A stretch of DNA of 64,000 bases from Gemmatimonadota bacterium (GTDB taxonomy: Bacteria; Gemmatimonadota; Gemmatimonadetes; Gemmatimonadales; Gemmatimonadaceae). Below, piece by piece: positions 1-64,000 of this stretch. The notes below the pieces were generated by a model. It was given only the letters and a program-made list of their open reading frames with translations. It did not search any database and was not told where the DNA came from. A program made the translations under genes and the position numbers. Location: contig DAHUXM010000028.1 in NCBI GenBank assembly GCA_027307165.1, forward strand, positions 62,001 through 126,000, given 5' to 3'. Numbering within the stretch: the first letter of the stretch is position 1; each line of letters opens with the position of its first letter.

Positions 1-2
1 AT

Positions 3-197
3 CGCACAAAGGAACAACAGGCACAATTGCCAGCCGCTGATATCGTTGCGCGGCTGGAGCGAATCGAGACGGGAATGGAGTCGATGTCGGCGGAAATCGA
101 GCGCATAGGCGAGGGACAGCGCTTCACCACCAGACTGTTGAACGAGCGCGATCCGCGCATGCTCGAGAACGTGGACGCTGCAACACGGAGAATTTGA
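3..197 (+). CDS. Small coiled-coil protein, C-terminal part (5' end outside window)
   Basis: An open frame enters from the left edge and stops at the TGA at 195-197, giving 64 codons. The visible part is charged and helical. It repeats a block (RLERIE...ERIGEGQRFTTRLL) found almost unchanged in the next gene (RLDRIE...ERIAEGQRFTTKLL), so the two are tandem paralogues separated by one base. By analogy with the complete neighbour, the missing N-terminus probably holds a membrane segment. No function is known to me. The reading frame is supported by the paralogy rather than by a visible start. Confidence 0.7.
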   Translation, partial: RTKEQQAQLPAADIVARLERIETGMESMSAEIERIGEGQRFTTRLLNERDPRMLENVDAATRRI

Positions 198-198
198 A

Positions 199-546
199 AT
201 GGGTCCAGACATAATAGTACCCGTCAGCGGAATGCTGATGATACTCGGCATCGTGCTGGGGATACCACTAGTGCGTAGTTACACGAGACGCGTGGAATCG
301 CGACCGGCACGCGATGCGCTTCCGACGGGCGAGCTGTTCACGCGCCTGGACAGAATCGAGCAGTCCATCGAAGCAATGGCAACAGAGGTCGAACGCATCG
401 CCGAAGGCCAGCGGTTCACCACCAAGCTGCTTTCCGAGGTCCGTGCGAGTGCGCCCGCCGCGCTGGCCGCGCCTGCGCCAGGTACGGCCGCGCCGGCGAT
501 GCAGCCGGACGGAACCGTCCTGTCCGAAGCTGCACGACGGTCCTGA
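199..546 (+). CDS. Small membrane-anchored coiled-coil protein (hypothetical)
   Basis: This 115-residue protein has an N-terminal hydrophobic segment (about residues 5-25), then an Arg-rich boundary, then a charged helical stretch (about 45-80) with heptad-like spacing, and an Ala/Pro-rich tail. It is a paralogue of the truncated gene just before it and shares the ERIxEGQRFTT core. The ATG lies one base after the previous stop and the gene ends six bases before the regulator at 553, so the three are probably cotranscribed. It looks like a single-pass inner-membrane protein with a cytoplasmic coiled coil. A role as partner of the downstream regulator is only a guess from position. Confidence 0.7.
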   Translation: MGPDIIVPVSGMLMILGIVLGIPLVRSYTRRVESRPARDALPTGELFTRLDRIEQSIEAMATEVERIAEGQRFTTKLLSEVRASAPAALAAPAPGTAAPAMQPDGTVLSEAARRS

Positions 547-552
547 CACAGC

Positions 553-3276
553 GTGCAGCGCGTACTGATCGTTGACGACGAGCCGAACATTCGCCGGATG
601 GTCGGCGCGCTTCTCTCCGCTGAAGGATACGAGGTGCGCGAAGCCGCGGACGGTGCTGCCGGAGTAAGAGCGGTCGAGGAGGAGGAGCCGGATGTCGCCT
701 TGATAGATCTCATGATGCCCGGCGGAATGGATGGCATCGCCACCCTTGCAAAGATTCGCGAGCGCTGGTCCGATCTGCCGGTGATCATGATGAGCGGCCG
801 CGCATCGCTGAGCGACGCAGTGCGCGCAACCAAGGTCGGCGCGGTGAACTTCCTGGAGAAACCGCTCGCACCCGAGACCGTTCTCCTCGCACTCGGCTCC
901 GCACTCGAGCTGCGACAGGCTCGGCGCGCGGCACGCGTGCTCCGCGCCGAGCTCGGCCGCACAGGCGAAATGGTGGGATCGAGCAGCGCAATGGTCCGTG
1001 TTCGGGAGCTGACGGCACGCGTCGCACTCAGTGATGCGCGCGTTCTGATCAGCGGTGAGTCCGGAACGGGCAAGGAGCTCGTCGCAGCCGCGATCCACGA
1101 GCACGGACCACGCCGCGATCGTCCGTTCGTGCGTGTGAACTGCGCCGCGATTCCTCGCGACCTCGTGGAGAGTGAGATGTTCGGCCACGAGAAGGGATCG
1201 TTCACCGGCGCCGCCGAGCGCCGCATCGGCAAGTTCGAGCTGGCCGACACGGGAACGTTGTTTCTCGACGAGATCGGTGACCTGAGCATGGAAGCACAGG
1301 CCAAGCTTCTGCGCGCCATCGAGGCGAAGGAGATTCAGCGCGTTGGCGGAAACAAGACCATCAAGGTCGACGTACGTATCATCGCAGCCACCAACCACGA
1401 TCTCGCAAAGGCGGTGGTCGATGGTGAGTTTCGCGAGGATCTCTACTTTCGACTGAACGTCATCCCGATCCACCTGCCGCCGCTGCGCGAGCGAGGCAAC
1501 GACGTGGTCGAGCTGATTCACCATTTTTCGGAGATCCAGCACCAGCGCACCGGCCGCCCCACGCTCACATGGTCGGCCGACGGCGAGGCGCGCATGCGAT
1601 CGTACGCGTGGCCTGGCAATGTGCGTGAGCTGGCGAACATTGTGGAGCGCCTCGCGATCCTCAGCAATGACTCCCACATCAGGACCGGAGACATCGCCGC
1701 GGTGCTGCCCGTCCCGCGTGACACAAACGCCGCAGGCACCGCTGTCTCCGATGATCGCGGTCTGACGGATACGCTGGACGACATGGAGCGGCGCATGATC
1801 GCCGATGCACTGGCGTGGGCGTCAGGAAACGTTGCCGAAGCAGCACGCCGGCTGCAAACCGACCGCGCAAATCTGTATCGGCGCATGAAGCGGCTTGGCA
1901 TGGCTGCGACGGTGCTGGCGCTCTGTTCGCTGTCGTTACTGGCCGCGCTGTCAACTTCACCCAGAACGCTTGCCGCCCAGGGCGTGCCTGCGCGTCCAGA
2001 TACGACGATCAGCGATACCGCGACCGCGTACGATTATCCCAACAACGACGATCGCCCGTACGTCCATCTCGAGCCAAGCCTGTCGTCCGGGAAAACGTAC
2101 AACCGGGTGGAAGGGTTGTCGGTTCTGCTGGGGCCCGCGCTCACGATTGAAACCCCAAAGTTCGCGCTGGACGGGACGGCGTATCTGATCGCGCGTACCG
2201 CGCGCGGCTTCAGCACTGCGGAGCCGGATGGCGGACACGATCTTCGGATCAGAACCCGCTTCGGTCCGGACAAATCGCTTGGACTCGAGGGTCGGCTGTA
2301 CAGCGTCATATCACCTATCGAATCCTGGCAGCTGACGGAGCCGGAGGAGGGTCTCGCGGCGTTTCTCTTTCGACGCGACTACCGCGATTACTACGGCCGT
2401 CATGGCGGGAGTATCAGTACTTCGTGGACGTTCAGCCGAAAGGCCGCGTTCTCCGCCGGCTATGCCCTGGAACGCTGGTCCACGACCGACGAGGAGAATC
2501 CATTCTCACTGTTTCGTCCCACTGCACGGTGGCGGCAGAATCCGGCGGTGGACGAAGGTGTCTTTCATCTTCTGACTTTCAGCGGCACGTTCGATACACG
2601 CAACGACGAGCGAGAACCGAGTGGCGGATGGTACCTCACCGGTACGTTCGAGCACGGCTCGAGCCCATCGGCGATACTTGCGCCGCGGGTTCAGAATCCG
2701 GTTCCTTCCGGCGTTGCATCGCCCCCGCAACCGATCTCATACGGCCGGGTGTTCTTCGATCTGCGCCGTTACAACAGAGTCTCTCCCCGCACGCAGCTGG
2801 ACGGGAGAATCGTCGCTGGCGGCTGGGTCAGCGGCGACGAGCTGCCACTGGAGCGAAAGCTCTCCGTGACAGGGCCGGGGGTTCTGCCCGGTTACGAATT
2901 CCGCGAGACGCTGGATGGACCGGACGTGATGCAGTGCACGGCGCGTGGCATAGTTGCTTCGGCCAATCCCGTAATGTGCGATCGGATCGTACTGGGTCAG
3001 CTCGAGCTGCGGACGCAGCTTGCCTCGCACCCGTTCGACATCTTCAACATACCGGCACTGCGTCTGCGCAGCGTCGGTTTTACAGCGAGCCCCGTCGGGG
3101 TGTTCTTCGTCGACGTCGGCCGCGGCTGGCGCACGACGACGCCATGGCCGTCGAGTTACAAGGCTGACGTCGGTGCAGGACTCGATCTTGGGCTGCTTGG
3201 CGCGTATGTCGCGAAAGCCGTGACCGACGGGGGCGAGCCACTCCGTTTCTTCGTACGCATACGACGCAGATTCTGA
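553..3276 (+). CDS. NtrC-type response regulator fused in frame to an outer-membrane beta-barrel
   Basis: This 907-residue reading frame begins at GTG. Residues 1-110 are a receiver domain with acidic pair D8/D9, phospho-acceptor D52 and K103. Residues 140-380 form a sigma54-type AAA+ domain with Walker A at 168-175 (GESGTGKE) and the sigma54 loop at 215-220 (GSFTGA), and a Fis-type helix-turn-helix ends near residue 449. With no stop codon, the frame runs into a typical signal peptide (from M445 or M450 to about AAQ) and a 430-residue barrel of the D15/surface-antigen type ending in Phe. NtrC proteins normally stop at about residue 450. Two proteins may be made, the barrel starting internally at ATG 1885 or 1900, although I see no clear Shine-Dalgarno there. 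A single base error would not by itself create an in-frame join. Confidence 0.85.
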   Translation: MQRVLIVDDEPNIRRMVGALLSAEGYEVREAADGAAGVRAVEEEEPDVALIDLMMPGGMDGIATLAKIRERWSDLPVIMMSGRASLSDAVRATKVGAVNFLEKPLAPETVLLALGSALELRQARRAARVLRAELGRTGEMVGSSSAMVRVRELTARVALSDARVLISGESGTGKELVAAAIHEHGPRRDRPFVRVNCAAIPRDLVESEMFGHEKGSFTGAAERRIGKFELADTGTLFLDEIGDLSMEAQAKLLRAIEAKEIQRVGGNKTIKVDVRIIAATNHDLAKAVVDGEFREDLYFRLNVIPIHLPPLRERGNDVVELIHHFSEIQHQRTGRPTLTWSADGEARMRSYAWPGNVRELANIVERLAILSNDSHIRTGDIAAVLPVPRDTNAAGTAVSDDRGLTDTLDDMERRMIADALAWASGNVAEAARRLQTDRANLYRRMKRLGMAATVLALCSLSLLAALSTSPRTLAAQGVPARPDTTISDTATAYDYPNNDDRPYVHLEPSLSSGKTYNRVEGLSVLLGPALTIETPKFALDGTAYLIARTARGFSTAEPDGGHDLRIRTRFGPDKSLGLEGRLYSVISPIESWQLTEPEEGLAAFLFRRDYRDYYGRHGGSISTSWTFSRKAAFSAGYALERWSTTDEENPFSLFRPTARWRQNPAVDEGVFHLLTFSGTFDTRNDEREPSGGWYLTGTFEHGSSPSAILAPRVQNPVPSGVASPPQPISYGRVFFDLRRYNRVSPRTQLDGRIVAGGWVSGDELPLERKLSVTGPGVLPGYEFRETLDGPDVMQCTARGIVASANPVMCDRIVLGQLELRTQLASHPFDIFNIPALRLRSVGFTASPVGVFFVDVGRGWRTTTPWPSSYKADVGAGLDLGLLGAYVAKAVTDGGEPLRFFVRIRRRF

Positions 3277-3278
3277 TT

Positions 3279-3917
3279 GTGCGCTGGCTCGCGATCACCG
3301 TACTTGCGACGTGTGCCTTCGCCGGCGTCGGCACGGCGCAATCGGCGCGCGTCGACATCGTGCTTCCGGCGCGATCCGATCTCGCGACGCAACCGCCTGC
3401 AGTGCGAACGACCGGCGTTCTCGCAGCTGGCAGAACCGCCGAGCTGATAAGGAACGGCTTTCCGGCGCGCCTGCATTACAAGCTCGAACGCTGGGCGGCA
3501 GGGACGTTCGTGAATGACGTGAAGGCGACTGCCGAATGGGAGATGATCGCGCAGTACGATCCACTCGCCAAGACGTACAAGCTGATTCGCGCAACAACGA
3601 AAAATGCGGTAGTGGTGGGCGAATACACGGAGCTGAGTGACGCAGATGCAAAGCTGGCCGAGCCCTTCCCCGCTCCGATCTCGCCGCCGCGGCCGGGCGA
3701 GAAGAGTTACTACTCGCTGACCCTCAACGTCGAGGCGATGTCACTGGGCGACCTCGACGAAGTGCAGCGATGGCTGCGTGGTGAGCTGCGGCCAGCAGTA
3801 CGGGGGCACCGCAACCCTGGAACCGTGGTGAGCTCCGGTGTGAGAACGCTCGTCGTCCGGATCCTGGGCGGCGAGCGCATCGTGTATCAGGCGAGCACGG
3901 GCGTGTTCAAGCCCTGA
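3279..3917 (+). CDS. Exported protein, DUF4390-like
   Basis: A 212-residue protein starting at GTG two bases after the barrel gene's stop. Residues 1-20 form a signal peptide ending near GTAQ, so it is periplasmic or otherwise exported. The central pattern (NGFPARLHYKLERW, then WEMIAQYDPLAKTY) resembles DUF4390 proteins, which in Proteobacteria sit next to NtrY/NtrX two-component genes. Here it follows an NtrC-type regulator, which agrees. Its biochemical role is unknown. Its 3' end overlaps the convergent glycerate kinase gene by 11 bases. The family call is from memory of the pattern and is moderate. Confidence 0.7.
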   Translation: MRWLAITVLATCAFAGVGTAQSARVDIVLPARSDLATQPPAVRTTGVLAAGRTAELIRNGFPARLHYKLERWAAGTFVNDVKATAEWEMIAQYDPLAKTYKLIRATTKNAVVVGEYTELSDADAKLAEPFPAPISPPRPGEKSYYSLTLNVEAMSLGDLDEVQRWLRGELRPAVRGHRNPGTVVSSGVRTLVVRILGGERIVYQASTGVFKP

Positions 3918-5193
3918 GGGCCCCGTTCGACACGGCGAGCGCGACGATGATGTCCATGACGTTCGTACCGGTCGGCCCGGTTCGCACGAGCGCACCGATC
4001 GATTTCCAGAATGTGTGAGTGTCGTTTGCCGCCAGCGTGGCGCGTGCGTCCCGCCCATGCGCGCGCGCCTTGGTGATCGAATCGCCGTCGGCGACGGCGC
4101 CGGCAGCGTCCGTCGGCCCATCGATCCCGTCCGTTCCCAGTGATACGACGGCCATGCCGGGAACGCCGTCCATTGCGATCGCAGCACCCAGCACGAGCTC
4201 CTGATTGCGTCCACCGACCCCGTTTCCACGGACGGTGACTGTCGTCTCGCCGGCATAGATCAAAGCAACCTTGCCGCCGACACGCATGCATTCATCGCGC
4301 GCCGCCTTGACGATCTCCATTCCTGCGAGATTCGCCTCGCCCGTGAGTGACGTCGTGACGATCCGTGCCGCATAGCCGAGCGCCTGCGCCTGTGCGCGTG
4401 CAGCCTCGGCGGCGGTGACGTTGCTGCCGATCACGTAACTCTCGGCGCGCCCGAGGCGCGGGTCGTCCGGCTTGGGCGATTCGTCGGTTCCCCCCTCCAG
4501 GTGAGAACGTATCGATGCGGGCAGCCGATCCCATACACCACGCGATCGGCACACCGCGATCGCATCGGCGACAGTCGTTGGATCCGCGACCGTCGGACCT
4601 GACGCGATGGTGGCGAGCGAGTCGCCAACGACGTCCGACAACACGAACGCAACGACGCGCGCCGGAAATGCTATCGCAGCGAGACGGCCGCCCTTGAGCT
4701 GGTCGAGGTGCTTTCGGACACAGTTCAACTCCTCGATCGTCGCGCCCGCGCGGAGCAGCAGCGTCGTGGCACTCGCGATGTCGTCGACGGACAGCCCCGG
4801 AGCCGGAAGTGTCGTCAACGCAGACGCGCCGCCGGAGACGAGGCACAGGAGCGTTTCATCCGCTCTCAACGACTCGGCGACTCCGAGAATCATTCGCGCG
4901 CCCTGGGCGCCGCGCTCGTTCGGTATTGGATGCCCACCGACCAGACAGGTCGTGCCGGCCACGTCGATTCTTACGGGATCAGGCGAGATGACCACGCCGC
5001 GGCGGACAGACTGGCCGAGGACGCTCAAAGCCGTTGAAGCCATCGCTCCAGCGGCCTTTCCAGTGGCGACGAGCGAGACATCGCCGACTATGCGGTGGCG
5101 GCCCAGCGCGCGTCGCACGAGATCGCCCGGGTCGACTGCTGCAATCCCTGCGAGCGCGCAGGTAACCGCGTCCCTGCGAATCGCCTCGCTCAT
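3907..5193 (-). CDS. Glycerate 2-kinase (MOFRL/DUF4147 family)
   Basis: A 428-residue cytoplasmic enzyme expected to phosphorylate D-glycerate to 2-phosphoglycerate with ATP. Family features include the N-terminal GKAAGAM segment, GGHPIP, the glycine/serine-rich LVSGGASAL, RKHLDQLKGGRLA, the LSDVVGDSLATIASGPT block and a C-terminal GGRNQELVL with SLGTDGIDGPTDAAGA. Length matches the family (about 420-450). It lies eight bases downstream of a hydroxypyruvate/glyoxylate reductase gene, which makes its substrate, and closes a three-gene operon. It converges on the DUF4390-like gene with an 11-base overlap. Confidence 0.93.
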   Translation of the reverse strand: MSEAIRRDAVTCALAGIAAVDPGDLVRRALGRHRIVGDVSLVATGKAAGAMASTALSVLGQSVRRGVVISPDPVRIDVAGTTCLVGGHPIPNERGAQGARMILGVAESLRADETLLCLVSGGASALTTLPAPGLSVDDIASATTLLLRAGATIEELNCVRKHLDQLKGGRLAAIAFPARVVAFVLSDVVGDSLATIASGPTVADPTTVADAIAVCRSRGVWDRLPASIRSHLEGGTDESPKPDDPRLGRAESYVIGSNVTAAEAARAQAQALGYAARIVTTSLTGEANLAGMEIVKAARDECMRVGGKVALIYAGETTVTVRGNGVGGRNQELVLGAAIAMDGVPGMAVVSLGTDGIDGPTDAAGAVADGDSITKARAHGRDARATLAANDTHTFWKSIGALVRTGPTGTNVMDIIVALAVSNGALRA

Positions 5194-5200
5194 GGATGCG

Positions 5201-6256
5201 TCAAGCGCTCGCGGCGCTTCTCCTCGCGACGTATGCGGCGGAATCGTAAACTTCCGGATTCACGACGTTCGGCGCGCGCTCGCCTTTCAGGTGCGCGACG
5301 GCGTTGGTGGCTGCCATCGTCGCCATTCTGTCACGTGTGTCCTGACTTCCGCTTGCGATGTGCGGGACCAGAATCGCATTCCGACACTCGGCGAGCCCGG
5401 CCACCATCAGCGGCTCGTTTTCAAAGACATCGAGCGCCGCACCCGCGATTGTACCGTCGCGCAGCGCTCTGACCAGCGCCGCCTCGTCCACCACCGGTCC
5501 ACGAGAGACGTTTATCAGATAGGCGGTCTTCTTCATCATGCCCAGTTGGCGCTCGCTGATCATGTGGCGCGTTTCCGCTGTGAGCAGCGGATGCAGCGAT
5601 ACGAAATCACTCTCGCGCAGCAGCTCTTCGAGCGACGCCGAGCGTACGTGTCGCGACGGGTCCGCTGCGTCGGCTGCGATTGCGGCTGGGTTGTGAGGGT
5701 CGTAGGCAAGGATGTCCATGTCGAATCCGATTGCGCGTCGCGCTACGGCTGCGCCGATGCGTCCGTAGCCGATAATGCCGAGCACCTTGCGCTTGCCCGT
5801 GCCGCCTGGACTGACGTCGCCACCAAGGAACAGATTCGGCCCCCACAGCTTGTAGCGGCCGGCAACCATGTATTCGTGAGCCTCGACGATTCGACGCGCG
5901 ATACCCAGTATCAGTGCCCACGTCAGGTCGGCAGTGGTATCCGTCAGCACACCCGGCGTATTCGACACCGGGATTCCAAGCTCGGTCGCGGCAACGACGT
6001 CGATGTTGTTGAATCCAACTGCGTAATTCGCGACGCCAAGCAATCGCGGATTTGCATTCAGCACGTCGCGCGTGATCGGCTCGGTGAGCAACGAAAGCAG
6101 CACGTCGGCGTTGCGTACGCCGGCGAGAAGCTCTGCCGGAGTGAGCCCCTTCTCCTCGTCAGACTGGCCCACCGTGACCGTGGCGCCCGCCTGACGCAGG
6201 ATCGGAATTGCAACATCCGGGATCCTGCGAGTCATGAAAACGTTTCTTTCTTTCAT
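5201..6256 (-). CDS. D-glycerate dehydrogenase (hydroxypyruvate/glyoxylate reductase)
   Basis: An NAD(P)-dependent 2-hydroxyacid dehydrogenase of about 351 residues, reducing hydroxypyruvate or glyoxylate to D-glycerate or glycolate. The nucleotide fold has GYGRIG, the catalytic Arg lies in NVSRGPVVDE, the Glu in DVFENEP, and the His in LVPHIASGS. The ATG at 6256 starts MKERNVFMTRRIPD, which matches the usual beginning of glyoxylate reductases. The frame is open further upstream but that extension overlaps the aminotransferase and looks non-coding; ATG 6235 is another possible start. It lies between an aminotransferase and a glycerate kinase, so hydroxypyruvate from serine is a likely substrate. 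Confidence 0.92.
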   Translation of the reverse strand: MKERNVFMTRRIPDVAIPILRQAGATVTVGQSDEEKGLTPAELLAGVRNADVLLSLLTEPITRDVLNANPRLLGVANYAVGFNNIDVVAATELGIPVSNTPGVLTDTTADLTWALILGIARRIVEAHEYMVAGRYKLWGPNLFLGGDVSPGGTGKRKVLGIIGYGRIGAAVARRAIGFDMDILAYDPHNPAAIAADAADPSRHVRSASLEELLRESDFVSLHPLLTAETRHMISERQLGMMKKTAYLINVSRGPVVDEAALVRALRDGTIAGAALDVFENEPLMVAGLAECRNAILVPHIASGSQDTRDRMATMAATNAVAHLKGERAPNVVNPEVYDSAAYVARRSAASA

Positions 6257-6284
6257 CGTGCTACGGTTTGAGTGATGGAACCGA

Positions 6285-7583
6285 TCAGCTGTACAGCTTT
6301 TCCTCATCAATGAAGCGTGCGAAGGCTTTCGGATCCCGGGAGGCCTGTCTGATTCTCTCGACACCTTCCTTCAACCGCTCGAGGCTGGTCGCGATGGAGA
6401 GACGCAGGAAGTGCTGGCCGTCCGCGCCGATCTTACCGAAGGAGTTGCGATCCATCGTCGCGACGCCGTAGCTGTACAGCAAGTACATCTGCAACATTGC
6501 CGATGGCGCAGTGCGAGCGCGTCGCCCGGCAGGGAGCGCCTCGTACGCGTCGATGATTCCGAGCTGCTCGCACAGTCCCGAAACGTTGGGGAAGACGTAG
6601 AACGCGCCCTTGGGGTTCTGGCATCGCAGTCCGGGCATTGCGTTCAGGGTGGGAACGATCCAGTCGCGACGTTCCTGAAACGCGGCGACCATCTTCGCAA
6701 TTCCGGGCGCCGATTCCGGACTCGTCAACGCAACTCGGCCCGCTTCCTGAACGAATGGCGGAACGCACGAGACGGTGTTGATCGTCAGTTGCTTGAAGAC
6801 CGCAGCTTCAGCGGCAGTCGGAAGAACGCAGTAGCCGAGTCGCCAACCCGTCATTGCGTATCCCTTGGAATGTCCGGAGGCGATGATGGTGCGATCTTCC
6901 ATTCCCTCTTCCACGGCGATGCTGTGATGCGTCGCCCCGTCGAAGATGCACTGCTCGTAGATCTCATCCGAATACACGCGAACGTCGCGCGGCGCGCGCT
7001 CACGAATCACGCGCGCGATGGATTCCAGCTCATCCTTCGAGAGCACACCGCCAGTCGGGTTGGAAGGCGAGCACAGGAAGATGAGACGCGTGCGCGGCGT
7101 GATGAGTGCGGCGAGATCGTCCGCAGTGAACGTGAATCCCGACTCCTCGCGCAGATGCAGCGGTACCGGCGTTGCACCCGCGTACGTGATCCAGGATTCG
7201 TAGATCGGATAGCCCGGACTCGGATATATCACCTCGTCACCGGGGTTCACGTACGATTGAACGGCGAAGCTGATACCAGGCTTGCCTCCCGTCGTAACGA
7301 CGACACGATCCGGCATCACGTGCAGGTCACGGGTTCCCAGCAGGTGACTGCAGATCGCCTCTCGCAGACCGATTATCCCTTGCGGATCGCAGTAATGCGA
7401 GTTGCCGCGTCTGATCTCGGCAATCGCCGCTTCGTTGATGTGAGGGGCACTGTCGAAATCAGGCTCACCAATGTTGAGCTTGACCACATCGATGCCGCGT
7501 CCAGCGACTTTGGCGATGTCAGCGCCTACGCTGAAGGCGTTCTCGGTGCCAAGCGTTGCAATCCGATCAGCGAAATGAGTCAT
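6285..7583 (-). CDS. Class I/II PLP-dependent aminotransferase
   Basis: A fold-type I aminotransferase of about 432 residues. It shows NIGEPDF near the N-terminus, SPSNPTGG, the YSDEIYE aspartate/tyrosine pair that holds the cofactor, the PLP lysine in SGHSKGYAMTGWRLGY, and a C-terminal FLRLSIA arginine for the substrate carboxylate. I take ATG 7583 (MTHFADRI) because the upstream extension is Arg-rich and unlike the family. It is the first gene of an operon with a hydroxypyruvate reductase and a glycerate kinase, which suggests it makes hydroxypyruvate or glyoxylate acceptors from amino acids. Aspartate or alanine specificity is equally possible from sequence alone. Confidence 0.88.
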   Translation of the reverse strand: MTHFADRIATLGTENAFSVGADIAKVAGRGIDVVKLNIGEPDFDSAPHINEAAIAEIRRGNSHYCDPQGIIGLREAICSHLLGTRDLHVMPDRVVVTTGGKPGISFAVQSYVNPGDEVIYPSPGYPIYESWITYAGATPVPLHLREESGFTFTADDLAALITPRTRLIFLCSPSNPTGGVLSKDELESIARVIRERAPRDVRVYSDEIYEQCIFDGATHHSIAVEEGMEDRTIIASGHSKGYAMTGWRLGYCVLPTAAEAAVFKQLTINTVSCVPPFVQEAGRVALTSPESAPGIAKMVAAFQERRDWIVPTLNAMPGLRCQNPKGAFYVFPNVSGLCEQLGIIDAYEALPAGRRARTAPSAMLQMYLLYSYGVATMDRNSFGKIGADGQHFLRLSIATSLERLKEGVERIRQASRDPKAFARFIDEEKLYS

Positions 7584-7660
7584 TGCAATGTTTGCATGTA
7601 TGCCGGGCGCGCCGGAGCGCGCTCGAAGGGGTGGATCACCATGGTCGATCAGCAACGCCC

Positions 7661-8239
7661 TCAGCTGGCAGCGAGCGTCGAGTCGATCGATCTCAGGTCA
7701 TCGAGCGTTGCGCGTCCGTAGAAGATCTCGATGTACTTGGACTGCGCCGGCGTAAGACGACGCACCGCCCATGCCAACTGAACGAAATGCGGCTCGAACG
7801 GCGCGGAGAGTGGATGCATCCCGATCTCACTCGGCAGGTGATTCGCCTTGCGCGTGTTGCACGGGCTGCACGCCGTGACGACGTTGGTCCATACATTCAG
7901 CCCCCCACGCGATAACGGGATCAGATGATCGCGAGTGAGCGATTCGCGTCCCTTGAGTGCGGACTGCTTGCGGCCGCAGAACTGACAGGTGTAGCGATCG
8001 CGCGCGAAAAGGAACGTGTTCGTCACCTGGCGGCGGAACTTGCGCGGCACGTGGATGAAACGCGTGAGGCGGATCACAGCCGGGTGCGGAATCGAGAGGC
8101 GTTCGGATCGGATCAGCTTGTCCGCATCCGTCTCCACAATCTCCGCCTTCCCATCGAGCAGGAGTCGGAGCGCACGACGTACCGGAACCATCGTCAGAGG
8201 TTCGAACGAAGCGTTGAGAGCAAGACAGCCGGCGCTCAT
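7661..8239 (-). CDS. HNH endonuclease-family protein
   Basis: A 192-residue protein with a zinc-bound HNH core: CQFCGRK, then LTRDHLIPLSRGG, WTNVVTACSPCNTRK. The two CxxC pairs bind zinc and the central His of DHL is the catalytic base in the family. The N-terminus (LNASFEPL...VRRALRLLLDGKAEIVE) is typical of stand-alone chromosomal HNH proteins common in many phyla, whose role is poorly defined. They are probably housekeeping nucleases rather than restriction enzymes. The start ATG 8239 has a good Shine-Dalgarno (AGGGAG, about three bases upstream). A hairpin at 8280-8308 separates it from ilvE. Confidence 0.85.
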   Translation of the reverse strand: MSAGCLALNASFEPLTMVPVRRALRLLLDGKAEIVETDADKLIRSERLSIPHPAVIRLTRFIHVPRKFRRQVTNTFLFARDRYTCQFCGRKQSALKGRESLTRDHLIPLSRGGLNVWTNVVTACSPCNTRKANHLPSEIGMHPLSAPFEPHFVQLAWAVRRLTPAQSKYIEIFYGRATLDDLRSIDSTLAAS

Positions 8240-8279
8240 AATCTCCCTGTCGCGGTTAGCGACAACCCACGTTGCTGCA

Positions 8280-8308
8280 CGGGGCGAGGACTGTACATCC
8301 TCGCCCCG
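8280..8308 (-). terminator. Hairpin after ilvE
   Basis: An 11-bp perfect stem (CGGGGCGAGGA with TCCTCGCCCCG) closes a 7-base loop, 13 bases after the branched-chain aminotransferase stop. No T-run follows, so termination may be weak or Rho-assisted. The stem separates ilvE from the HNH gene, which has its own strong ribosome site. Confidence 0.6.
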
Positions 8309-8321
8309 CGCGAATTCATGG

Positions 8322-9251
8322 TCAGGCCGTAACTCTACTCTCCACGCGAGTGAGCCAGCCGTACCTGTCGGGCATCTTGCCAGTCGCAATGCCCATGTAA
8401 ACTTCCTGAATCGCGAGCGTTATCGGACCTGGTTTGCCAGTCCCGACCTCCTGCTTGTCCACCGACCTGATCGGCGTCAGCTCTGCCGCTGTACCGCTGA
8501 AGAACGCTTCATCCGCGATGTACAGCATCTCGCGCGGAATGCTCTGCTCCGAGACCGCGTAGCCCAGATCCTTTGCAATCCGGATCACGCAGTCGCGCGT
8601 GATTCCGTTCAGGATCGACGACGAGATCGTCGACGTGTAGAGCGTCCCGTCGCGCACGATGAAGAGATTCTCTCCACTGCCCTCGGCCACGAACCCAAAG
8701 GAGTCGAGCATGATTCCTTCGACATAGCCGTTGCCGCGTGCTTCTATCTTGGACAGCTGCGAGTTGAGATAGTTGCCGCCTGCCTTCGCGAGCGTCGGCA
8801 TCGTGTCCGGTGCCGGACGACGCCAGCTCGACACGCACACGTCCACGCCAGCTTCCAGCGCTTCGTGACCGAGATACCGTCCCCAGATCCATGGGATGAC
8901 GAACGTCTCGACCGGTGCCTTGAACGGCAGGACACCCATCTCCTCGCCGGTACGCAATGCCACCGGACGGAGGTAACAGGCCGCGAGTTCGTTCTCCGAC
9001 ACGACATCACTGCACGCGGCCATCAGGTCGGCGAGCGAATGCTGCATCGGCATGCGATATATACGGCAGGAATCGAGGAACCGGCGCATGTGATCCTGCA
9101 GCCGGAAGATCGCGGGTCCGTCGGGGGTGTCGTAGCAGCGGATCCCCTCGAATACCGAGGAGCCGTAATGGACGACATGGCTCATGACGTGAATCGTCGC
9201 GTCCTGCCAGTCGACGAAGGTCCCGTCTCGCCAGATTTTGTGCGTGCTCAT
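8322..9251 (-). CDS. ilvE: Branched-chain amino acid aminotransferase
   Basis: A fold-type IV PLP enzyme of 309 residues that transaminates leucine, isoleucine and valine with 2-oxoglutarate. Family features: the HVVHYGSSVFEGIRCY segment, the catalytic lysine in LAKAGGNYLNS, EGSGENLF, and the TSTISSSILNGITRD phosphate-binding region followed by FFSGTAAELTPI. Length matches IlvE group I. The start ATG (MSTHKIW) lies three bases after the upstream amidohydrolase stop, so the two are coupled. A hairpin follows its stop. Confidence 0.95.
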   Translation of the reverse strand: MSTHKIWRDGTFVDWQDATIHVMSHVVHYGSSVFEGIRCYDTPDGPAIFRLQDHMRRFLDSCRIYRMPMQHSLADLMAACSDVVSENELAACYLRPVALRTGEEMGVLPFKAPVETFVIPWIWGRYLGHEALEAGVDVCVSSWRRPAPDTMPTLAKAGGNYLNSQLSKIEARGNGYVEGIMLDSFGFVAEGSGENLFIVRDGTLYTSTISSSILNGITRDCVIRIAKDLGYAVSEQSIPREMLYIADEAFFSGTAAELTPIRSVDKQEVGTGKPGPITLAIQEVYMGIATGKMPDRYGWLTRVESRVTA

Positions 9252-9254
9252 GAC

Positions 9255-10637
9255 CTAAACTAAGGGATTGGAGCGCTTCGCCGCGAGGGGTTCGCCGGCC
9301 AGTTGCTCGCTCCGCCAGGTGTGGAGAGCATGTCCGGAGGCGGTGACTCGCCCGTGAAGTGCGCCCGGCTGCATCATCAGCTCTCCCTGTTCGACCAGAT
9401 GACGACCAGCGACCACTACCAGATACGCCCGGCTCCCACCCAGCGCAAAGACGAGCGCGGCCTCCGGATCTCGACCCGGATTGGCGCGGGACGTATCGAG
9501 CCGAAATGCGGCCAGATCGGCACTCTTGCCTGGCTCGAGCGAGCCGGTCACGCGAGCGTTTCCGAGCGCCCGGGCCCCGCCGATGGTCGCAAGAGCGACG
9601 GCCTGTGCCGCCCCGAGCGCCCGCGGCGACCGGGCCCGGAGGTTCGCCGAAAGCACCGCCATCCGCGCCTCGTCCAGGATGTCCATCCGATTGTTGCTGG
9701 CCACCGAATCCGATCCCAGCCCGACATCTATTCCCGCCGCCAGGAAGGCATCCAGCGGCGCAATGCCGTGTCCAAATTTCGCATTGGACGTCGGACAGTG
9801 TGCGATACATGCTTGGTGTCGAACAAGTGTTCGAACATCGGTCAAATCCGCATTCACGGCGTGAATCACCAGCGAGCCCGGCGGAAGCGCATCCAGATCG
9901 GCCAGAAGTGCGATGGGCGACCGCGCGCGTGGCTGCACCGGGATTCCGCGCCTCGCATGCCACTTCGCGAAGATCCCCGATCCTCGACACACCAGTGACT
10001 GCTCCGCATCGCTTTCAGCGATGTGCATCGCGATGGGAAGCGAGTTCGCAACCGCATATCGCGCGACGGCGCGGTAGAGATCGTCCGACACGGTGTACGG
10101 CGCGTGCGGCGAGACGCCGACACGCACGAGATCTGTCTCGTCCGCGCGCAGCGCGGTCACGCGCCGATCGAGATCTGCCATCGCTGCGTTGCACGTTCCG
10201 GGGTCGGGCCCGAAGACTTCCTGGTACATGATCCCACGCACACCGCACTCGCGCATCGCGCGCGCGGGGACACCGCTCGCGCTCGTATCCGCAAACGTCG
10301 TCACTCCGTGCTCGACGCCTTCGAGTACGCCGAGGCGCGCGGAGTCCAGCAGCGCGTCATCGTCGAGCACCGCGGCGCGCGATCGGCGCAGCGTGTCGAT
10401 CCAATCCTCGAACGCGAGATCTTCGAGAAAGCCCCGCATCGCTGTCAGCTCGAGATGCGTGTGAGCGTTGACCAGGCCCGGAAGCAATACCGAATCGCCG
10501 AGCTCGATGTCATCGCCCGACGGCGCGTCGCCGATTTTCCCGACGAACCGAATGACGCCATCCTCGCACGCCACAACACCGTCTTCGATCGGCGACGAAG
10601 TTACGGGGAGAACCCAGTGTGCACGATAACGAATCAA
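9255..10637 (-). CDS. Amidohydrolase (SAH / aminofutalosine deaminase-like)
   Basis: A metal-dependent hydrolase of 460 residues in the cytosine/SAH/aminofutalosine deaminase group. Metal ligands are seen in LVNAHTHLELT (HxH), MHIAESDAE (His), the VIHAVN histidine and GLGSDSVASNN (Asp). Candidates include S-adenosylhomocysteine or methylthioadenosine deaminase and aminodeoxyfutalosine deaminase of the alternative menaquinone pathway. No other gene of those pathways is nearby to decide. I place the start at TTG 10637: it lies ten bases after the PBP1A stop and has a GAAGGTG ribosome site at good spacing. No ATG fits without running into PBP1A. Confidence 0.85.
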   Translation of the reverse strand: MIRYRAHWVLPVTSSPIEDGVVACEDGVIRFVGKIGDAPSGDDIELGDSVLLPGLVNAHTHLELTAMRGFLEDLAFEDWIDTLRRSRAAVLDDDALLDSARLGVLEGVEHGVTTFADTSASGVPARAMRECGVRGIMYQEVFGPDPGTCNAAMADLDRRVTALRADETDLVRVGVSPHAPYTVSDDLYRAVARYAVANSLPIAMHIAESDAEQSLVCRGSGIFAKWHARRGIPVQPRARSPIALLADLDALPPGSLVIHAVNADLTDVRTLVRHQACIAHCPTSNAKFGHGIAPLDAFLAAGIDVGLGSDSVASNNRMDILDEARMAVLSANLRARSPRALGAAQAVALATIGGARALGNARVTGSLEPGKSADLAAFRLDTSRANPGRDPEAALVFALGGSRAYLVVVAGRHLVEQGELMMQPGALHGRVTASGHALHTWRSEQLAGEPLAAKRSNPLV

Positions 10638-10647
10638 CAGCGCACCT

Positions 10648-12957
10648 TCAGCGGTGATGCATCGTGTCGCGCATCTGGCGCGGAACTGGACGCGGTGGCA
10701 TGCGGACAGGCGCGACCGGGCGCTGCGCCGATGAGTACGGCACGACAGGTCGCGGCGTTCCCGCGGGTGCAACACCCGTGTACGGCACCGGCGGAGCCCG
10801 CGTTGCTGGAGCCTGAGCGCCCGGTAGCGGCGCGCCGGCGGACGGTGTCCCCGGAGGCGGTAGCGTGTACGGTGAGCATTCGTTGACTGGCTCGGTACCT
10901 GGCAAGTAGAACTCGGTAACGGCCGAGTCCCCGCAATACGGCGTCCACAGGAATCCCGTGTGCGGATCGATCTCGCGTGTGGTTATGTCTGCCGGCATGG
11001 GCCAGTCGGGGGGCGTCGGTTTGCGACTGTAGACTTCGGTCATGAACGACGTCCATGCCGGCGCGGCGAGGATGCCACCCTGAGCGTTGGACTTGATCGT
11101 TTGTGGATGATCGAACCCCATCCACACTCCTGCAACGAGGTCCGCCGTATAACCGATGAACCACACGTTGGTGCCGTCGTTGGTGGTGCCGGTCTTGCCG
11201 CCTGCAGGAATGTGAAAGCCTGCGTCCCACACGGAGCCGTACGCGGTACCGCGCTGCACGACATCCTTCATCATGCTCACCATGAGCCACGCTTCCTCGG
11301 GCGACATCACCTGAGTGCGCGGTGCAGTCGGCTGCCATATCACCTGATGATGCGAGTTCTCGACGCGTAAAATCCCGGTCGGCTGAGCGCGTACGCCGAG
11401 TGTTGCGAACGCTGTGTATGCACCGATCAGTTGAAGCGGAATTACATCCGCCGAGCCGATGTATATGGACGGATACGGCGGGATTGGCGTCGTGATGCCA
11501 AAATTCCGTGCTTCGTTGATTACAGTCTGCGGTCCGAGCTCCATGCCGGTCTTTACGGCGATGATGTTGCGGGATTGATACAACCCGCGCCGCATCGTCA
11601 TCGGACCCTCGAACTTGAGATCGTAGTTCTGGGGCTCCCACGTCGTTCCATCCGCCTGCGGCACGGACACGGGCGAATCGTCTATGATGTACGACGCTGG
11701 TTTCCCGGCCTGGATGGCAGCGGCGTAGACGATCGGCTTGAAGGTCGAGCCGGGTTGCCGCAACGCCTGCGTGGCGCGATTGAATTTGGAGTCGTAGAAG
11801 TCGCGTCCGCCAACCATCGCCCGCACACCGCCGGTACGTGGATCCAGCGCGACGAACGCACCTTGCAGATACGGTGAAACGCCGGTCCCCGATTCTCCCG
11901 TGGACAGCTTCGCGATGTACGACTCGTATGTCGGATGCTTGTACGTACCGAACTTCCCGCCCTCGACTGCGCGAAGCTGCCGCTCCAGCGCGCGCTCGGC
12001 GGCCGTCTGCATGTCGAGATCGAGCGTCGTGTAGACGTTGAGACCCTGAGTGTACAACTGGCTGCCGAACTGCTGGTCCAGCTGCTGCCGAACCCATTCG
12101 ACGAAGTACGGCGCCGTCTCGCCCGACTCGACCTTGGTCGCGAGGCGTAGCGGATAGGCCTTGGCAAGACTTGCATCCGCATCGGAGATGGCGCCGTTCT
12201 CGCGCATCAGCTCGATGATCGTGTTGCGTCGCTGAATCGCGCGATCGGGATAGCGCCGCGGGTTGTAGCGTTCCGGCGCCTTGGGCAGAGCGGCCAGCGT
12301 TGCGGCTTCGGCGATGTTCAGATCGCGCACCGATTTGCCGAAGTAACGCTGCGACGCAGTCTCGACTCCGTACGCACCGTTGCCGAGGTTGATCTGGTTG
12401 AGATACAGCTCGAGAATCTTCTGCTTGCTGTACTTGGATTCGATCTCGCGTGCGACCTTTGCTTCCTTGATCTTGCGGATGATCGTCTTGTCACGCGAGA
12501 TGCGCTCGGGAAAGATGTTCCGCGCGAGCTGCATCGTGATCGTCGAGAAGCCCTGCGCGTAGCGGCCGCTCCGAACGTTGTTGACGAGCGCTCCCACGGC
12601 GCGATACCAGTCGATCCCGGAATGTTCGTAGAAGCGCTTGTCTTCGGTGACGACGAAGGCGTCCTGCACGATCTTGGGAATGTCGCTCAGCTTCACCAGC
12701 GTGCGGCGCTCGGTGCCGAGCTCCGCGATGAAACGCCCATCGACTGCGTACAGCTTGGACGTCTGCTTGGGTGTGTATTGTTCCAGCGCCTGGATCGATG
12801 GACAGCGATCGCCCTGACAGACGAGCAACCAGGCGCTGTAAACGAGACCGACGCCAAACGTCACCAGCAGGATCGTGGTGACGAGGAGAATTCGAAAAGC
12901 AGTGGGGTGGCGCTTCCAGATCGGAAGCGTCCGGGACTTCGTGGTTCGACCAGCCAT
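10648..12957 (-). CDS. mrcA: Penicillin-binding protein 1A (bifunctional transglycosylase/transpeptidase)
   Basis: A class A PBP of 769 residues. A short basic cytoplasmic tail and one membrane helix (about 22-45) precede a GT51 glycosyltransferase domain with TEDKRFYEHSGID (catalytic Glu), GFSTITMQLARN, and KILELYLNQINLGNGAYG. The transpeptidase domain has the nucleophile motif PGSTFKP (SxxK), SRN as the second motif and GGKTGTTND (KTG). A proline-rich C-terminal tail ends the protein. It polymerises and cross-links peptidoglycan in the periplasm. The gene begins about 150 bases from the divergent tyrS. Confidence 0.96.
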   Translation of the reverse strand: MAGRTTKSRTLPIWKRHPTAFRILLVTTILLVTFGVGLVYSAWLLVCQGDRCPSIQALEQYTPKQTSKLYAVDGRFIAELGTERRTLVKLSDIPKIVQDAFVVTEDKRFYEHSGIDWYRAVGALVNNVRSGRYAQGFSTITMQLARNIFPERISRDKTIIRKIKEAKVAREIESKYSKQKILELYLNQINLGNGAYGVETASQRYFGKSVRDLNIAEAATLAALPKAPERYNPRRYPDRAIQRRNTIIELMRENGAISDADASLAKAYPLRLATKVESGETAPYFVEWVRQQLDQQFGSQLYTQGLNVYTTLDLDMQTAAERALERQLRAVEGGKFGTYKHPTYESYIAKLSTGESGTGVSPYLQGAFVALDPRTGGVRAMVGGRDFYDSKFNRATQALRQPGSTFKPIVYAAAIQAGKPASYIIDDSPVSVPQADGTTWEPQNYDLKFEGPMTMRRGLYQSRNIIAVKTGMELGPQTVINEARNFGITTPIPPYPSIYIGSADVIPLQLIGAYTAFATLGVRAQPTGILRVENSHHQVIWQPTAPRTQVMSPEEAWLMVSMMKDVVQRGTAYGSVWDAGFHIPAGGKTGTTNDGTNVWFIGYTADLVAGVWMGFDHPQTIKSNAQGGILAAPAWTSFMTEVYSRKPTPPDWPMPADITTREIDPHTGFLWTPYCGDSAVTEFYLPGTEPVNECSPYTLPPPGTPSAGAPLPGAQAPATRAPPVPYTGVAPAGTPRPVVPYSSAQRPVAPVRMPPRPVPRQMRDTMHHR

Positions 12958-13097
12958 GGGATGAATTTAAGGCGCGGAGCTGACCTCGCCGGCGCGACTA
13001 CGGACATCGAGCACAGGCGACCTGCATCCGTGAGACGGACGCTGGCGCGGCACGGCTGACTGCCTGAGACACGGCACAAACAAGGGGACCGACTGTC

Positions 13098-13103
13098 TAT
13101 ATT
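13098..13103 (+). promoter_or_regulatory. Possible -10 element of tyrS
   Basis: TATATT lies only seven bases before the tyrS ATG, with no Shine-Dalgarno sequence between them. If used, transcription would start at or next to the start codon, giving a leaderless mRNA. No convincing -35 hexamer is seen, so the call is tentative. Confidence 0.35.
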
Positions 13104-13110
13104 ACCCGCG

Positions 13111-14373
13111 ATGTCTGAATCCGATTTTCTGGGCGAGCTGGCATGGCGTGGCATGCTGCAACAGCACACTGACGGCGCTGGCAGGATGCTGGCGGCCGGC
13201 ACCGTCTCCGGCTATGCCGGCTTCGACCCGACCGCTCCATCGCTGCACGTGGGCAGCCTCGTTCCGATAATGGGACTGGTCCACCTGCAGCGTCAGGGGC
13301 ACCGTCCGTACGCGCTGGTAGGCGGCGGGACCGGCATGATCGGAGATCCAAGTGGCAAGACCACCGAGCGTACGCTTCAATCCATCGATCAGGTGATGGC
13401 CAACGCGGAGTCGATCGGGGTGCAGCTCTCGCGCTTCCTCGATTTCTCCGGCCCGCGTGCCGCTGTCCTTCGCAACAACGCGGACTGGCTGCTCGGCATG
13501 GGCGCGGTCGAGTTCATGCGCGACGTCGGCAAGCATCTCACGGTCAACTACATGATCGCGAAGGATTCGGTGAAGTCACGCATGGACGCGGGGATTTCGT
13601 ACACTGAATTCTCCTACATGCTGTTGCAGGCGTACGACTTCGTAGCGCTGCGCCGTCGCGACGGAGTCACGCTCCAGGTGGGCGGAAGCGACCAGTGGGG
13701 CAACATGACCGCCGGAGTCGAGCTGATTCGCCGCATGGACGGCGCCGAAGCGCATGCGGTTACGTTCCCGCTGCTCACCACGGCGGCGGGCGCGAAGTTC
13801 GGAAAGACCGAGGCGGGCGCGGTATGGCTGGATGCGGATCGCACGTCGCCGTATCAATTCTTCCAGTTCTGGATCAACACGGACGACCGCGACGTCGGCA
13901 GGTACCTGCGATTGATGACGCTGCTGGACCGCGAAGTGATCGAGAGCCTCGAGTCCGACGTGATCGAGCATCCAGAGCGTCGCGGGGCACAGACTGCGCT
14001 CGCTCGTGAGATAACGGCGCGAGTGCACGGCCATGAAGCCGCATTGATCGCAGGTGAAGTATCGCGCGTACTGTTCGGCCGCGGCGAGGTGTCCGGGCTT
14101 GCACCAGCGGTGCTCGCAGCCCTTGCGAAGGAAGTTCCCGGCGCGACCGTCTCGCGCGACGAGCAGTTGTCTCTTACCGATCTCTTCGTTCGCGCAGGAC
14201 TCGTGAAATCAAAAGGTGAGGCAAGGCGCGTGGCTGACCAGGGTGGTGCATACGTGAATGGCGAGCGTGCCGCGAGCGGATTGATGCTGAGCGAAATCGT
14301 CCCGCTCGCGGGATCGTACATACTGCTGCGCAAGGGTGCGCGCGACTACGCGATGATTCAGGTCGCTGGATAG
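13111..14373 (+). CDS. tyrS: Tyrosyl-tRNA synthetase
   Basis: A class I synthetase of 420 residues that charges tRNA-Tyr. The HIGH-type motif is PSLHVGSLVP, followed by the tyrosine-binding SYTEFSYMLLQAYD and GGSDQWGN, and the KMSKS-type loop is KFGKTEAGAVW. A C-terminal S4 domain (about 350-415, VKSKGEARRVADQGGAYVNG) binds tRNA. Length is that of the bacterial TyrS group. The start follows a possible -10 box by seven bases. It is transcribed alone, away from the PBP1A gene. Confidence 0.97.
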   Translation: MSESDFLGELAWRGMLQQHTDGAGRMLAAGTVSGYAGFDPTAPSLHVGSLVPIMGLVHLQRQGHRPYALVGGGTGMIGDPSGKTTERTLQSIDQVMANAESIGVQLSRFLDFSGPRAAVLRNNADWLLGMGAVEFMRDVGKHLTVNYMIAKDSVKSRMDAGISYTEFSYMLLQAYDFVALRRRDGVTLQVGGSDQWGNMTAGVELIRRMDGAEAHAVTFPLLTTAAGAKFGKTEAGAVWLDADRTSPYQFFQFWINTDDRDVGRYLRLMTLLDREVIESLESDVIEHPERRGAQTALAREITARVHGHEAALIAGEVSRVLFGRGEVSGLAPAVLAALAKEVPGATVSRDEQLSLTDLFVRAGLVKSKGEARRVADQGGAYVNGERAASGLMLSEIVPLAGSYILLRKGARDYAMIQVAG

Positions 14374-14399
14374 CGATCTCGATTGCAGTTGAGCTGACA

Positions 14400-14419
14400 G
14401 GCACGGATGCATCCGTGCC
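14400..14419. repeat. 20-bp perfect palindrome after tyrS
   Basis: A self-complementary sequence (GGCACGGATG followed directly by its reverse complement) starts 27 bases after the tyrS stop. As RNA it could form a short hairpin, but no T-run follows. It may be a protein-binding site or a weak terminator between the convergent tyrS and msrA genes. Confidence 0.4.
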
Positions 14420-14519
14420 CGACCGTCGCGTGCGATCGATTACGCCTGCGACGAGGATGACGAACGCGCGGCGGGATTACCAGATCCAACATATTCGGAA
14501 TTCTCTGGATCACGGTACG

Positions 14520-14539
14520 GGCAGGCCGCCGTGCCTGCC
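14520..14539 (-). terminator. Possible hairpin after msrA
   Basis: A 7-bp perfect stem (GGCAGGC with GCCTGCC, six-base loop) lies about 45 bases after the msrA stop, at the end of the long minus-strand envelope operon. There is no T-run, so intrinsic termination is uncertain. Confidence 0.35.
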
Positions 14540-14582
14540 GCTGGAATGCGCTTGAGCTCGATATGTCGAATGGATCTTCGCA

Positions 14583-15254
14583 CTACATCGGCGGCACATT
14601 CGGCTCCGCGCTCGAGCCCCACAATTCCTTGAGGCGCGCGTCCCGCCCGCATCCTGCACGATAAAGACCGTACTGAACCGGATTCCGATCCGCGAAATGC
14701 TGATGATATTCCTCGGCCTTCCAGAAAGTGGAAGCGGGCACGATCTTCGTCACCACGGGTGATTTGAACAACCCGGACTTGTCGAGCTGCTCCTTCGTCG
14801 CTTCAGCGGCTCTTCGCTGCGCGTCGTTGTGATAGAAGATCGCAGTGTGATATTCGTTGCCACGGTCGCAGAACTGACCGTCCGCCGTGACGGGATCGAT
14901 GTTGTGCCAGTAGATGTACAGCAGACGGTCGTACGTCACCTTCGAAGGATCGTAATGCACTTCCACCGATTCGAGATGCCCTGTCGTTCCCGTGCTGACA
15001 TCCTCGTACGTTGGATTGGCTCTGGTGCCGCCGGTGTACCCCACGGTCGTGGAGATGACGCCGGTCGTGTTGTCGAATGGCCGCTCCATGCTCCAGAAGC
15101 AACCGCCGGCGAACGTCGCCGTATCGACCTCCGCCACCTGCGAAGTCTGGGCGATCGACGAACGTGCCGACGCCTTTGCCGTGACGGAGCTGCCAGCGAT
15201 TGCAGCGCCGATGCCGAGCGCGACAGCGAGTGGAAGGAACCGCGATGTTAGCAT
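14583..15254 (-). CDS. msrA: Peptide methionine sulfoxide reductase A, exported
   Basis: Reduces methionine-S-sulfoxide in proteins. The catalytic motif is GGCFWSMERPF, followed by GYTGG, the HLESVEVHYDP segment and YHQHFADRNP; a Cys near the C-terminus (RAGCGRD) can resolve the disulfide. An N-terminal signal peptide (residues 1-30, ending near AKASA) places it in the periplasm. I chose ATG 15254 because it begins the signal peptide; a GTG at 15305 would add 17 residues ahead of it. It is the last gene of the long envelope operon. Confidence 0.93.
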   Translation of the reverse strand: MLTSRFLPLAVALGIGAAIAGSSVTAKASARSSIAQTSQVAEVDTATFAGGCFWSMERPFDNTTGVISTTVGYTGGTRANPTYEDVSTGTTGHLESVEVHYDPSKVTYDRLLYIYWHNIDPVTADGQFCDRGNEYHTAIFYHNDAQRRAAEATKEQLDKSGLFKSPVVTKIVPASTFWKAEEYHQHFADRNPVQYGLYRAGCGRDARLKELWGSSAEPNVPPM

Positions 15255-15308
15255 GTTGTAAGCCAGCCCATTGATGATGTTGCGTAAGTATATGTCCGCC
15301 CACACATC

Positions 15309-15878
15309 TTATACGCCGAGAGCGGTCCAGTGGTTCTGTGACGATTCTATGCTGGTAGCACTGGAGTAGCCCGACTCGGCGGCACGCCAGTCAGAGATGT
15401 AGCCCGGAAGCTTGGGAGATGCGACGCCGGGCATGAACGCGCCTGCAACGTCAGCGGCGGCCAGGGTCCCGCCCGTGCGCCTCAGAAATCTCACTCGAAC
15501 GATCCCGACCGCGACGACACGACCTCGCACAAGGAATTGCTGGCGTATGTACAACGATTTTTCATCCCATCCGAGCGTCCGCGTGCGAAGCTCGAAGCGC
15601 TCGAACAACGGCAGCGATTCCCTGAACCGAATCGCCTCGGACGCGACTACGGTGTACCAGCCGCGACTCCTGAGCGCCTTCCAGATCCCGTTTCGAAGAC
15701 TGGCATCGACCCGGCCCAGGTCCATCAACGTGAGATAGCGACCGTTGTTCATGTGGATGAGCACGTCGACGTCGGAGGGCCACACCATGAACGTCAGTGA
15801 AGTTTCCGCCAGCGGGTGCACGCGAGAACGACGTCGCGCCATGAAGAACACCCTGATCATTCGGAAGATGAGATTCAT
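15309..15878 (-). CDS. Thioesterase-family (hotdog fold) protein
   Basis: A 189-residue hotdog-fold protein. The motif VWPSDVDVLIHMNNGRYLT, followed by LGR, is typical of the acyl-CoA thioesterase/THEM6-like group, where the Asp/Asn region lies at the active site. The substrate is probably an acyl-CoA or acyl-ACP, but specificity cannot be read. The N-terminus is basic with a short hydrophobic patch. It lies between Hsp15 and MsrA in the envelope operon and starts 21 bases after the Hsp15 stop. Confidence 0.82.
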   Translation of the reverse strand: MNLIFRMIRVFFMARRRSRVHPLAETSLTFMVWPSDVDVLIHMNNGRYLTLMDLGRVDASLRNGIWKALRSRGWYTVVASEAIRFRESLPLFERFELRTRTLGWDEKSLYIRQQFLVRGRVVAVGIVRVRFLRRTGGTLAAADVAGAFMPGVASPKLPGYISDWRAAESGYSSATSIESSQNHWTALGV

Positions 15879-15899
15879 GGCGCGGATCTCCTCACGGGT

Positions 15900-16307
15900 T
15901 CAATCTCTGCGCTTGCGGAGCTGCTCGATCTGCCTTCGGTCCCGCTTGCTCGGCCTTCCCGCATCGTCTGCGCCAACCGCAATCTCCATACGGCGCTGCT
16001 CAATGAGCGCCTCACGCGTCGCGCGACTCTCAGGCAGCTCGTCGTAGAGCGTGGCCGCGACGGTCGCTGGTCCACGGCGATCGGATGTCGACCGTACGAC
16101 GATTCGATGTTCGTACGGACCCAGCCTTACGCGCACCTCGTCACCGAACTTCAATGCCTTCGAGCGCTTGACTCGCTCACCGTTCAGATGAACCTTGCCG
16201 CCGTCGACCGCTTCAGCAGCGAGAGCTCGCGTCTTGAAGAAACGCGCTGCCCATAACCACTTGTCCAGCCGGACAGCATCGCTCGACTCACCATTCGGGG
16301 ACTGCAT
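15900..16307 (-). CDS. hslR: S4-domain RNA-binding protein, Hsp15-like
   Basis: A 135-residue protein with an S4 domain at residues 11-75 (RLDKWLWAARFFKTRALA ... VHLNGERVKRSKALKFGDEV) and a basic C-terminal tail. Hsp15 binds 50S subunits that carry stalled nascent peptide and helps recycle them after heat stress. The ATG at 16307 has a strong upstream GGAGGAG and lies one base after the DppC stop. The frame is open further upstream, but that part lies inside the permease gene. Confidence 0.88.
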   Translation of the reverse strand: MQSPNGESSDAVRLDKWLWAARFFKTRALAAEAVDGGKVHLNGERVKRSKALKFGDEVRVRLGPYEHRIVVRSTSDRRGPATVAATLYDELPESRATREALIEQRRMEIAVGADDAGRPSKRDRRQIEQLRKRRD

Positions 16308-16308
16308 G

Positions 16309-17151
16309 CTATTCAGCTCCTCCAGTGCGTCGCGGATCGAGCGCGTCTCGCAGCGCGTCGCCCAGCAGGTTGAAGCCGAGGACGGCGGCCCCGATTGCCA
16401 GGCCAGGCGCAAGTGATGTCCATGGCGCGTTCCGAAGTTGGTCCAGATCACGTCCGTCTGCAATCATACTTCCCCAACTCGCGGTCGGCGGCTGAATACC
16501 GAGACCCAGGAACGACAGCGCGGCCTCCGCCATTATCGCACCCGCTATGCCGAGCGTTGCGGCAATCACGACCGGTCCCACGACGTTCGGCAAGACGTGC
16601 AGCAACATGATACGCTCCCCGCGTGCGCCAAGCGCACGCGCAGCCTGCACGTATTCCAGATCCCGTACTACAAGAACCTGTCCACGCACCAGTCGAGCAA
16701 TACCCGCCCAGCCAACCACGCCAATCGTAATGAACACGACACTCATCGACGGCTGGAAGGCAGCCGACATTGCGATCAGCAACAGCAGCGTCGGAAATGC
16801 CAGCGTCACATCGGCGAGCCGCATCACGATCTCGTCGATCCAGCCGCGATAATAACCGGCGAGCAATCCGAGCGTGATCCCCAGACTCACTGCGATCGCC
16901 TGCGAAACGAGCCCCACCGCGAGCGACACCCTGGCGCCGTAAACGAGCCGCGCCCAGACGTCGCGTCCCTGCACGTCGGTGCCGAGCCAGTGAACACGGG
17001 ACGGCGGATCGAGCAGGTGGATCAGGTCTATCGCATTGGGATCCTTTCCGGCGACAATCGGCGCAAAGACCGCCATTACCACCATTACTGCAATGACGGT
17101 AACACCGATCCGCGTCCGCGTATCGGACATGAGCCTGCTGCCGGTGCTCAC
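16309..17151 (-). CDS. dppC: Peptide/nickel ABC transporter permease, DppC type
   Basis: An inner-membrane permease of 280 residues with about six membrane segments. After the first helix comes HWLGTDVQGRDVWARLVYGAR, the usual DppC entry. The EAA loop is EYVQAARALGARGERIMLLHVLPN, which contacts the ATPase. The GTG at 17151 overlaps the acyltransferase stop (GTGA), so it is translationally coupled; ATG 17130 is an alternative. It sits among envelope genes with no binding protein, DppB or ATPase next to it. A binding protein and DppB lie at 60.6-63.2 kb of the same window. Confidence 0.92.
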   Translation of the reverse strand: MSTGSRLMSDTRTRIGVTVIAVMVVMAVFAPIVAGKDPNAIDLIHLLDPPSRVHWLGTDVQGRDVWARLVYGARVSLAVGLVSQAIAVSLGITLGLLAGYYRGWIDEIVMRLADVTLAFPTLLLLIAMSAAFQPSMSVVFITIGVVGWAGIARLVRGQVLVVRDLEYVQAARALGARGERIMLLHVLPNVVGPVVIAATLGIAGAIMAEAALSFLGLGIQPPTASWGSMIADGRDLDQLRNAPWTSLAPGLAIGAAVLGFNLLGDALRDALDPRRTGGAE

Positions 17152-18083
17152 AAACTCGGGTCCCGGAGTTCCGGCGGGGTGCCCTCCGGCTGACGGCGCC
17201 AGCGGCGGTGGTGCCAGAAGTACTGCTCCGGAGCGCTCCGCACCCAACGCTCCAGTATCGCGGTGTAATTGGCGACTATCGCGTCGACGTCAGCCTCGCG
17301 ATTGCCGGTACGAATGATCGGAACACGCTCGACGCTTACGCGATAGCGCCCGCTTGCCTGTCGCAGCGCCGTGACGAACAGCGTTGGCGTATCGTACTTC
17401 ATCGCGAACACAGCGGCGCCACGAGGTGTCTTGGCGGGCCTGCCGAAGAACGGGACAAAAGTCGATGCGAGACCCATCACGCCCTGGTCCGACACGAACG
17501 CGACTGCTCTGCCCTCCCTCAACGACTTCGGCGTTCGGCGCGCCGCCTCGTAGTCACGAACAACCGTCATTCCCAGCGTCGCCCGTGTCTCGTTGATATA
17601 CGCGTCGAAAAGCGGATTCGCCTGCGTACGCACGATGACGTCCATCGGAACGCCGCGCGCCGCCACGTACGCGCCAGCAAGCTCCCAGTTGCCGAGGTGG
17701 CCCGTTACGAGCACGGCGCCACCGCCGCGTGAGATCGCATCCTCAACCAACTCGAATCCCTCGACGGACTCGACCATGTCGAGCACACCCTTCTGGCCGA
17801 TCGAAGGAAGCAACGCCGTCTCTATGGACGAGCGCCCGAGATGCGCGTAGGCCTTCAGCGCGAGGACATGCACTTCCCGTTCGGACAATTCCGGAAATGC
17901 CGCAGCGATCTGGCGCTCGACGACGTGTCTGCGTATACCGAGCGGCCGGTAGCCGATGGTTCCCAGCCTGGATCCAAACCCGCACGCGACATTCCAGGGA
18001 AGCGCGTGCAACGTACCAACCACGGTACGGAGAGCGTAGTATTCAGCGCGATGCGACGCGGTCGGCCGTGGTGCATCAGCCAT
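17148..18083 (-). CDS. Lipid A-type lauroyl acyltransferase (LpxL/HtrB family)
   Basis: A membrane-associated acyltransferase of 311 residues that, in the family, adds a secondary acyl chain to lipid A or a similar glycolipid. The catalytic H-x4-E motif is GHLGNWE, followed by RTQANPLFD and VSDQGV, and an FFGRPAKTPRG block typical of LpxL. It overlaps the upstream glycosyltransferase by eight bases and the downstream permease by four. With MsbA and four glycosyltransferases upstream, a role in outer-membrane lipid synthesis is likely. Mycobacterial-type mannoside acyltransferases are related but fit the context less well. Confidence 0.9.
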   Translation of the reverse strand: MADAPRPTASHRAEYYALRTVVGTLHALPWNVACGFGSRLGTIGYRPLGIRRHVVERQIAAAFPELSEREVHVLALKAYAHLGRSSIETALLPSIGQKGVLDMVESVEGFELVEDAISRGGGAVLVTGHLGNWELAGAYVAARGVPMDVIVRTQANPLFDAYINETRATLGMTVVRDYEAARRTPKSLREGRAVAFVSDQGVMGLASTFVPFFGRPAKTPRGAAVFAMKYDTPTLFVTALRQASGRYRVSVERVPIIRTGNREADVDAIVANYTAILERWVRSAPEQYFWHHRRWRRQPEGTPPELRDPSL

Positions 18084-19245
18084 TCGCGACGCACTCCCGG
18101 ACGAATCGTGCGGTGTCGTGCGCCACGCGGTGCCAGTTCATGCGAGTCTCCACGGCCTCTCGGCCTGCCATCCCCATCTCACTTCGCCTGTCCGCGTCGC
18201 GCAACAGAACAGCGAGCGCATCGGCGATCGTTTGGGCGTTCGCCGGTTCGACGATGATCCCGCACTCGCCTTCGCGAACAAGCGAACGTACGCCGCCGGC
18301 GTCGCTCGTGACCACCGGCAGTGCGGTGGCCTGAGCTTCGATCAGCGAGATTCCATTCGCAGCGACACTTGCATCCGGGGCGGGGCGTGATGCGTCAAGG
18401 TAAATGGTCGACGTCGCGTATGCCTCGGGCAATTCGTCATCGCGCATCGGACCGGCGAAGCCGACGCGATCCATGACGTTCATGTCCGCCGCGAGATTAC
18501 GTAATCGAGCTTCATCACTGCCCTCACCAACCAGAACGTAGCGCAGGTCCGGGAACTCGTCGCGGAGCAGCGCGATCGCCTCGATGCCCGCGTCCTGCCC
18601 TTTGTGCGGGACGAGGCGCGCGACGGTGAGCACGATCGGCGCGCGCCGTATTCCCCAGCGCTGCCGGAGCGTCCCGCTATCACGCCCGGGACCGAACAGC
18701 ATCGGGTCGGTGCCGAGGCCGGGCGCCGCCACTGGCGGTGGCTGCGTGATCCCGATCTCCTGCATGAGCTCGCGCGTGAGAATCGCTACGTAGTCGGTCG
18801 TGGCAACGACGCCCGCCGCATCGCCGAGCAGCATCCGCACCGAGCGGCGCCCCAACCGTCCGGCTTGCACCATCTCTCGCGCGCGATTCAAGTCGCGTGC
18901 ACTGACATGCATGATGTAGGGTATCCGCGCGCGTTTGTAAGCGCTCCGCACCACGCGTCCCGCAACGCCAATACCACCGCAGTGCAGAACCTGGACGCGT
19001 CCCTTGCAACGGCCCGCAAGCCAGCGCTGCCACCGCACGCGACTGATCAAGCCATCGGCGGCGTCATATCCGAAGGATTGCCTCTCGATCTTGTATTCTT
19101 CCGCGGCATCGTGGCTGGCCGACTCACGGGTTGCGACGGTCGAGACCGACATCGGCTCCGGATACTGCCGCGCGAGCGCAACGTGGCAACGCGCCGCGCC
19201 GCTCAATGCGGGAAGAAAGTCCCTTGTAACGAAAAGATGTTGCAA
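18076..19245 (-). CDS. Glycosyltransferase family 4
   Basis: About 389 residues. The C-terminal Rossmann half is classical GT4: VLTVARLVPHKGQDAGIEA, VGEGSD, then the GISLIEAQATALPVVTS donor-sugar motif with E-x7-E character. The N-terminal half begins HLFVTRDFLPALSGAARCH. No ATG fits, so I place the start at TTG 19245, six bases past the upstream stop; the longer open frame ahead of it overlaps the previous gene and reads as non-coding. It probably extends an LPS core or other surface glycan at the inner membrane. Acceptor and sugar are unknown. Confidence 0.85.
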   Translation of the reverse strand: MQHLFVTRDFLPALSGAARCHVALARQYPEPMSVSTVATRESASHDAAEEYKIERQSFGYDAADGLISRVRWQRWLAGRCKGRVQVLHCGGIGVAGRVVRSAYKRARIPYIMHVSARDLNRAREMVQAGRLGRRSVRMLLGDAAGVVATTDYVAILTRELMQEIGITQPPPVAAPGLGTDPMLFGPGRDSGTLRQRWGIRRAPIVLTVARLVPHKGQDAGIEAIALLRDEFPDLRYVLVGEGSDEARLRNLAADMNVMDRVGFAGPMRDDELPEAYATSTIYLDASRPAPDASVAANGISLIEAQATALPVVTSDAGGVRSLVREGECGIIVEPANAQTIADALAVLLRDADRRSEMGMAGREAVETRMNWHRVAHDTARFVRECVANG

Positions 19246-19250
19246 CAGTG

Positions 19251-20219
19251 CTATCCAGTTACCGATGCAGCCGTCCACGCCTCGCCGGACAGGAGATTGG
19301 CGATGCGCTGATCGTACGTGTGGTTCCTGCGAACGAATTGCTCTCCTTCGCGCCTGATCCGCTCGCGGGCCGCAGGGTCGCGGAGATAGTGATCGAGCTT
19401 GGCGGCGCAGTCTCCGGCGTCGGTATACCACGCACAGTGCTTTCCGTCGATTAGAAATTGCGTGACGCCGGCGGTTCCGTGGCCCAGATAGAACGCGCCC
19501 GCGAGCATCACCATCCACGTCCGGTCGGAGGTGTAGCTGATCCCACCGGCAGCGCGCGACGGGTTGATGCCAAGCACGACCGCCGAGCTGGAGCACACCT
19601 GCGCGAATTCCTTCCCTTCGATGCTGCGCCCGTTCCAGTTGAGCTCGCCGCGCCAGCGCTCCCACCCCGGGCCGTAGACGCGGACGTCGTGATGTCTGGC
19701 CAGTTCAAGCAATAGCTCCGCGCGCGACGGGTCGTAGCCCGTTCCAATGAACGCCGCATCAGCTGCGTACCCTGGATCGGGCGCGACAGGCTTGATTCCG
19801 GAATCGCCAGCTGCTGGAAGAAATTTCGCGTTGGTGCCCAACGCGCGCCACTCAGCATCGAAGCCGGTGACGAAAAAAGTGCGAGCGAGTCGGGCGACAG
19901 CCAGGATGTGGCCGATGTCGGGCCGGTCGGTATCGCGAAACCACTGCGGATCGTGATACCACATCGCGTTCTGCGTATCGCCCAGCAACCGGCGAACGGT
20001 CTCCAGATCCAGTGCGAGACACTTGGACAGAAAGATGAAATCCGGTCTGAAATGCCGAGCGCGCGCACGAACCATGTGCTGGGTCATGCGCCACCCGATC
20101 GCCCGCTTGGTTCGCCGGTCGTCCACGATCAACGTCTCGTGCCCCGCTCGACGCAGTGCGCGCTCGGTCGCGGCCTCCATGCGCCACGGATTGGAGCTTC
20201 CGATGATCAGGACTCGCAT
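19251..20219 (-). CDS. CgeB-family glycosyltransferase
   Basis: About 322 residues with the C-terminal pattern of CgeB/spore-protein-like glycosyltransferases: SYTSDRTWMVMLAGAFYLGH, VTQFLIDGKHCAWYTD, then a terminal helix ending in RNHTYDQRI. The N-terminus MRVLIIGSSNPWRMEAATE is a Rossmann start. ATG 20219 overlaps the end of the upstream GT2 gene by 13 bases; ATG 20231 is also possible. The CgeB name comes from Bacillus spores, but such proteins are widespread in glycan loci. Here it is probably one step of envelope glycan assembly. Confidence 0.82.
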   Translation of the reverse strand: MRVLIIGSSNPWRMEAATERALRRAGHETLIVDDRRTKRAIGWRMTQHMVRARARHFRPDFIFLSKCLALDLETVRRLLGDTQNAMWYHDPQWFRDTDRPDIGHILAVARLARTFFVTGFDAEWRALGTNAKFLPAAGDSGIKPVAPDPGYAADAAFIGTGYDPSRAELLLELARHHDVRVYGPGWERWRGELNWNGRSIEGKEFAQVCSSSAVVLGINPSRAAGGISYTSDRTWMVMLAGAFYLGHGTAGVTQFLIDGKHCAWYTDAGDCAAKLDHYLRDPAARERIRREGEQFVRRNHTYDQRIANLLSGEAWTAASVTG

Positions 20220-20968
20220 TGCATGGCCCATAGTCGAACGTACTTTGCGCACACACTCGCGGCAGCGAGCGACGCCAGTACTGCCCCGCGCGCACCGTCG
20301 AGGAATCCCAGGCGAAAGATGAACATCGAGACGAAACGCGCCGGCGGCTTGAAGACGATTGCCGCGATCGAGCCACGCCTGCCGCGCCGCGATTGGTCTT
20401 CTGCCCACCAGCGACTGTAGCGCACGAACTTCTCGAAGTAGATGTCCTGCGACGCGTACGGGTAGTGCAGCAGCGCAGCGCCGAGTGTTGCAGGTTCCTC
20501 ACTGGTGAGAACGTGTTCGTGCACGCGACTGTCGTTGTATCGCAATGCCGAGTCGAACAGCCTCACGGGGCGATCGGCTTCCCATCCGCCGTGCCGGATC
20601 TCGCGTCCTAGAAAGAAGTTCCGCCGAGGAACGCGATACGCGCCCGATTTTGGATGGGAGATCGCCTCGCGCACCGCCTGTGCAAGCTCGGCGGTACCTC
20701 GCTCGTCCGCATCGACCACAAGAACCCACCGGTTTCGCGCTCGTGCTATGGCGGCGTTGCGCAGCGCGCCGATCGTTGCGGCGTCCGGAGAAATGACAGT
20801 CGCACCCGCTTCGGTCGCGAGCTCGCCCGTCCCATCGCTCGATCCCTGATCGACAACCAGTATCTCGCTCGCCCAGCTCACCGATTCGATGCACGCCGTG
20901 ATGTTCGCGGCTTCGTTCCGGGCAGCAATCACCACGGATACCGGCATACGTTCCGGTGTGTTTGGCAC
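20207..20968 (-). CDS. Glycosyltransferase family 2 (LPS core type)
   Basis: A GT-A enzyme of 253 residues. MPVSVVIAARNEAANITAC, LVVDQGSSDGTGELA and VVDADERGTAEL give the nucleotide-binding DxD region. The later RHGGWEADRPVRLFD and HEHV resemble WaaE/KdtX heptosyl-glucosyltransferases of LPS core. A C-terminal amphipathic segment may touch the membrane. The start is GTG 20968, one base past the upstream stop; ATG 20947 (MPVSVVI) is also possible. Confidence 0.88.
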   Translation of the reverse strand: MPNTPERMPVSVVIAARNEAANITACIESVSWASEILVVDQGSSDGTGELATEAGATVISPDAATIGALRNAAIARARNRWVLVVDADERGTAELAQAVREAISHPKSGAYRVPRRNFFLGREIRHGGWEADRPVRLFDSALRYNDSRVHEHVLTSEEPATLGAALLHYPYASQDIYFEKFVRYSRWWAEDQSRRGRRGSIAAIVFKPPARFVSMFIFRLGFLDGARGAVLASLAAASVCAKYVRLWAMQCES

Positions 20969-20969
20969 G

Positions 20970-22073
20970 TCAGCGCTTTCGCCTGGCTGTTACCGCCGCG
21001 GCGGCGTGCTCGAAGCCGTCCACCATCGCAGCTTCGCTCCCTTCGCGCGTGACGCGACCGCGTGCGGCAGCTCCCATGGCTTCACGCCGGCTGTCGCTCG
21101 TGAGGAGCTCCGCAGCAGCTGCGGCGGTCATGAAAGCGTCATCGCTTGGCACGAGCATGCCGGTAATGTCGTTGAGCACGTACTGTTCGGCAACGGAGCG
21201 CTCGGGTGCGAGGACCGGGATTCCGAGCGACATGAAATCCAGTATGCCGAACACTGCCGTATCGGAATCGGCAACGACCCAGCCCAGTCTCGCGCGTCGC
21301 ATCACCTCGAGGTGATCGGCGCGATCACCGAGAAACGTCACGAGACCGAGTGCGCCGAGTGCCGCCGCCTGCATCTTGAGGTCATCGTCGTACGTCCCTC
21401 CGCCTCCTCCATCACCCACGATCGTGAGATGCAGTCCCGCGTGACGCGGTGCCAGCATCGCGACCGTGCGAATCGCAGCGGCCGCGCGACTGCGCGACGA
21501 CGCGTCGTGCACGCACACGACGTTCACTTCATCGCCGAGAAGGTCGGTTGCATTTTGCGGAAGCGCCTCGGCGACACCCATTGGCGCGATCACCCTGCCG
21601 ACGGCTCCGCGCGGCAGTGGCACCGCGGTCGCATCCTGCTCCGTCGCGAACAGATAGCACGTCGGCGCGATTCGCGCCGCGATTCGTCCTGTGCCGCGAA
21701 TGTCGAGCGGGCGCCCTCCTGCCCGGATCCGCCGAATCACGCGCGCGCGGGAACCGACGCGATAGGCGATCGCCGCGATCAGATGCTCGTGATCGCTGTC
21801 CACCAGCACGACGTTGGATCCATGCTGTCGCGCGAGACGCGCTAGCCTGCGCGCGGCTCCGATCCATATCCCGCGGAGATCCATCGGCTCGACCTCCAGC
21901 AGCGACCGCTCGGGAGATGTTGCAGTCTCCGATATCACGCGCTCCACGGTGCTGTCACGCTCGACTGCAAACACGACTGCGTGCCCGCGGCGCGCGAGTC
22001 CGTGCGCGGCAGCCGCGAACGCTCGCGCAGTGCCGGACCACTCCCGACCCGCATGAAGAAACAGGTAATTCAC
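20970..22073 (-). CDS. Glycosyltransferase family 4-like
   Basis: A GT-B protein of 367 residues. MNYLFLHAGREWSGTARAFA opens the first Rossmann domain. The second contains LTIVGDGGGGGTYDDDL, VTFLGDRADH, and FGILDFMSLGIPVLAPERS at the donor-sugar site. An unusual Gly run in the central loop replaces the normal GEGP. It starts at GTG one base after msbA, so the genes are coupled. It probably adds a sugar to the surface glycolipid built by this operon; exact specificity is unknown. Confidence 0.82.
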   Translation of the reverse strand: MNYLFLHAGREWSGTARAFAAAAHGLARRGHAVVFAVERDSTVERVISETATSPERSLLEVEPMDLRGIWIGAARRLARLARQHGSNVVLVDSDHEHLIAAIAYRVGSRARVIRRIRAGGRPLDIRGTGRIAARIAPTCYLFATEQDATAVPLPRGAVGRVIAPMGVAEALPQNATDLLGDEVNVVCVHDASSRSRAAAAIRTVAMLAPRHAGLHLTIVGDGGGGGTYDDDLKMQAAALGALGLVTFLGDRADHLEVMRRARLGWVVADSDTAVFGILDFMSLGIPVLAPERSVAEQYVLNDITGMLVPSDDAFMTAAAAAELLTSDSRREAMGAAARGRVTREGSEAAMVDGFEHAAAAVTARRKR

Positions 22074-22074
22074 A

Positions 22075-24015
22075 TCAGCTGAAGGAAGGAACCGGCGTCA
22101 CGTCCGGAACGACATCGACGCGGGTTGCGCTGCGGAACTGCATGTCGTACAACCGCGAGTAGGCGCCCTGTTGCGCACGCAGCTCGTCATGCGTACCGGA
22201 TTCGATGATCCGCCCCTTGTCCAGCACGAGTATCTGCGTGGCGTGGCGAACGGTCGATAACCGATGCGCGATTACAAAGACCGTCCGGCCTTCCAGCAGC
22301 CGGTCTATCGCAGCCTGCACGAGTCGCTCCGACTCCGTGTCGAGCGCAGAGGTCGCTTCGTCCAGGATCAGGATGGGCGGATCCAGCAGAAGCGCACGTG
22401 CGATCGCGATGCGCTGACGCTGTCCGCCCGACAATCGCGTACCGCGCTCGCCAAGCATGGTAGAGTAACCCTCCGGGAGCGCGGTAATGAATGCGTGTGC
22501 ATTCGCCGCTCGTGCAGCAGCCTCGATTTCGGCGTCGCTGTACCTGTTCGGCATTCCGTACGCGATGTTGTTGCGCACTGAATCGTGGAACAGAACCGTG
22601 TCCTGACTCACGATCCCGATCAGAGACCGCAGCGAACCGAGCGTCATGCTCTGCGTGTCCACCCCGTCGATCCTGATGCTCCCCGCCGTCGGCTCGTAGA
22701 ACCTCGGTATCAGATCGACGAGCGTCGTCTTTCCGGCTCCGCTGGCACCGACGAGCGCAATCACGTCACCACGGGCGGCGGTGAACGATACATCCCGCAG
22801 CACCGGAGTCTCGCGCCTGCCCGACTCGCCCTCATAAGAGAACCCGACGTTGTCGAACCGAACGTCACGGTGAAAGCCGTCGACACGGATCGTACCGCGA
22901 TCACGCTCCTGTTCCGAGGGAGTATCCAGAATGTCAAACAGCCGCTCTGCGGACGCGAGCGACGACTGCGCGGTCGCACGCACCGCCGTGAGCTGCTTGA
23001 GCGGCTGAAGCAGACGCAGCACGAATACCAGAAATGTTATTAGATCCGCGCCGGTCAGCGATCTGTCCACCAGCACCTGGTGCGCACCGACCCACAGCAG
23101 CGTCACCGCGATCAGCATCCCGATGACCTCGGTCACCGGCGGCGCCAGGAAGGAAAGTTTCGTTAGTCGAACAGTCGTTCGAGCGTAGGTATCACTCGCG
23201 TTCGTGAATCGGCGCTCCTCGAACTCCTCAGCGCCAAACGATTTGACAAGGCGAACGCCGGAGACAGTCTCCTGCAGCACGCTCGCCATCTCGCCGTGCT
23301 GATTTCCACGCCGGCGATTGCCGCGGCGCAACTTCTTCAGCAAGGGCTGCAGAACCAGGCTCAGGATCGGGACGATCACGAGCGCCATGAGCGTCAATCG
23401 CCACGAGATGTCGAACAGAAACGCGATGGTCGACACCACCAGCGCAGCCGCCTGGAGAGACTGCGTCACTATCTGCGTGAGGACCAGCCGCGTCTCGAAC
23501 GTATCGTTCAGAACCCGCGAGATTATCTGGCCCGACTTGGTGCGCGTGAAGTACGTGAGCGGGAGCCGCGCGAGGTGCTTGTAGACCGAGTTCCGCAGAT
23601 CGCGCGTTACATATTCCTGCAGCTCCGCGCCGAACCGGCCACTCACCCAGACGAGCACGTTCTTCGCGATCACCACGATCATCACGACGAAGATGACGTT
23701 CCTGAGCGAGCTCATCTTGTCGCCGCTCACCATCAATTGTCCGACGGTGGCGTGCAGAAGACTGGATACCCATCCTGCCTTTATGTCCAGCGCCGGACGG
23801 TCGAACAGCGTGTTGAGGAACGGAATGAGCAACGCAACAGAGAACGCATCCAGCAGTGCTGCGCCGATGTTGGTGCCGATGGCTCCGACCATCCGCCACG
23901 AGTGCGGTTTGAGGAACGGAAGCAGCCGTCGATATATGGAAATTCCAGCACCTCTTCCCTGTTCCGCCGCACGAATGTCAACCGGCGCGGCGGCCGGCTC
24001 TACAGTTGTCGCCAC
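22075..24015 (-). CDS. msbA: Lipid A export ABC transporter, MsbA-like
   Basis: A half-transporter with a six-helix membrane domain (about 40-330) and a C-terminal ATPase (about 380-620). Walker A is GASGAGKT, the Q-loop is IGIVSQDTVLF, the signature is LSGGQRQR, and Walker B is ILILDEATSALD followed by the AHRLSTV H-loop. It probably flips a lipid A core glycolipid, or a related lipid, across the inner membrane. The GTG at 24015 overlaps the upstream stop by one base; the frame is open further upstream, but inside the PglZ gene. A multidrug exporter is the alternative, though the glycosyltransferase context favours MsbA. Confidence 0.9.
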   Translation of the reverse strand: MATTVEPAAAPVDIRAAEQGRGAGISIYRRLLPFLKPHSWRMVGAIGTNIGAALLDAFSVALLIPFLNTLFDRPALDIKAGWVSSLLHATVGQLMVSGDKMSSLRNVIFVVMIVVIAKNVLVWVSGRFGAELQEYVTRDLRNSVYKHLARLPLTYFTRTKSGQIISRVLNDTFETRLVLTQIVTQSLQAAALVVSTIAFLFDISWRLTLMALVIVPILSLVLQPLLKKLRRGNRRRGNQHGEMASVLQETVSGVRLVKSFGAEEFEERRFTNASDTYARTTVRLTKLSFLAPPVTEVIGMLIAVTLLWVGAHQVLVDRSLTGADLITFLVFVLRLLQPLKQLTAVRATAQSSLASAERLFDILDTPSEQERDRGTIRVDGFHRDVRFDNVGFSYEGESGRRETPVLRDVSFTAARGDVIALVGASGAGKTTLVDLIPRFYEPTAGSIRIDGVDTQSMTLGSLRSLIGIVSQDTVLFHDSVRNNIAYGMPNRYSDAEIEAAARAANAHAFITALPEGYSTMLGERGTRLSGGQRQRIAIARALLLDPPILILDEATSALDTESERLVQAAIDRLLEGRTVFVIAHRLSTVRHATQILVLDKGRIIESGTHDELRAQQGAYSRLYDMQFRSATRVDVVPDVTPVPSFS

Positions 24016-25577
24016 TAACGTCTGGGTGTGAGAAGAGCGAGCGGAAGAATCACCTCTTCCGGTGAAACGCCGCCATGCAGAAACGATCCGCGATAACGAC
24101 TCTGATATTCGCGAAGCTTTGTCGGATACACGAAAAAGCAATCGTTGCGCGCGAGGAGAGTGTTCACATTATGGCCCCGGTGCGGAAGTTTCAATGTGTC
24201 CGGATTCGGGAAGAGCAACGCCTGATCGGCCGATTCCGCGCGGAGATCCTCGCCGAACTTGTACCGGAGGTTGGCGCTTGCATCGCGCTTCGCGAATACC
24301 GTCGCCGGCGTGTTGCAGTGGATCGAGCCATGATCGGTCGTCAACAGCACCGAGACCTTTCGAGCCGACGCCTCGCGCAGCAAGGCCAGCAGCGCCGACC
24401 GTTCGAACCACTGACGCGTGAGACGGCGCAGCGCAATCTCGTCACGCGCTACTTCATAAAGGATCTGCGACTCGCTACGACCGTGCGTCAGCAGATCGAC
24501 AAAATTGAACACGAAAGCGCTCACACCCTCCGGCGCGATCGCCGTCCCCATGTGACGCGCGAGGTCGTCCGAACCGGCCGCTGTAGAGATCTTCTGGTAC
24601 CGCACATGGGTTTCGCCACGCAGCTCCCGGAGATGCGCCTCCAGAAGCTCGCGCTCGTGCGCGTTGAGAGACTCATCGTCCTGCGCTCCCCACCACTCCG
24701 GGAAACGCGTCGCGATCTCGCCTGGAAACAGTCCGCTGAACAGGGAGTTCCGTGAGTACGGAGTCGCCGTTGGAAGCACGGCGTAATAGTGCGTCGTCTC
24801 GACTTCGAAGTACGGCGCAAGCAAGGGCTCCAGGACCCGCCACTGGTCCAGGCGCAGGCAGTCGACCACGATGAATACCGCCGCCTTCTCGCGTTCCAGA
24901 ATCGGCGTCAGGAACTCGCCGACTATGTCGATCGAGAGCGCAGGACGCTCGCCATTCAGGTCCGCCAGCCACGCGGGATATGCCGTCTGCATGTAGTCGG
25001 CAAACTCGCGATGCATGTCGCTGTACAGGCCCTGGAGCGAATCGTAGAGCCCGCGCTCGTCGGCTTCGGCCAGATCCACGTCCCAACGCATGAGCTCGTC
25101 GTATCGCTCGATCCACCCGCGCCAGTCGAGATCCCGCGCGCGCTCCAGCTCGAGCGCGCGAAACCGCTCCACAAACGCACGCGCAATCGCCTGCGACCTG
25201 ATCCGGGGCCCATCCAGAATCCGCGTGATGACGGATAGCACCTGTCGCGGATTCACAGGCTTGACGAGATAATCCCGGATGTTCGCGCCGATCGCCTCAC
25301 GCAGCGTCGAATCCTCCTCGCTCTTGGTGACCATCACCACGGGAAGATTCGGCGCAATCTCGCGGACTTCGCGATACGCTTCCAGGCCACGCGTCCCCGG
25401 CATCTGCTCGTCCAACAGGAGCAGATCAAACGTTTCTCTGCGCAACAGCTCGACCGCGTCATCCGCGTTCGTCACGCATTCCACGTCGTATCCCTTGGAA
25501 CGCAGGAAAATGCAGTGTGATTCGAGAAGGTCGCTCTCGTCATCCACCCACAGGACAGATTTTGCTCTCAAAGCCAT
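24015..25577 (-). CDS. porX: Response regulator with PglZ domain (PorX-like)
   Basis: A 520-residue protein. Residues 1-120 form a receiver domain (D12/D13, phospho-acceptor D56, T84, K106). A helical linker leads into a PglZ alkaline-phosphatase-fold domain (about 205-510) with FIVVDCLRLDQW, the YAVLPTATPYSRNSLFSG segment that holds the probable nucleophilic Thr, and TTDHGS metal ligands. This architecture is that of PorX, the regulator and phosphodiesterase of the Bacteroidetes type IX secretion system. No other T9SS gene is in the window. It is the first gene of an LPS-type operon and overlaps msbA by one base. The start ATG 25577 is chosen for the receiver boundary. Confidence 0.9.
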   Translation of the reverse strand: MALRAKSVLWVDDESDLLESHCIFLRSKGYDVECVTNADDAVELLRRETFDLLLLDEQMPGTRGLEAYREVREIAPNLPVVMVTKSEEDSTLREAIGANIRDYLVKPVNPRQVLSVITRILDGPRIRSQAIARAFVERFRALELERARDLDWRGWIERYDELMRWDVDLAEADERGLYDSLQGLYSDMHREFADYMQTAYPAWLADLNGERPALSIDIVGEFLTPILEREKAAVFIVVDCLRLDQWRVLEPLLAPYFEVETTHYYAVLPTATPYSRNSLFSGLFPGEIATRFPEWWGAQDDESLNAHERELLEAHLRELRGETHVRYQKISTAAGSDDLARHMGTAIAPEGVSAFVFNFVDLLTHGRSESQILYEVARDEIALRRLTRQWFERSALLALLREASARKVSVLLTTDHGSIHCNTPATVFAKRDASANLRYKFGEDLRAESADQALLFPNPDTLKLPHRGHNVNTLLARNDCFFVYPTKLREYQSRYRGSFLHGGVSPEEVILPLALLTPRR

Positions 25578-25658
25578 GGCTTCATAAAGGTATCCGCCCC
25601 GCCGTTCGGACAAGTGTTCAATGTAGCCCCTCCTCCGTTATGTGCCTAGATTCCGCGC

Positions 25659-26120
25659 GTGACCGCCATCCCTGTCCAGCCCGCGGTGAGCCAGGTCGCC
25701 CCGCGCGCCCCGCTCCCACCCGCCCCTCTGTACTCGCTCGAGCCGGTTCTGTTCGCAATTCCGGCCCTGGCCGAATGTGCAGGATCGGCAACGCTTGGCG
25801 GGGATCGTGAAATGGCGCTGGCGGCACTCACTACCGCACGGTTGATGCTCGCGACGATTCCGCCGATTCTTCTGCTCGAAGCGGAGCGCGTAACGCGTGC
25901 CGAACGCGCACGAAGCTGGCTCTCGGCACTCACCATGCCTCAGCCGGCGCGGATGGCAATCCTGCGCTCGATCGACGCCAGTGTTTCAGGCGGCATGGAT
26001 GCAGCAGCCAGCCTCCGCGAGCTGATGCAAGTTCTCACCGGACACCTCTCTCCAGCAGCGCTCACCGAGCTTGGCATGCTCGCTGAGAGGCTCCGTCTAT
26101 ATTACGAGCAAACCCCTTAG
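25659..26120 (+). CDS. Hypothetical Ala/Leu-rich protein
   Basis: A 153-residue protein with a GTG start, a Pro/Ala-rich N-terminus and a mostly helical remainder (several Ala/Leu-rich amphipathic helices). No family is recognised. It is the only sensible frame between porX and yebC, ends 15 bases before yebC, and a TAGATT box lies six bases before its start with no ribosome site. This suggests a short-leader or leaderless transcript. A yebC promoter may lie in its 3' end. Confidence that it is real is moderate. Confidence 0.6.
   Translation: MTAIPVQPAVSQVAPRAPLPPAPLYSLEPVLFAIPALAECAGSATLGGDREMALAALTTARLMLATIPPILLLEAERVTRAERARSWLSALTMPQPARMAILRSIDASVSGGMDAAASLRELMQVLTGHLSPAALTELGMLAERLRLYYEQTP
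26098..26103 (+). promoter_or_regulatory. Possible -10 element upstream of yebC
   Basis: TATATT, in the same TCTATATTAC context as before tyrS, lies within the last codons of the preceding gene. It would give a leader of about 25 bases that includes an AGGAT ribosome site before the yebC ATG. Confidence 0.35.
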
Positions 26121-26135
26121 ACTGACGCAGGATCC

Positions 26136-26879
26136 ATGGCTGGACATAGTAAATGGAAGCAAATCAAGCACTACAAGGCCGCCACAGACGCGAAGCGCGG
26201 CGCGCATTTCACCAAGTTGATCCGTGAGATCACCATGGCCGCCAAACTCGGCGGCGGTGATCCAGCCGGCAATCCCCGGCTCCGGACGGCAATAGACACC
26301 GCGAAAGCGGCGTCCATGCCGAAGGAAAACATCGAGCGTGCCGTGAAGAAGGGCACCGGTGAGCTCGAGGGGGTGGAATATCAGGACGTCACGTACGAGG
26401 GCTACGGACCGGGCGGCGTTGCGATCATGATCTTCACCGTCACCGACAACCCCACCCGCACCGTGGCCGACGTTCGCCACAAGCTGTCGCATGGCGGTGG
26501 GAACCTCGGCGCTGCCAATTCCGTCTCCTTCATGTTCGATCGAAAGGGCCAGATCTACGTCGACGCAGCCAGGTACGACGAAGACGCGATGATGGAAAAG
26601 GCACTCGACGCAGGTGCAGAAGACTTCGCGCGCGAGGACGAACAGTACGTCATCACCACTCCGCCCAACTCGCTTCACGAAGTTCAGGGAGCGCTGGAGT
26701 CCGGTGGCGTCGAAGTCACGGAGTCGGAAGTGTCGTATCTCCCCAAAACGACGGTCCAGGTGTCCGGCAGTACCGCCACCTCACTGCTCAAGCTGCTCGA
26801 ATCACTCGAAGACCTCGACGACGTCCAGCGAGTCGTCGCCAACTTCGAGATGGACGCCGACGAAATGGCCACGGCGTAG
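26136..26879 (+). CDS. yebC: YebC/PmpR family protein
   Basis: A 247-residue protein of the YebC/TACO1 family. It opens with MAGHSKWKQIKHYKAATDAKR and includes GGDPAGNPRLRTAI, MPKENIERAVKKG and the EGYGPGGVA loop. The family was named as a transcription regulator and is now also tied to translation at difficult peptide motifs. It is commonly next to ruvC in bacteria, as here, and its TAG stop overlaps the ruvC GTG. An AGGAT ribosome site precedes the ATG. Confidence 0.95.
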   Translation: MAGHSKWKQIKHYKAATDAKRGAHFTKLIREITMAAKLGGGDPAGNPRLRTAIDTAKAASMPKENIERAVKKGTGELEGVEYQDVTYEGYGPGGVAIMIFTVTDNPTRTVADVRHKLSHGGGNLGAANSVSFMFDRKGQIYVDAARYDEDAMMEKALDAGAEDFAREDEQYVITTPPNSLHEVQGALESGGVEVTESEVSYLPKTTVQVSGSTATSLLKLLESLEDLDDVQRVVANFEMDADEMATA

Positions 26880-27394
26880 TGCTCGTGCTCGGCATCGACC
26901 CCGGTACCGCGGTTACGGGCTACGGGGTCGTGCGCGGCGAGCGTCTCGGCGCCGCTTCACTCATCGAATGCGGCGTCATCCGTACCAAGCCGCGCGAGCC
27001 GCTGCCGGTGCGCCTGCAGGAGATCTACGACGGTGTCAGCGAGCTCATCCGCACTCATCGGCCAGACACGCTCGCAGTGGAAGATGTCTTCTACGCACAC
27101 AACGTTCGGACAACCATCGTGCTCGGCCATGCGCGCGGCGTCATATTGCTCGCCGGCCAGCAGGCGGGGATCGAGATCGTCGAGTATCCTCCGGCAGAGA
27201 TCAAGAAGGCCGTCGTCGGAAACGGCGCCGCAACCAAGACACAGGTGCAGTTCATGCTTACACGCCTGCTGCGACTCAAGTCCGTGCCCACGCCATCCGA
27301 TGCAGCGGATGGCGTTGCTGCAGCCCTGACGTGCGTCATGTCGTCGCGCGCTCCGGCAATCGCTGCTCGCGCACGTCCCGTCGGCCGCGTCTAG
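26879..27394 (+). CDS. ruvC: Holliday junction resolvase RuvC
   Basis: A 171-residue endonuclease that cuts Holliday junctions bound by RuvAB. The four acidic catalytic residues are visible: D7 (GIDPGT), E68 (AVEDVF), D141 and D144 (PSDAADG). Length matches the family. The GTG start overlaps the yebC stop by one base. RuvA follows after 41 bases, and RuvB lies beyond an intervening aminotransferase gene. Confidence 0.95.
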   Translation: MLVLGIDPGTAVTGYGVVRGERLGAASLIECGVIRTKPREPLPVRLQEIYDGVSELIRTHRPDTLAVEDVFYAHNVRTTIVLGHARGVILLAGQQAGIEIVEYPPAEIKKAVVGNGAATKTQVQFMLTRLLRLKSVPTPSDAADGVAAALTCVMSSRAPAIAARARPVGRV

Positions 27395-27435
27395 CTCGCC
27401 CTGGACCAACACACTGAGCTCACGATGATTTCACG

Positions 27436-28038
27436 ATGATCTCGCGCATACGCGGAACGCTCGAAGCCAAGGACCTGGATCGCGTGGAGATTGCGACGCC
27501 GGGCGGCGTCGGCTACATGCTGCAGATCCCCCTCTCGGTGTATGAAACACTTCCGTCGGTCGGCGAGCCCGTTTCGCTCTACACGTCGCTGATCGTCAAG
27601 GAAGATGGGTGGCAGCTGTTTGGATTCGCGTCGCAGTTGGAGCGGCGCCTGTTCGATCTGGTGCGTACCGCGAACGGCGTCGGACCCGCACTCGCACTCA
27701 GTCTTCTTTCATCGCTCACGGCGGCCCGGCTCGTTCGAGCCATCGTCGAGAAGGATACTGCGACCCTGCAGAGCGTTCCCCGTGTTGGAAAGAAGAAAGC
27801 CGAGCAGATGATCCTCGATCTCGCCACCAAGATGCGCGAGGTCGATGTCACAGAGACATCCGGCGGCGCGCCCGCTCCTGGCGCTGCTGCGGAAGATGCG
27901 ATCCGGGCGCTCGTATCGCTCGGATATTCACTCGCTGACGCGGAGCGCGCCGTCCGTGCGACTCTCGATGCCAGTACCGGCCCGCTTGCTGCTACCGATC
28001 TCATTCGTAACGCGCTGGCCCGCATCGCTGCACGCTAG
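27436..28038 (+). CDS. ruvA: Holliday junction DNA helicase subunit RuvA
   Basis: A 200-residue junction-binding protein. It has an N-terminal OB fold (MISRIRGTLEAKDLDRVEI), two helix-hairpin-helix regions (LVRTANGVGPALALSLLS and LQSVPRVGKKKAEQMILDL), and a C-terminal domain III (about 150-200) that contacts RuvB. It forms tetramers on four-way junctions and loads the RuvB motor. It follows ruvC in the same direction. Confidence 0.95.
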   Translation: MISRIRGTLEAKDLDRVEIATPGGVGYMLQIPLSVYETLPSVGEPVSLYTSLIVKEDGWQLFGFASQLERRLFDLVRTANGVGPALALSLLSSLTAARLVRAIVEKDTATLQSVPRVGKKKAEQMILDLATKMREVDVTETSGGAPAPGAAAEDAIRALVSLGYSLADAERAVRATLDASTGPLAATDLIRNALARIAAR

Positions 28039-28077
28039 CGACTCGCGACAAACCATTCATCGCACGACGCGACAGTC

Positions 28078-29250
28078 GTGACTCGGCAACCCATGACAAA
28101 GACAGCACGCCGGACGAGTACCTTCAACGAGTCGGTCATCCGCGAGATGACGCGGATCGCGCACCGCACCGGCGCGGTGAATCTCGCACAGGGATTCCCC
28201 GATTTCCCGATGCCGGCGCCCATGAAGGAGGCAGCGTGCGCGGCGATCCTGGGTGACATCAATCAGTACGCGATAACGTGGGGTGCACCAGCGCTACGCA
28301 TTGCGATCGCGGAGAAGTATCGCCGCTGGTACGACATGCCGGTCGATCCGGATACGGAGATAACGGTCACGTGCGGCGCCACCGAAGCGATGGCGGCAAC
28401 GTTCATGGCGCTCATCGATCCGGGCGACGAGGTGATCATACTCGAGCCGTTCTATGAGAACTACGGGCCCGACGCAGAGCTCGCCGGCGCGAAGCCGATC
28501 TTCGTTCCGTTGATCGCGCCGAATTGGGATCTGGACATCGAGCGCCTCGCCGCATCGATCACGTCGCGCACGCGTGCGATCGTTCTCAACACGCCACACA
28601 ATCCCACGGGCAAGGTGTTCTCGCGCGCCGAGATCTCGGCTGTCGCGGAGCTGGCGCAACGACACAATCTGCTCGTCTTCACCGACGAGATTTACGAGCA
28701 CCTCGTGTACGCCGGCCACCATCATCCGATCGCGACGTGGCCCGGAATGCGCGAGCGCACGGTAACGATATCGGGGCTGTCGAAGACATTCTCGTGCACC
28801 GGCTGGCGGCTCGGCTACGCGATCGCGCCGCGCGAGCTGACGAATGCGATACGCAAGGTCCACGACTTCCTCACCGTCGGTGCGTCTGCACCATTGCAGG
28901 CCGCCGGCGCGGTTGGAATGGCCTTCGACGCAGATTACTACAACCATCTTCAGCTCGCATACAAGCAACGCCGCGACGTGATGATGACCGCACTGGTGAA
29001 GGCGGGCTTCTCGTGCGGTGTTCCTGACGGCGCGTATTACGTGCTGGCTGACTTCAGCGCGATCGATCCCGGCCGTAGTGATCGCGACTTCGCGGTATGG
29101 CTGGCCGAGACAATCGGCGTCGCGACGGTGCCGGGAACGAGTTTCTACGGCGATCCAGGTCGCGGGACGTCCTCCGTCCGATTCGCCTTCTGCAAGACCT
29201 TCGAGACACTCGGCCGCGCAGCGGAACGACTCGACCAGCTCAGCCGCTGA
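28078..29250 (+). CDS. Class I PLP-dependent aminotransferase (kynurenine/methionine AT-like)
   Basis: A fold-type I aminotransferase of about 390 residues. It opens NLAQGFPDFPMP, has NTPHNPTGKVF, TDEIYEHLVY and the PLP lysine in SGLSKTFSCTGWRLGYAIAP, and ends with a VRFAFCK arginine region. The sequence resembles the kynurenine/glutamine/methionine aminotransferase group (YbdL-like), which often works in methionine salvage. It interrupts the ruv genes. GTG 28078 and ATG 28093 are both possible starts and neither has a clear ribosome site. Confidence 0.88.
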   Translation: MTRQPMTKTARRTSTFNESVIREMTRIAHRTGAVNLAQGFPDFPMPAPMKEAACAAILGDINQYAITWGAPALRIAIAEKYRRWYDMPVDPDTEITVTCGATEAMAATFMALIDPGDEVIILEPFYENYGPDAELAGAKPIFVPLIAPNWDLDIERLAASITSRTRAIVLNTPHNPTGKVFSRAEISAVAELAQRHNLLVFTDEIYEHLVYAGHHHPIATWPGMRERTVTISGLSKTFSCTGWRLGYAIAPRELTNAIRKVHDFLTVGASAPLQAAGAVGMAFDADYYNHLQLAYKQRRDVMMTALVKAGFSCGVPDGAYYVLADFSAIDPGRSDRDFAVWLAETIGVATVPGTSFYGDPGRGTSSVRFAFCKTFETLGRAAERLDQLSR

Positions 29251-29282
29251 GCCGCGCGGCGGATGCAGCGGCGACGGAATTA

Positions 29283-29297
29283 GTTGACTGAGTCAAC
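29283..29297. promoter_or_regulatory. Perfect 15-bp palindrome upstream of ruvB
   Basis: GTTGACT-G-AGTCAAC, with 7-bp perfect arms, lies 36 bases before the ruvB start. A TATCTT box at 29311-29316 sits between it and the gene, so the palindrome occupies the -35 region. This is the layout of a repressor operator. An SOS (LexA-type) site is an attractive guess because ruv genes are often damage-induced, but the sequence is not a LexA box that I know. Confidence 0.5.
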
Positions 29298-29333
29298 CTT
29301 GTTTTCGGTGTATCTTCGGGATATGTTTGAACG

Positions 29334-30389
29334 ATGCCGGAAGTAGCTTTGGACACCCAATCCATGTCCCGCGCCGAGATCACCACACCGGAAGTCATCG
29401 CCGACGAATCTGTCGTCGAGCTTTCGCTCCGACCGCAGAAACTGGCAGAGTTCATCGGCCAGCCCAAGGTCAAGGACTCGCTCCGCATCTACATCGATGC
29501 GGCGCTCGCGCGGCGCGAGCCGCTGGACCACACGCTCTTCTTCGGCCCACCGGGACTTGGCAAGACCACGCTGGCGGAGCTGATCGCGCGCGAACTGGGC
29601 GTGAACATCCACTCGACCTCCGGACCCGCGCTGGAAAAGCCCGGCGATCTCGTCGGGACGCTCACCAACATGCGCGCCGGCGACATCCTCTTCATCGACG
29701 AGATTCATCGTCTGCGTCCGGTGATCGAGGAGTTCCTTTATCCCGCGATGGAGGATTACAGGATCGACATCAGGTTGTCCGAAGGCCCCAAGGCACAGAC
29801 GATCACGATGCCGATCGAGCGTTTCACTCTCATCGGCGCGACGACGCGGCTCGGCATGCTCACAGCACCGCTGCGCGCGCGTTTCGGGATCGAGCAGCGA
29901 CTCAATTACTATCCGGTGGAGGCGCTCGAGTTGATCGTTCGCCGCACTGCAGAAGTGCTGAAGACGGAGATCGACGTCCACGGCACGCACGAGATTGCGC
30001 GTCGCTCACGCGGAACACCGCGCGTCGCCAACCGTCTGTTGCGCAGAGTGAGAGATTACGCCCAGGTCCGCGCCGATGGAATCATCACGTTGCCGGTTGC
30101 TGACGAAGCGCTGCGGATGCTCGATGTCGATCAGTTCGGACTGGATGACATGGACTCGCGCATCCTCCGCACCATCATTGAGAAATTCGAAGGCGGTCCG
30201 GTAGGAATAACGACCATCGCTGCAGCTGTCGGCGAGGACGCTGGAACGATCGAGGAAGTGTACGAGCCTTTCCTCGTGCAGAACGGATTTCTCCAGCGCA
30301 CTCCGCGCGGACGAGTCGCAACTCCGCAGGCGTACCGTCACTTTGGTTACACGCCACCGGCGCAAGCACAGCAAGCCAGTTTGCTCTGA
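29334..30389 (+). CDS. ruvB: Holliday junction branch-migration ATPase RuvB
   Basis: A AAA+ helicase motor of 351 residues. [12 protein letters not shown] opens the core; Walker A is [12 protein letters not shown], Walker B is [10 protein letters not shown], sensor 1 follows in [11 protein letters not shown], and the arginine finger in PLRARFGI. The C-terminal winged helix (about 265-340, [13 protein letters not shown]) binds DNA. It has its own upstream palindrome and possible promoter and ends at a strong hairpin terminator. Confidence 0.97.
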
Positions 30390-30406
30390 AATCGGCCCCG
30401 AATGCA

Positions 30407-30438
30407 AAGAAGCTCCGAGGAATTCCTCGGAGCTTCTT
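30407..30438. terminator. Bidirectional hairpin terminator after ruvB
   Basis: A 14-bp perfect stem (AAGAAGCTCCGAGG with CCTCGGAGCTTCTT) encloses an AATT loop, 18 bases after the ruvB stop. The ends are A- and T-rich, so it can act on both strands, ending ruvB rightwards and the tRNA-like gene leftwards. Confidence 0.8.
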
Positions 30439-30439
30439 C

Positions 30440-30461
30440 GTAGCAGTGCTGCCACTGCTAC
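30440..30461. repeat. Second perfect hairpin beside the ruvB terminator
   Basis: GTAGCAGTG and CACTGCTAC pair perfectly around a CTGC loop, directly after the terminator. It lies between the terminator and the tRNA-like gene, in its 3' trailer on the minus strand. It could be a processing signal or part of a structured RNA. Confidence 0.5.
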
Positions 30462-30525
30462 ACGTCACCGTCAATGGTCCAAGGAATATACGACCATCCA
30501 CCGCATCCGTCAATCAGCCAGCCCG

Positions 30526-30609
30526 TGCCAGGGACGAGACTCGAACTCGCACGGCCTTCCGGCCAAGCCATTGACGGTGACCTGTGTCTACCAATTCCAC
30601 CACCCTGGC
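30526..30609 (-). tRNA. tRNA-Leu-like gene with abnormal anticodon arm
   Basis: An 84-nt class II cloverleaf: 7-bp acceptor stem (GCCAGGG/CCCTGGC), a D arm of tRNA-Leu type (GTGGAATTGGTAGACAC), a long variable arm (GGCC-GGAA-GGCC), a T arm (GCGAG-TTCGAGT-CTCGT) and discriminator A; CCA is not encoded. The anticodon stem GGTCA/TGGCT contains two G-U pairs and its loop reads CCGTCAA. That puts C at position 33, normally U, and GTC (an Asp anticodon) at 34-36. No Leu anticodon can be placed with a paired stem. It may be a pseudogene, an altered tRNA or a tRNA with a special role. Confidence 0.65.
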
Positions 30610-30723
30610 CCGGGTTTGCGCTGACGGAACTGGTATCGCGACACAGACTATCAACAACCTTGCGTTCTGGCTGACATCTCCACCATACAGACAGATTGAT
30701 CGCCAAGGAGTAGCACGGCCACA

Positions 30724-30744
30724 GCAGGATTATCATTATCCTGC
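30724..30744. promoter_or_regulatory. Imperfect palindrome upstream of queA
   Basis: GCAGGAT and ATCCTGC arms flank a TATCATT centre, ending 11 bases before the queA ATG. Nine of ten paired positions match across the 21 bases. It overlaps a possible -10 region (TATCAT) and may be an operator or a leader hairpin. It does not resemble a preQ1 riboswitch that I can fold. Confidence 0.4.
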
Positions 30745-30755
30745 ATAAGCCTCCC

Positions 30756-33255
<2,500 letters not shown>

Positions 33256-33261
33256 CGAGCT

Positions 33262-33858
33262 GTGGCTGTACTCGACATTCGCGTTCTTGGAGATCCGATC
33301 CTGCGTGAGCGCACCGAAGCTCTTCGAGCTGTTACCGACGAGGTTCGTGCGCTCGTAGCCGACATGTTCGAAACGATGCGCGCCGCCGAGGGGATTGGTC
33401 TCGCCGCACCGCAGGTCGGCCGCAAGGAGCGCGTCTTCGTAATGGAGGTAGATGACGATCCGATGGCGATGGTGAATCCCGAGATCATCGAGCGGGAAGG
33501 CTCCGAGCGCGCGGAAGAGGGCTGCCTCTCCATCCCGGAGATCTTCGGCGATGTGGATCGCGCAACGCGGATAGTCGTGCGCGCCCTCGACGCCGAGGGC
33601 AATCCGTTCGAGGTCGAGCTAACCGATCTCGCTGCCCGGTGTGTGCAACACGAGCTGGACCATCTCGACGGCAAGCTCTTCATCGACTACATGAGCCTGA
33701 TCAAGCGCAAGTTCACGGCGCGGAAGTGGGAGAAGGAAGCGGTCAATTATCCGGGTTTCATTCGCAAGCTCGAGCCCGGGAAGGCGCATTCACGCAAGTC
33801 CCGCTCGCGCAGCAAATCGGCGGATCCTGCTGCGCCACCGTTCGAGCCGGAGCTCTGA
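33262..33858 (+). CDS. def: Peptide deformylase
   Basis: A 198-residue metallo-enzyme that removes the formyl group from nascent proteins. All three family motifs are present: GIGLAAPQVG, EEGCLSIPE (Cys metal ligand) and QHELDHLDG (two His ligands and catalytic Glu). The C-terminus is basic and longer than the minimum. It starts at GTG six bases after yajC and is followed by fmt, the gene for the opposing formylation step. Confidence 0.97.
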   Translation: MAVLDIRVLGDPILRERTEALRAVTDEVRALVADMFETMRAAEGIGLAAPQVGRKERVFVMEVDDDPMAMVNPEIIEREGSERAEEGCLSIPEIFGDVDRATRIVVRALDAEGNPFEVELTDLAARCVQHELDHLDGKLFIDYMSLIKRKFTARKWEKEAVNYPGFIRKLEPGKAHSRKSRSRSKSADPAAPPFEPEL

Positions 33859-33865
33859 CCTTTCC

Positions 33866-34792
33866 ATGCGCGTAATGTTCTGGGGCACGCCCGATTTCGC
33901 CGCACCAGCGCTGCGCGCTCTCGTCGGCGAGGGGTTCGAGGTCTGCGCCGTCGTTACACGTCCGGACAGGCCCGTGGGACGCGATCGTGTGCTCACGCAG
34001 CCCGCGGTCAAACGGATCGCACTCGAGGAGTCGCTCCCCGTCTTCCAACCCGAGTCCCCGCGGGACGAAGACTTCCGCGAGCTCGTCGAGGCGGTCGCGC
34101 CGGATCTTTCCGTCGTGGTCGCCTACGGCCACATCCTGCCGCGCGCCATAATCGACGCGCCCGCACACGGGACACTCAACATTCACGCGTCGCTGCTGCC
34201 AGCCCTCCGCGGCGCATCTCCAATTCAGGGCGCGATCCGGGAGGGGCTGACCGAAACTGGTGTCACCATAATGCGGATGGTGCCCGCCCTCGATGCCGGA
34301 CCGATCATTCTCCAGTCGCGCACGCCGATAGCCGATGACGAGACCTACGGAGAGCTTCAGGGCCGCCTGTCCGAGCTCGGCGCGCTCGCCCTGATCGAGG
34401 CGCTCACACTGATCGAGCTGGGCCACGTGACCGAGCATGCTCAGGACGATTCACTGGCGACCTACGCGGCCAAAGTGGATCGAGACACTACTCGCATCGA
34501 CTGGTCGCTCAGCGAGCATCAGGTTGCCAACGTGATACGCGCCTACGATCCCAGGCCGGGCGCCTGGACGACCCACCGCGGGACCGATCTCAAGCTTTTC
34601 GGAGCGAGACGCATTTTCGACATGTCCGGGACTCCTGGCGAGGTACTCGCCGCCGATGAGGATGGCCTCGTCGTTGCATGTGGCGACGGCGCCGTCCGAC
34701 TCTGCGACGTGCAGCCAGCCGGCAAGAGGCGCATGCAGGCGATCGACTGGCATCGCGGTCGTGGTATCTCCATAGGCGATTCGCTCGGCTAA
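33866..34792 (+). CDS. fmt: Methionyl-tRNA formyltransferase
   Basis: A 308-residue enzyme that formylates initiator Met-tRNA with 10-formyl-tetrahydrofolate. The N-terminal domain has FWGTPDFAAPALRAL, HASLLPALRGASPIQGAI (the formyl-THF site) and DAGPIILQ. The C-terminal OB-like domain (about 205-300) includes VIRAYDPRPGAW. It starts seven bases after def. After it comes a 745-base stretch without a clear gene. Confidence 0.97.
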   Translation: MRVMFWGTPDFAAPALRALVGEGFEVCAVVTRPDRPVGRDRVLTQPAVKRIALEESLPVFQPESPRDEDFRELVEAVAPDLSVVVAYGHILPRAIIDAPAHGTLNIHASLLPALRGASPIQGAIREGLTETGVTIMRMVPALDAGPIILQSRTPIADDETYGELQGRLSELGALALIEALTLIELGHVTEHAQDDSLATYAAKVDRDTTRIDWSLSEHQVANVIRAYDPRPGAWTTHRGTDLKLFGARRIFDMSGTPGEVLAADEDGLVVACGDGAVRLCDVQPAGKRRMQAIDWHRGRGISIGDSLG

Positions 34793-35537
34793 CCACCCAC
34801 ACGTCCTGGAGCACGCGGCCCGGACGCGAGGCGGCCGGCCAGGTTTTGAAATGTGTCGCACCGGCTCAACGGGTGTTGGACGCAAGCGGCAGTGAACCGA
34901 TCTGGCGGCGCGCCTGAAAACGGTCAAAACGGGCATGCTCCGGCTGCGGGATTGCCTCAAATCTCAGCCGAAAACCAGGTTCCCCCGGTTCACTACGCCA
35001 TCTCCCCGCCGGTAGATCACTGGGAAATCGAGCGCTACGCCCGGGAAACAGGCTTGCTTGCGAGTTCTGCCACAGCTGGCGATCCAAAGTCGGACAGTAG
35101 TGGATATTTTCGCCGCATGAACGAATGTTCACTATATATTCGCCCCGGCACGACACTCGCTTAAACTCTCACAAATTTGAGAAACGATTCGCAGATGTCA
35201 GTTATTGTTGAGAATCGGACTAATCTGCGCAATCGTGAGTCGACAACTTTCGTAACCTCGGATCAAGTGACACGCATTAGATCGTGCACTTCGCGGGGGG
35301 CAGTTGGCATCTACGGCATCCGCTCCTTTGAAGAGGCCGTTCTTGGCAGCGCCCTGCGCGACGTTCCTTTTGCCAGTGTAAATAATGAGCACGAATCCCG
35401 GAATCATCGGGGACGGGCAGCTACCGGGGCACTCCCGAGCCCGTCCGACGATGCAAAGCCACAATCCTGTCGCCGTCAACTACCGGGACGTTGAAAGCGT
35501 GAGCTCTGAGATCAGGGAAACCTCCTCTGGCAGCGCC
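34793..35537. other. Long stretch without a clear gene between fmt and rsmB
   Basis: About 745 bases lie between fmt and the rsmB start I prefer. Two open frames exist on the + strand (GTG 34853 to 35164, 103 codons; ATG 35195 to 35494, about 100 codons). Both lack a ribosome site, a recognisable family and the strong third-base GC bias of the neighbouring genes. TATATATT at 35133-35140 is a possible -10 element, and CTCA-n6-TGAG at 35168-35181 is a short inverted repeat. The stretch may hold the rsmB promoter, a long leader or a small RNA. If rsmB starts at ATG 35385, 153 bases of it would be coding. Confidence 0.5.
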
Positions 35538-36854
35538 ATGCGCAGCTCGTCGATCACTCCGACGCGGATCATTGCCGCCGAGGTCTGCGCGGATGTTCGG
35601 GCTGGGCAGCTGCTGGATCCGTCGTTCGAACGGCACACCACCCAGATCGATTCTCGCGACCGGAGATGGACACAGGAACTGCTCTACGGGATGATGCGGA
35701 AGCGTGCCTTTCTCGACGCAGTCCTCTCCGACCGTGTCCGCGGAGGGCTCGTCCGCCTCGATCCGGACCTCATCGACCTGCTCAGGCTCGGCGCGTATCA
35801 GCTGCTCTGCATGGGATCGGTCCCCGCCTACGCTGCGATCGCCCAGACAGTCGAGCTCACCAAGACGCGCCACGGAATTGGTGCAAGCAAGCTCGCGAAC
35901 GCAGTTCTGCGAAGAACTGACCGGGAGCGCGCCAACCTGGCCGTGGCGACACCGCCAGATCCTATCGATGCACTCGCGCTCGCCAATTCGCACCCTCGCT
36001 GGCTCGTCGCCCGGTGGGTGGCACGGTGGGGCGCCGAGGAGACAGCCGCACTGCTGGCGGCAAACAACACCGAGGCTCCGGTAGTTCTTCGGCCGTTCAA
36101 TACGACGCGTGCCGAGCTGGCCGACATGCTCACGGCGGCGGGAGTACCGACGCACGGAGCCCCGCTCGTCGCCGACTCCATCGAGTTGGGGCACGGTGTT
36201 TCGCTTACCGAGCTCGAGGCGTTCACGCGCGGGCTGTTTTTCGTGCAGGATCCGGCCGCGACGCTGGTTGTCCAGTACGCCGGAATCGCACCCGGATCCC
36301 GGGTCGCGGACCTGTGCGCGGCGCCCGGTGGCAAGACGTTCGAGATGGCCCGCGATGCTGAAGTAGTCTTTGCGGCCGATCGGTCGGCGGCACGCATGCA
36401 ACGCGTCATTGCGACGGCGATTCGGCTCAATGCGAAGAACGTCGTGCCGCTGGTCGACGACGCTCGGCATCCCGCCTTGCGCAACATGGATGCGGTCCTG
36501 GTCGATGTGCCCTGCACCGGCACCGGCACGTTCCGGCGCCATCCGGACGCTCGCTGGCGACTCAAGGCGTCGGATCTCGCCGTGATGCCGGCGATCCAGC
36601 GATCCATCATCCGGGCCGCCGCCGAAGCGGTGAAGCCGGGCGGACTGCTCATCTACAGCACCTGCTCGCTGGAACCCGAGGAGAACGACGCCCAGGTGGA
36701 AACATTCCTCGACGAACACCCCGAATTCACGCTGGAGCCGCCGCCTGATGGCGTGGTACCTGCTTCCACCCTGGATGCGGGACGCCTTCGCGTCCTACCG
36801 CACAGGCATGGAACCGACGGCGCCTTCGCCGCAAGACTTCGGAGATCTGAATAG
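35538..36854 (+). CDS. rsmB: 16S rRNA (cytosine-967-C5) methyltransferase RsmB
   Basis: About 438 residues. An N-terminal NusB-like RNA-binding domain (TPTRIIAAEVCADVRAGQLLD to about 140) is followed by a Rossmann methyltransferase with the SAM motif DLCAAPGGKT, the catalytic Cys region DVPCTGTGTFRRHPD and YSTCSLEPEEN. It methylates C967 of 16S rRNA. ATG 35538 sits at the NusB-domain boundary; ATG 35385 and 35451 would add unlikely low-complexity residues. The TAG stop directly abuts the GTG of the PASTA gene. Confidence 0.92.
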   Translation: MRSSSITPTRIIAAEVCADVRAGQLLDPSFERHTTQIDSRDRRWTQELLYGMMRKRAFLDAVLSDRVRGGLVRLDPDLIDLLRLGAYQLLCMGSVPAYAAIAQTVELTKTRHGIGASKLANAVLRRTDRERANLAVATPPDPIDALALANSHPRWLVARWVARWGAEETAALLAANNTEAPVVLRPFNTTRAELADMLTAAGVPTHGAPLVADSIELGHGVSLTELEAFTRGLFFVQDPAATLVVQYAGIAPGSRVADLCAAPGGKTFEMARDAEVVFAADRSAARMQRVIATAIRLNAKNVVPLVDDARHPALRNMDAVLVDVPCTGTGTFRRHPDARWRLKASDLAVMPAIQRSIIRAAAEAVKPGGLLIYSTCSLEPEENDAQVETFLDEHPEFTLEPPPDGVVPASTLDAGRLRVLPHRHGTDGAFAARLRRSE

Positions 36855-37391
36855 GTGAATTTTCGCGCGCTCCTGCGGCGTGCGTTTCCTTACATAGTGA
36901 TCGGCATCGGCGGCTTCGCGCTTGCTTACGTCGTGATCTTGATCTTCGTCCTTCCCACGAAGATCGTTCCATCAGCGCCGCAGTCTTCCGCTCCCGCGTC
37001 GTCGCCGGCATTCCAGCCCATCGATACGGCAGTCACGCAGCCACCGCCCATGCCGGCCGAGCCTCCGCCGGTCAACGCTCGAATCATTCCGGCGCCACGG
37101 GACACGGCGCCCATCATCACGCCCGATCTCGTGGGCATGGCACTCCCGGACGCGCGCGGCGTCCTGAACAACCTGCGTCTCAGAGCCGTGGTGACCCGCG
37201 ATACCAGCTCGTTTCAGCCCCCGAATACCGTGATCCGGCAGGATCCAGCCGCAAATTCACCCATCACGGCGGGTGAATCCGTCACTCTTACTGTCTCGTA
37301 CTTTCCTCCGGACAGCACCTCCAATACAATCCGGGTACCGCGAACGCCCGCGCCACCGATTATCCGGCCAGCCGCAGATTCGCTCCACTAG
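36855..37391 (+). CDS. Membrane-anchored PASTA-domain protein
   Basis: A 178-residue protein with one N-terminal membrane helix (about 11-34), a long Pro/Ala-rich periplasmic linker and a single PASTA domain (about 88-150: TPDLVGMALPDARGVLNNLRL ... VIRQDPAANSPITAGESVTL). PASTA domains bind peptidoglycan fragments. There is no kinase or transpeptidase domain, so it may be a cell-wall sensor or adaptor. It follows rsmB without a gap and precedes rpe. The function is inferred from the domain only. Confidence 0.85.
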   Translation: MNFRALLRRAFPYIVIGIGGFALAYVVILIFVLPTKIVPSAPQSSAPASSPAFQPIDTAVTQPPPMPAEPPPVNARIIPAPRDTAPIITPDLVGMALPDARGVLNNLRLRAVVTRDTSSFQPPNTVIRQDPAANSPITAGESVTLTVSYFPPDSTSNTIRVPRTPAPPIIRPAADSLH

Positions 37392-37418
37392 TTGGACACG
37401 ACCCATCCAAAGCACGTC

Positions 37419-38093
37419 ATGACAGTGAAACCAATTCGAATCGCCCCCTCGATACTGAGCGCGGACTTCGCATGCCTTCGCGACGAGATCGACATGTGCA
37501 GGCAGGGCGGCGCTGACTGGATTCATGTCGATGTGATGGATGGACAGTTCGTTCCGAATCTGACATTCGGTGCCAAGGTGATCGACGCGGTGAAACGTTG
37601 CACCGACCTGCCCATCGACGTTCATCTGATGGTGATCCATCCGGAATCGTACTTCGAGGATTTCGCACGCGCGGGCGCAACGGGACTGACGATCCACGCC
37701 GAGGCCACCGTGCATCTCCAGCGTCACCTGTCCCATATCAGATCGCTCGGCTGTAGAGCGGGAGTCGCGATCAATCCCGCGACGTCGCTGGACTCCGTGC
37801 GTGAAGTGACTGACGACATCGATCTCCTGCTCGTGATGACGGTCAATCCGGGATTCGGAGGACAGGCGTTCATTCCTGCGTCGATCGACAAGATCCGACG
37901 CGCGCGGCGTCTGCTCGACGAGTCACGCTCCGATGCTGATCTGGAAGTCGACGGCGGTGTGGCACGCGACACGATTCTGCAGTGCCGTCGTGCCGGCGCC
38001 GACACATTTGTCGCAGGCAACGCGATCTTCTCCGCGTCCAGACCGTCTGCAGAAATTGGCGAGCTCAAAGCCGCCGCGACGGAGCTGGCATGA
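37419..38093 (+). CDS. rpe: Ribulose-phosphate 3-epimerase
   Basis: A TIM-barrel enzyme of 224 residues that interconverts ribulose-5-phosphate and xylulose-5-phosphate. Motifs: IAPSILSADFACL, DWIHVDVMDGQFVPN, DVHLMVIHPE, LLVMTVNPGFGGQAFIP and LEVDGGVARDT, with the metal His and Asp residues in place. I choose ATG 37419; a TTG at 37392, directly after the previous stop, would add nine residues. The stop overlaps the next gene's ATG. Confidence 0.96.
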   Translation: MTVKPIRIAPSILSADFACLRDEIDMCRQGGADWIHVDVMDGQFVPNLTFGAKVIDAVKRCTDLPIDVHLMVIHPESYFEDFARAGATGLTIHAEATVHLQRHLSHIRSLGCRAGVAINPATSLDSVREVTDDIDLLLVMTVNPGFGGQAFIPASIDKIRRARRLLDESRSDADLEVDGGVARDTILQCRRAGADTFVAGNAIFSASRPSAEIGELKAAATELA

Positions 38094-38632
38094 CCGGCCG
38101 CGGACAGTTGGGCGTCGTTGCAATAGTGCTTGTTGCGGTGGCCGCGATCGGATTCGCGGTTACGCGCGCCCTCGGAACCGAGCTCACGCCGCTTGGCGCT
38201 GGCACGAGAGCTCCCGACTTTCATGCAGTAACGCTCGACACGCCGCCCAAACCGAAATCTCTCGCCGACTACAAGGGCCAGGTTGTTCTGGTCAATGTCT
38301 GGGCGACATGGTGCCAACCATGCAGGGTCGAGATGCCAAGCATCGAGCGCCTGTACAAGACATACGGACCCAAGGGCTTGCGCGTGGTCGCGGTGAGCAT
38401 CGACGATCCGGGTACCGAGCCAGCCATTCGCGCGTTCGTACGGGACATGGGAATGACATTCGATGTGCTGCACGATCCCGCCGGCAAGATCGAGCACGCA
38501 TATCAGGTGACCGGTTACCCCGAAACAGTGATCATTGGCAAGGACGGCGTGATTCGCAAGAAAGTTGCGATGGCCATCGACTGGGACACAGAGGGAAACC
38601 GCCGTCTCATCGAACATCTGCTTTCAGAATGA
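38090..38632 (+). CDS. TlpA/ResA-like membrane-anchored thioredoxin
   Basis: A 180-residue protein with an N-terminal membrane anchor (about 6-28) and a periplasmic thioredoxin fold of the AhpC/TSA-TlpA type. The redox motif is WATWCQPCRVEMP, and the cis-proline region is GYPETVIIGKDGVI. Family members reduce disulfides in cytochrome c maturation or other exported proteins. ATG 38090 overlaps the rpe stop (ATGA). The frame is open further upstream but only inside rpe. Confidence 0.9.
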   Translation: MTGRGQLGVVAIVLVAVAAIGFAVTRALGTELTPLGAGTRAPDFHAVTLDTPPKPKSLADYKGQVVLVNVWATWCQPCRVEMPSIERLYKTYGPKGLRVVAVSIDDPGTEPAIRAFVRDMGMTFDVLHDPAGKIEHAYQVTGYPETVIIGKDGVIRKKVAMAIDWDTEGNRRLIEHLLSE

Positions 38633-38650
38633 CACGAGCATGACACTGTC

Positions 38651-39685
38651 GTGACTCGCATCCTGGGCATCGAGACATCGTGTGATGAAACGTCGGCTGC
38701 GATTGTCGATGACGCGAACGGCGTTCCAACGCTTCGCTCACTCGTCATTCTCTCGCAGGACGTGCATCGCGTCTTCGGCGGTGTGGTCCCGGAGATCGCG
38801 TCGCGCGCGCACCTCACGGCTATAGTCCCCGTGGTACGCGAGACCGTTGCGCAGGCAGCCGCCACTCTGAGCGATCTCGATGCTGTAGCGGTTACGACCG
38901 AGCCAGGACTGGTTGGCGCACTCATGGTAGGATTGAACTACGCCAAGGGCCTGTCGCTCGCGCTCGATATTCCGATGATCGCGGTCCATCACATGGAAGG
39001 TCATCTCTTCGCGACTTCGCTGGATGATGCGACCGCCGAGCCCCCGTTCACCGCCCTCCTGGTTTCCGGAGGCCATACCCTGTTGCTCGATGTTCCGGCG
39101 TGGGGCAGCTACAAGCTGCTCGGCTCCACGCGCGACGACGCCGCCGGTGAAGCCTTCGACAAGGTCGCGAAGTTGCTTGGTTTGCCATATCCCGGCGGAC
39201 GTCACGTAGAGGCACTTGCGCGCGATGGAGATCCTTCGCGCTTCCGCTTCAGCCGGCCGATGTTGCACAGAAATACGCCGAGCGACGACTCGTCCTATCT
39301 TGACGTTTCATTCAGCGGACTCAAGACCGCCGTGCTCAACGCGGTACGGGGCTCGACCGACATCGAGCGCGATCGCGCCGATATCGCGCGTGGATTTCAG
39401 GATGCGCTCATCGAGACGCTTGTCGAGAAAACCGCGCGCGCGGCCGCCATGTTTCACCGTGACCGGATAGTGCTCGGCGGCGGCGTCGCCTGCAATCGCA
39501 CATTGATCGAGGCTATGCGCGCACGCATGGGCGTCCACGTCGAGGTGTTCGCGCCTACTCCACGACTCGCTACGGACAACGCCGCCATGATCGCCCGGGC
39601 GGGACTCTTCCGTTATAATCATGGTGAGCGGGCATCGCTCGACCACGCCGCACGAGCGACCGCACCACTTCCTGGCCAGGAATGA
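38651..39685 (+). CDS. tsaD: tRNA N6-adenosine threonylcarbamoyltransferase
   Basis: A 344-residue ASKHA-fold protein that transfers threonylcarbamoyl to A37 of ANN-decoding tRNAs. It opens GIETSCDETSAAIVD; the metal-binding histidines lie in AVHHMEGHLFA; LLVSGGHTLLL and GEAFDKVAKLLGLPYPGG follow, then FSGLKTAVLN and LGGGVACNRTLIE. It starts at GTG and ends in an ATGA overlap with lgt. TsaB, TsaC and TsaE are not in the window. Confidence 0.96.
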   Translation: MTRILGIETSCDETSAAIVDDANGVPTLRSLVILSQDVHRVFGGVVPEIASRAHLTAIVPVVRETVAQAAATLSDLDAVAVTTEPGLVGALMVGLNYAKGLSLALDIPMIAVHHMEGHLFATSLDDATAEPPFTALLVSGGHTLLLDVPAWGSYKLLGSTRDDAAGEAFDKVAKLLGLPYPGGRHVEALARDGDPSRFRFSRPMLHRNTPSDDSSYLDVSFSGLKTAVLNAVRGSTDIERDRADIARGFQDALIETLVEKTARAAAMFHRDRIVLGGGVACNRTLIEAMRARMGVHVEVFAPTPRLATDNAAMIARAGLFRYNHGERASLDHAARATAPLPGQE

Positions 39686-40536
39686 CTCACATCTTCGCAT
39701 CGATCTCACAGAACGCCTTCACCTACAACATCGGCCGATTCGAATTCACCGGATTCGGCATCGCGATGCTGGCAGCGTTCATAATTGCCCAGATCGTCGC
39801 ACAGCGCGAGATGTGGCGCCGCGGCCACGATCCGGCACCGATCTCGGATCTGGTATTTGCAGCCGTCATCGGCGGAATACTGGGCGGCAAGATCTACTAC
39901 GCGATACTGATGGGCGACGTCAGCGCGCTCTTCAGCCGGGCCGGCCTGGTGTTCTGGGGCGGGCTCATTGGTGGAATCATCGCCGTGCTGTTTGTCGCGT
40001 GGCGCAAGAAGATGAGCCTGTTGCGCGTCGCGGACGTTGGAGGAATTGCCGTCGCTGCCGCCTACTCCATCGGGCGTACCGGCTGCTGGGCGGTCGGTGA
40101 CGACTACGGAAGGCCGTGGAATGGGCCGTGGGCCGTCGCTTTCCCGAACGGCGCGCCGCCGAGTACGGTTGGAAACATGACGCGCATGTTCCACATGCCC
40201 TTCCCCGCTGGAATGAATCCGATGCAGGTTGTGTCGGTGCACCCGACGCAACTGTACGAGGTCGTGCTCGCCTTCATCATGTTCCTGATCCTGTGGCGCT
40301 TGCGCGACCACGCGCACGCGGAAGGCTGGCTGTTTGGCGTCTACTGCGTTATGGCAGGAACCGAGCGCTTCTTCATGGAGATCTTTCGCGCCAAGGACGA
40401 TCGCTTCTTCGGCCCGTTTACGAGTGCGCAGGTGATCGCGGTGCTGTTCGTAATTGCGGGAGTGATCATAATGCAGCTTCGCCGCAACGTTACCGAGCGC
40501 GCACCGGGAATCCACGCGCAACCACGCTCCGCGTAA
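39682..40536 (+). CDS. lgt: Prolipoprotein diacylglyceryl transferase
   Basis: An inner-membrane enzyme of 284 residues with about seven helices. It transfers diacylglycerol from phosphatidylglycerol to the lipobox Cys of prolipoproteins. The signature SIGRTGCWAVGDDYGRP holds the essential Arg/Asn-type residues; VHPTQLYEVVLAFIMF and the terminal helix match too. The ATG overlaps the tsaD stop. It is the last gene of the plus-strand housekeeping run and faces the convergent CYTH gene 31 bases away. Confidence 0.95.
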   Translation: MTHIFASISQNAFTYNIGRFEFTGFGIAMLAAFIIAQIVAQREMWRRGHDPAPISDLVFAAVIGGILGGKIYYAILMGDVSALFSRAGLVFWGGLIGGIIAVLFVAWRKKMSLLRVADVGGIAVAAAYSIGRTGCWAVGDDYGRPWNGPWAVAFPNGAPPSTVGNMTRMFHMPFPAGMNPMQVVSVHPTQLYEVVLAFIMFLILWRLRDHAHAEGWLFGVYCVMAGTERFFMEIFRAKDDRFFGPFTSAQVIAVLFVIAGVIIMQLRRNVTERAPGIHAQPRSA

Positions 40537-40567
40537 CCCACACGACGCGCTGCCGGCCGCCAGGTGA

Positions 40568-41179
40568 TCAACCGGCCTCGAGATCCTGGTCACAGATCGC
40601 GGCCCGCTGTCCGGTTCGTGCCTCGTACGCACGAACGAAATCGGCCAACCGATCGGCTGAGAACATCGCTCGCGGGATCCCGAGCGCGCTGATGGTGCGC
40701 TCGATTCCGGTCTGATAGCCCTCGACCTCGACCAGCGCGTCCATCCGCGGATATTGCTCGAACCGGATCACCGTCCGCGCATCGGTCTCCGCGTCCATGA
40801 TCTCATACTGTACGATTTTTCGGTCAATCTGACTGATTATCCCAAAACCTAGCCGGCTGAGGATTGCCGCCAGCTGATCGGGGTCGGTCACGCCGGTAGT
40901 CAACTCGGATCGAACCTTGAAGCCCCCCTCGCGCAGGGTCGGGCCCTTCCAATCGAGGTGCGCGGTGACGCCAAGCCGGCTCACGTAGCTCCGAATCCGC
41001 AGGACAAAATCGCTTGCGGCCAGCATCCCGTCCGGCGTGTCATAAATGCGATCGTGCAACGAGCCATCGAACACGATCAGCCCGCCTGCATTTTCGATGT
41101 TGCGACGTGCAGCACCGACGTTTTCCACGCGCGCCTTGAGCTCGACCTCGCGCGTCGGCTCGCTCATCCGTTCGCTCAT
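40568..41179 (-). CDS. CYTH-domain protein (class IV adenylate cyclase / triphosphatase-like)
   Basis: A 203-residue CYTH protein. The ExExK signature is EVELKARV, with RIRSY, LDWKGP, VRSELTT and the late VEVEGYQTGIERTI acidic residues of the triphosphate tunnel. Such proteins are either class IV (CyaB) adenylate cyclases or inorganic triphosphatases/thiamine triphosphatases. The sequence spacing suits the CyaB side but does not settle it. Two ATGs (41179, 41167) are possible; the first overlaps the upstream HAD stop by four bases. Confidence 0.88.
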   Translation of the reverse strand: MSERMSEPTREVELKARVENVGAARRNIENAGGLIVFDGSLHDRIYDTPDGMLAASDFVLRIRSYVSRLGVTAHLDWKGPTLREGGFKVRSELTTGVTDPDQLAAILSRLGFGIISQIDRKIVQYEIMDAETDARTVIRFEQYPRMDALVEVEGYQTGIERTISALGIPRAMFSADRLADFVRAYEARTGQRAAICDQDLEAG

Positions 41180-41868
41180 CCGATGATCGCCGTGATGACG
41201 GCGTCGGTGTCGCTCAGATCGGAGAACACGGCGTACGGCTCGTGCGCGCCCAACTCATCCACCGAGTAAGCGCCGGTCGCGACGGCAATCGCGCGCGCAC
41301 CCAGCGTCCTGCCGCACGAGATGTCGGCGGGTGTATCGCCGATGACTATCACATCGCGGCCTCCGAGTGTGACACCAAACGCATCCTGCATGCGCCGATG
41401 CGCGATTGCGGGCAACTCCCCGCGTATCTCGTGATCGGACCCGAATGCGTTGATGCGAAACTGCTCGAAGTCCAGACCAACGGCACCGAGCTTGAGCCTC
41501 GCGCCGGGCTCCACATTCCCGGTGAGAAGACCAAGAACGGAGTCGTCCCGCGCGTGCACTGCATGAATCAACTCGGCAACGCCCGGATACAGACCAACGT
41601 GGCGCTCTGGATCGCGCAGCCGGCTCGGGAGAGTTGCGACGTAGAGAGAAATGACCCGGTCCATCCCCGCATCGATGTCAGCCTCGCTGATTCCGGCATG
41701 AAGCATGGATTCGCGCACGATCTGCTTGTCCGTCTTGCCGTCGTAGCGCATGGACGAATCGCCCGCGGTCCCAAAGACTGTCGCGAGAGCATGCTCCATC
41801 GCGTCGCGACCAGCGCCGCCAGAGTGGAGGATCGTGCCGTCTATGTCGAAAAGAACGAGATGTTGCAT
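41176..41868 (-). CDS. HAD-superfamily phosphatase (phosphoglycolate phosphatase-like)
   Basis: A 230-residue hydrolase. The nucleophile motif is LFDIDGTILHSGG, motif II lies in LLTGN, the motif III lysine follows, and motif IV is VIGDTPADISCGR. A helical cap occupies about residues 20-85. It may clear phosphoglycolate or other small phosphoesters, but its substrate cannot be named. ATG 41868 begins exactly at the domain; there is no ribosome site. It is coupled to the CYTH gene by a four-base overlap. Confidence 0.88.
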   Translation of the reverse strand: MQHLVLFDIDGTILHSGGAGRDAMEHALATVFGTAGDSSMRYDGKTDKQIVRESMLHAGISEADIDAGMDRVISLYVATLPSRLRDPERHVGLYPGVAELIHAVHARDDSVLGLLTGNVEPGARLKLGAVGLDFEQFRINAFGSDHEIRGELPAIAHRRMQDAFGVTLGGRDVIVIGDTPADISCGRTLGARAIAVATGAYSVDELGAHEPYAVFSDLSDTDAVITAIIG

Positions 41869-41887
41869 TATGGAAAATGTAGGAGGC

Positions 41888-42769
41888 TCACGAACGGGTG
41901 AGAAACAATCCGCCGATGATCGAAGCGGTGCCGGCAATCTGCCACACAGTTGGCGCTTCGCCGAGAGCGGCCCAGCCGGTGAGAATCGCGACGATGGGCT
42001 GGAGGTTGCTGTACATCGAAGTCCGCGTCGGTCCCAGGACGCGGATTCCCCTGTAGTAAAAGAGATACGCAACGCCAATCGATATCACGCTGCTGTATGC
42101 CACGCACCACCAGGCAGTGGCAGACGCATGAGCCGATCCGATGCTTGAAATCGCGAATGGAGTAGCGAACGCCAACGGCAACATTCCTCCAGCCATTGTG
42201 AGCGCGCTCAGCTGCACCGAGTCGACACGGTGTGTGAGCGGCTGCAATCCGACAGTATACACGGTCCAGCATAACACGCCCGCGAACACGATCAGCGCTC
42301 CAATAATCGAGCCATGCCCTGACGCACCAGTCGCGCTTCCAAGCATGACGATCGCAACACCTCCGACGGAGAGAGCAATTCCGCCCCACGCTCTCGCATT
42401 CACCTTTTCCACGCCTCTGGCCCAGCTGAGCAGGGCGATGAAAGCGGGCGCCGATGCCAGAATGAGCGCAGCACTTCCGACGCGAGTGCGAGACACCCCA
42501 AACACGAAAAGAAGCTGATACAGACCGTTGCCGAGCACGCCAAGGCCGAGCAGCCGCAGTACGTCGGATCTGGTCGGCCACTTCTTGCGTTGAAGGAGCA
42601 CGGCCGCCAGTAACATCAACGTGGCGATGAGCACGCGCATCCATGTAAACGCCAGTGCGCCGAACGCAAGGCCTGCGTATTTGACCACCGCATAATTGAC
42701 TCCCCATATCGTTGCCATGAGGAGGAGCAGCATGTCGGTAGATCCGAACGATTTTGACCGGTCTGGCAT
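41888..42769 (-). CDS. EamA/DMT-family transporter
   Basis: An inner-membrane protein of about 293 residues with ten membrane helices in two EamA repeats. It opens MLLLLMATIWGVNYAVVKYAG and shows the repeat pattern around GVSRTRVGSAALILASAPAFIALLSW and the second half SVISIGVAYLFYYRGIRVLGPTRTSMYSNLQPIVAIL. Members export amino acids or other small metabolites. ATG 42769 has TAGATT five bases upstream, which may be its -10 box, giving a very short leader. It is divergent from the DUF6941-like gene. Confidence 0.88.
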   Translation of the reverse strand: MPDRSKSFGSTDMLLLLMATIWGVNYAVVKYAGLAFGALAFTWMRVLIATLMLLAAVLLQRKKWPTRSDVLRLLGLGVLGNGLYQLLFVFGVSRTRVGSAALILASAPAFIALLSWARGVEKVNARAWGGIALSVGGVAIVMLGSATGASGHGSIIGALIVFAGVLCWTVYTVGLQPLTHRVDSVQLSALTMAGGMLPLAFATPFAISSIGSAHASATAWWCVAYSSVISIGVAYLFYYRGIRVLGPTRTSMYSNLQPIVAILTGWAALGEAPTVWQIAGTASIIGGLFLTRS

Positions 42770-42793
42770 CCTCAAATCTAGTATCTTTAGAGC

Positions 42794-43225
42794 GTGCACA
42801 TCTCCTTTGCAGTATTCGCCGATGCGGCCAACTTGTCGCAGGAAGGTAAGCTCAACGTCCTCGGGATCTTCGACGCGTTGCACGTGAGCACATTTCCGTC
42901 GATGCACCCGCGTGCTCACTTCGTGGTACGTGTGAAGGGCGGCCCAGCGGATTCCGGTACACATCAGCTGACGTTTCGCTGGGTCAATCCTCGCGACGCG
43001 GAACTGTGGACGTCGAGCGGTGAGCTTGCGGTCGAGGCCGGCCCCACCGCTGCGCTCGAAATGGACCTGCCGATAATTGCGGTAGTCGATCTGCCGCTCG
43101 ATGCCGCCGGCCAGTATACCATGCGGGTCGAGCTGGATGGCGAGCCTGTGGCTCGCACGAGCGTTTTCGTCAACGGCCCCGCCGCCACGCTACCCTACAG
43201 CACCTCGCCAACGCTGGTCTCGTAG
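42794..43225 (+). CDS. DUF6941-like protein
   Basis: A 143-residue beta-rich protein starting at GTG. The N-terminus (SFAVFADAANLSQEGKLNVLGIFD followed by FPSMHPRAHFVVR) matches the pattern of DUF6941 proteins, which are small, widespread in soil bacteria and of unknown function. No signal peptide is seen. Its start is preceded by TATCTT (42782-42787) with no ribosome site, so the mRNA may be leaderless. The gene shares a 24-base divergent promoter region with the EamA gene. The carrier-protein cluster starts 265 bases downstream. Confidence 0.75.
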   Translation: MHISFAVFADAANLSQEGKLNVLGIFDALHVSTFPSMHPRAHFVVRVKGGPADSGTHQLTFRWVNPRDAELWTSSGELAVEAGPTAALEMDLPIIAVVDLPLDAAGQYTMRVELDGEPVARTSVFVNGPAATLPYSTSPTLVS

Positions 43226-43267
43226 CCGGCCGGTCCGATCGGGCGCCAGGGGCCGATACGGACCGAT

Positions 43268-43286
43268 CACGAACATTCGTTTCGTG
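43268..43286. promoter_or_regulatory. Inverted repeat in the leader of the carrier-protein cluster
   Basis: CACGAA and TTCGTG arms, 6-bp perfect, flank a seven-base centre, and a TTGACG hexamer follows at 43291-43296. This lies in the 265-base space before the carrier-protein gene, the only sizeable non-coding stretch near the cluster, and may be its promoter/operator. No clean -10 box is found at standard spacing. Confidence 0.35.
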
Positions 43287-43490
43287 AACCTTGACGCCCC
43301 GCATGCCGATACTGCAAAGCAGACGAATTCCGTATCCCACTGGCCGGGCGTCGTCCTCGTTGGTGGTGAGTGCGCCGCGGTTCAGTTCGGAACCTGGCCA
43401 TCGACGGATGGACGTGACGGCCGCGCGACCGTTGGCGAGAACTGCCATCGCCGTCGTGTCAACGAGTTCTCCCGCTACAAACGCCAGCCC

Positions 43491-43748
43491 ATGATCGACA
43501 AGATCCGCAATACTCTCCATCAGTACGCACATCTGAATCGCGACGTGTTCACGATTTCGGAAGACGCCGATCTGTATGCGTACGGATTGACATCACACGC
43601 CACGGTCAACCTCATGCTTGGACTGGAAGATGCCTTCCAGGTCGAGTTTCCGGAGCGCATGTTGCGCCGCCGAACGTTCGAGACAATTGCCAACATTCAT
43701 GAATCGATCGTAGAGCTCACAGCTGGCCAGCCGACGGCCGCATCCTGA
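43491..43748 (+). CDS. Free-standing acyl/peptidyl carrier protein
   Basis: An 85-residue acidic four-helix carrier protein. The probable phosphopantetheine serine is S35 in YGLTSHATVNLML, which replaces the common DSL with TSH; helix II (LGLEDAFQVEFPE) is typical. The longer frame upstream is Arg-rich and looks non-coding, so ATG 43491 is the start. It is the first gene of a six-gene unit with an amino acid:carrier-protein ligase, so it probably carries an aminoacyl thioester rather than a fatty acid. No phosphopantetheinyl transferase is nearby. Confidence 0.9.
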   Translation: MIDKIRNTLHQYAHLNRDVFTISEDADLYAYGLTSHATVNLMLGLEDAFQVEFPERMLRRRTFETIANIHESIVELTAGQPTAAS

Positions 43749-43756
43749 GCGCCGCG

Positions 43757-44926
43757 ATGCCTATCACTGTGATGAGCCGTTCGTTCGGCGCCCTCGAGAA
43801 AGCGCAACGCATCGGGCTGGAGATAGCCGCGCCCGCCGCCGACTCGGTAGATAGAGAAGCACGTTTTCCGTCGGAGTCGTTCGATGCCCTGCGTGCAGAG
43901 CGCATGCTCGGGATCTTCATTCCGACAGAATTCGGCGGCGGCGGATGCTCTATCGCGGACGTCTCGGCGATATGCACTGCACTCGGCCAGCACTGCTCGG
44001 CAACCGCGATGATATTCGCGATGCATCAGATACAGGTCGCGTGCATCGTGCGTCATGCGCGGGAATCCGAATTCTTCGCCAGCTACCTCGCGGAGCTCGC
44101 TGACACGCAATCGCTGATCGCCTCGGCGACTTCGGAGATCGGTGTCGGCGGCGACACTCGCTCGTCCGTCTGCGCCATCGAACGCGACAGCGGTTCGTTC
44201 TCGATCAAGAAGCAGGCGCCCGTCATCTCCTACGGCGAGTACGCGGATGCGATTCTCGCGACCGCGCGCCGCACGCCCGATTCACCGCCAAGCGATCAGG
44301 TCCTCGTGCTGCTCAAGCGCGACGAGTTCACTCTCGCACGCACTAGCGGCTGGGATACGCTGGGCTTCCGCGGTACGTGCAGCCCAGGCTTCATGCTCTC
44401 GGCCCGCGCTACCGAGGATCACATCCTCGCCGATTCGTTCGCCGACATCTCCAGTCAGACCATGCTGCCGGTATCGCACATCGTGTGGACATCGCTCTGG
44501 CTCGGAATCGCGACTGCTGCCGTTGGACGGGCCCGGGCCTATATCAGGGCCGAGGCACGCAAGAGTCCCGGCAAGACGCCAGCGGCCAGCGTCCGGCTTG
44601 CCGAAGTCGTCAGCAAGCTCCAGGGGATGCGCGCACTGGTGAACGATTCCGTTCGCGACTACGAGGTTACGGGTGGAGAAGCCGACGCTGCATCCGGAAT
44701 GAACTTCGCCATCCGCATGAACAACCTCAAGCTCAGTTGCTCCACCGCTGTCGTGGACATCGTGAGTCAGTCGATGCTGATCTGCGGAATGTCGGGTTAC
44801 CGCATCGATTCCAAATTCTCACTCGGCAGACTGCTGCGCGATGCGTATGGCGCGGCGCTCATGATCAACAACGACCGCATTTACGGAGCAAACGCCGCGA
44901 TGCTTCTGGTATCGAAGGATGATTGA
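43757..44926 (+). CDS. Acyl-CoA dehydrogenase-like flavoprotein
   Basis: A 389-residue protein with the acyl-CoA dehydrogenase fold: N-terminal helices (ESFDALRAERMLGIFIPTEFGGGG), a beta middle domain (IASATSEIGVGGDTRSS), and a C-terminal helical FAD domain. In the region where fatty-acyl enzymes have the catalytic Glu (IYEGT), this one reads ALMINNDRIYGAN, so the canonical base is missing. Relatives oxidise prolyl or other aminoacyl groups on carrier proteins. It starts eight bases after the carrier protein and overlaps the ligase by eight bases. A substrate tethered to the carrier protein is the best inference. Confidence 0.88.
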   Translation: MPITVMSRSFGALEKAQRIGLEIAAPAADSVDREARFPSESFDALRAERMLGIFIPTEFGGGGCSIADVSAICTALGQHCSATAMIFAMHQIQVACIVRHARESEFFASYLAELADTQSLIASATSEIGVGGDTRSSVCAIERDSGSFSIKKQAPVISYGEYADAILATARRTPDSPPSDQVLVLLKRDEFTLARTSGWDTLGFRGTCSPGFMLSARATEDHILADSFADISSQTMLPVSHIVWTSLWLGIATAAVGRARAYIRAEARKSPGKTPAASVRLAEVVSKLQGMRALVNDSVRDYEVTGGEADAASGMNFAIRMNNLKLSCSTAVVDIVSQSMLICGMSGYRIDSKFSLGRLLRDAYGAALMINNDRIYGANAAMLLVSKDD

Positions 44927-45857
44927 TAGCGTTGCCGACCGCGTGACCGCGATCGACGCAGCGCGAAGCGAATATCTCGACGCCCTGCTATCCAACGGTG
45001 TAATAACCGACACCGGCGTTCCGGGCGTCTATGGCAAGAGCCGCGACTTCGAGCGCGTACTGGGTGGCTTCGACCGGTTCGTGACTGAATCTGGAGTGGA
45101 TCAGAACGCCGAGGTGCTGCGGTTTCCACCGGTGATCAGCCGGGCGGACTTCGAGCGCAGTGGCTATCTCAAGTCGTTCCCGCATCTCACGGGCAGCATT
45201 CACGGCTTTCGCGGCAACGAGCGCGATCATGCGCAGATGCTGCGGATGCTGGAGAGTGGCGAGGAGTGGACCGGGCACTTTCACAGCACCGATCTGATTC
45301 TCACGCCGGCAGCGTGCTACCCCGTTTATCCGCTGGCGTCGGGCGAACTCCCCGCGAATGGGCGCCTCTTCGACGTGCAGTCGTACTGCTTTCGCTACGA
45401 ACCGTCGAGCGATCCCGCGCGCATGCAGGTGTTCAGGATGCACGAGTACGTCCGGATAGGAACTCCGGATAACGTCCGGCGATTTCGTGATCTGTGGCTC
45501 GAGCGCAGCAAGGCAATGTTGAAATCGGTTGGGCTGGATGCGAAGGCAGTGGTCGCCAACGATCCGTTCTTCGGACGGGGCGGCGCCATTCTCGCCGCAA
45601 GTCAGGTGGAACAGGCCCTCAAGTTCGAGATGGTCGTACCCATCTCGACGCCCGAAGCGCTTACAGCGGTCGTCTCCTGCAACTACCATCAGGACCATTT
45701 CGGCAAGGCGTTCGGCATTGTCACCGCCGACGGTGACGTTGCGCACACGGCATGTGTGGGCTTTGGTCTCGAGCGCATCACGCTCGCTCTCTTCATGGTC
45801 CACGGTTTCACTCCGTCGAGTTGGCCTACCGCGGTCCGGACGACGCTCGGCCTGTGA
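44919..45857 (+). CDS. Amino acid:carrier-protein ligase (class II aaRS-like)
   Basis: A 312-residue homologue of the catalytic core of the archaeal-type seryl-tRNA synthetase, without any tRNA-binding domain. Motif 2 lies around FRYEPS and MQVFRMHEYVRIG; motif 3 is GFGLERITLALF with Arg286. The zinc ligands Cys133 (AACYP), Glu176 (MHEYV) and Cys279 (TACVG) match the Cys/Glu/Cys set of the enzymes described from Bradyrhizobium and relatives. Those activate glycine or alanine with ATP and load it on a small carrier protein. The carrier-protein gene is two genes upstream. Which amino acid is used here cannot be told from sequence. Confidence 0.92.
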   Translation: MIDSVADRVTAIDAARSEYLDALLSNGVITDTGVPGVYGKSRDFERVLGGFDRFVTESGVDQNAEVLRFPPVISRADFERSGYLKSFPHLTGSIHGFRGNERDHAQMLRMLESGEEWTGHFHSTDLILTPAACYPVYPLASGELPANGRLFDVQSYCFRYEPSSDPARMQVFRMHEYVRIGTPDNVRRFRDLWLERSKAMLKSVGLDAKAVVANDPFFGRGGAILAASQVEQALKFEMVVPISTPEALTAVVSCNYHQDHFGKAFGIVTADGDVAHTACVGFGLERITLALFMVHGFTPSSWPTAVRTTLGL

Positions 45858-46819
45858 GTGCGACGGTGTTCGGGCTGAACGCCGCTACATATACGCCGCA
45901 CGAGTTGCACCGTAGCGAGCGAGTCTGGCTCGAGACGAATTGCTATGTCGATCTCTGGATCGAGCTGCTGCACACGATGCGGCTCGATCCAGTGGCATGC
46001 ATGGCGTTCACACTCGCGATGGATTTCGAGGGCGATCAGTGGACGTTCTTCAAGCAACCCGCCGCCGACCTTTACAATCTGTACGGCGTGGATGTCCAGG
46101 AGCTGACGATCTGGCGCCCTGCCATCGACCATGTGGTTGAACAGGTGAAGAACGGGCGCGTGCCGATGGTGGAAGTTGATTCGTTTTATCTTCCCGATAC
46201 GGCCGGCGTTGCGTATGGAGTCGAGCACACCAAGACCACGATCGGCGTGGAGACAATCGATCTCCGCGAGCGGCGCATGGGCTACTTCCACAACGCCGGC
46301 TATTTCGAGCTTTCCGGTGCCGATCTCGAGGGAATCTTTCGCGACGACGCGGCGTCGCTCGCCCCGTACACCGAGATCGCGAAGTTCGACCGGCTCGTGC
46401 GCCGGAGCGATGGCGAGCTGGCCGCGATGGCCCGCGAGCTCACGCGATACTACCTTGGACGTATTCCCTGCGTGAACCCGGTCACGAAATATCGCGCCCG
46501 CTTTGCGGATGACATGACGTGGCTTGGCGGCGAGGAAATGGCCGTCTTCTACAAGTACGCCTTCGCGACCCTGAGACAGTGTGGCGCGTGCGCGGAGATG
46601 GCATCGACGTTCCTGATGTGGCTTTCGAAGCACGGCGACGAGCTGACGCCGGCTGCTGATGAGTTCGCGAGCATCGCGTCGGGGGCGAAGGCGATCCAGT
46701 TCAAGATCGCGCGCATGATGGCGACGAGGAAACCTGCCGACGTCACACTGTTGCTGGACCAGATGGAAGCAAGCTGGGATCGCGCGATATCGGATCTGGT
46801 AACCCGATATGCGGCCTGA
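45854..46819 (+). CDS. DUF1839 protein
   Basis: A 321-residue protein. The GTG at 45854 overlaps the ligase stop (GTGA), so the start is fixed by coupling. Recognisable blocks are ERVWLETNCYVDLWIELLH, FEGDQWTFFKQPAADLYNLYG, VEVDSFYLPDT and MGYFHNAGYFELSG. I recall this family (DUF1839) from loci with amino acid:carrier-protein ligases, and no activity is established. The middle resembles peptide/acyl-handling proteins built around a buried Glu/Asp and Tyr set, but this is weak. It may be the enzyme that receives the aminoacyl group from the carrier protein. Confidence 0.85.
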   Translation: MSATVFGLNAATYTPHELHRSERVWLETNCYVDLWIELLHTMRLDPVACMAFTLAMDFEGDQWTFFKQPAADLYNLYGVDVQELTIWRPAIDHVVEQVKNGRVPMVEVDSFYLPDTAGVAYGVEHTKTTIGVETIDLRERRMGYFHNAGYFELSGADLEGIFRDDAASLAPYTEIAKFDRLVRRSDGELAAMARELTRYYLGRIPCVNPVTKYRARFADDMTWLGGEEMAVFYKYAFATLRQCGACAEMASTFLMWLSKHGDELTPAADEFASIASGAKAIQFKIARMMATRKPADVTLLLDQMEASWDRAISDLVTRYAA

Positions 46820-49346
46820 ACGGAGCGCGCTCGAAGGCGCGCGGCCGGCATCGGCGTCAGCTGCTCCAACCGGTATCGAGCTCACCGAGTGGCAGATGGC
46901 GCGCACCGATGCGGGCTCCGTCACGCATCCCGATCAGCTGCCCGTGGCCGACGAATGCTGGACTGCGGCTTCCGCGCCCGGCACCGTCGCAGGGGCTCTT
47001 CGCGCCGCCGGCAAGTGGGACTGGACAGCCCCTCTTGCAATCGACGACCACGACTGGTGGTATCGGTGTCAGTTTCGCTGCGATGCTCCAGCCGGCGCCT
47101 CGCTCGACTTCGGCGGCCTTGCTTCGCTTGCGGACGTCTGGCTCAACGGCGCACATGTCCTGTCGAGCGACAACATGTTCGTCGCGCATCACATCGAGCC
47201 GGGGAACGTGCTCGACCACGACAACGAGCTGATCATCCGCTTCGCTTCGTTGACGTCCGCGCTCGCGGTGCGGCGAGCGCGCCCGAGGTGGCGCACTCGC
47301 CTCGTGGACAATCAGAATCTGCGCTGGATCCGTACCACGCTGCTGGGCAGAATGCCGGGCTGGTCGTCGGCGCCGCAAACCGTAGGGCCATGGAAGAGCG
47401 TCACCCTGCTGCCCGGATCCGCAACACGGATAGTGTCCAAACGGGTGAGATCGCGACTGGACAACGGCGACGGCGTGGTTTCGGTCGCAGTACGCGTACA
47501 CGCAGCACCGGGCACGAACATCACGGCGGCAAACGTGATGGTTGGTTCCATCGAGCGACCAGCCATCGTTCGATGGACCGACAACGATTTCGTCGCTCAC
47601 GCGACGATCCGCATCACGGACGCTGCGATCTGGTGGCCGCACACGCACGGTGACCAACCGCTGTACGACGCGGCGATCCGCGTCATCGCTGACAATTCGG
47701 AGATCCAGCTTCCACTCGGACGCGTCGCGTTCAGAAGGGTCCGTCTCGACACCGACGACGGTGACTTCGGGCTGTACATCAACAACGAGCGCGTATTCTG
47801 GCGAGGAGTCTGCTGGAGCCCGCCCGATCCATTGCGACTGCATTGCACCAGTGCGGAATATCGGCGAACGCTGGAGCTTGCGCGGGACGCCGGCATGAAC
47901 ATGATCCGCGTCGGCGGGACCATGGTCTACGAGCACGACACCTTCCATGAACTCTGTGATGAGCTCGGCATCGCCGTGTGGCAGGACTTCATGTTCGCCA
48001 ACATGGACTATCCGGTCGACGATGCGGCGTTCGCTGCCAGCGTCGAGCGCGAAGCCAGTCAACAGCTCCAGCGCATTGCTGGGCACCCGTCGCTCGTACT
48101 CGTGTGCGGCAACAGCGAGGTGGAGCAACAGGCGGCGATGATGGGCCGTCCATCGACGGATTGGCGCAGCAGATTGTTCTCGGAGAATCTGCCCGATCTG
48201 GTCGCCGAGCACGCTGGAATGGTGCCGTACTGGCCGTCGTCACCGAGTGGTGGCGCACTTCCGTTTCACGTGAATGCAGGCGACGGACACTATTTCGGAT
48301 ACGGGCCATATCTCCGGCCACTCTCCGATGTGCGCGCGAGCGAGGTGCGGTTCGCATCGGAGACGCTGGCGCTTTCCAACGTTCCGGAGCCATCGTTCGT
48401 CGATCGGATGTCGTGCGGCGCGAATGGCGCCGGACATCACCCGGAATGGAAGCGTGGCGTTCCGCGGGACAATGGGTCGGGCTGGGATTTCGAGGATATC
48501 CGCGATCATTACGTGAGGGAAATCTTCAACGTCGATCCAGTTGCTGTGCGTTACTCCGATCCCGAACGATATCTGGCACTCGGTCGCGTTGCTGGCGGAG
48601 AACTGATAACGCGCACTGTCGCGGAGTGGCGGAGAGCGGAATCTCCATGCTCGGGCGCACTCGTATGGTTGTATCGGGATCTCCGTCCCGGCGCCGGCTG
48701 GGGGGTGCTCGATCACGAAGGAGCGCCGAAAGCTGCGTACTACTATCTCGCTCGCGCCTATCGTCCAGTCACAGTCGTGATGTCGGACGAGGGATTGAAT
48801 GGAATTGCGATCCACGCGATCAACGATGGTCCCGCGCCGATCACACCGGTTCTCACGCTGTCGCTGTTCCGCGGCTCAGTCTCCGTTGGCGAGACATCCG
48901 TACACGTGACGCTACCGGAACGCTCGACGGTGAATATCAGCGCTGACAAGCTGCTCGGGTCATTCACGGATGTGAGCTACGCGTACAGATTCGGCCGCCC
49001 GAATCACGACGCGGTGGTTGCAACGCTCACTGATTCGGAGACGGGTATATTTCTCGCGCAGTCGTTTCACTTTCCACTCGGAATGGGCGCACCGCGCTCT
49101 GCGACTCATCTGAGATCGACGATAAGGCGAATAGACGATGAATGCTACTCGCTTACGGTGAAAGCTGATGAACTCGCTCTTGCGGTAGTAGTCGACACTC
49201 CCGGCTGGCGACCAAGCGATAATTACTTTCACGTGGCGCCGGATGGCGAGCGGACCATCCTGCTCTCTGCGATCGGGGAGCCGACAACACTCACGGGAAA
49301 CATGAGCGCGCTAAATACACACGCACCATGCGGATTCCGGGCATGA
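46809..49346 (+). CDS. Glycoside hydrolase family 2, beta-mannosidase-like
   Basis: An 845-residue GH2 protein: jelly-roll sugar-binding domain (about 20-190), immunoglobulin-like domain (190-310), TIM barrel (310-640) and C-terminal beta domains. The acid/base region is LVCGNSEVEQQ (Glu437, as in mannosidase NGNNE) and the nucleophile region is VRFASETLALSNVPE (Glu518, as in FVSEF). Both catalytic Glu residues are therefore present. No signal peptide is seen, so it works in the cytoplasm. The ATG overlaps the DUF1839 gene by 11 bases. Its place in a carrier-protein pathway suggests that a sugar or glycoside is part of, or removed from, the product. Confidence 0.88.
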   Translation: MRPERSALEGARPASASAAPTGIELTEWQMARTDAGSVTHPDQLPVADECWTAASAPGTVAGALRAAGKWDWTAPLAIDDHDWWYRCQFRCDAPAGASLDFGGLASLADVWLNGAHVLSSDNMFVAHHIEPGNVLDHDNELIIRFASLTSALAVRRARPRWRTRLVDNQNLRWIRTTLLGRMPGWSSAPQTVGPWKSVTLLPGSATRIVSKRVRSRLDNGDGVVSVAVRVHAAPGTNITAANVMVGSIERPAIVRWTDNDFVAHATIRITDAAIWWPHTHGDQPLYDAAIRVIADNSEIQLPLGRVAFRRVRLDTDDGDFGLYINNERVFWRGVCWSPPDPLRLHCTSAEYRRTLELARDAGMNMIRVGGTMVYEHDTFHELCDELGIAVWQDFMFANMDYPVDDAAFAASVEREASQQLQRIAGHPSLVLVCGNSEVEQQAAMMGRPSTDWRSRLFSENLPDLVAEHAGMVPYWPSSPSGGALPFHVNAGDGHYFGYGPYLRPLSDVRASEVRFASETLALSNVPEPSFVDRMSCGANGAGHHPEWKRGVPRDNGSGWDFEDIRDHYVREIFNVDPVAVRYSDPERYLALGRVAGGELITRTVAEWRRAESPCSGALVWLYRDLRPGAGWGVLDHEGAPKAAYYYLARAYRPVTVVMSDEGLNGIAIHAINDGPAPITPVLTLSLFRGSVSVGETSVHVTLPERSTVNISADKLLGSFTDVSYAYRFGRPNHDAVVATLTDSETGIFLAQSFHFPLGMGAPRSATHLRSTIRRIDDECYSLTVKADELALAVVVDTPGWRPSDNYFHVAPDGERTILLSAIGEPTTLTGNMSALNTHAPCGFRA

Positions 49347-51148
49347 TCGACCCTGCAATGCCAATGTTCTTCGGCGGGGCACACCACCTCGCCGGATGGT
49401 TTACGCACGGGCTTCCATCCGGCGGTCTGCGCAAGTGTGCCATACTTCTCTGTCCGCCAGTCGGACATGAGTACATGTGCAGCTACAGATCATTCCGAAC
49501 TCTCGCACGGGGTCTTGCGGGCAGGGGATTTCCGGTCATGCGCTTCGATTATTCCGGCACGGGCGATTCAGCAGACCCTGCGGATGACGGCTCGCTCGTT
49601 CCTGTGTGGGTAGACGGCGTATCGCTAGCCGCTGACGAATTGCGGCATCGGAGCGGTTGCGACAGGCTCGCGTTCGTCGGCTTGCGATTCGGCGCGAGCC
49701 TTGCCGCGCTGGCAGCGTCGGGTCGGGATGATGTCGACTCGCTGGTGCTGTGGAGTCCGTGCACCAGCGGAAGATCGTTCGTGCGCCAGACGCGAATGCT
49801 GGGCGCCGCGTCGGCGATCCGCCCGGAGGATCTGGTTCCTGAAGCAGAAGGCATCGAATCGGTCGGCTTCATGATGGACGCGCGTACGATCGCGGATATC
49901 GCGAAGGTCAACCTCGATGTGGGCCCGCCCTTCACTATCAATCAGGCACTTGTCCTCACCCGGAGGGACGGCGTAGCGGAAGAGGGTATTCTGGCCGCAA
50001 TGGGACGAGATGGCGTCGATTGCCAAGAACTACGGTACGACGGCTACAGCGCGTTCATGACCACACCCTTCAGCGCGATACTGCCGAAAGATCCGATCGA
50101 CAAGATCGTTGACTGGCTGGATGAGCGATATCCACAGCGACTCCCCGCAAGCGACGCTCCTCCCGAAGACGTATCCCGCGCGTCGGCGTCTCATGTGGGA
50201 TCGCTGCGCGGGGTGAGAGAATCGACCGTCCGCTTCGCGGACCACCGTCTGGCGGGGGTTCTCACCGAACCAGACTCGCCGTCGGACAATCCTGCGGTGA
50301 TCCTGATGAACACGGGATCGGATCATCACGTTGGACCGCACCGCCTGTACACACCTCTTGCGCGACGGTGGGCCGCACTGGGTTTTCCCGTCCTGCGCTT
50401 CGATCTGGGCGGCATCGGCGACAGCGAAGCAGACGACAGCGTGCCGACGATCGACGCATACCCGAGCACGGCGCTCGATGATGTGCGGGCAGCAATCGAC
50501 TACATGCGATACGAAAAGGGGTACGCGCAACTGATCCTGGGCGGGATATGCGCCGGCGCGTACCATGCGATCCATGCGATCCGTGCCAGTGATGCGGAAA
50601 TCCAGGCTGTGATTGCGGTGAATCCTCCACTGTATCATCGCGCGGGTGATCCGTTCACGCCGGACCCGTACTTCAGCGATGTCGCGGAAGCGAAACGCAT
50701 AAGAAGCTCGATGCGAAACCTGGCAAAGTGGCGCAGGCTGATCGGCGGGCGCGTAGATATCGGCTATACACTCAGCGTGTTCAGGCGTCGTTTCCACAAT
50801 GCCTGCGCGCAGGTCTCGACACTGGCTATGCAGTTGGCGAATCGCGAAAGACAATTTGATTCATACGATCCGGCGAATCTCTTTCGCGAGGGCACGCTCG
50901 TACACGTCATATTCAACGAAGGGAGCAGAGAACAGATCTTCTTCGAGTACACCCTCGCACCAAGGCTGCGCCGCCTGTCACCACCGCCCGACGTCACCGT
51001 CGATGTCGTACCCGGCGCGGATCACACCTTCATGCCGATACGCTGGCAGCGCGTGTTAGTTGACTTGATGACCGAACGGTTACTCCAGCACCGCAGCACC
51101 ACGTCGCAACCAGATATTGTCGCTACAGCACGCGGCGCGCAAATCTGA
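49343..51148 (+). CDS. Tandem alpha/beta hydrolase, second domain with Cys nucleophile
   Basis: A 601-residue protein with two alpha/beta hydrolase domains. Domain 1 (about 10-260) has its nucleophile elbow as GLRFG (Arg115 in place of Ser), so it should be inactive or purely binding. Domain 2 (about 295-590) reads GGICAG, with Cys403 as the nucleophile, and a late GADHTF histidine. Cys-type elbows occur in thioesterases that transfer or cyclise carrier-bound acyl groups. Domain 1 resembles hydrolases linked to exosortase/PEP-CTERM loci. ATG 49343 overlaps the GH2 stop (ATGA); ATG 49328 is also possible. Its 3' end overlaps the convergent NlpC/P60 gene by 26 bases. Confidence 0.87.
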   Translation: MIDPAMPMFFGGAHHLAGWFTHGLPSGGLRKCAILLCPPVGHEYMCSYRSFRTLARGLAGRGFPVMRFDYSGTGDSADPADDGSLVPVWVDGVSLAADELRHRSGCDRLAFVGLRFGASLAALAASGRDDVDSLVLWSPCTSGRSFVRQTRMLGAASAIRPEDLVPEAEGIESVGFMMDARTIADIAKVNLDVGPPFTINQALVLTRRDGVAEEGILAAMGRDGVDCQELRYDGYSAFMTTPFSAILPKDPIDKIVDWLDERYPQRLPASDAPPEDVSRASASHVGSLRGVRESTVRFADHRLAGVLTEPDSPSDNPAVILMNTGSDHHVGPHRLYTPLARRWAALGFPVLRFDLGGIGDSEADDSVPTIDAYPSTALDDVRAAIDYMRYEKGYAQLILGGICAGAYHAIHAIRASDAEIQAVIAVNPPLYHRAGDPFTPDPYFSDVAEAKRIRSSMRNLAKWRRLIGGRVDIGYTLSVFRRRFHNACAQVSTLAMQLANRERQFDSYDPANLFREGTLVHVIFNEGSREQIFFEYTLAPRLRRLSPPPDVTVDVVPGADHTFMPIRWQRVLVDLMTERLLQHRSTTSQPDIVATARGAQI

Positions 51149-51929
51149 ACGTTTCACGCAGTGTCAGTGCGACGCTATCATCCGCGTCGAGGGTATTGAT
51201 CCCAAAGCCACCATTGGCGAGCGAACAGTGGGCGCAGTCGGCGCCGCCCAGCGACAGCGCTACGTGCGTCGGACGTCCATCGCCGCGATCGGAGAAGAAC
51301 AGCAGATCGGCGGGTTCGAGATCGATGATGTCGCCCGTGACTTCGCGACCGCGCTCGGCCTGCATCCACGCATCACGTGGAAGTTGAGTTCCGTGCAGCG
51401 CGAACATCGTCTGGATGAAGCCCGAGCAGTCCGCACCCCACGGCGTGACGCCGCCCCACTGGTACGATGCGCCCGCGAACAACTCGGCAGCACGCTGAAC
51501 GATCAGATCTGCATCGGGTGCGAAATAGCGTGCGCGTGCGCGATGGTTCATCGCAATGCCCCGCGTGACGACCTCGTCGGGGCCGAGCAGTGCACCCAGC
51601 GGCAGCTCGATCTCGGTGGTCGCGGCTGTTCGCACCACACAACCTATCGACATGCGACGTTCGGCACGCCATGCTGCCTGAAGAGGACCGTCTTCGGCCG
51701 CGGGTTCACGCGTGACGTATCCACTGTGACACCAACCCACGTAGTCGTCGGCACCGCGAACACGGAGCCAGTTGCCGTCGGCGTCCAGCACGTCGGCCTG
51801 ATGACCGCGTAGCAATTGAGTCACCTGGCCCGACGACACGGCCGGTTCGGACATCAGAGGTGCGATTGGCACTCTCACCGTGACGCGGCCCGCCTGCACG
51901 CGGCCGATGTTGCTGGAGAGCGGCGGCAT
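51123..51929 (-). CDS. NlpC/P60 peptidase with SH3-like domains
   Basis: A 268-residue protein. Two SH3-like regions (about 15-70 with WLRVRGADDYVGWCHSGYV, and 85-140) precede a C-terminal NlpC/P60 domain with the catalytic Cys in WGADCSGFIQTMF and the His in RPTHVALSLG. Such enzymes cut the D-Glu-mDAP bond in cell-wall peptides. No signal peptide is visible, so it may act on recycled muropeptides in the cytoplasm or be exported another way. ATG 51929 overlaps the zinc-ribbon stop, which fixes the start. Confidence 0.88.
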   Translation of the reverse strand: MPPLSSNIGRVQAGRVTVRVPIAPLMSEPAVSSGQVTQLLRGHQADVLDADGNWLRVRGADDYVGWCHSGYVTREPAAEDGPLQAAWRAERRMSIGCVVRTAATTEIELPLGALLGPDEVVTRGIAMNHRARARYFAPDADLIVQRAAELFAGASYQWGGVTPWGADCSGFIQTMFALHGTQLPRDAWMQAERGREVTGDIIDLEPADLLFFSDRGDGRPTHVALSLGGADCAHCSLANGGFGINTLDADDSVALTLRETFRFARRVL

Positions 51930-52174
51930 CAGTGCTCCGGCCAGTCCATTTCCTGAGGTGCCGGCGCCGCGTGCGAGGATGTCGAGTGACTCGCGGCGGC
52001 GGGCGGTGCGCTTGCAGCGACAGCGTTGCATCGCTCGCAGCGCACGACGCCCTTGAACACGCACATGATGCAGATGAACGTGCCGCAGTCCTTGCACGGA
52101 TAGCCTTCGGATGCGCGCTCTTCCTCACCGCAGCTGCGGCAGATCATGGCGTCGCGTTCGCGCAGCTCGCTCAT
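51929..52174 (-). CDS. Small zinc-ribbon/B-box-like protein
   Basis: An 81-residue protein with four CxxC pairs (CRSC, CKDC, CIMC, CERC) in its first 45 residues, enough for two zinc sites, followed by a disordered Ala/Ser/Pro/His tail. It is overlapped on both sides by ATGA junctions, so it is made together with the regulator upstream and the peptidase downstream. No enzyme motif is seen. A protein- or RNA-binding adaptor is likely. Confidence 0.78.
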   Translation of the reverse strand: MSELRERDAMICRSCGEEERASEGYPCKDCGTFICIMCVFKGVVRCERCNAVAASAPPAAASHSTSSHAAPAPQEMDWPEH

Positions 52175-53145
52175 GCGGAACCCGGTGTGCGGTACACCAG
52201 CCCGTATTCCTTGATCTTCTTGATCAGCGTCGCGCGCGATATTCCAAGCTCGCGCGCAGCGTGGGTGCGGTTGAGCTTGTGCGCACGAAGCGTGCGATGG
52301 ATGTGCGCACGCTCGACGTCCATGAGCGTGCGCGGTGTGTGAACGATCCCCGGACTCTGATCGGCCTGCAGCTCGGCCGCAAGATGCACGCGGCGCAGCA
52401 CACTCTCGCCACGGGCAACCATTATGGCGCGCTCGATCGCATTGCGCAGCTCGCGTATGTTGCCGGGCCACGGATACGCGATGAGGCATTCGATCACATC
52501 GTCGTCGAGCGTGCGCGGCGAATCCGCCAGCTCGGTCGAGAGCGCCATGAAGGTTGCGGTGATCAGCTCGGTGAGATCGTCGCGCGAGCGTGCGCGCAGC
52601 GGCGGAAGGTGAACTGGCGCAACACCGAGCCGATAGTACAGATCCTCGCGGAAACGTCCCGCATTGACCTCGCTCACGAGATCCTTGCTCGCAGCGGCAA
52701 TGACCCGCGCCGTCGTCATTTCGCCATTATCCGCCCGGGCGGCACCCGCCTCGAGCGTGTGCAGCAGGCGCTCCTGCAGATCGGGCCCGAGATCGGCGAT
52801 CTCTTCGATGAGGACCGTCCCACCGTTTACCATATCGATCACGCCGGGGTCCTGCTCCCCCGAGTCCGGGTTGCCGAGAAGCTCTGCACCAAGCGTCGTC
52901 GCATCCGATGTCGCACAGTTGATCTCGACGTACGGACGGGCCGCGCGCGCGCTCCTCGAATGAATGTACTGGGCCAGCCGTCCCTTCCCCGTTCCCGGCT
53001 CACCGATCAGCAGCGCGGTCGCAGCGTCGCTGCGTGCCAGTGCGTCCACCTGCCTCACCAGGTCGTGCATGGTGCGCGACGTGCCCATCAACGGCAGAAC
53101 TGCATCGTTGTCGCGCTGCCAGGTGAGGGAGAGAAAGCGGGCCAC
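52171..53145 (-). CDS. AAA+/Fis regulator lacking the sigma54 loop
   Basis: A 324-residue protein built as an NtrC-type AAA+ domain (Walker A GEPGTGKG; second motif VLIEEIADL; FREDLYYRLGVAPVHLPPLR; AYPWPGNIRELRNAIER) and a C-terminal Fis helix-turn-helix (THAARELGISRATLIKKIKE). The GAFTGA loop that contacts sigma54 is absent: the region reads AELLGNPDSGEQ. Walker B has Glu in the position of Asp. It has no receiver domain. It may regulate without sigma54, for instance through housekeeping sigma. The start GTG 53145 is the first usable codon, but the frame is open for about 20 codons upstream. Confidence 0.85.
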   Translation of the reverse strand: MARFLSLTWQRDNDAVLPLMGTSRTMHDLVRQVDALARSDAATALLIGEPGTGKGRLAQYIHSRSARAARPYVEINCATSDATTLGAELLGNPDSGEQDPGVIDMVNGGTVLIEEIADLGPDLQERLLHTLEAGAARADNGEMTTARVIAAASKDLVSEVNAGRFREDLYYRLGVAPVHLPPLRARSRDDLTELITATFMALSTELADSPRTLDDDVIECLIAYPWPGNIRELRNAIERAIMVARGESVLRRVHLAAELQADQSPGIVHTPRTLMDVERAHIHRTLRAHKLNRTHAARELGISRATLIKKIKEYGLVYRTPGSA

Positions 53146-53198
53146 GAGCGTATCGGAGATGGTCAGGGTTCGCGGAGTGGCTGTGCCACCAGTGTGTT

Positions 53199-54128
53199 CT
53201 ACTGACGATTTATTTGACAGTCTGGTACCAGAAGTCGTGCCGCAAGCGGCTCGACTACCGCTGCAAAAGGCGTGTTTCCAATCAATTCGCCGTCCGCCTG
53301 GGCCGGAAGAATGGGGGCTGTCTCTATGATGATACTCTCGCCCTGCATGTAGGTCATCGCCGGATCGGCCCTGAAGTCACGAAACAACAGTTTATAGGTG
53401 ATCCTCGCAATATCGACCACGGTAACTGGATCGAAGATACACACATCCAGCTTACCGTCATCCCGGCGAATGCCCTCGCCCAACGTCACGAGGCCGTTGA
53501 GCAGCACGCCGAAATTGGCCACGAGCACCACGGCGGCCTCGCGGGTCACGGTGCTGCCGTCGACGGTTACCCTGGCGGTGAATCTTCGGCGACGCAGGAC
53601 ATGGGCGGATCCGGCAACGACATAGGCCATGACGCCGGCCCGGCGCTTCCAGGCCGGCGATGTTCCGGCGATCATGGAGGCATCGATTCCGACGCCAGCC
53701 CCGATGACGAACCGAGTGCCGTCGCCCAGGCGTCCGAGATCCACCAGGGCCTCGTCGCCCCGGACGAGCGCTTTGATCGCGCGTGGCACACTCAAGGGGA
53801 TTCCGAGCGCGCGGGCGAGCAGGTTTCCGGTGCCGCCCGGCAAGACGCCCACAGGCGGTCCCCCAGGCGAGAGCGCGCCGATCACCTCGACGGCGGTTCC
53901 GTCGCCGCCAAGCGTGAATATCGCATCGTAGTCGCCGCCCCGCGCTGCCAGGAGCTCGGCTGCATGGCCGCGACGTTCGGTCACGATCACATCGCACGGA
54001 ATATCCAACGTTGCGAACGTACGAATCGCGGACGTGATCGAGCGTGCACCGCTACGTGAAGCCGGGTTCGCAATCAGCAGTACGCTGCGAATACGCGCGC
54101 GGTCCACGCTGCTCCGCGCGGATTGCAT
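53199..54128 (-). CDS. Diacylglycerol kinase-family lipid kinase
   Basis: A 309-residue soluble or peripheral kinase of the DgkB/YegS fold. LLIANPASRSG opens the protein, the nucleotide site is TLGGDGTAVEVIGAL with PGGTGNLLAR, and GAGVGIDASM follows. Substrates in the family are diacylglycerol, sphingoid bases or phosphatidylglycerol-type lipids. The ATG overlaps the TamB stop by one base. It shares an operon with the outer-membrane transport pair and so probably works on envelope lipids. Confidence 0.9.
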   Translation of the reverse strand: MQSARSSVDRARIRSVLLIANPASRSGARSITSAIRTFATLDIPCDVIVTERRGHAAELLAARGGDYDAIFTLGGDGTAVEVIGALSPGGPPVGVLPGGTGNLLARALGIPLSVPRAIKALVRGDEALVDLGRLGDGTRFVIGAGVGIDASMIAGTSPAWKRRAGVMAYVVAGSAHVLRRRRFTARVTVDGSTVTREAAVVLVANFGVLLNGLVTLGEGIRRDDGKLDVCIFDPVTVVDIARITYKLLFRDFRADPAMTYMQGESIIIETAPILPAQADGELIGNTPFAAVVEPLAARLLVPDCQINRQ

Positions 54129-57100
54129 CAGAAACGCCAGGAGCGAAGGAAGTCGATGCCGAGCTGCGGCGGCGTTTGCTGAAATGTCTGCAGCGCTCCC
54201 GGACGGGAACACAGCAGATCCGTCGTGCCGGGCTCGACGCCGAGCTGCGCGGTATAGCTCTGACTCAGCCGGTACTCGAGGCGAAGTCCGAGATTGCGCT
54301 GGAAGCTGGCAGCGCTGCGCAGATTCTCGGCACAGAATCCGGTGCTGAAGTTGAGAAAGAGGTTGTTGTTCAGCTGCTTGCCAACGAGGGCGCGAGTGTT
54401 GAGCAGATTGCTGTAGAACGTCGCGTTGTCGGCGGTGCCAGGGGCCTGTGGTGCCAGAAGCGCCGGCGTCTGAAGCTCCACGACGTCGAACACAGATCTC
54501 GGAATCGCGCTGCTGATGATGTTGCCGGCGGAGCGTACGGCCACGTTCGCGAGCTGATTGACGTACTGCGCGGAAGTGTAATCGAGTGCGAACGCAGGCT
54601 CGCCGGTGATGAGGTAGCTGAGAAGATCGGACTGCGAGAGCGGCAGGTTATCGGCGCTGGAGAGCGCGAGCGACGGAGCCGAGAGGGTTCCTCCGATGGT
54701 CGCACGGATGCGAATGTCCTGGCCATTGAGGCTCTGCGCCGGCTTGCGTACCGTGTTGATCGCGGTGATGTCGAGTGCCGGATCGAGATCCGGCGTCCCG
54801 AAGAATCGCAAGGTCCCCTGCTCCACGTCGAACGTGGGCTGGACGAATGGGACGACGTCGAGGCGATAGGTGCCGCGCACGGTGTTGAGCTGGCCGTCCA
54901 GCGCAAGCTGTGAGCGCTCGCCGGTCACGGGACTCCTGCCGAGCGTGACGTTGAGCGAGCCGCCGAGCTTGATGTTCGCTTCGGCAGACCTCAGCCAGAC
55001 GTCATCGCCGATGCTGACTGACACGTTGTCCAGGCGCAGATTCTTCGTGAACTCGCTTGGCGCGGTGGGTAGAATCGCGCGGTTGCTCGCGACGGTGGTG
55101 TCCACAACATCGAGCAGTTCCGGATCGTTGAGATCGACGAGGCGCTTGGTGATCAGCTCGGGGATGTACACGGTGCCACGATCGACGCGCACGGCACCGG
55201 TTACCCTCGCACCGGTGTATGGACCGGTGAGAGAGATTGGGGAGGTGGTGCTGACATCGAGCGAGGCGAGCCCGCGTCTGTCCACTGCGCGGAAGTTCTG
55301 CGCCGTCGCCCTGATCGCGAAGACGGGATTGTCGTACTGCGACAATGCGACGTTTCCAGTGACATCGAGCGTTCCACGACGCTCGCGGGCGGTAGTTGCG
55401 GAGAGCTTCTTCAAAAAGACCGTGTCGCCGCTCAGCGCGATGTTCGCGTCGAGGCGATCGAGGCGAACGCCCATCGGCGCAATCGTTGCCGCGCCGCTAT
55501 CGACGACGATGCTGCCGTTGAAATGCGGATGAGCAGTGGTGCCGCTGACGTCGACGCGCGCCGTGAGAGCGCCGCGAATGTTGCTGACACCGCTCCCGAA
55601 GAGCTCGAGCAACGCGAGGCTGAGACCGTCCGTGCGTAGCGATCCGTGAATCGAATCACCGAGGAAGGCGATGTTGCGGATCGCGACCGATCCGCCCTGC
55701 GTGCGTGACAGAATAACGGAATCGACGGTCACTCCGCGCGTGCTGGAGGCCAGATGCACCGGGGAGCCCAGCGAGTACGAGTTGACTGAATCAACGTCCA
55801 CTCGGGCGGAATCGACGCGGAAGTTCACAGCACCCGAATCGCCGCGCGAGACGTTGCCCGATGCCGAAGCGCGCGCCGAGCCCGTTCCAACGAAGTCGGC
55901 GCGGAACGCCGCGTCGGAACCATTGCTGATTCGCAGGCCGACGGTGGCCTGACTCACCGGGACCGGGCCGGCGGAAAGAGTATCAGCCGTCAGTGCCACC
56001 ACCCCGCTCGGCTTGGCGCCGAGGTCGCGCATCGCATAGCTGGCGTGGAGGCTGCGTACGCGAGCGGGACCAGCGATGACGTCGCGCGCGGCCGCGGTAC
56101 CCTGCGCCTGCAATGCCGATGGCGCACCACTCAGCGTGCCCTTCACCGTGACCGCGCCTGACGACACATTGCTGTGAGCGCCCGCCGGGGGCAGAGATCC
56201 ATTGCCGAGCAGCCGCCGAACGTCGTTCAGCGATGCAAGGTCGACCTGAAAATTGAGCGAGCCCGTGCGATTTGCCGCAGATGCGATCGTTCCGCGCGCG
56301 TTCGCAACTGTGCCGCCGGTGGCAAGCATCAGCGTATCGACAGTGATGAGCCCGTCGCCAAAGCGCACCTTCGCCGATGACGGCAGCAGTGCGGTATTTG
56401 CGACACGCGAGTCGAGCAGCGACGCGGATGCGGACCCGGTAAAGTCGGGCAGCGAATCACCGGTGATGTCGATCGCGTACGTTCCATTCAACGACATGTG
56501 CGGGAGAGATTCGTTCCCAAGCAGGGTTCGCAGATTCGCATTCGACACGCTTCCGGTACCATGCGCGCCATAGTTCGGCGGATCGGCATCCACGCGGCCA
56601 TCGAAGGCGAGTGTTCCGCCGTCGCCGGAGAGAGAGGTGGTGAAGCGAAGATCCGGACTCTGACCCTGCACGCGAATCGGGCCACTCAACGATTCGCGCA
56701 GAGGGAGATTGACATAGGACTTGCGCAACGTCTCGAACGCGAGTGGCTGCGCCTGCAGATCGAGATCGTATGTGAGGTACAGATAACCCCAGGTCACGCG
56801 TCCGTTGCCCGACACTTGCGATTGCGGACCGTCTCCGTCCTGATGTGTGAGCTGCGCGTTGCTGAAACGAACGTCGAGCCAGCTCGAGTCGAGCACGGCA
56901 GTGCCAGAGACGGTGCCGTTCAGGCGGGGAAAGTTCTTGTTGAGATACTGCAGCGTTCGCAGGTCGAGCGTCGTGACGTTCACCGCGAAGTCGTGAAATT
57001 CGGTGAACGCCGGCGAGAAGATGTTGAGCTCGCCCTTGCCGCTCGCCACGGTAACTGCGCCGGGTACGTGAGCATCCGCGAACCTGAGCTGGGAATCCTC

Positions 57101-58324
57101 GACATGAAACCGAGCGAGGTTTCCACCCGACGCACGCACAGTTCCCGTGATGTCGCCCTGCCAGTCATACGGGAACGGCTTGCCGTTCAATGTTCGGAGC
57201 AGATCGAAATTGACTGGGGATGCCGTGAGCTGAACGTCACTCACGATCAGAGTGTCCTCGCCAGTCGTGAACGTCATTCGCCCACGCAGACGGGAGCGTG
57301 TCGAGCGTACATCCATGTTGCTGAGCGCAAAATCGGTGAGGTGCAGCTGCTTCGGCTGCGTACGAATGTCCAGGTCCGTGCTGCCGGAGCCGGTCCGCGG
57401 GAGCGTTGGATAGACCCATGCGATGTCGTTAAGCGACATCGAATCGGCGTGAACGTGAACGTCGTATCGGATAGGAAGGTCGCTTCCCCATACGATCTTT
57501 CCCTTCGCCCTTCCGGTCGAAGCCGGGAGGTTGACGCGTGGAAGGTCGAGCCATACGGAATCACCGAGCTGCCTGACTACTCCGGCCGTGTTGGAGAACA
57601 GAAACGGCGGATCGGCCTCGGCCACCTTCAATCCGGTAAAGCGGAACAGCATGCCGGCGGTATCCGGATTGCTGATGCGCGCTGCAGGCAGGTCGACATC
57701 CCCGGCAGTCCAACGCCAGGTTCGAGCGTATCCCTCGGCCGTGCGACGAATCTCGTGGTCCTTGCGCGTCAGCTCGAAATGAATGGCGCTATCGAGTGCG
57801 GCGTGTTTCAGCCACGGAGCAGGGTGCCACGGAAGCGTGAGTATGAAGCTCGCGTTGCGAACCTGAGCCGAGTCCATGACTATGAACGGACTGGGTTGCT
57901 TGGGTTGAAATTTGGCCGGTTTCGATTCGCGAAATACCTGCCGGAAATTCCAGTCACCGTTCTCATGCTGGCGTATGTACACAACCGGATGCTCGACGCG
58001 GAGGTCGTGGAGCAGCACGCGTCGGTCCAGCAGGTCGCGAAGGTCGTAACGCACCGACACGCGTCCCGTCGCAATGAAGAGCGAGTCCTGGGTATCGCGA
58101 ATGGCGATGGAGTCGATGGTGACTCCCGTGAAGAACCCGTCGCTGATGTGCCCCACGTACAGCGACCCGTGGATCCTTTGCTTGAGTGCTGAGACGACGA
58201 GCCGGCGAATCTGCTCGCGGCCGCGATCCGTCTGCGTTATGCCGAGCACGGCGAGCACGGCGAGCGAAAACAGCGTGAGCAGCGCAGCCGCGCTGCCAAG
58301 AACGATCCGGCCGCGAAGTGTCAC
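54128..58324 (-). CDS. tamB: TamB-like translocation and assembly protein
   Basis: A very large protein of 1398 residues with one N-terminal membrane helix (about 8-32), a long repetitive beta-helical body and a C-terminal DUF490/TamB domain (about 1080-1398) that ends in Phe. TamB spans the periplasm, and TamB/AsmA-like proteins work in outer-membrane protein assembly or phospholipid transport to the outer membrane. The TamA-like partner lies directly upstream (three-base gap). The length matches other members. Repeats such as LDxxxxNxxxxLSGD are seen but are diverged. Confidence 0.93.
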   Translation of the reverse strand: MTLRGRIVLGSAAALLTLFSLAVLAVLGITQTDRGREQIRRLVVSALKQRIHGSLYVGHISDGFFTGVTIDSIAIRDTQDSLFIATGRVSVRYDLRDLLDRRVLLHDLRVEHPVVYIRQHENGDWNFRQVFRESKPAKFQPKQPSPFIVMDSAQVRNASFILTLPWHPAPWLKHAALDSAIHFELTRKDHEIRRTAEGYARTWRWTAGDVDLPAARISNPDTAGMLFRFTGLKVAEADPPFLFSNTAGVVRQLGDSVWLDLPRVNLPASTGRAKGKIVWGSDLPIRYDVHVHADSMSLNDIAWVYPTLPRTGSGSTDLDIRTQPKQLHLTDFALSNMDVRSTRSRLRGRMTFTTGEDTLIVSDVQLTASPVNFDLLRTLNGKPFPYDWQGDITGTVRASGGNLARFHVEDSQLRFADAHVPGAVTVASGKGELNIFSPAFTEFHDFAVNVTTLDLRTLQYLNKNFPRLNGTVSGTAVLDSSWLDVRFSNAQLTHQDGDGPQSQVSGNGRVTWGYLYLTYDLDLQAQPLAFETLRKSYVNLPLRESLSGPIRVQGQSPDLRFTTSLSGDGGTLAFDGRVDADPPNYGAHGTGSVSNANLRTLLGNESLPHMSLNGTYAIDITGDSLPDFTGSASASLLDSRVANTALLPSSAKVRFGDGLITVDTLMLATGGTVANARGTIASAANRTGSLNFQVDLASLNDVRRLLGNGSLPPAGAHSNVSSGAVTVKGTLSGAPSALQAQGTAAARDVIAGPARVRSLHASYAMRDLGAKPSGVVALTADTLSAGPVPVSQATVGLRISNGSDAAFRADFVGTGSARASASGNVSRGDSGAVNFRVDSARVDVDSVNSYSLGSPVHLASSTRGVTVDSVILSRTQGGSVAIRNIAFLGDSIHGSLRTDGLSLALLELFGSGVSNIRGALTARVDVSGTTAHPHFNGSIVVDSGAATIAPMGVRLDRLDANIALSGDTVFLKKLSATTARERRGTLDVTGNVALSQYDNPVFAIRATAQNFRAVDRRGLASLDVSTTSPISLTGPYTGARVTGAVRVDRGTVYIPELITKRLVDLNDPELLDVVDTTVASNRAILPTAPSEFTKNLRLDNVSVSIGDDVWLRSAEANIKLGGSLNVTLGRSPVTGERSQLALDGQLNTVRGTYRLDVVPFVQPTFDVEQGTLRFFGTPDLDPALDITAINTVRKPAQSLNGQDIRIRATIGGTLSAPSLALSSADNLPLSQSDLLSYLITGEPAFALDYTSAQYVNQLANVAVRSAGNIISSAIPRSVFDVVELQTPALLAPQAPGTADNATFYSNLLNTRALVGKQLNNNLFLNFSTGFCAENLRSAASFQRNLGLRLEYRLSQSYTAQLGVEPGTTDLLCSRPGALQTFQQTPPQLGIDFLRSWRF

Positions 58325-58327
58325 GCC

Positions 58328-60595
58328 CTAGAACGCCTGGCCGATTGCGAGGCCGAACGTGAGACGCTGTCCGAATGACCTGTTCGTGGGCGGCTTGTAG
58401 CCCGCGCATACTCCGGGTGCCTGCACCGCCACGGGATGCGCGGGATCAGCGTAATCCGTCGTCACTCTGAGCGTATTGCCCGGCGCCACACACGGAAGCG
58501 CGCCAGCGTCTGCATTGCTTTCGTAATACAGTGGACCGACAGGTTGCGGATACGGGTCGTAGCCGACAACGACACGAACGGGTCCAACGGGAGTCAGTGC
58601 AGCAACCTGAACTCCAGGCGTGACCTTGATCTGATAACCACCGAACGTGGTGCCAGCACCGCGGTTCCACACATCACCCGCGTCGACGAAGACGCCGAAC
58701 TGCAGCACATCAGGCAGTACGGGGCTGCGCAGGCGCAGCTCGAGATTCGCAACGACCAGACTGTTGCCGCCCACCGGGACCACTCGCTTGGGCTTGGCTG
58801 TGCCAAGATAGCGGAAGTACGTGTTGGTCTGTCCGCCGATATCAGGGACAGTCACGGTGTCGTACGACGGCGCGATGTAGGTGACGGCGCCGAGCTCATT
58901 CTGCGCGAACCCGCGCACGGAGCTTGGACCACCGGCGTACAACCGCTCCTGCGGCGGAATGAAGCCGGCGTTCGTCCGGAAATTGCGCCCGAAGACGAGA
59001 CCGCCTCGAATGTGCATGGCCAGCACGTTGCCGCCGCCGATCGCGATGTATCGCGATGTCTCGGCGAGCAATGTGTTGAACTGCAATCCGGAGTCCGAGA
59101 GGACGAGAGGCGACGCGTGCCGTACCTCGAAGCGCGAAAGAGTTCCGGAGCTTGGCGCGATTGGATCGTTTGTCGCGTCATGTACCACCACTGCGTTCAC
59201 GACACCGAGGCGCTGGTTCCGTTGAACGCGGTCACGTTCCTCCGCGGTACACAGATTGAACACGGCACAGAAGAGCGCGGGTTGCGATTCCGTTCGGCCG
59301 AAATCCATGGTGTAGCCGAACGTCACCGGAGTGCGTGCCCATCGCTGATATTGCAACGATGCGACGCCTCCTATCAATGTCGTTCGCACGTACACCTTGT
59401 ACTCGCTGACGCGGGACGTGTAAGCTGTGAGCGTCGGCACCGTGCGAAGTCCGAAGAACACCGGCTGGCGCAGTGTGGCGCCGAGGTAGTAGTTGAGGCG
59501 CTCGCTGTACGGGTCCGCTTTTGCTTGCGGGCAGAGATCAGGCGCGCCGTTGAGCGGGCTGCCAATGCCGATCTTGGAGACGCGTCCCTGAATGGTCAGA
59601 TGACGTGCACCGTTCAGGAAATTGTAGTCGTCGAGCTCACCCGTGGCGCGGAAGCAGTCCAGCGTACCGTAGCCGCCACCGAGCCGCGCCGCGTGCATCG
59701 TGTTCTCGGCGAGCGAGACGTTGAGGGGTGCAATGGAATCCGGGCCGGCTCGCGAACCTCCGGCGCTGTCCAGAGCAATCGCGACGTGCGTGTAGGCATC
59801 GGTCTGATAGAGAGCGCGCTGCGCGTCGATCAGTGCCTGCTCGCGGTAGAGCGCGCCGGAGTCGATGCCGATCACGCGTCGTACCGTATGATTGGAGATG
59901 TGCTGCTTCTTGTTGCGTGCGGGTGTAACCGCTATGGCCACACCACCAAAGCGTGTGAGCGTTCCCGGGGTGATGGTGAGGGTGTCGAATGCGACGAGCC
60001 CACTGTCGGCGGTACCGAAGCTGTTGTGTGCAGTGACGGCGGGATAACCGGCGTTGCGGAGACGTCGCGTCATGAGGTCGATCGCGGCGTCGATCTTCGT
60101 TCGGTCGAAGCGCTGGCCTGGCGCGATGGGGATGCCGGCCTTCACGCTGCTCGCGTTCGGCAACGAGTCGAGGCCCTTGATGACCAGGCTACGCAGCACG
60201 GTTGCGCGCCCTTCGTGAATCTTGAACTCGACACGGATGCCGGAGCGTCCGGCGGCGATCCTCCCCGTATCGACCGTCACGGCGGGGAAGCCGCGCCGGC
60301 GGTAGAAGAGGATCAGGCGCAGGCGATCGTTTGCGAATTCCTGTTCGTCCAGACATCTGCGCGCGGAGAACGGAAGATCGAGGTAGCGCCGAGCCCACGC
60401 GGAGGGGGTAGTTACAATGGCGTTTGCCAGTTCCGCGTCGGTGAATTCGTGATTTCCGATGAAGTCCAGCCCACGCACCTCGGTGTCGCCCGTGTGGCAA
60501 CCAAGGTCCTGTCCACTGGCGATAGTTGGCAGAGCCGAGCAGGCGGCCAGAACGGTGGCCGCGGTGATTATCCTCTTGATGATGTCCGCGGTCAC
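58328..60595 (-). CDS. tamA: TamA/BamA-family outer-membrane protein
   Basis: About 755 residues: a signal peptide (residues 1-30, ending around IASGQ), three POTRA-like domains (about 35-300: VRGLDFIGNHEFTDAELANAI; VLRSLVIKGLD; FGGVAIAVTPARN) and an Omp85 barrel with a C-terminal Phe. The barrel includes the signature loop RLYAGGPSSVRGFAQNELG (R-G-F/Y motif). It serves as the outer-membrane partner of TamB. The GTG at 60595 fits the signal peptide; longer upstream frames overlap the divergent binding-protein gene. Confidence 0.92.
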   Translation of the reverse strand: MTADIIKRIITAATVLAACSALPTIASGQDLGCHTGDTEVRGLDFIGNHEFTDAELANAIVTTPSAWARRYLDLPFSARRCLDEQEFANDRLRLILFYRRRGFPAVTVDTGRIAAGRSGIRVEFKIHEGRATVLRSLVIKGLDSLPNASSVKAGIPIAPGQRFDRTKIDAAIDLMTRRLRNAGYPAVTAHNSFGTADSGLVAFDTLTITPGTLTRFGGVAIAVTPARNKKQHISNHTVRRVIGIDSGALYREQALIDAQRALYQTDAYTHVAIALDSAGGSRAGPDSIAPLNVSLAENTMHAARLGGGYGTLDCFRATGELDDYNFLNGARHLTIQGRVSKIGIGSPLNGAPDLCPQAKADPYSERLNYYLGATLRQPVFFGLRTVPTLTAYTSRVSEYKVYVRTTLIGGVASLQYQRWARTPVTFGYTMDFGRTESQPALFCAVFNLCTAEERDRVQRNQRLGVVNAVVVHDATNDPIAPSSGTLSRFEVRHASPLVLSDSGLQFNTLLAETSRYIAIGGGNVLAMHIRGGLVFGRNFRTNAGFIPPQERLYAGGPSSVRGFAQNELGAVTYIAPSYDTVTVPDIGGQTNTYFRYLGTAKPKRVVPVGGNSLVVANLELRLRSPVLPDVLQFGVFVDAGDVWNRGAGTTFGGYQIKVTPGVQVAALTPVGPVRVVVGYDPYPQPVGPLYYESNADAGALPCVAPGNTLRVTTDYADPAHPVAVQAPGVCAGYKPPTNRSFGQRLTFGLAIGQAF

Positions 60596-60644
60596 AATTG
60601 ACGCTCTAATGATAGCCCGGTAAGTTCTCGCCTCGCACCCTATA

Positions 60645-62276
60645 ATGTCAACCGTTGCCCATTCGCGAGGGTTTCGCCCGTCGCGCCGTGCCATCCTCGC
60701 CGGCCTTGTAGCCCTGTCCGGCGTGGCCGGCCTGTCCGGTCCCGTAGCGTGCAGCGGGCCAGGAGTGCCGGACCGCCGCACGCTGATCGACTCCCGCGAC
60801 AACTACGATCCCAGGTCTCTCGATCCGGCCCTCTCGACGGACGTCCCGACGGGGCGCGCCGTGTCCTACGTGTTCGACGGACTCACGCGGTTCACGCCGA
60901 AAGCTGCCGTGGTCCCGGACCTCGCAACGTCGTGGGAGCTGGCTTCCGATGGGATAACCTACACGTTCCATCTGCGAAACGGCGTTCGATTTCACGATGG
61001 CACGAGCTTCTCCGCCTCCGACGTGAGGCACTCGTGGGAACGGGTGCTCGATCCCGCTACCAAGGGCGGCCGCGGATGGCCGCTGTATCCGATCCGCGGC
61101 GCGCAGGAGTTTGCCGCTGGAAAGGCGCCGAGCATCTCGGGGCTGAAAGTGGTGGATGACAGCACCATAGAAATCACGCTCACCGAGCCGTTCGCAATCT
61201 TTCCCAAGATGCTCGCGATGCCCGCAACGGCGATCGTTCCGAAAGTGACTCCGCCCGACTTCGGCGAGCACCCGATCGGCACCGGGCCCTGGAAGTTCGT
61301 TGCATGGCATCACGATGACTACCTGCTCTTCGCGCGCAACACGCAGTATCACGATGGTGCCCCGCTCGCGGATTCACTCGAGGCTCGCATCATTCCGGAA
61401 TTGAGTACTGCGGAGGCGGAGTTCCAGGCCGGCAACGTCGACGGGCTCCAGGTTCCGGCGCAGGAATCACCGTCGTGGGAATCCAACGAGGAAACACGTC
61501 CGCTGCTGCAGTCGGCTCCGTCGCTGCGCTTGATCTACGGTGCCATCAATACGACCCGCGGACCGTTACGCGACGTGAGGGTGCGTCAGGCGATCAATCT
61601 CGCGGTCGATCGAGGCATGATCCTGAGACGGCTGATGGGCGGACGCGGTACGCTTGCCGCCGGCGTGATTCCGCCATCGCTCGATGGTTTCAATCCGTCA
61701 CTCGCTGCGTATCCGTACGACACGGCGCGTGCACGTACGCTGCTCAAGGACGCCGGTTATCCCAACGGAATCGACATAGAGCTGTGGACGTCGCAGAGCG
61801 AGCAGTTCCCGCGCATCGCGCAGACGATCCAGGCATACCTCGCGCAGGTCGGCATCCGCGTCAAGATCGTTCAGCGCGACGCCTCGTCGATGCGCGAGGC
61901 GGCGCGAAACGGCAAGACCGACATAGCCCTCAAGGACTGGTACGCGGATTATCCGGACGCGGAGAATTTTCTCTATCCGTTGTTGCACAGCAACAACCGC
62001 GGAGTGGGCGGCAACGTCTCGTTCTTCAGCAACGCTACGTTCGACAGCGTAGTTTCCAGAGCGCGTAGAGAGCCGGACGATCAGAAAAGGTTCGCGTTGT
62101 ATCGCGAGGCGGATTCGCTTGCGCACGAACAGGCACCCATGCTGTTCATGTTCTTCTACACGGAACTGTACGCCGTACAGCCCTGGCTCAAGGGATTCAC
62201 CGTGCCGTCGATCTTCACCGGTGAGCGATGGACAACGGCGCACATCGAGCGGCCGCCAAAGACGGCACCGAAGTGA
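60645..62276 (+). CDS. Oligopeptide ABC transporter substrate-binding protein (family 5)
   Basis: A 543-residue periplasmic binding protein. The N-terminus has a twin-arginine-like export signal (SRRAILAGLVALSG) or a lipoprotein-type one with a Cys at about residue 36 that only partly fits a lipobox. Family-5 features include DPRSLDPALSTDVPTGRAV, YTFHLRNGVRFHDG, VRQAINLAVDR, YDTARARTLLKDAGYPNG and AHEQAPMLFMF. It brings peptides, nickel or similar ligands to the DppB/DppC permease. The stop overlaps the dppB GTG (GTGA). A TATAAT overlaps the start ATG, so the promoter is unclear. Confidence 0.93.
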   Translation: MSTVAHSRGFRPSRRAILAGLVALSGVAGLSGPVACSGPGVPDRRTLIDSRDNYDPRSLDPALSTDVPTGRAVSYVFDGLTRFTPKAAVVPDLATSWELASDGITYTFHLRNGVRFHDGTSFSASDVRHSWERVLDPATKGGRGWPLYPIRGAQEFAAGKAPSISGLKVVDDSTIEITLTEPFAIFPKMLAMPATAIVPKVTPPDFGEHPIGTGPWKFVAWHHDDYLLFARNTQYHDGAPLADSLEARIIPELSTAEAEFQAGNVDGLQVPAQESPSWESNEETRPLLQSAPSLRLIYGAINTTRGPLRDVRVRQAINLAVDRGMILRRLMGGRGTLAAGVIPPSLDGFNPSLAAYPYDTARARTLLKDAGYPNGIDIELWTSQSEQFPRIAQTIQAYLAQVGIRVKIVQRDASSMREAARNGKTDIALKDWYADYPDAENFLYPLLHSNNRGVGGNVSFFSNATFDSVVSRARREPDDQKRFALYREADSLAHEQAPMLFMFFYTELYAVQPWLKGFTVPSIFTGERWTTAHIERPPKTAPK

Positions 62277-63190
62277 CGTCATACATCATTCGCCGGCTGC
62301 TACTCGCGATACCGACTCTGTTCGGTGTGCTGGTCGTCACCTTTCTGCTGCTGTACATTGCGCCGGGCGACCCGGTGCAGGAGATGGTGGGCGAGCGCGC
62401 CGATTCCGCGACGATAGCGAGACTGCGCAAGGAGCTGCGACTGGACGAGCCGGTTCTCTCGCAGTTCACGCACTACGCTGGCGGTGTTATCCGCGGCGAC
62501 CTCGGCACTTCCTACATCACGCGCAGGCCGATTCTGAGCGACGTACTCGAGCGCTTCCCCAAGACGCTGCTGCTCGCCGGCACCGCGATGCTGTTCGCTT
62601 CGATAACCGGAATCCTCATAGGCGTGTTGAGCGCGCAGCACCCGGGCGGCTGGTTCGACCGGATATCACTTGGCGGGGCCTATCTCGGGATTTCGTTCCC
62701 CGTGTACTGGGTTGGATTGCTCCTGATACTGCTGTTCGCGGTGACACTGCACTGGCTTCCGCCGTCGGGATATGGCGGAATTCGACACCTGATTCTTCCG
62801 GCGCTCGCGCTCGGGACGCGTTCCGTCGCATTTCTCGCGCGCGTAACCCGGTCGGCGATGCTCGACGTTCTCAACAGCGACTTCGTGCGCACCGCACGAG
62901 CGAAGGGATTGAGCGAGCGGGCGGTGGTTCTCAAGCACGGACTGCGGAACGCACTGATCCCGGTGATCACCGTGCTCGGTCTCGACTTCGGTTACTATCT
63001 CACGGGTAGCATACTCACGGAGACGATCTTCAGCTGGCCCGGACTGGGGCGCTACGTCGTCAACGCAATTTCGCGGCGAGACCTTCCCGCGATTCAGGGA
63101 AGCGTGCTCTTCCTGAGTGTGATCTTCGTACTCGTAAACCTCCTGACCGACCTCGCGTACGCGAAGGCTGACAAGCGTGTGAATCTATGA
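62273..63190 (+). CDS. dppB: Peptide/nickel ABC transporter permease, DppB type
   Basis: An inner-membrane permease of 305 residues with six helices. It opens [24 protein letters not shown] and includes [12 protein letters not shown], the [13 protein letters not shown] segment, and the EAA loop [34 protein letters not shown] 62273 overlaps the binding-protein stop, so translation is coupled. DppC normally follows DppB, but here RidA follows instead; the only DppC in view is at 16.3-17.2 kb. ATPase genes are not in the window. Confidence 0.94.
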
Positions 63191-63585
63191 CCGGACTTCG
63201 ACAGAACATTTCCAGCGGCGGACCGTGGGAAGACGTGGTTGGCTACTCCCGCGCGGTGCGCACCGGCAACCACGTATTCGTTGCGGGCACGACTGCGGTC
63301 GGTGCTGACGGAAAGATCGTCGGCGATGGCGACGCATACGCGCAAACGGTGCAAGCACTACGCACGATCGAATCGGCGCTGAAACAGGCGGGCGCAAAGC
63401 TGTCCGACGTCGTGCGCACGCGCATGTTCGTAACCGACATCTCGAACTGGGAAGCGATCGGACGCGCGCACGGAGAGTTCTTCCGTGACGTCAGACCTGC
63501 GGCAACGATGGTGGAAGTGAGTCGCCTGATAGATCCGGCGATGCTCGTGGAGATCGAGGCCGACGCGGTAATCGCGGGTTCGTAG
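63187..63585 (+). CDS. RidA-family enamine/imine deaminase
   Basis: A 132-residue RidA/YjgF-fold protein that hydrolyses reactive imines released by PLP enzymes. [36 protein letters not shown] and the Arg in [15 protein letters not shown] at the active site match the family, as does [14 protein letters not shown]. The ATG overlaps the dppB stop (ATGA), so it is part of the same transcript. Its presence in a peptide transporter operon is unusual but not rare. Confidence 0.93.
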
Positions 63586-63635
63586 CGCACGAAGTCCTGC
63601 CGCGATCAAACGAGACCCACTCAAGTCGTGGAGGG

Positions 63636-63968
63636 TCAGTCGAGATCAAACGCCACGAGCAGGGCGGCGTTCAGCTCAGCCACCTTGGGCCGTGCGAGCG
63701 AGCCCACGTAGTGAGTCAGAGCGGATTTCGGCACGAGGAGAAGTTGGTCGCAGTTGACGACCGATTCGTGTTTCAAGCCTTCGCTAATCCCGACCGCAAC
63801 TTCGGTGGACCGCCCATCTTCGTTCGTGTTGATCGCAGCGCAAACTACCTTGTCTGCCTTCGAGTCGCAGAGCGTTTGCCGACTCACAACTACGACGCAC
63901 CGTGCACGCTTGGGATCGTTTCCGGGCGCAGGTGAAACACGGTAAATCTCGCCTCGGGTCAGACTCAC
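63636..63968 (-). CDS. MazF/PemK-family mRNA endonuclease toxin
   Basis: A 110-residue toxin of the MazF/PemK/Kid type. It opens SLTRGEIYRVSPAPGNDPKRARCVVVVSRQ, and the core RPxVVVS and NCDQLLLVPKSAL are typical, with Arg and Thr/Ser catalytic residues in the expected places. It cuts single-stranded mRNA at short sequences. The GTG at 63968 overlaps the stop of an upstream gene (GTGA), the usual antitoxin-toxin layout. Only the last residues of the antitoxin fall inside the window. Confidence 0.9.
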   Translation of the reverse strand: MSLTRGEIYRVSPAPGNDPKRARCVVVVSRQTLCDSKADKVVCAAINTNEDGRSTEVAVGISEGLKHESVVNCDQLLLVPKSALTHYVGSLARPKVAELNAALLVAFDLD

Positions 63969-64000
63969 TCGGGCCAGGATTGGAGACTTAAGAGGTCGTC
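63965..64000 (-). CDS. Antitoxin, C-terminal end (rest outside window)
   Basis: The last 11 codons of an open frame (DDLLSLQSWPE) and its TGA overlap the MazF GTG by three bases. The overlap and order fit a type II antitoxin. The family cannot be told from this fragment. Confidence 0.55.
   Translation of the reverse strand, partial: DDLLSLQSWPE

Follow-up and report, generated by a model that had tools for sequence, protein, structure and literature searches.

A leucine-type tRNA with an aspartate anticodon and a covarying antisense element downstream: a candidate two-RNA module in Gemmatimonadales

What is a tRNA gene with the body of a leucine tRNA and the anticodon of an aspartate tRNA doing in a bacterial genome that already encodes ordinary versions of both? 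The gene lies within the 64,000-nucleotide stretch of a Gemmatimonadota contig that we analysed (hereafter, the window), among the following features:

29334 to 30389, plus strand: ruvB, the convergent neighbour (Pfam RuvB_N, AAA_lid_4, RuvB_C)
30526 to 30609, minus strand: class II tRNA with a leucine-type body, A73, anticodon GUC, C33 and no encoded CCA (ARAGORN, Rfam RF00005, comparison with ordinary Leu tRNAs, check of A73 and T-loop)
30566 to 30582, minus strand: anticodon arm GGTCA-CCGTCAA-TGGCT, with the anticodon GUC at 30573-30575 (Rfam alignment)
30756 to 31790, plus strand: queA, the divergent neighbour (Pfam Queuosine_synth)
31796 to 32938: tgt, following queA (Pfam TGT)

Anatomy of the window tRNA

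ARAGORN called the gene as tRNA-Asp(gtc) at 30525-30609 on the minus strand, and Rfam RF00005 matched 30526-30609 over its full length with 43.7 bits (gathering score 29, E 1.8e-7), the lowest score among the 48 tRNA genes of the genome. According to both, the cloverleaf is complete and has a long variable arm. The initial annotation had described a leucine-type body with C33, the anticodon GUC and a stem GGTCA/TGGCT with two G-U pairs closing the loop CCGTCAA; ARAGORN, the Rfam alignment and the comparison with ordinary leucine tRNAs confirmed this anatomy, with all five stem positions paired. Specifically, the tRNA has the leucine D-arm (GG.GGAAUUGGUAGAC.C), A73 and the D-loop/T-loop contacts, and the covariance model places GUC, and no leucine triplet with A35, at the anticodon position. 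Because the genome also encodes five ordinary leucine tRNAs (UAA, CAA, GAG, UAG and CAG) and, elsewhere, a normal tRNA-Asp(GUC), we conclude that the window tRNA is surplus. A tRNA-Leu split by a group I intron was considered and rejected; the gene is an uninterrupted 84 nt.

As to what the gene means, the initial annotation had offered two suggestions that fared differently. Its sequence is still best explained by the first, misreading of Asp codons if the tRNA is charged with leucine. The second, a dead gene, lacks support: the tRNA has an intact body, a compensatory change sets its acceptor stem apart from that of a copy in the same genus, and across the order the bodies at such loci stay intact as the anticodon arm and its antisense change together (see below). 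The loss of U33 is real but no isolated oddity, because C33 is found in 12 of 38 such loci, the window locus among them; C33 should weaken decoding.

An antisense element that changes with the anticodon arm

The initial annotation did not mention what lies downstream of the tRNA, and it is this region that changes the meaning of the finding. A repeat search detected an 18-nt inverted repeat (94%) between the anticodon arm (30568-30585) and positions 30460-30477, within a set of features that would form a separate transcription unit:

30508 to 30513, minus strand: -35 hexamer TTGACG of a predicted antisense RNA promoter (consensus match; same position in related loci)
30485 to 30490, minus strand: -10 hexamer TATATT of the same predicted promoter (consensus match)
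30400 to 30480, minus strand: predicted antisense small RNA of about 75-80 nt (start and end inferred from the -10 box; folding z = -6.8)
30464 to 30477, minus strand: antisense to the anticodon arm, 14 nt perfect (17/18 over 30460-30477; covaries with the arm in other genomes)
30440 to 30461, minus strand: first hairpin of the predicted small RNA, GTAGCAGTG/CACTGCTAC (folding)
30407 to 30438, minus strand: 16+16 palindrome, predicted terminator common to the convergent ruvB (100% complementary arms, folding)

Along the minus strand, the order is thus tRNA, TTGACG (30513-30508), 17 nt, TATATT (30490-30485), antisense (30477-30464), hairpin and a 32-nt palindrome that abuts the end of the convergent ruvB. 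The sigma-70-like promoter TTGACG-17-TATATT agrees with the consensus at 10 of 12 positions with a 17-nt spacer, and 0.2 sites of such quality are expected by chance in the region; of note, promoters and terminators at this and the related loci are consensus matches only. The palindrome is without a long T-run and was unlisted by a consensus terminator scan. Nearly all of the folding z value of the predicted small RNA, calculated against shuffles, comes from its two hairpins, and much of the antisense stretch lies outside stable stems in the predicted fold. Across 29500-31700, only the tRNA scored above the Rfam gathering score, and the antisense region matches no known small RNA in Rfam.

We analysed this layout at 38 distinct loci. 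In 34 of them, the longest perfect complement to the arm in the locus's own downstream 250 nt had a mean of 10.8 nt, compared to 6.0 nt (sd 1.1) for swapped partners, a control that ignores relatedness among loci; the locus's own upstream sequence gave 6.0 nt and direct repeats gave 5.7 nt. Seven valine matches joined the set after this statistic, and the antisense is present in them too. In all 38 loci, the predicted duplex averaged -43.1 kcal/mol for the own partner and -30.2 kcal/mol for swapped partners, and the own partner ranked first in 26 of them. A complement of at least 9 nt to the arm is found at 31 of the 38 loci vs two of 94 ordinary tRNAs. Because 36 different anticodon stems occur among the 38 loci, nearly each with its own matching antisense, the signal is not that of one inherited sequence. 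Complementarity to the arm is short or shifted at seven loci: in six of them (four with a His anticodon, plus L080 and L081), the variable arm is the main pairing partner, and most of these six also have a short additional match at the anticodon loop; L078 (GCC) pairs poorly, and its antisense would better fit a GUC loop. Overall, the sequences strongly support predicted pairing between arm and antisense at these loci.

These data also bear on the idea of a dead tRNA-Leu gene in which template switching copied the neighbouring inverted repeat over the arm. The repeat lies 90 nt away in the geometry expected of such a mutation. Yet at least 35 genomes have the arrangement, at unrelated sites and with different sequences; the tRNA bodies and stems remain intact, and promoter and terminator recur as well. 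We therefore rejected such a scar as extremely improbable, the layout recurring with co-varying sequence.

Could the complementary segments instead be parts of a single transcript? The antisense lies on the tRNA's strand, 30-60 nt downstream of the tRNA, which would also suit complementary 3' (in some loci 5') parts of one long pre-tRNA that steer processing by RNase P or RNase E, with no separate small RNA. Leader hairpins that match the anticodon loop fit this as well: 17 of 38 loci, nearly all of family f1, have a hairpin at 35-60 nt before the tRNA with a loop complementary to the locus's own anticodon loop (UCGCAG for CUGCGA, UCACAG for CUGUGA, UCGCGG for CCGCGA), and swapped leader loops gave a mean complement of 2.8 with a maximum of 6. 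This hairpin, which was not seen at the window's own locus, may hold the anticodon loop of the precursor until RNase P removes the leader. However, most loci have a near-consensus promoter, spaced by 17 nt, in the interval separating tRNA from antisense, and the antisense would form the 5' end of the RNA predicted to start after TTGACN-17-TATNNT; a precursor-folding device is, therefore, very improbable in our assessment. In the sister-family loci L212, L213, L214 and L234, a conserved leader element, GGCACGTTGTGARANCGCGTC, is found 40-60 nt upstream; part of it can pair to the anticodon loop with G-U pairs, and the element may be a promoter or a leader structure.

As another alternative, the tRNA might sponge or stabilise a small RNA that acts on other RNA targets, decoding then being irrelevant. 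C33 in a third of the loci, the lack of constraint on anticodon choice and a small-RNA locus that persists without the tRNA in one genome (G002, see below) all speak for this possibility. A sponge, however, need not keep A73 (present in 37 of the 37 copies with an intact acceptor stem), the standard T-loop (34 of 38 loci) or all five anticodon stem pairs (fully paired in 34 of 38), and the antisense tracks the tRNA arm locus by locus, pointing to the tRNA as the target; we consider a sponge improbable. A few copies may be impaired: in L211 (G383), a hairpin-rich insertion of about 40 nt interrupts the T-arm while arm and antisense are intact, and L212/L213 lack the usual T-loop.

Occurrence across Gemmatimonadales

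The layout is present in at least 35 Gemmatimonadales genomes, 20 in the window's family and 15 in two sister families, which amounts to a patchy distribution (about 35 of ~288 genomes); one genome, G066, has three loci. Carriers were searched for with patterns combining the leucine D-arm with a non-leucine anticodon in the family, the phylum and (A35 anticodons) the order, and non-tRNA and Pro(UGG) matches were removed before counting. Outside the order, two matches (L235 and G294) were obtained among ~170 genomes of the phylum, L235 without antisense. The 38 loci carry 11 non-leucine anticodons, for Arg, Ala, Val, His, Asp, Gly, Glu, Pro and Thr: GCG (14 loci), CGC (6), CAC (5), GUG (4), GUC and GAC (2 each), and GCC, CUC, CGG, GGU and GGC (1 each). 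All intact copies have the leucine body and A73. No Leu or stop anticodons were in the sets found, partly by design because the patterns required a non-leucine anticodon and fixed bases at positions 37/38. In the output of gene finders, such genes pass for ordinary tRNA-Asp, tRNA-Arg, tRNA-Ala or tRNA-His.

Among ~80 genome_contigs stretches, Gemmatimonadota alone showed an antisense to the arm of 9 nt or longer, or else a long variable-arm match; comparable matches in other phyla were split tRNA-Leu genes or lone odd tRNAs without antisense, and pattern matches resembling intron-split tRNA-Leu were set aside. A viral origin was rejected: 44 IMG/VR stretches with a Leu-like D-arm and an odd anticodon had no convincing antisense, the two 9-nt antisense matches both being in sequences not called tRNAs. 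A search for Ser-type bodies, covering A35/U35 anticodons only, returned one tRNA-Ile(GAU) without antisense (L305), in a genome (G015) that also has the leucine-type locus L080.

Other tRNAs of odd type were seen along the way. Leu-type tRNAs with the Pro anticodon UGG and no antisense are present at L079, L082/L115 and L208 (G134, G150, G356), and a short basic ORF (M.KKK/EKK...GP...L...GDW) starts ~30-50 nt downstream of all three; Leu-type Pro(UGG) calls were also made in Planctomycetota (L101) and Hyphomicrobiaceae (L167) genomes. In Azospirillum cavernae (L093:4050-4400), two near-identical Leu-type Ala UGC tRNAs lie ~250 nt apart with no antisense.

Copies from the window's genus capture the module in different states. 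G000 and G003 have it intact; in G001, the ruvB-queA gap is empty; and in G002, the 5' part of the tRNA is gone while the promoter and an antisense fitting a GCC (Gly) arm remain. In G003, the tRNA at the same site has a different arm and a matching antisense: in the stretch paired in both copies, positions 28, 31 and 39 are changed on both sides relative to the window (G-C to A-U, A-U to G-C and U-A to C-G), and positions 31 and 39 also pair together within the tRNA. Because the G003 tRNA start adjoins the queA start codon, a promoter of its own is not obvious there. The differing states of G000, G001, G002 and G003 indicate gain and loss of the module and anticodon change within one genus, and this variation at the site fits what would be an accessory module.

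The loci adjoin housekeeping genes and no recognised mobile elements, and no shared protein-gene partner was noticed when ORFs were compared by eye (Pfam was used for the window neighbours only), the flanking ORFs varying by locus. At the window locus, the module adjoins the queuosine genes queA and tgt (30526-32938), and GUC is a queuosine-type anticodon. TGT needs the motif U33-G34-U35, which C33 breaks, so that the window tRNA might escape queuosine modification. Because other loci have other neighbours, the proximity to queuosine genes is probably a coincidence.

A candidate miscoding tRNA and its anti-anticodon RNA

The loci thus unite an intact leucine body, a non-leucine anticodon, a promoter-like site and a locus-specific covarying antisense, and of the two RNAs the antisense has the stronger recognisable promoter. 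Our working hypothesis, which we favour modestly, is that a leucine-charged miscoding tRNA is held silent by a dedicated anti-anticodon RNA in an RNA-RNA toxin-antitoxin-like module. RNA 1 would be a leucine tRNA body bearing the anticodon for a frequent non-leucine codon, here GUC, which reads Asp GAC/GAU. In E. coli, LeuRS recognises its tRNA by A73 and tertiary contacts and does not rely on the anticodon (PMC9976931); because LeuRS ignores the anticodon and A73 is kept, we expect by analogy that these tRNAs are charged with leucine, which would then be inserted at Asp codons. Leucine at common codons should be harmful. RNA 2 would be a small RNA from its own strong promoter directly downstream; its 5' end, antisense to the anticodon arm, would open the arm and cover the anticodon and so block decoding, and the tRNA/antisense duplex would probably be exposed to RNase III. 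A stable tRNA would outlast a small RNA that is turned over, so that the miscoding tRNA would be freed once the module is lost or shut down. That G002 keeps an antisense after loss of the tRNA is as expected for a toxin-antitoxin pair. From this arrangement we infer that the RNAs are transcribed, that the tRNA is leucylated, miscodes and is toxic, that the antisense silences it, and any role in addiction or defence.

We regard the two-RNA module as real and previously unreported, and a silencing role as likely; a literature search, with most subscription papers and all preprints outside its scope, returned no report of such a tRNA/antisense pair. A toxin-antitoxin function is our leading candidate reading of the sequences. 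The broader proposal of an RNA-only toxin-antitoxin (or anti-phage suicide) class, in which a miscoding tRNA acts as toxin on frequent codons, an anti-anticodon RNA acts as antitoxin and paired changes reprogramme the codon target, is more tentative, and we rate it at slightly below an even chance. In codon usage ranks from the 48 ORFs of the window, the codons read by the module anticodons rank as follows: GCG 1, CGC 2, GGC 4, GAC 7, GCC 8, GAG 9, GTC 10, CCG 11, GTG 12, ACC 19 and CAC 26. That the commonest codons are read supports a toxin but is not decisive because both the GC bias of the genome and the design of the search pattern would enrich such anticodons; GC-biased drift of the loop would likewise favour high-use codons in a GC-rich genome. 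C33 at 12 of 38 loci, and the position of the module beside housekeeping genes and outside recognised mobile elements, also count against the toxin-antitoxin reading.

The same sequence evidence would be expected if the antisense sets the dose of a leucine-inserting tRNA and its release under stress diversifies proteins, mistranslation then being regulated and adaptive rather than toxic. In favour of this reading, an upstream region of its own seems to precede the tRNA and at many loci includes a structured leader, and natural allo-tRNAs able to cause missense, with diverse anticodons including GCG and GUC, have been described without a toxin role (PMC7609411). Nevertheless, the anticodon varies freely even within the genus (GUC in the window; an antisense fitting a GCC arm in G002) and the presence of the module is patchy, both of which are more in keeping with selfishness or conflict than with a fixed physiological programme; we consider regulated mistranslation unlikely.

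If the miscoding tRNA is silenced as proposed, cells would keep a loaded mistranslation device, with leucine poised over their commonest codons and silenced by an RNA-masked anticodon. The tRNA itself would join the list of toxins, antisense control of a tRNA at its anticodon would be demonstrated, natural reprogrammable anticodon/antisense pairs would be available for genetic-code engineering, and mistranslation as a weapon or switch would become testable.

Several known systems share features with the proposed module. Type VIII toxin-antitoxin systems consist of an RNA toxin and an RNA antitoxin, e.g. SdsR/RyeA. In logic, these and CreTA (PMC8501985) are the nearest relatives, both partners being small RNAs as in the proposed module, and a complementary RNA partner from a linked gene is present in our sequence as a predicted RNA. 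CreT, like the presumed toxin of the module, attacks translation through tRNA function; it is a mini-mRNA that sequesters a rare tRNA, and its promoter is shut by Cascade under the guidance of CreA, an antitoxin with CRISPR-repeat-like elements (PMC8501985). In contrast, the presumed toxin of the module is itself a tRNA reading common codons, and its partner, of a different design with a direct antisense and hairpins, would pair with it directly. In type I systems such as hok/sok, a stable toxin RNA is paired with an antisense RNA from its own promoter that targets a loop. The module as proposed would resemble them in having a stable toxin RNA, a presumably short-lived antisense from its own promoter and loop-targeted pairing; it differs in that there is no toxin peptide and the toxic molecule would be the tRNA. 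The 3'ETS of leuZ is a tRNA-spacer sponge that pairs with other small RNAs, and the T-box riboswitch reads the charging state of an ordinary tRNA and controls a downstream gene. Both, like the module, involve an RNA made beside, or pairing with, tRNA sequences, whereas the module RNA would pair with a miscoding tRNA and controls no gene in cis.

In tRNA type, the nearest relatives are the allo-tRNAs, Ser-type tRNAs with non-Ser anticodons, GCG and GUC being among the commonest, and a 12-bp acceptor branch (8/4 or 9/3); the text of the review does not mention antisense (PMC7609411). The module shares with them a body suited to an anticodon-blind synthetase and diverse non-cognate anticodons, and differs in its Leu-type body and ordinary 7-bp acceptor stem, the window tRNA having neither the Ser-type body nor the 12-bp branch. 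Neither CreTA and type VIII systems nor allo-tRNAs combine a miscoding tRNA with a dedicated anti-anticodon RNA, the combination that we propose for this module.
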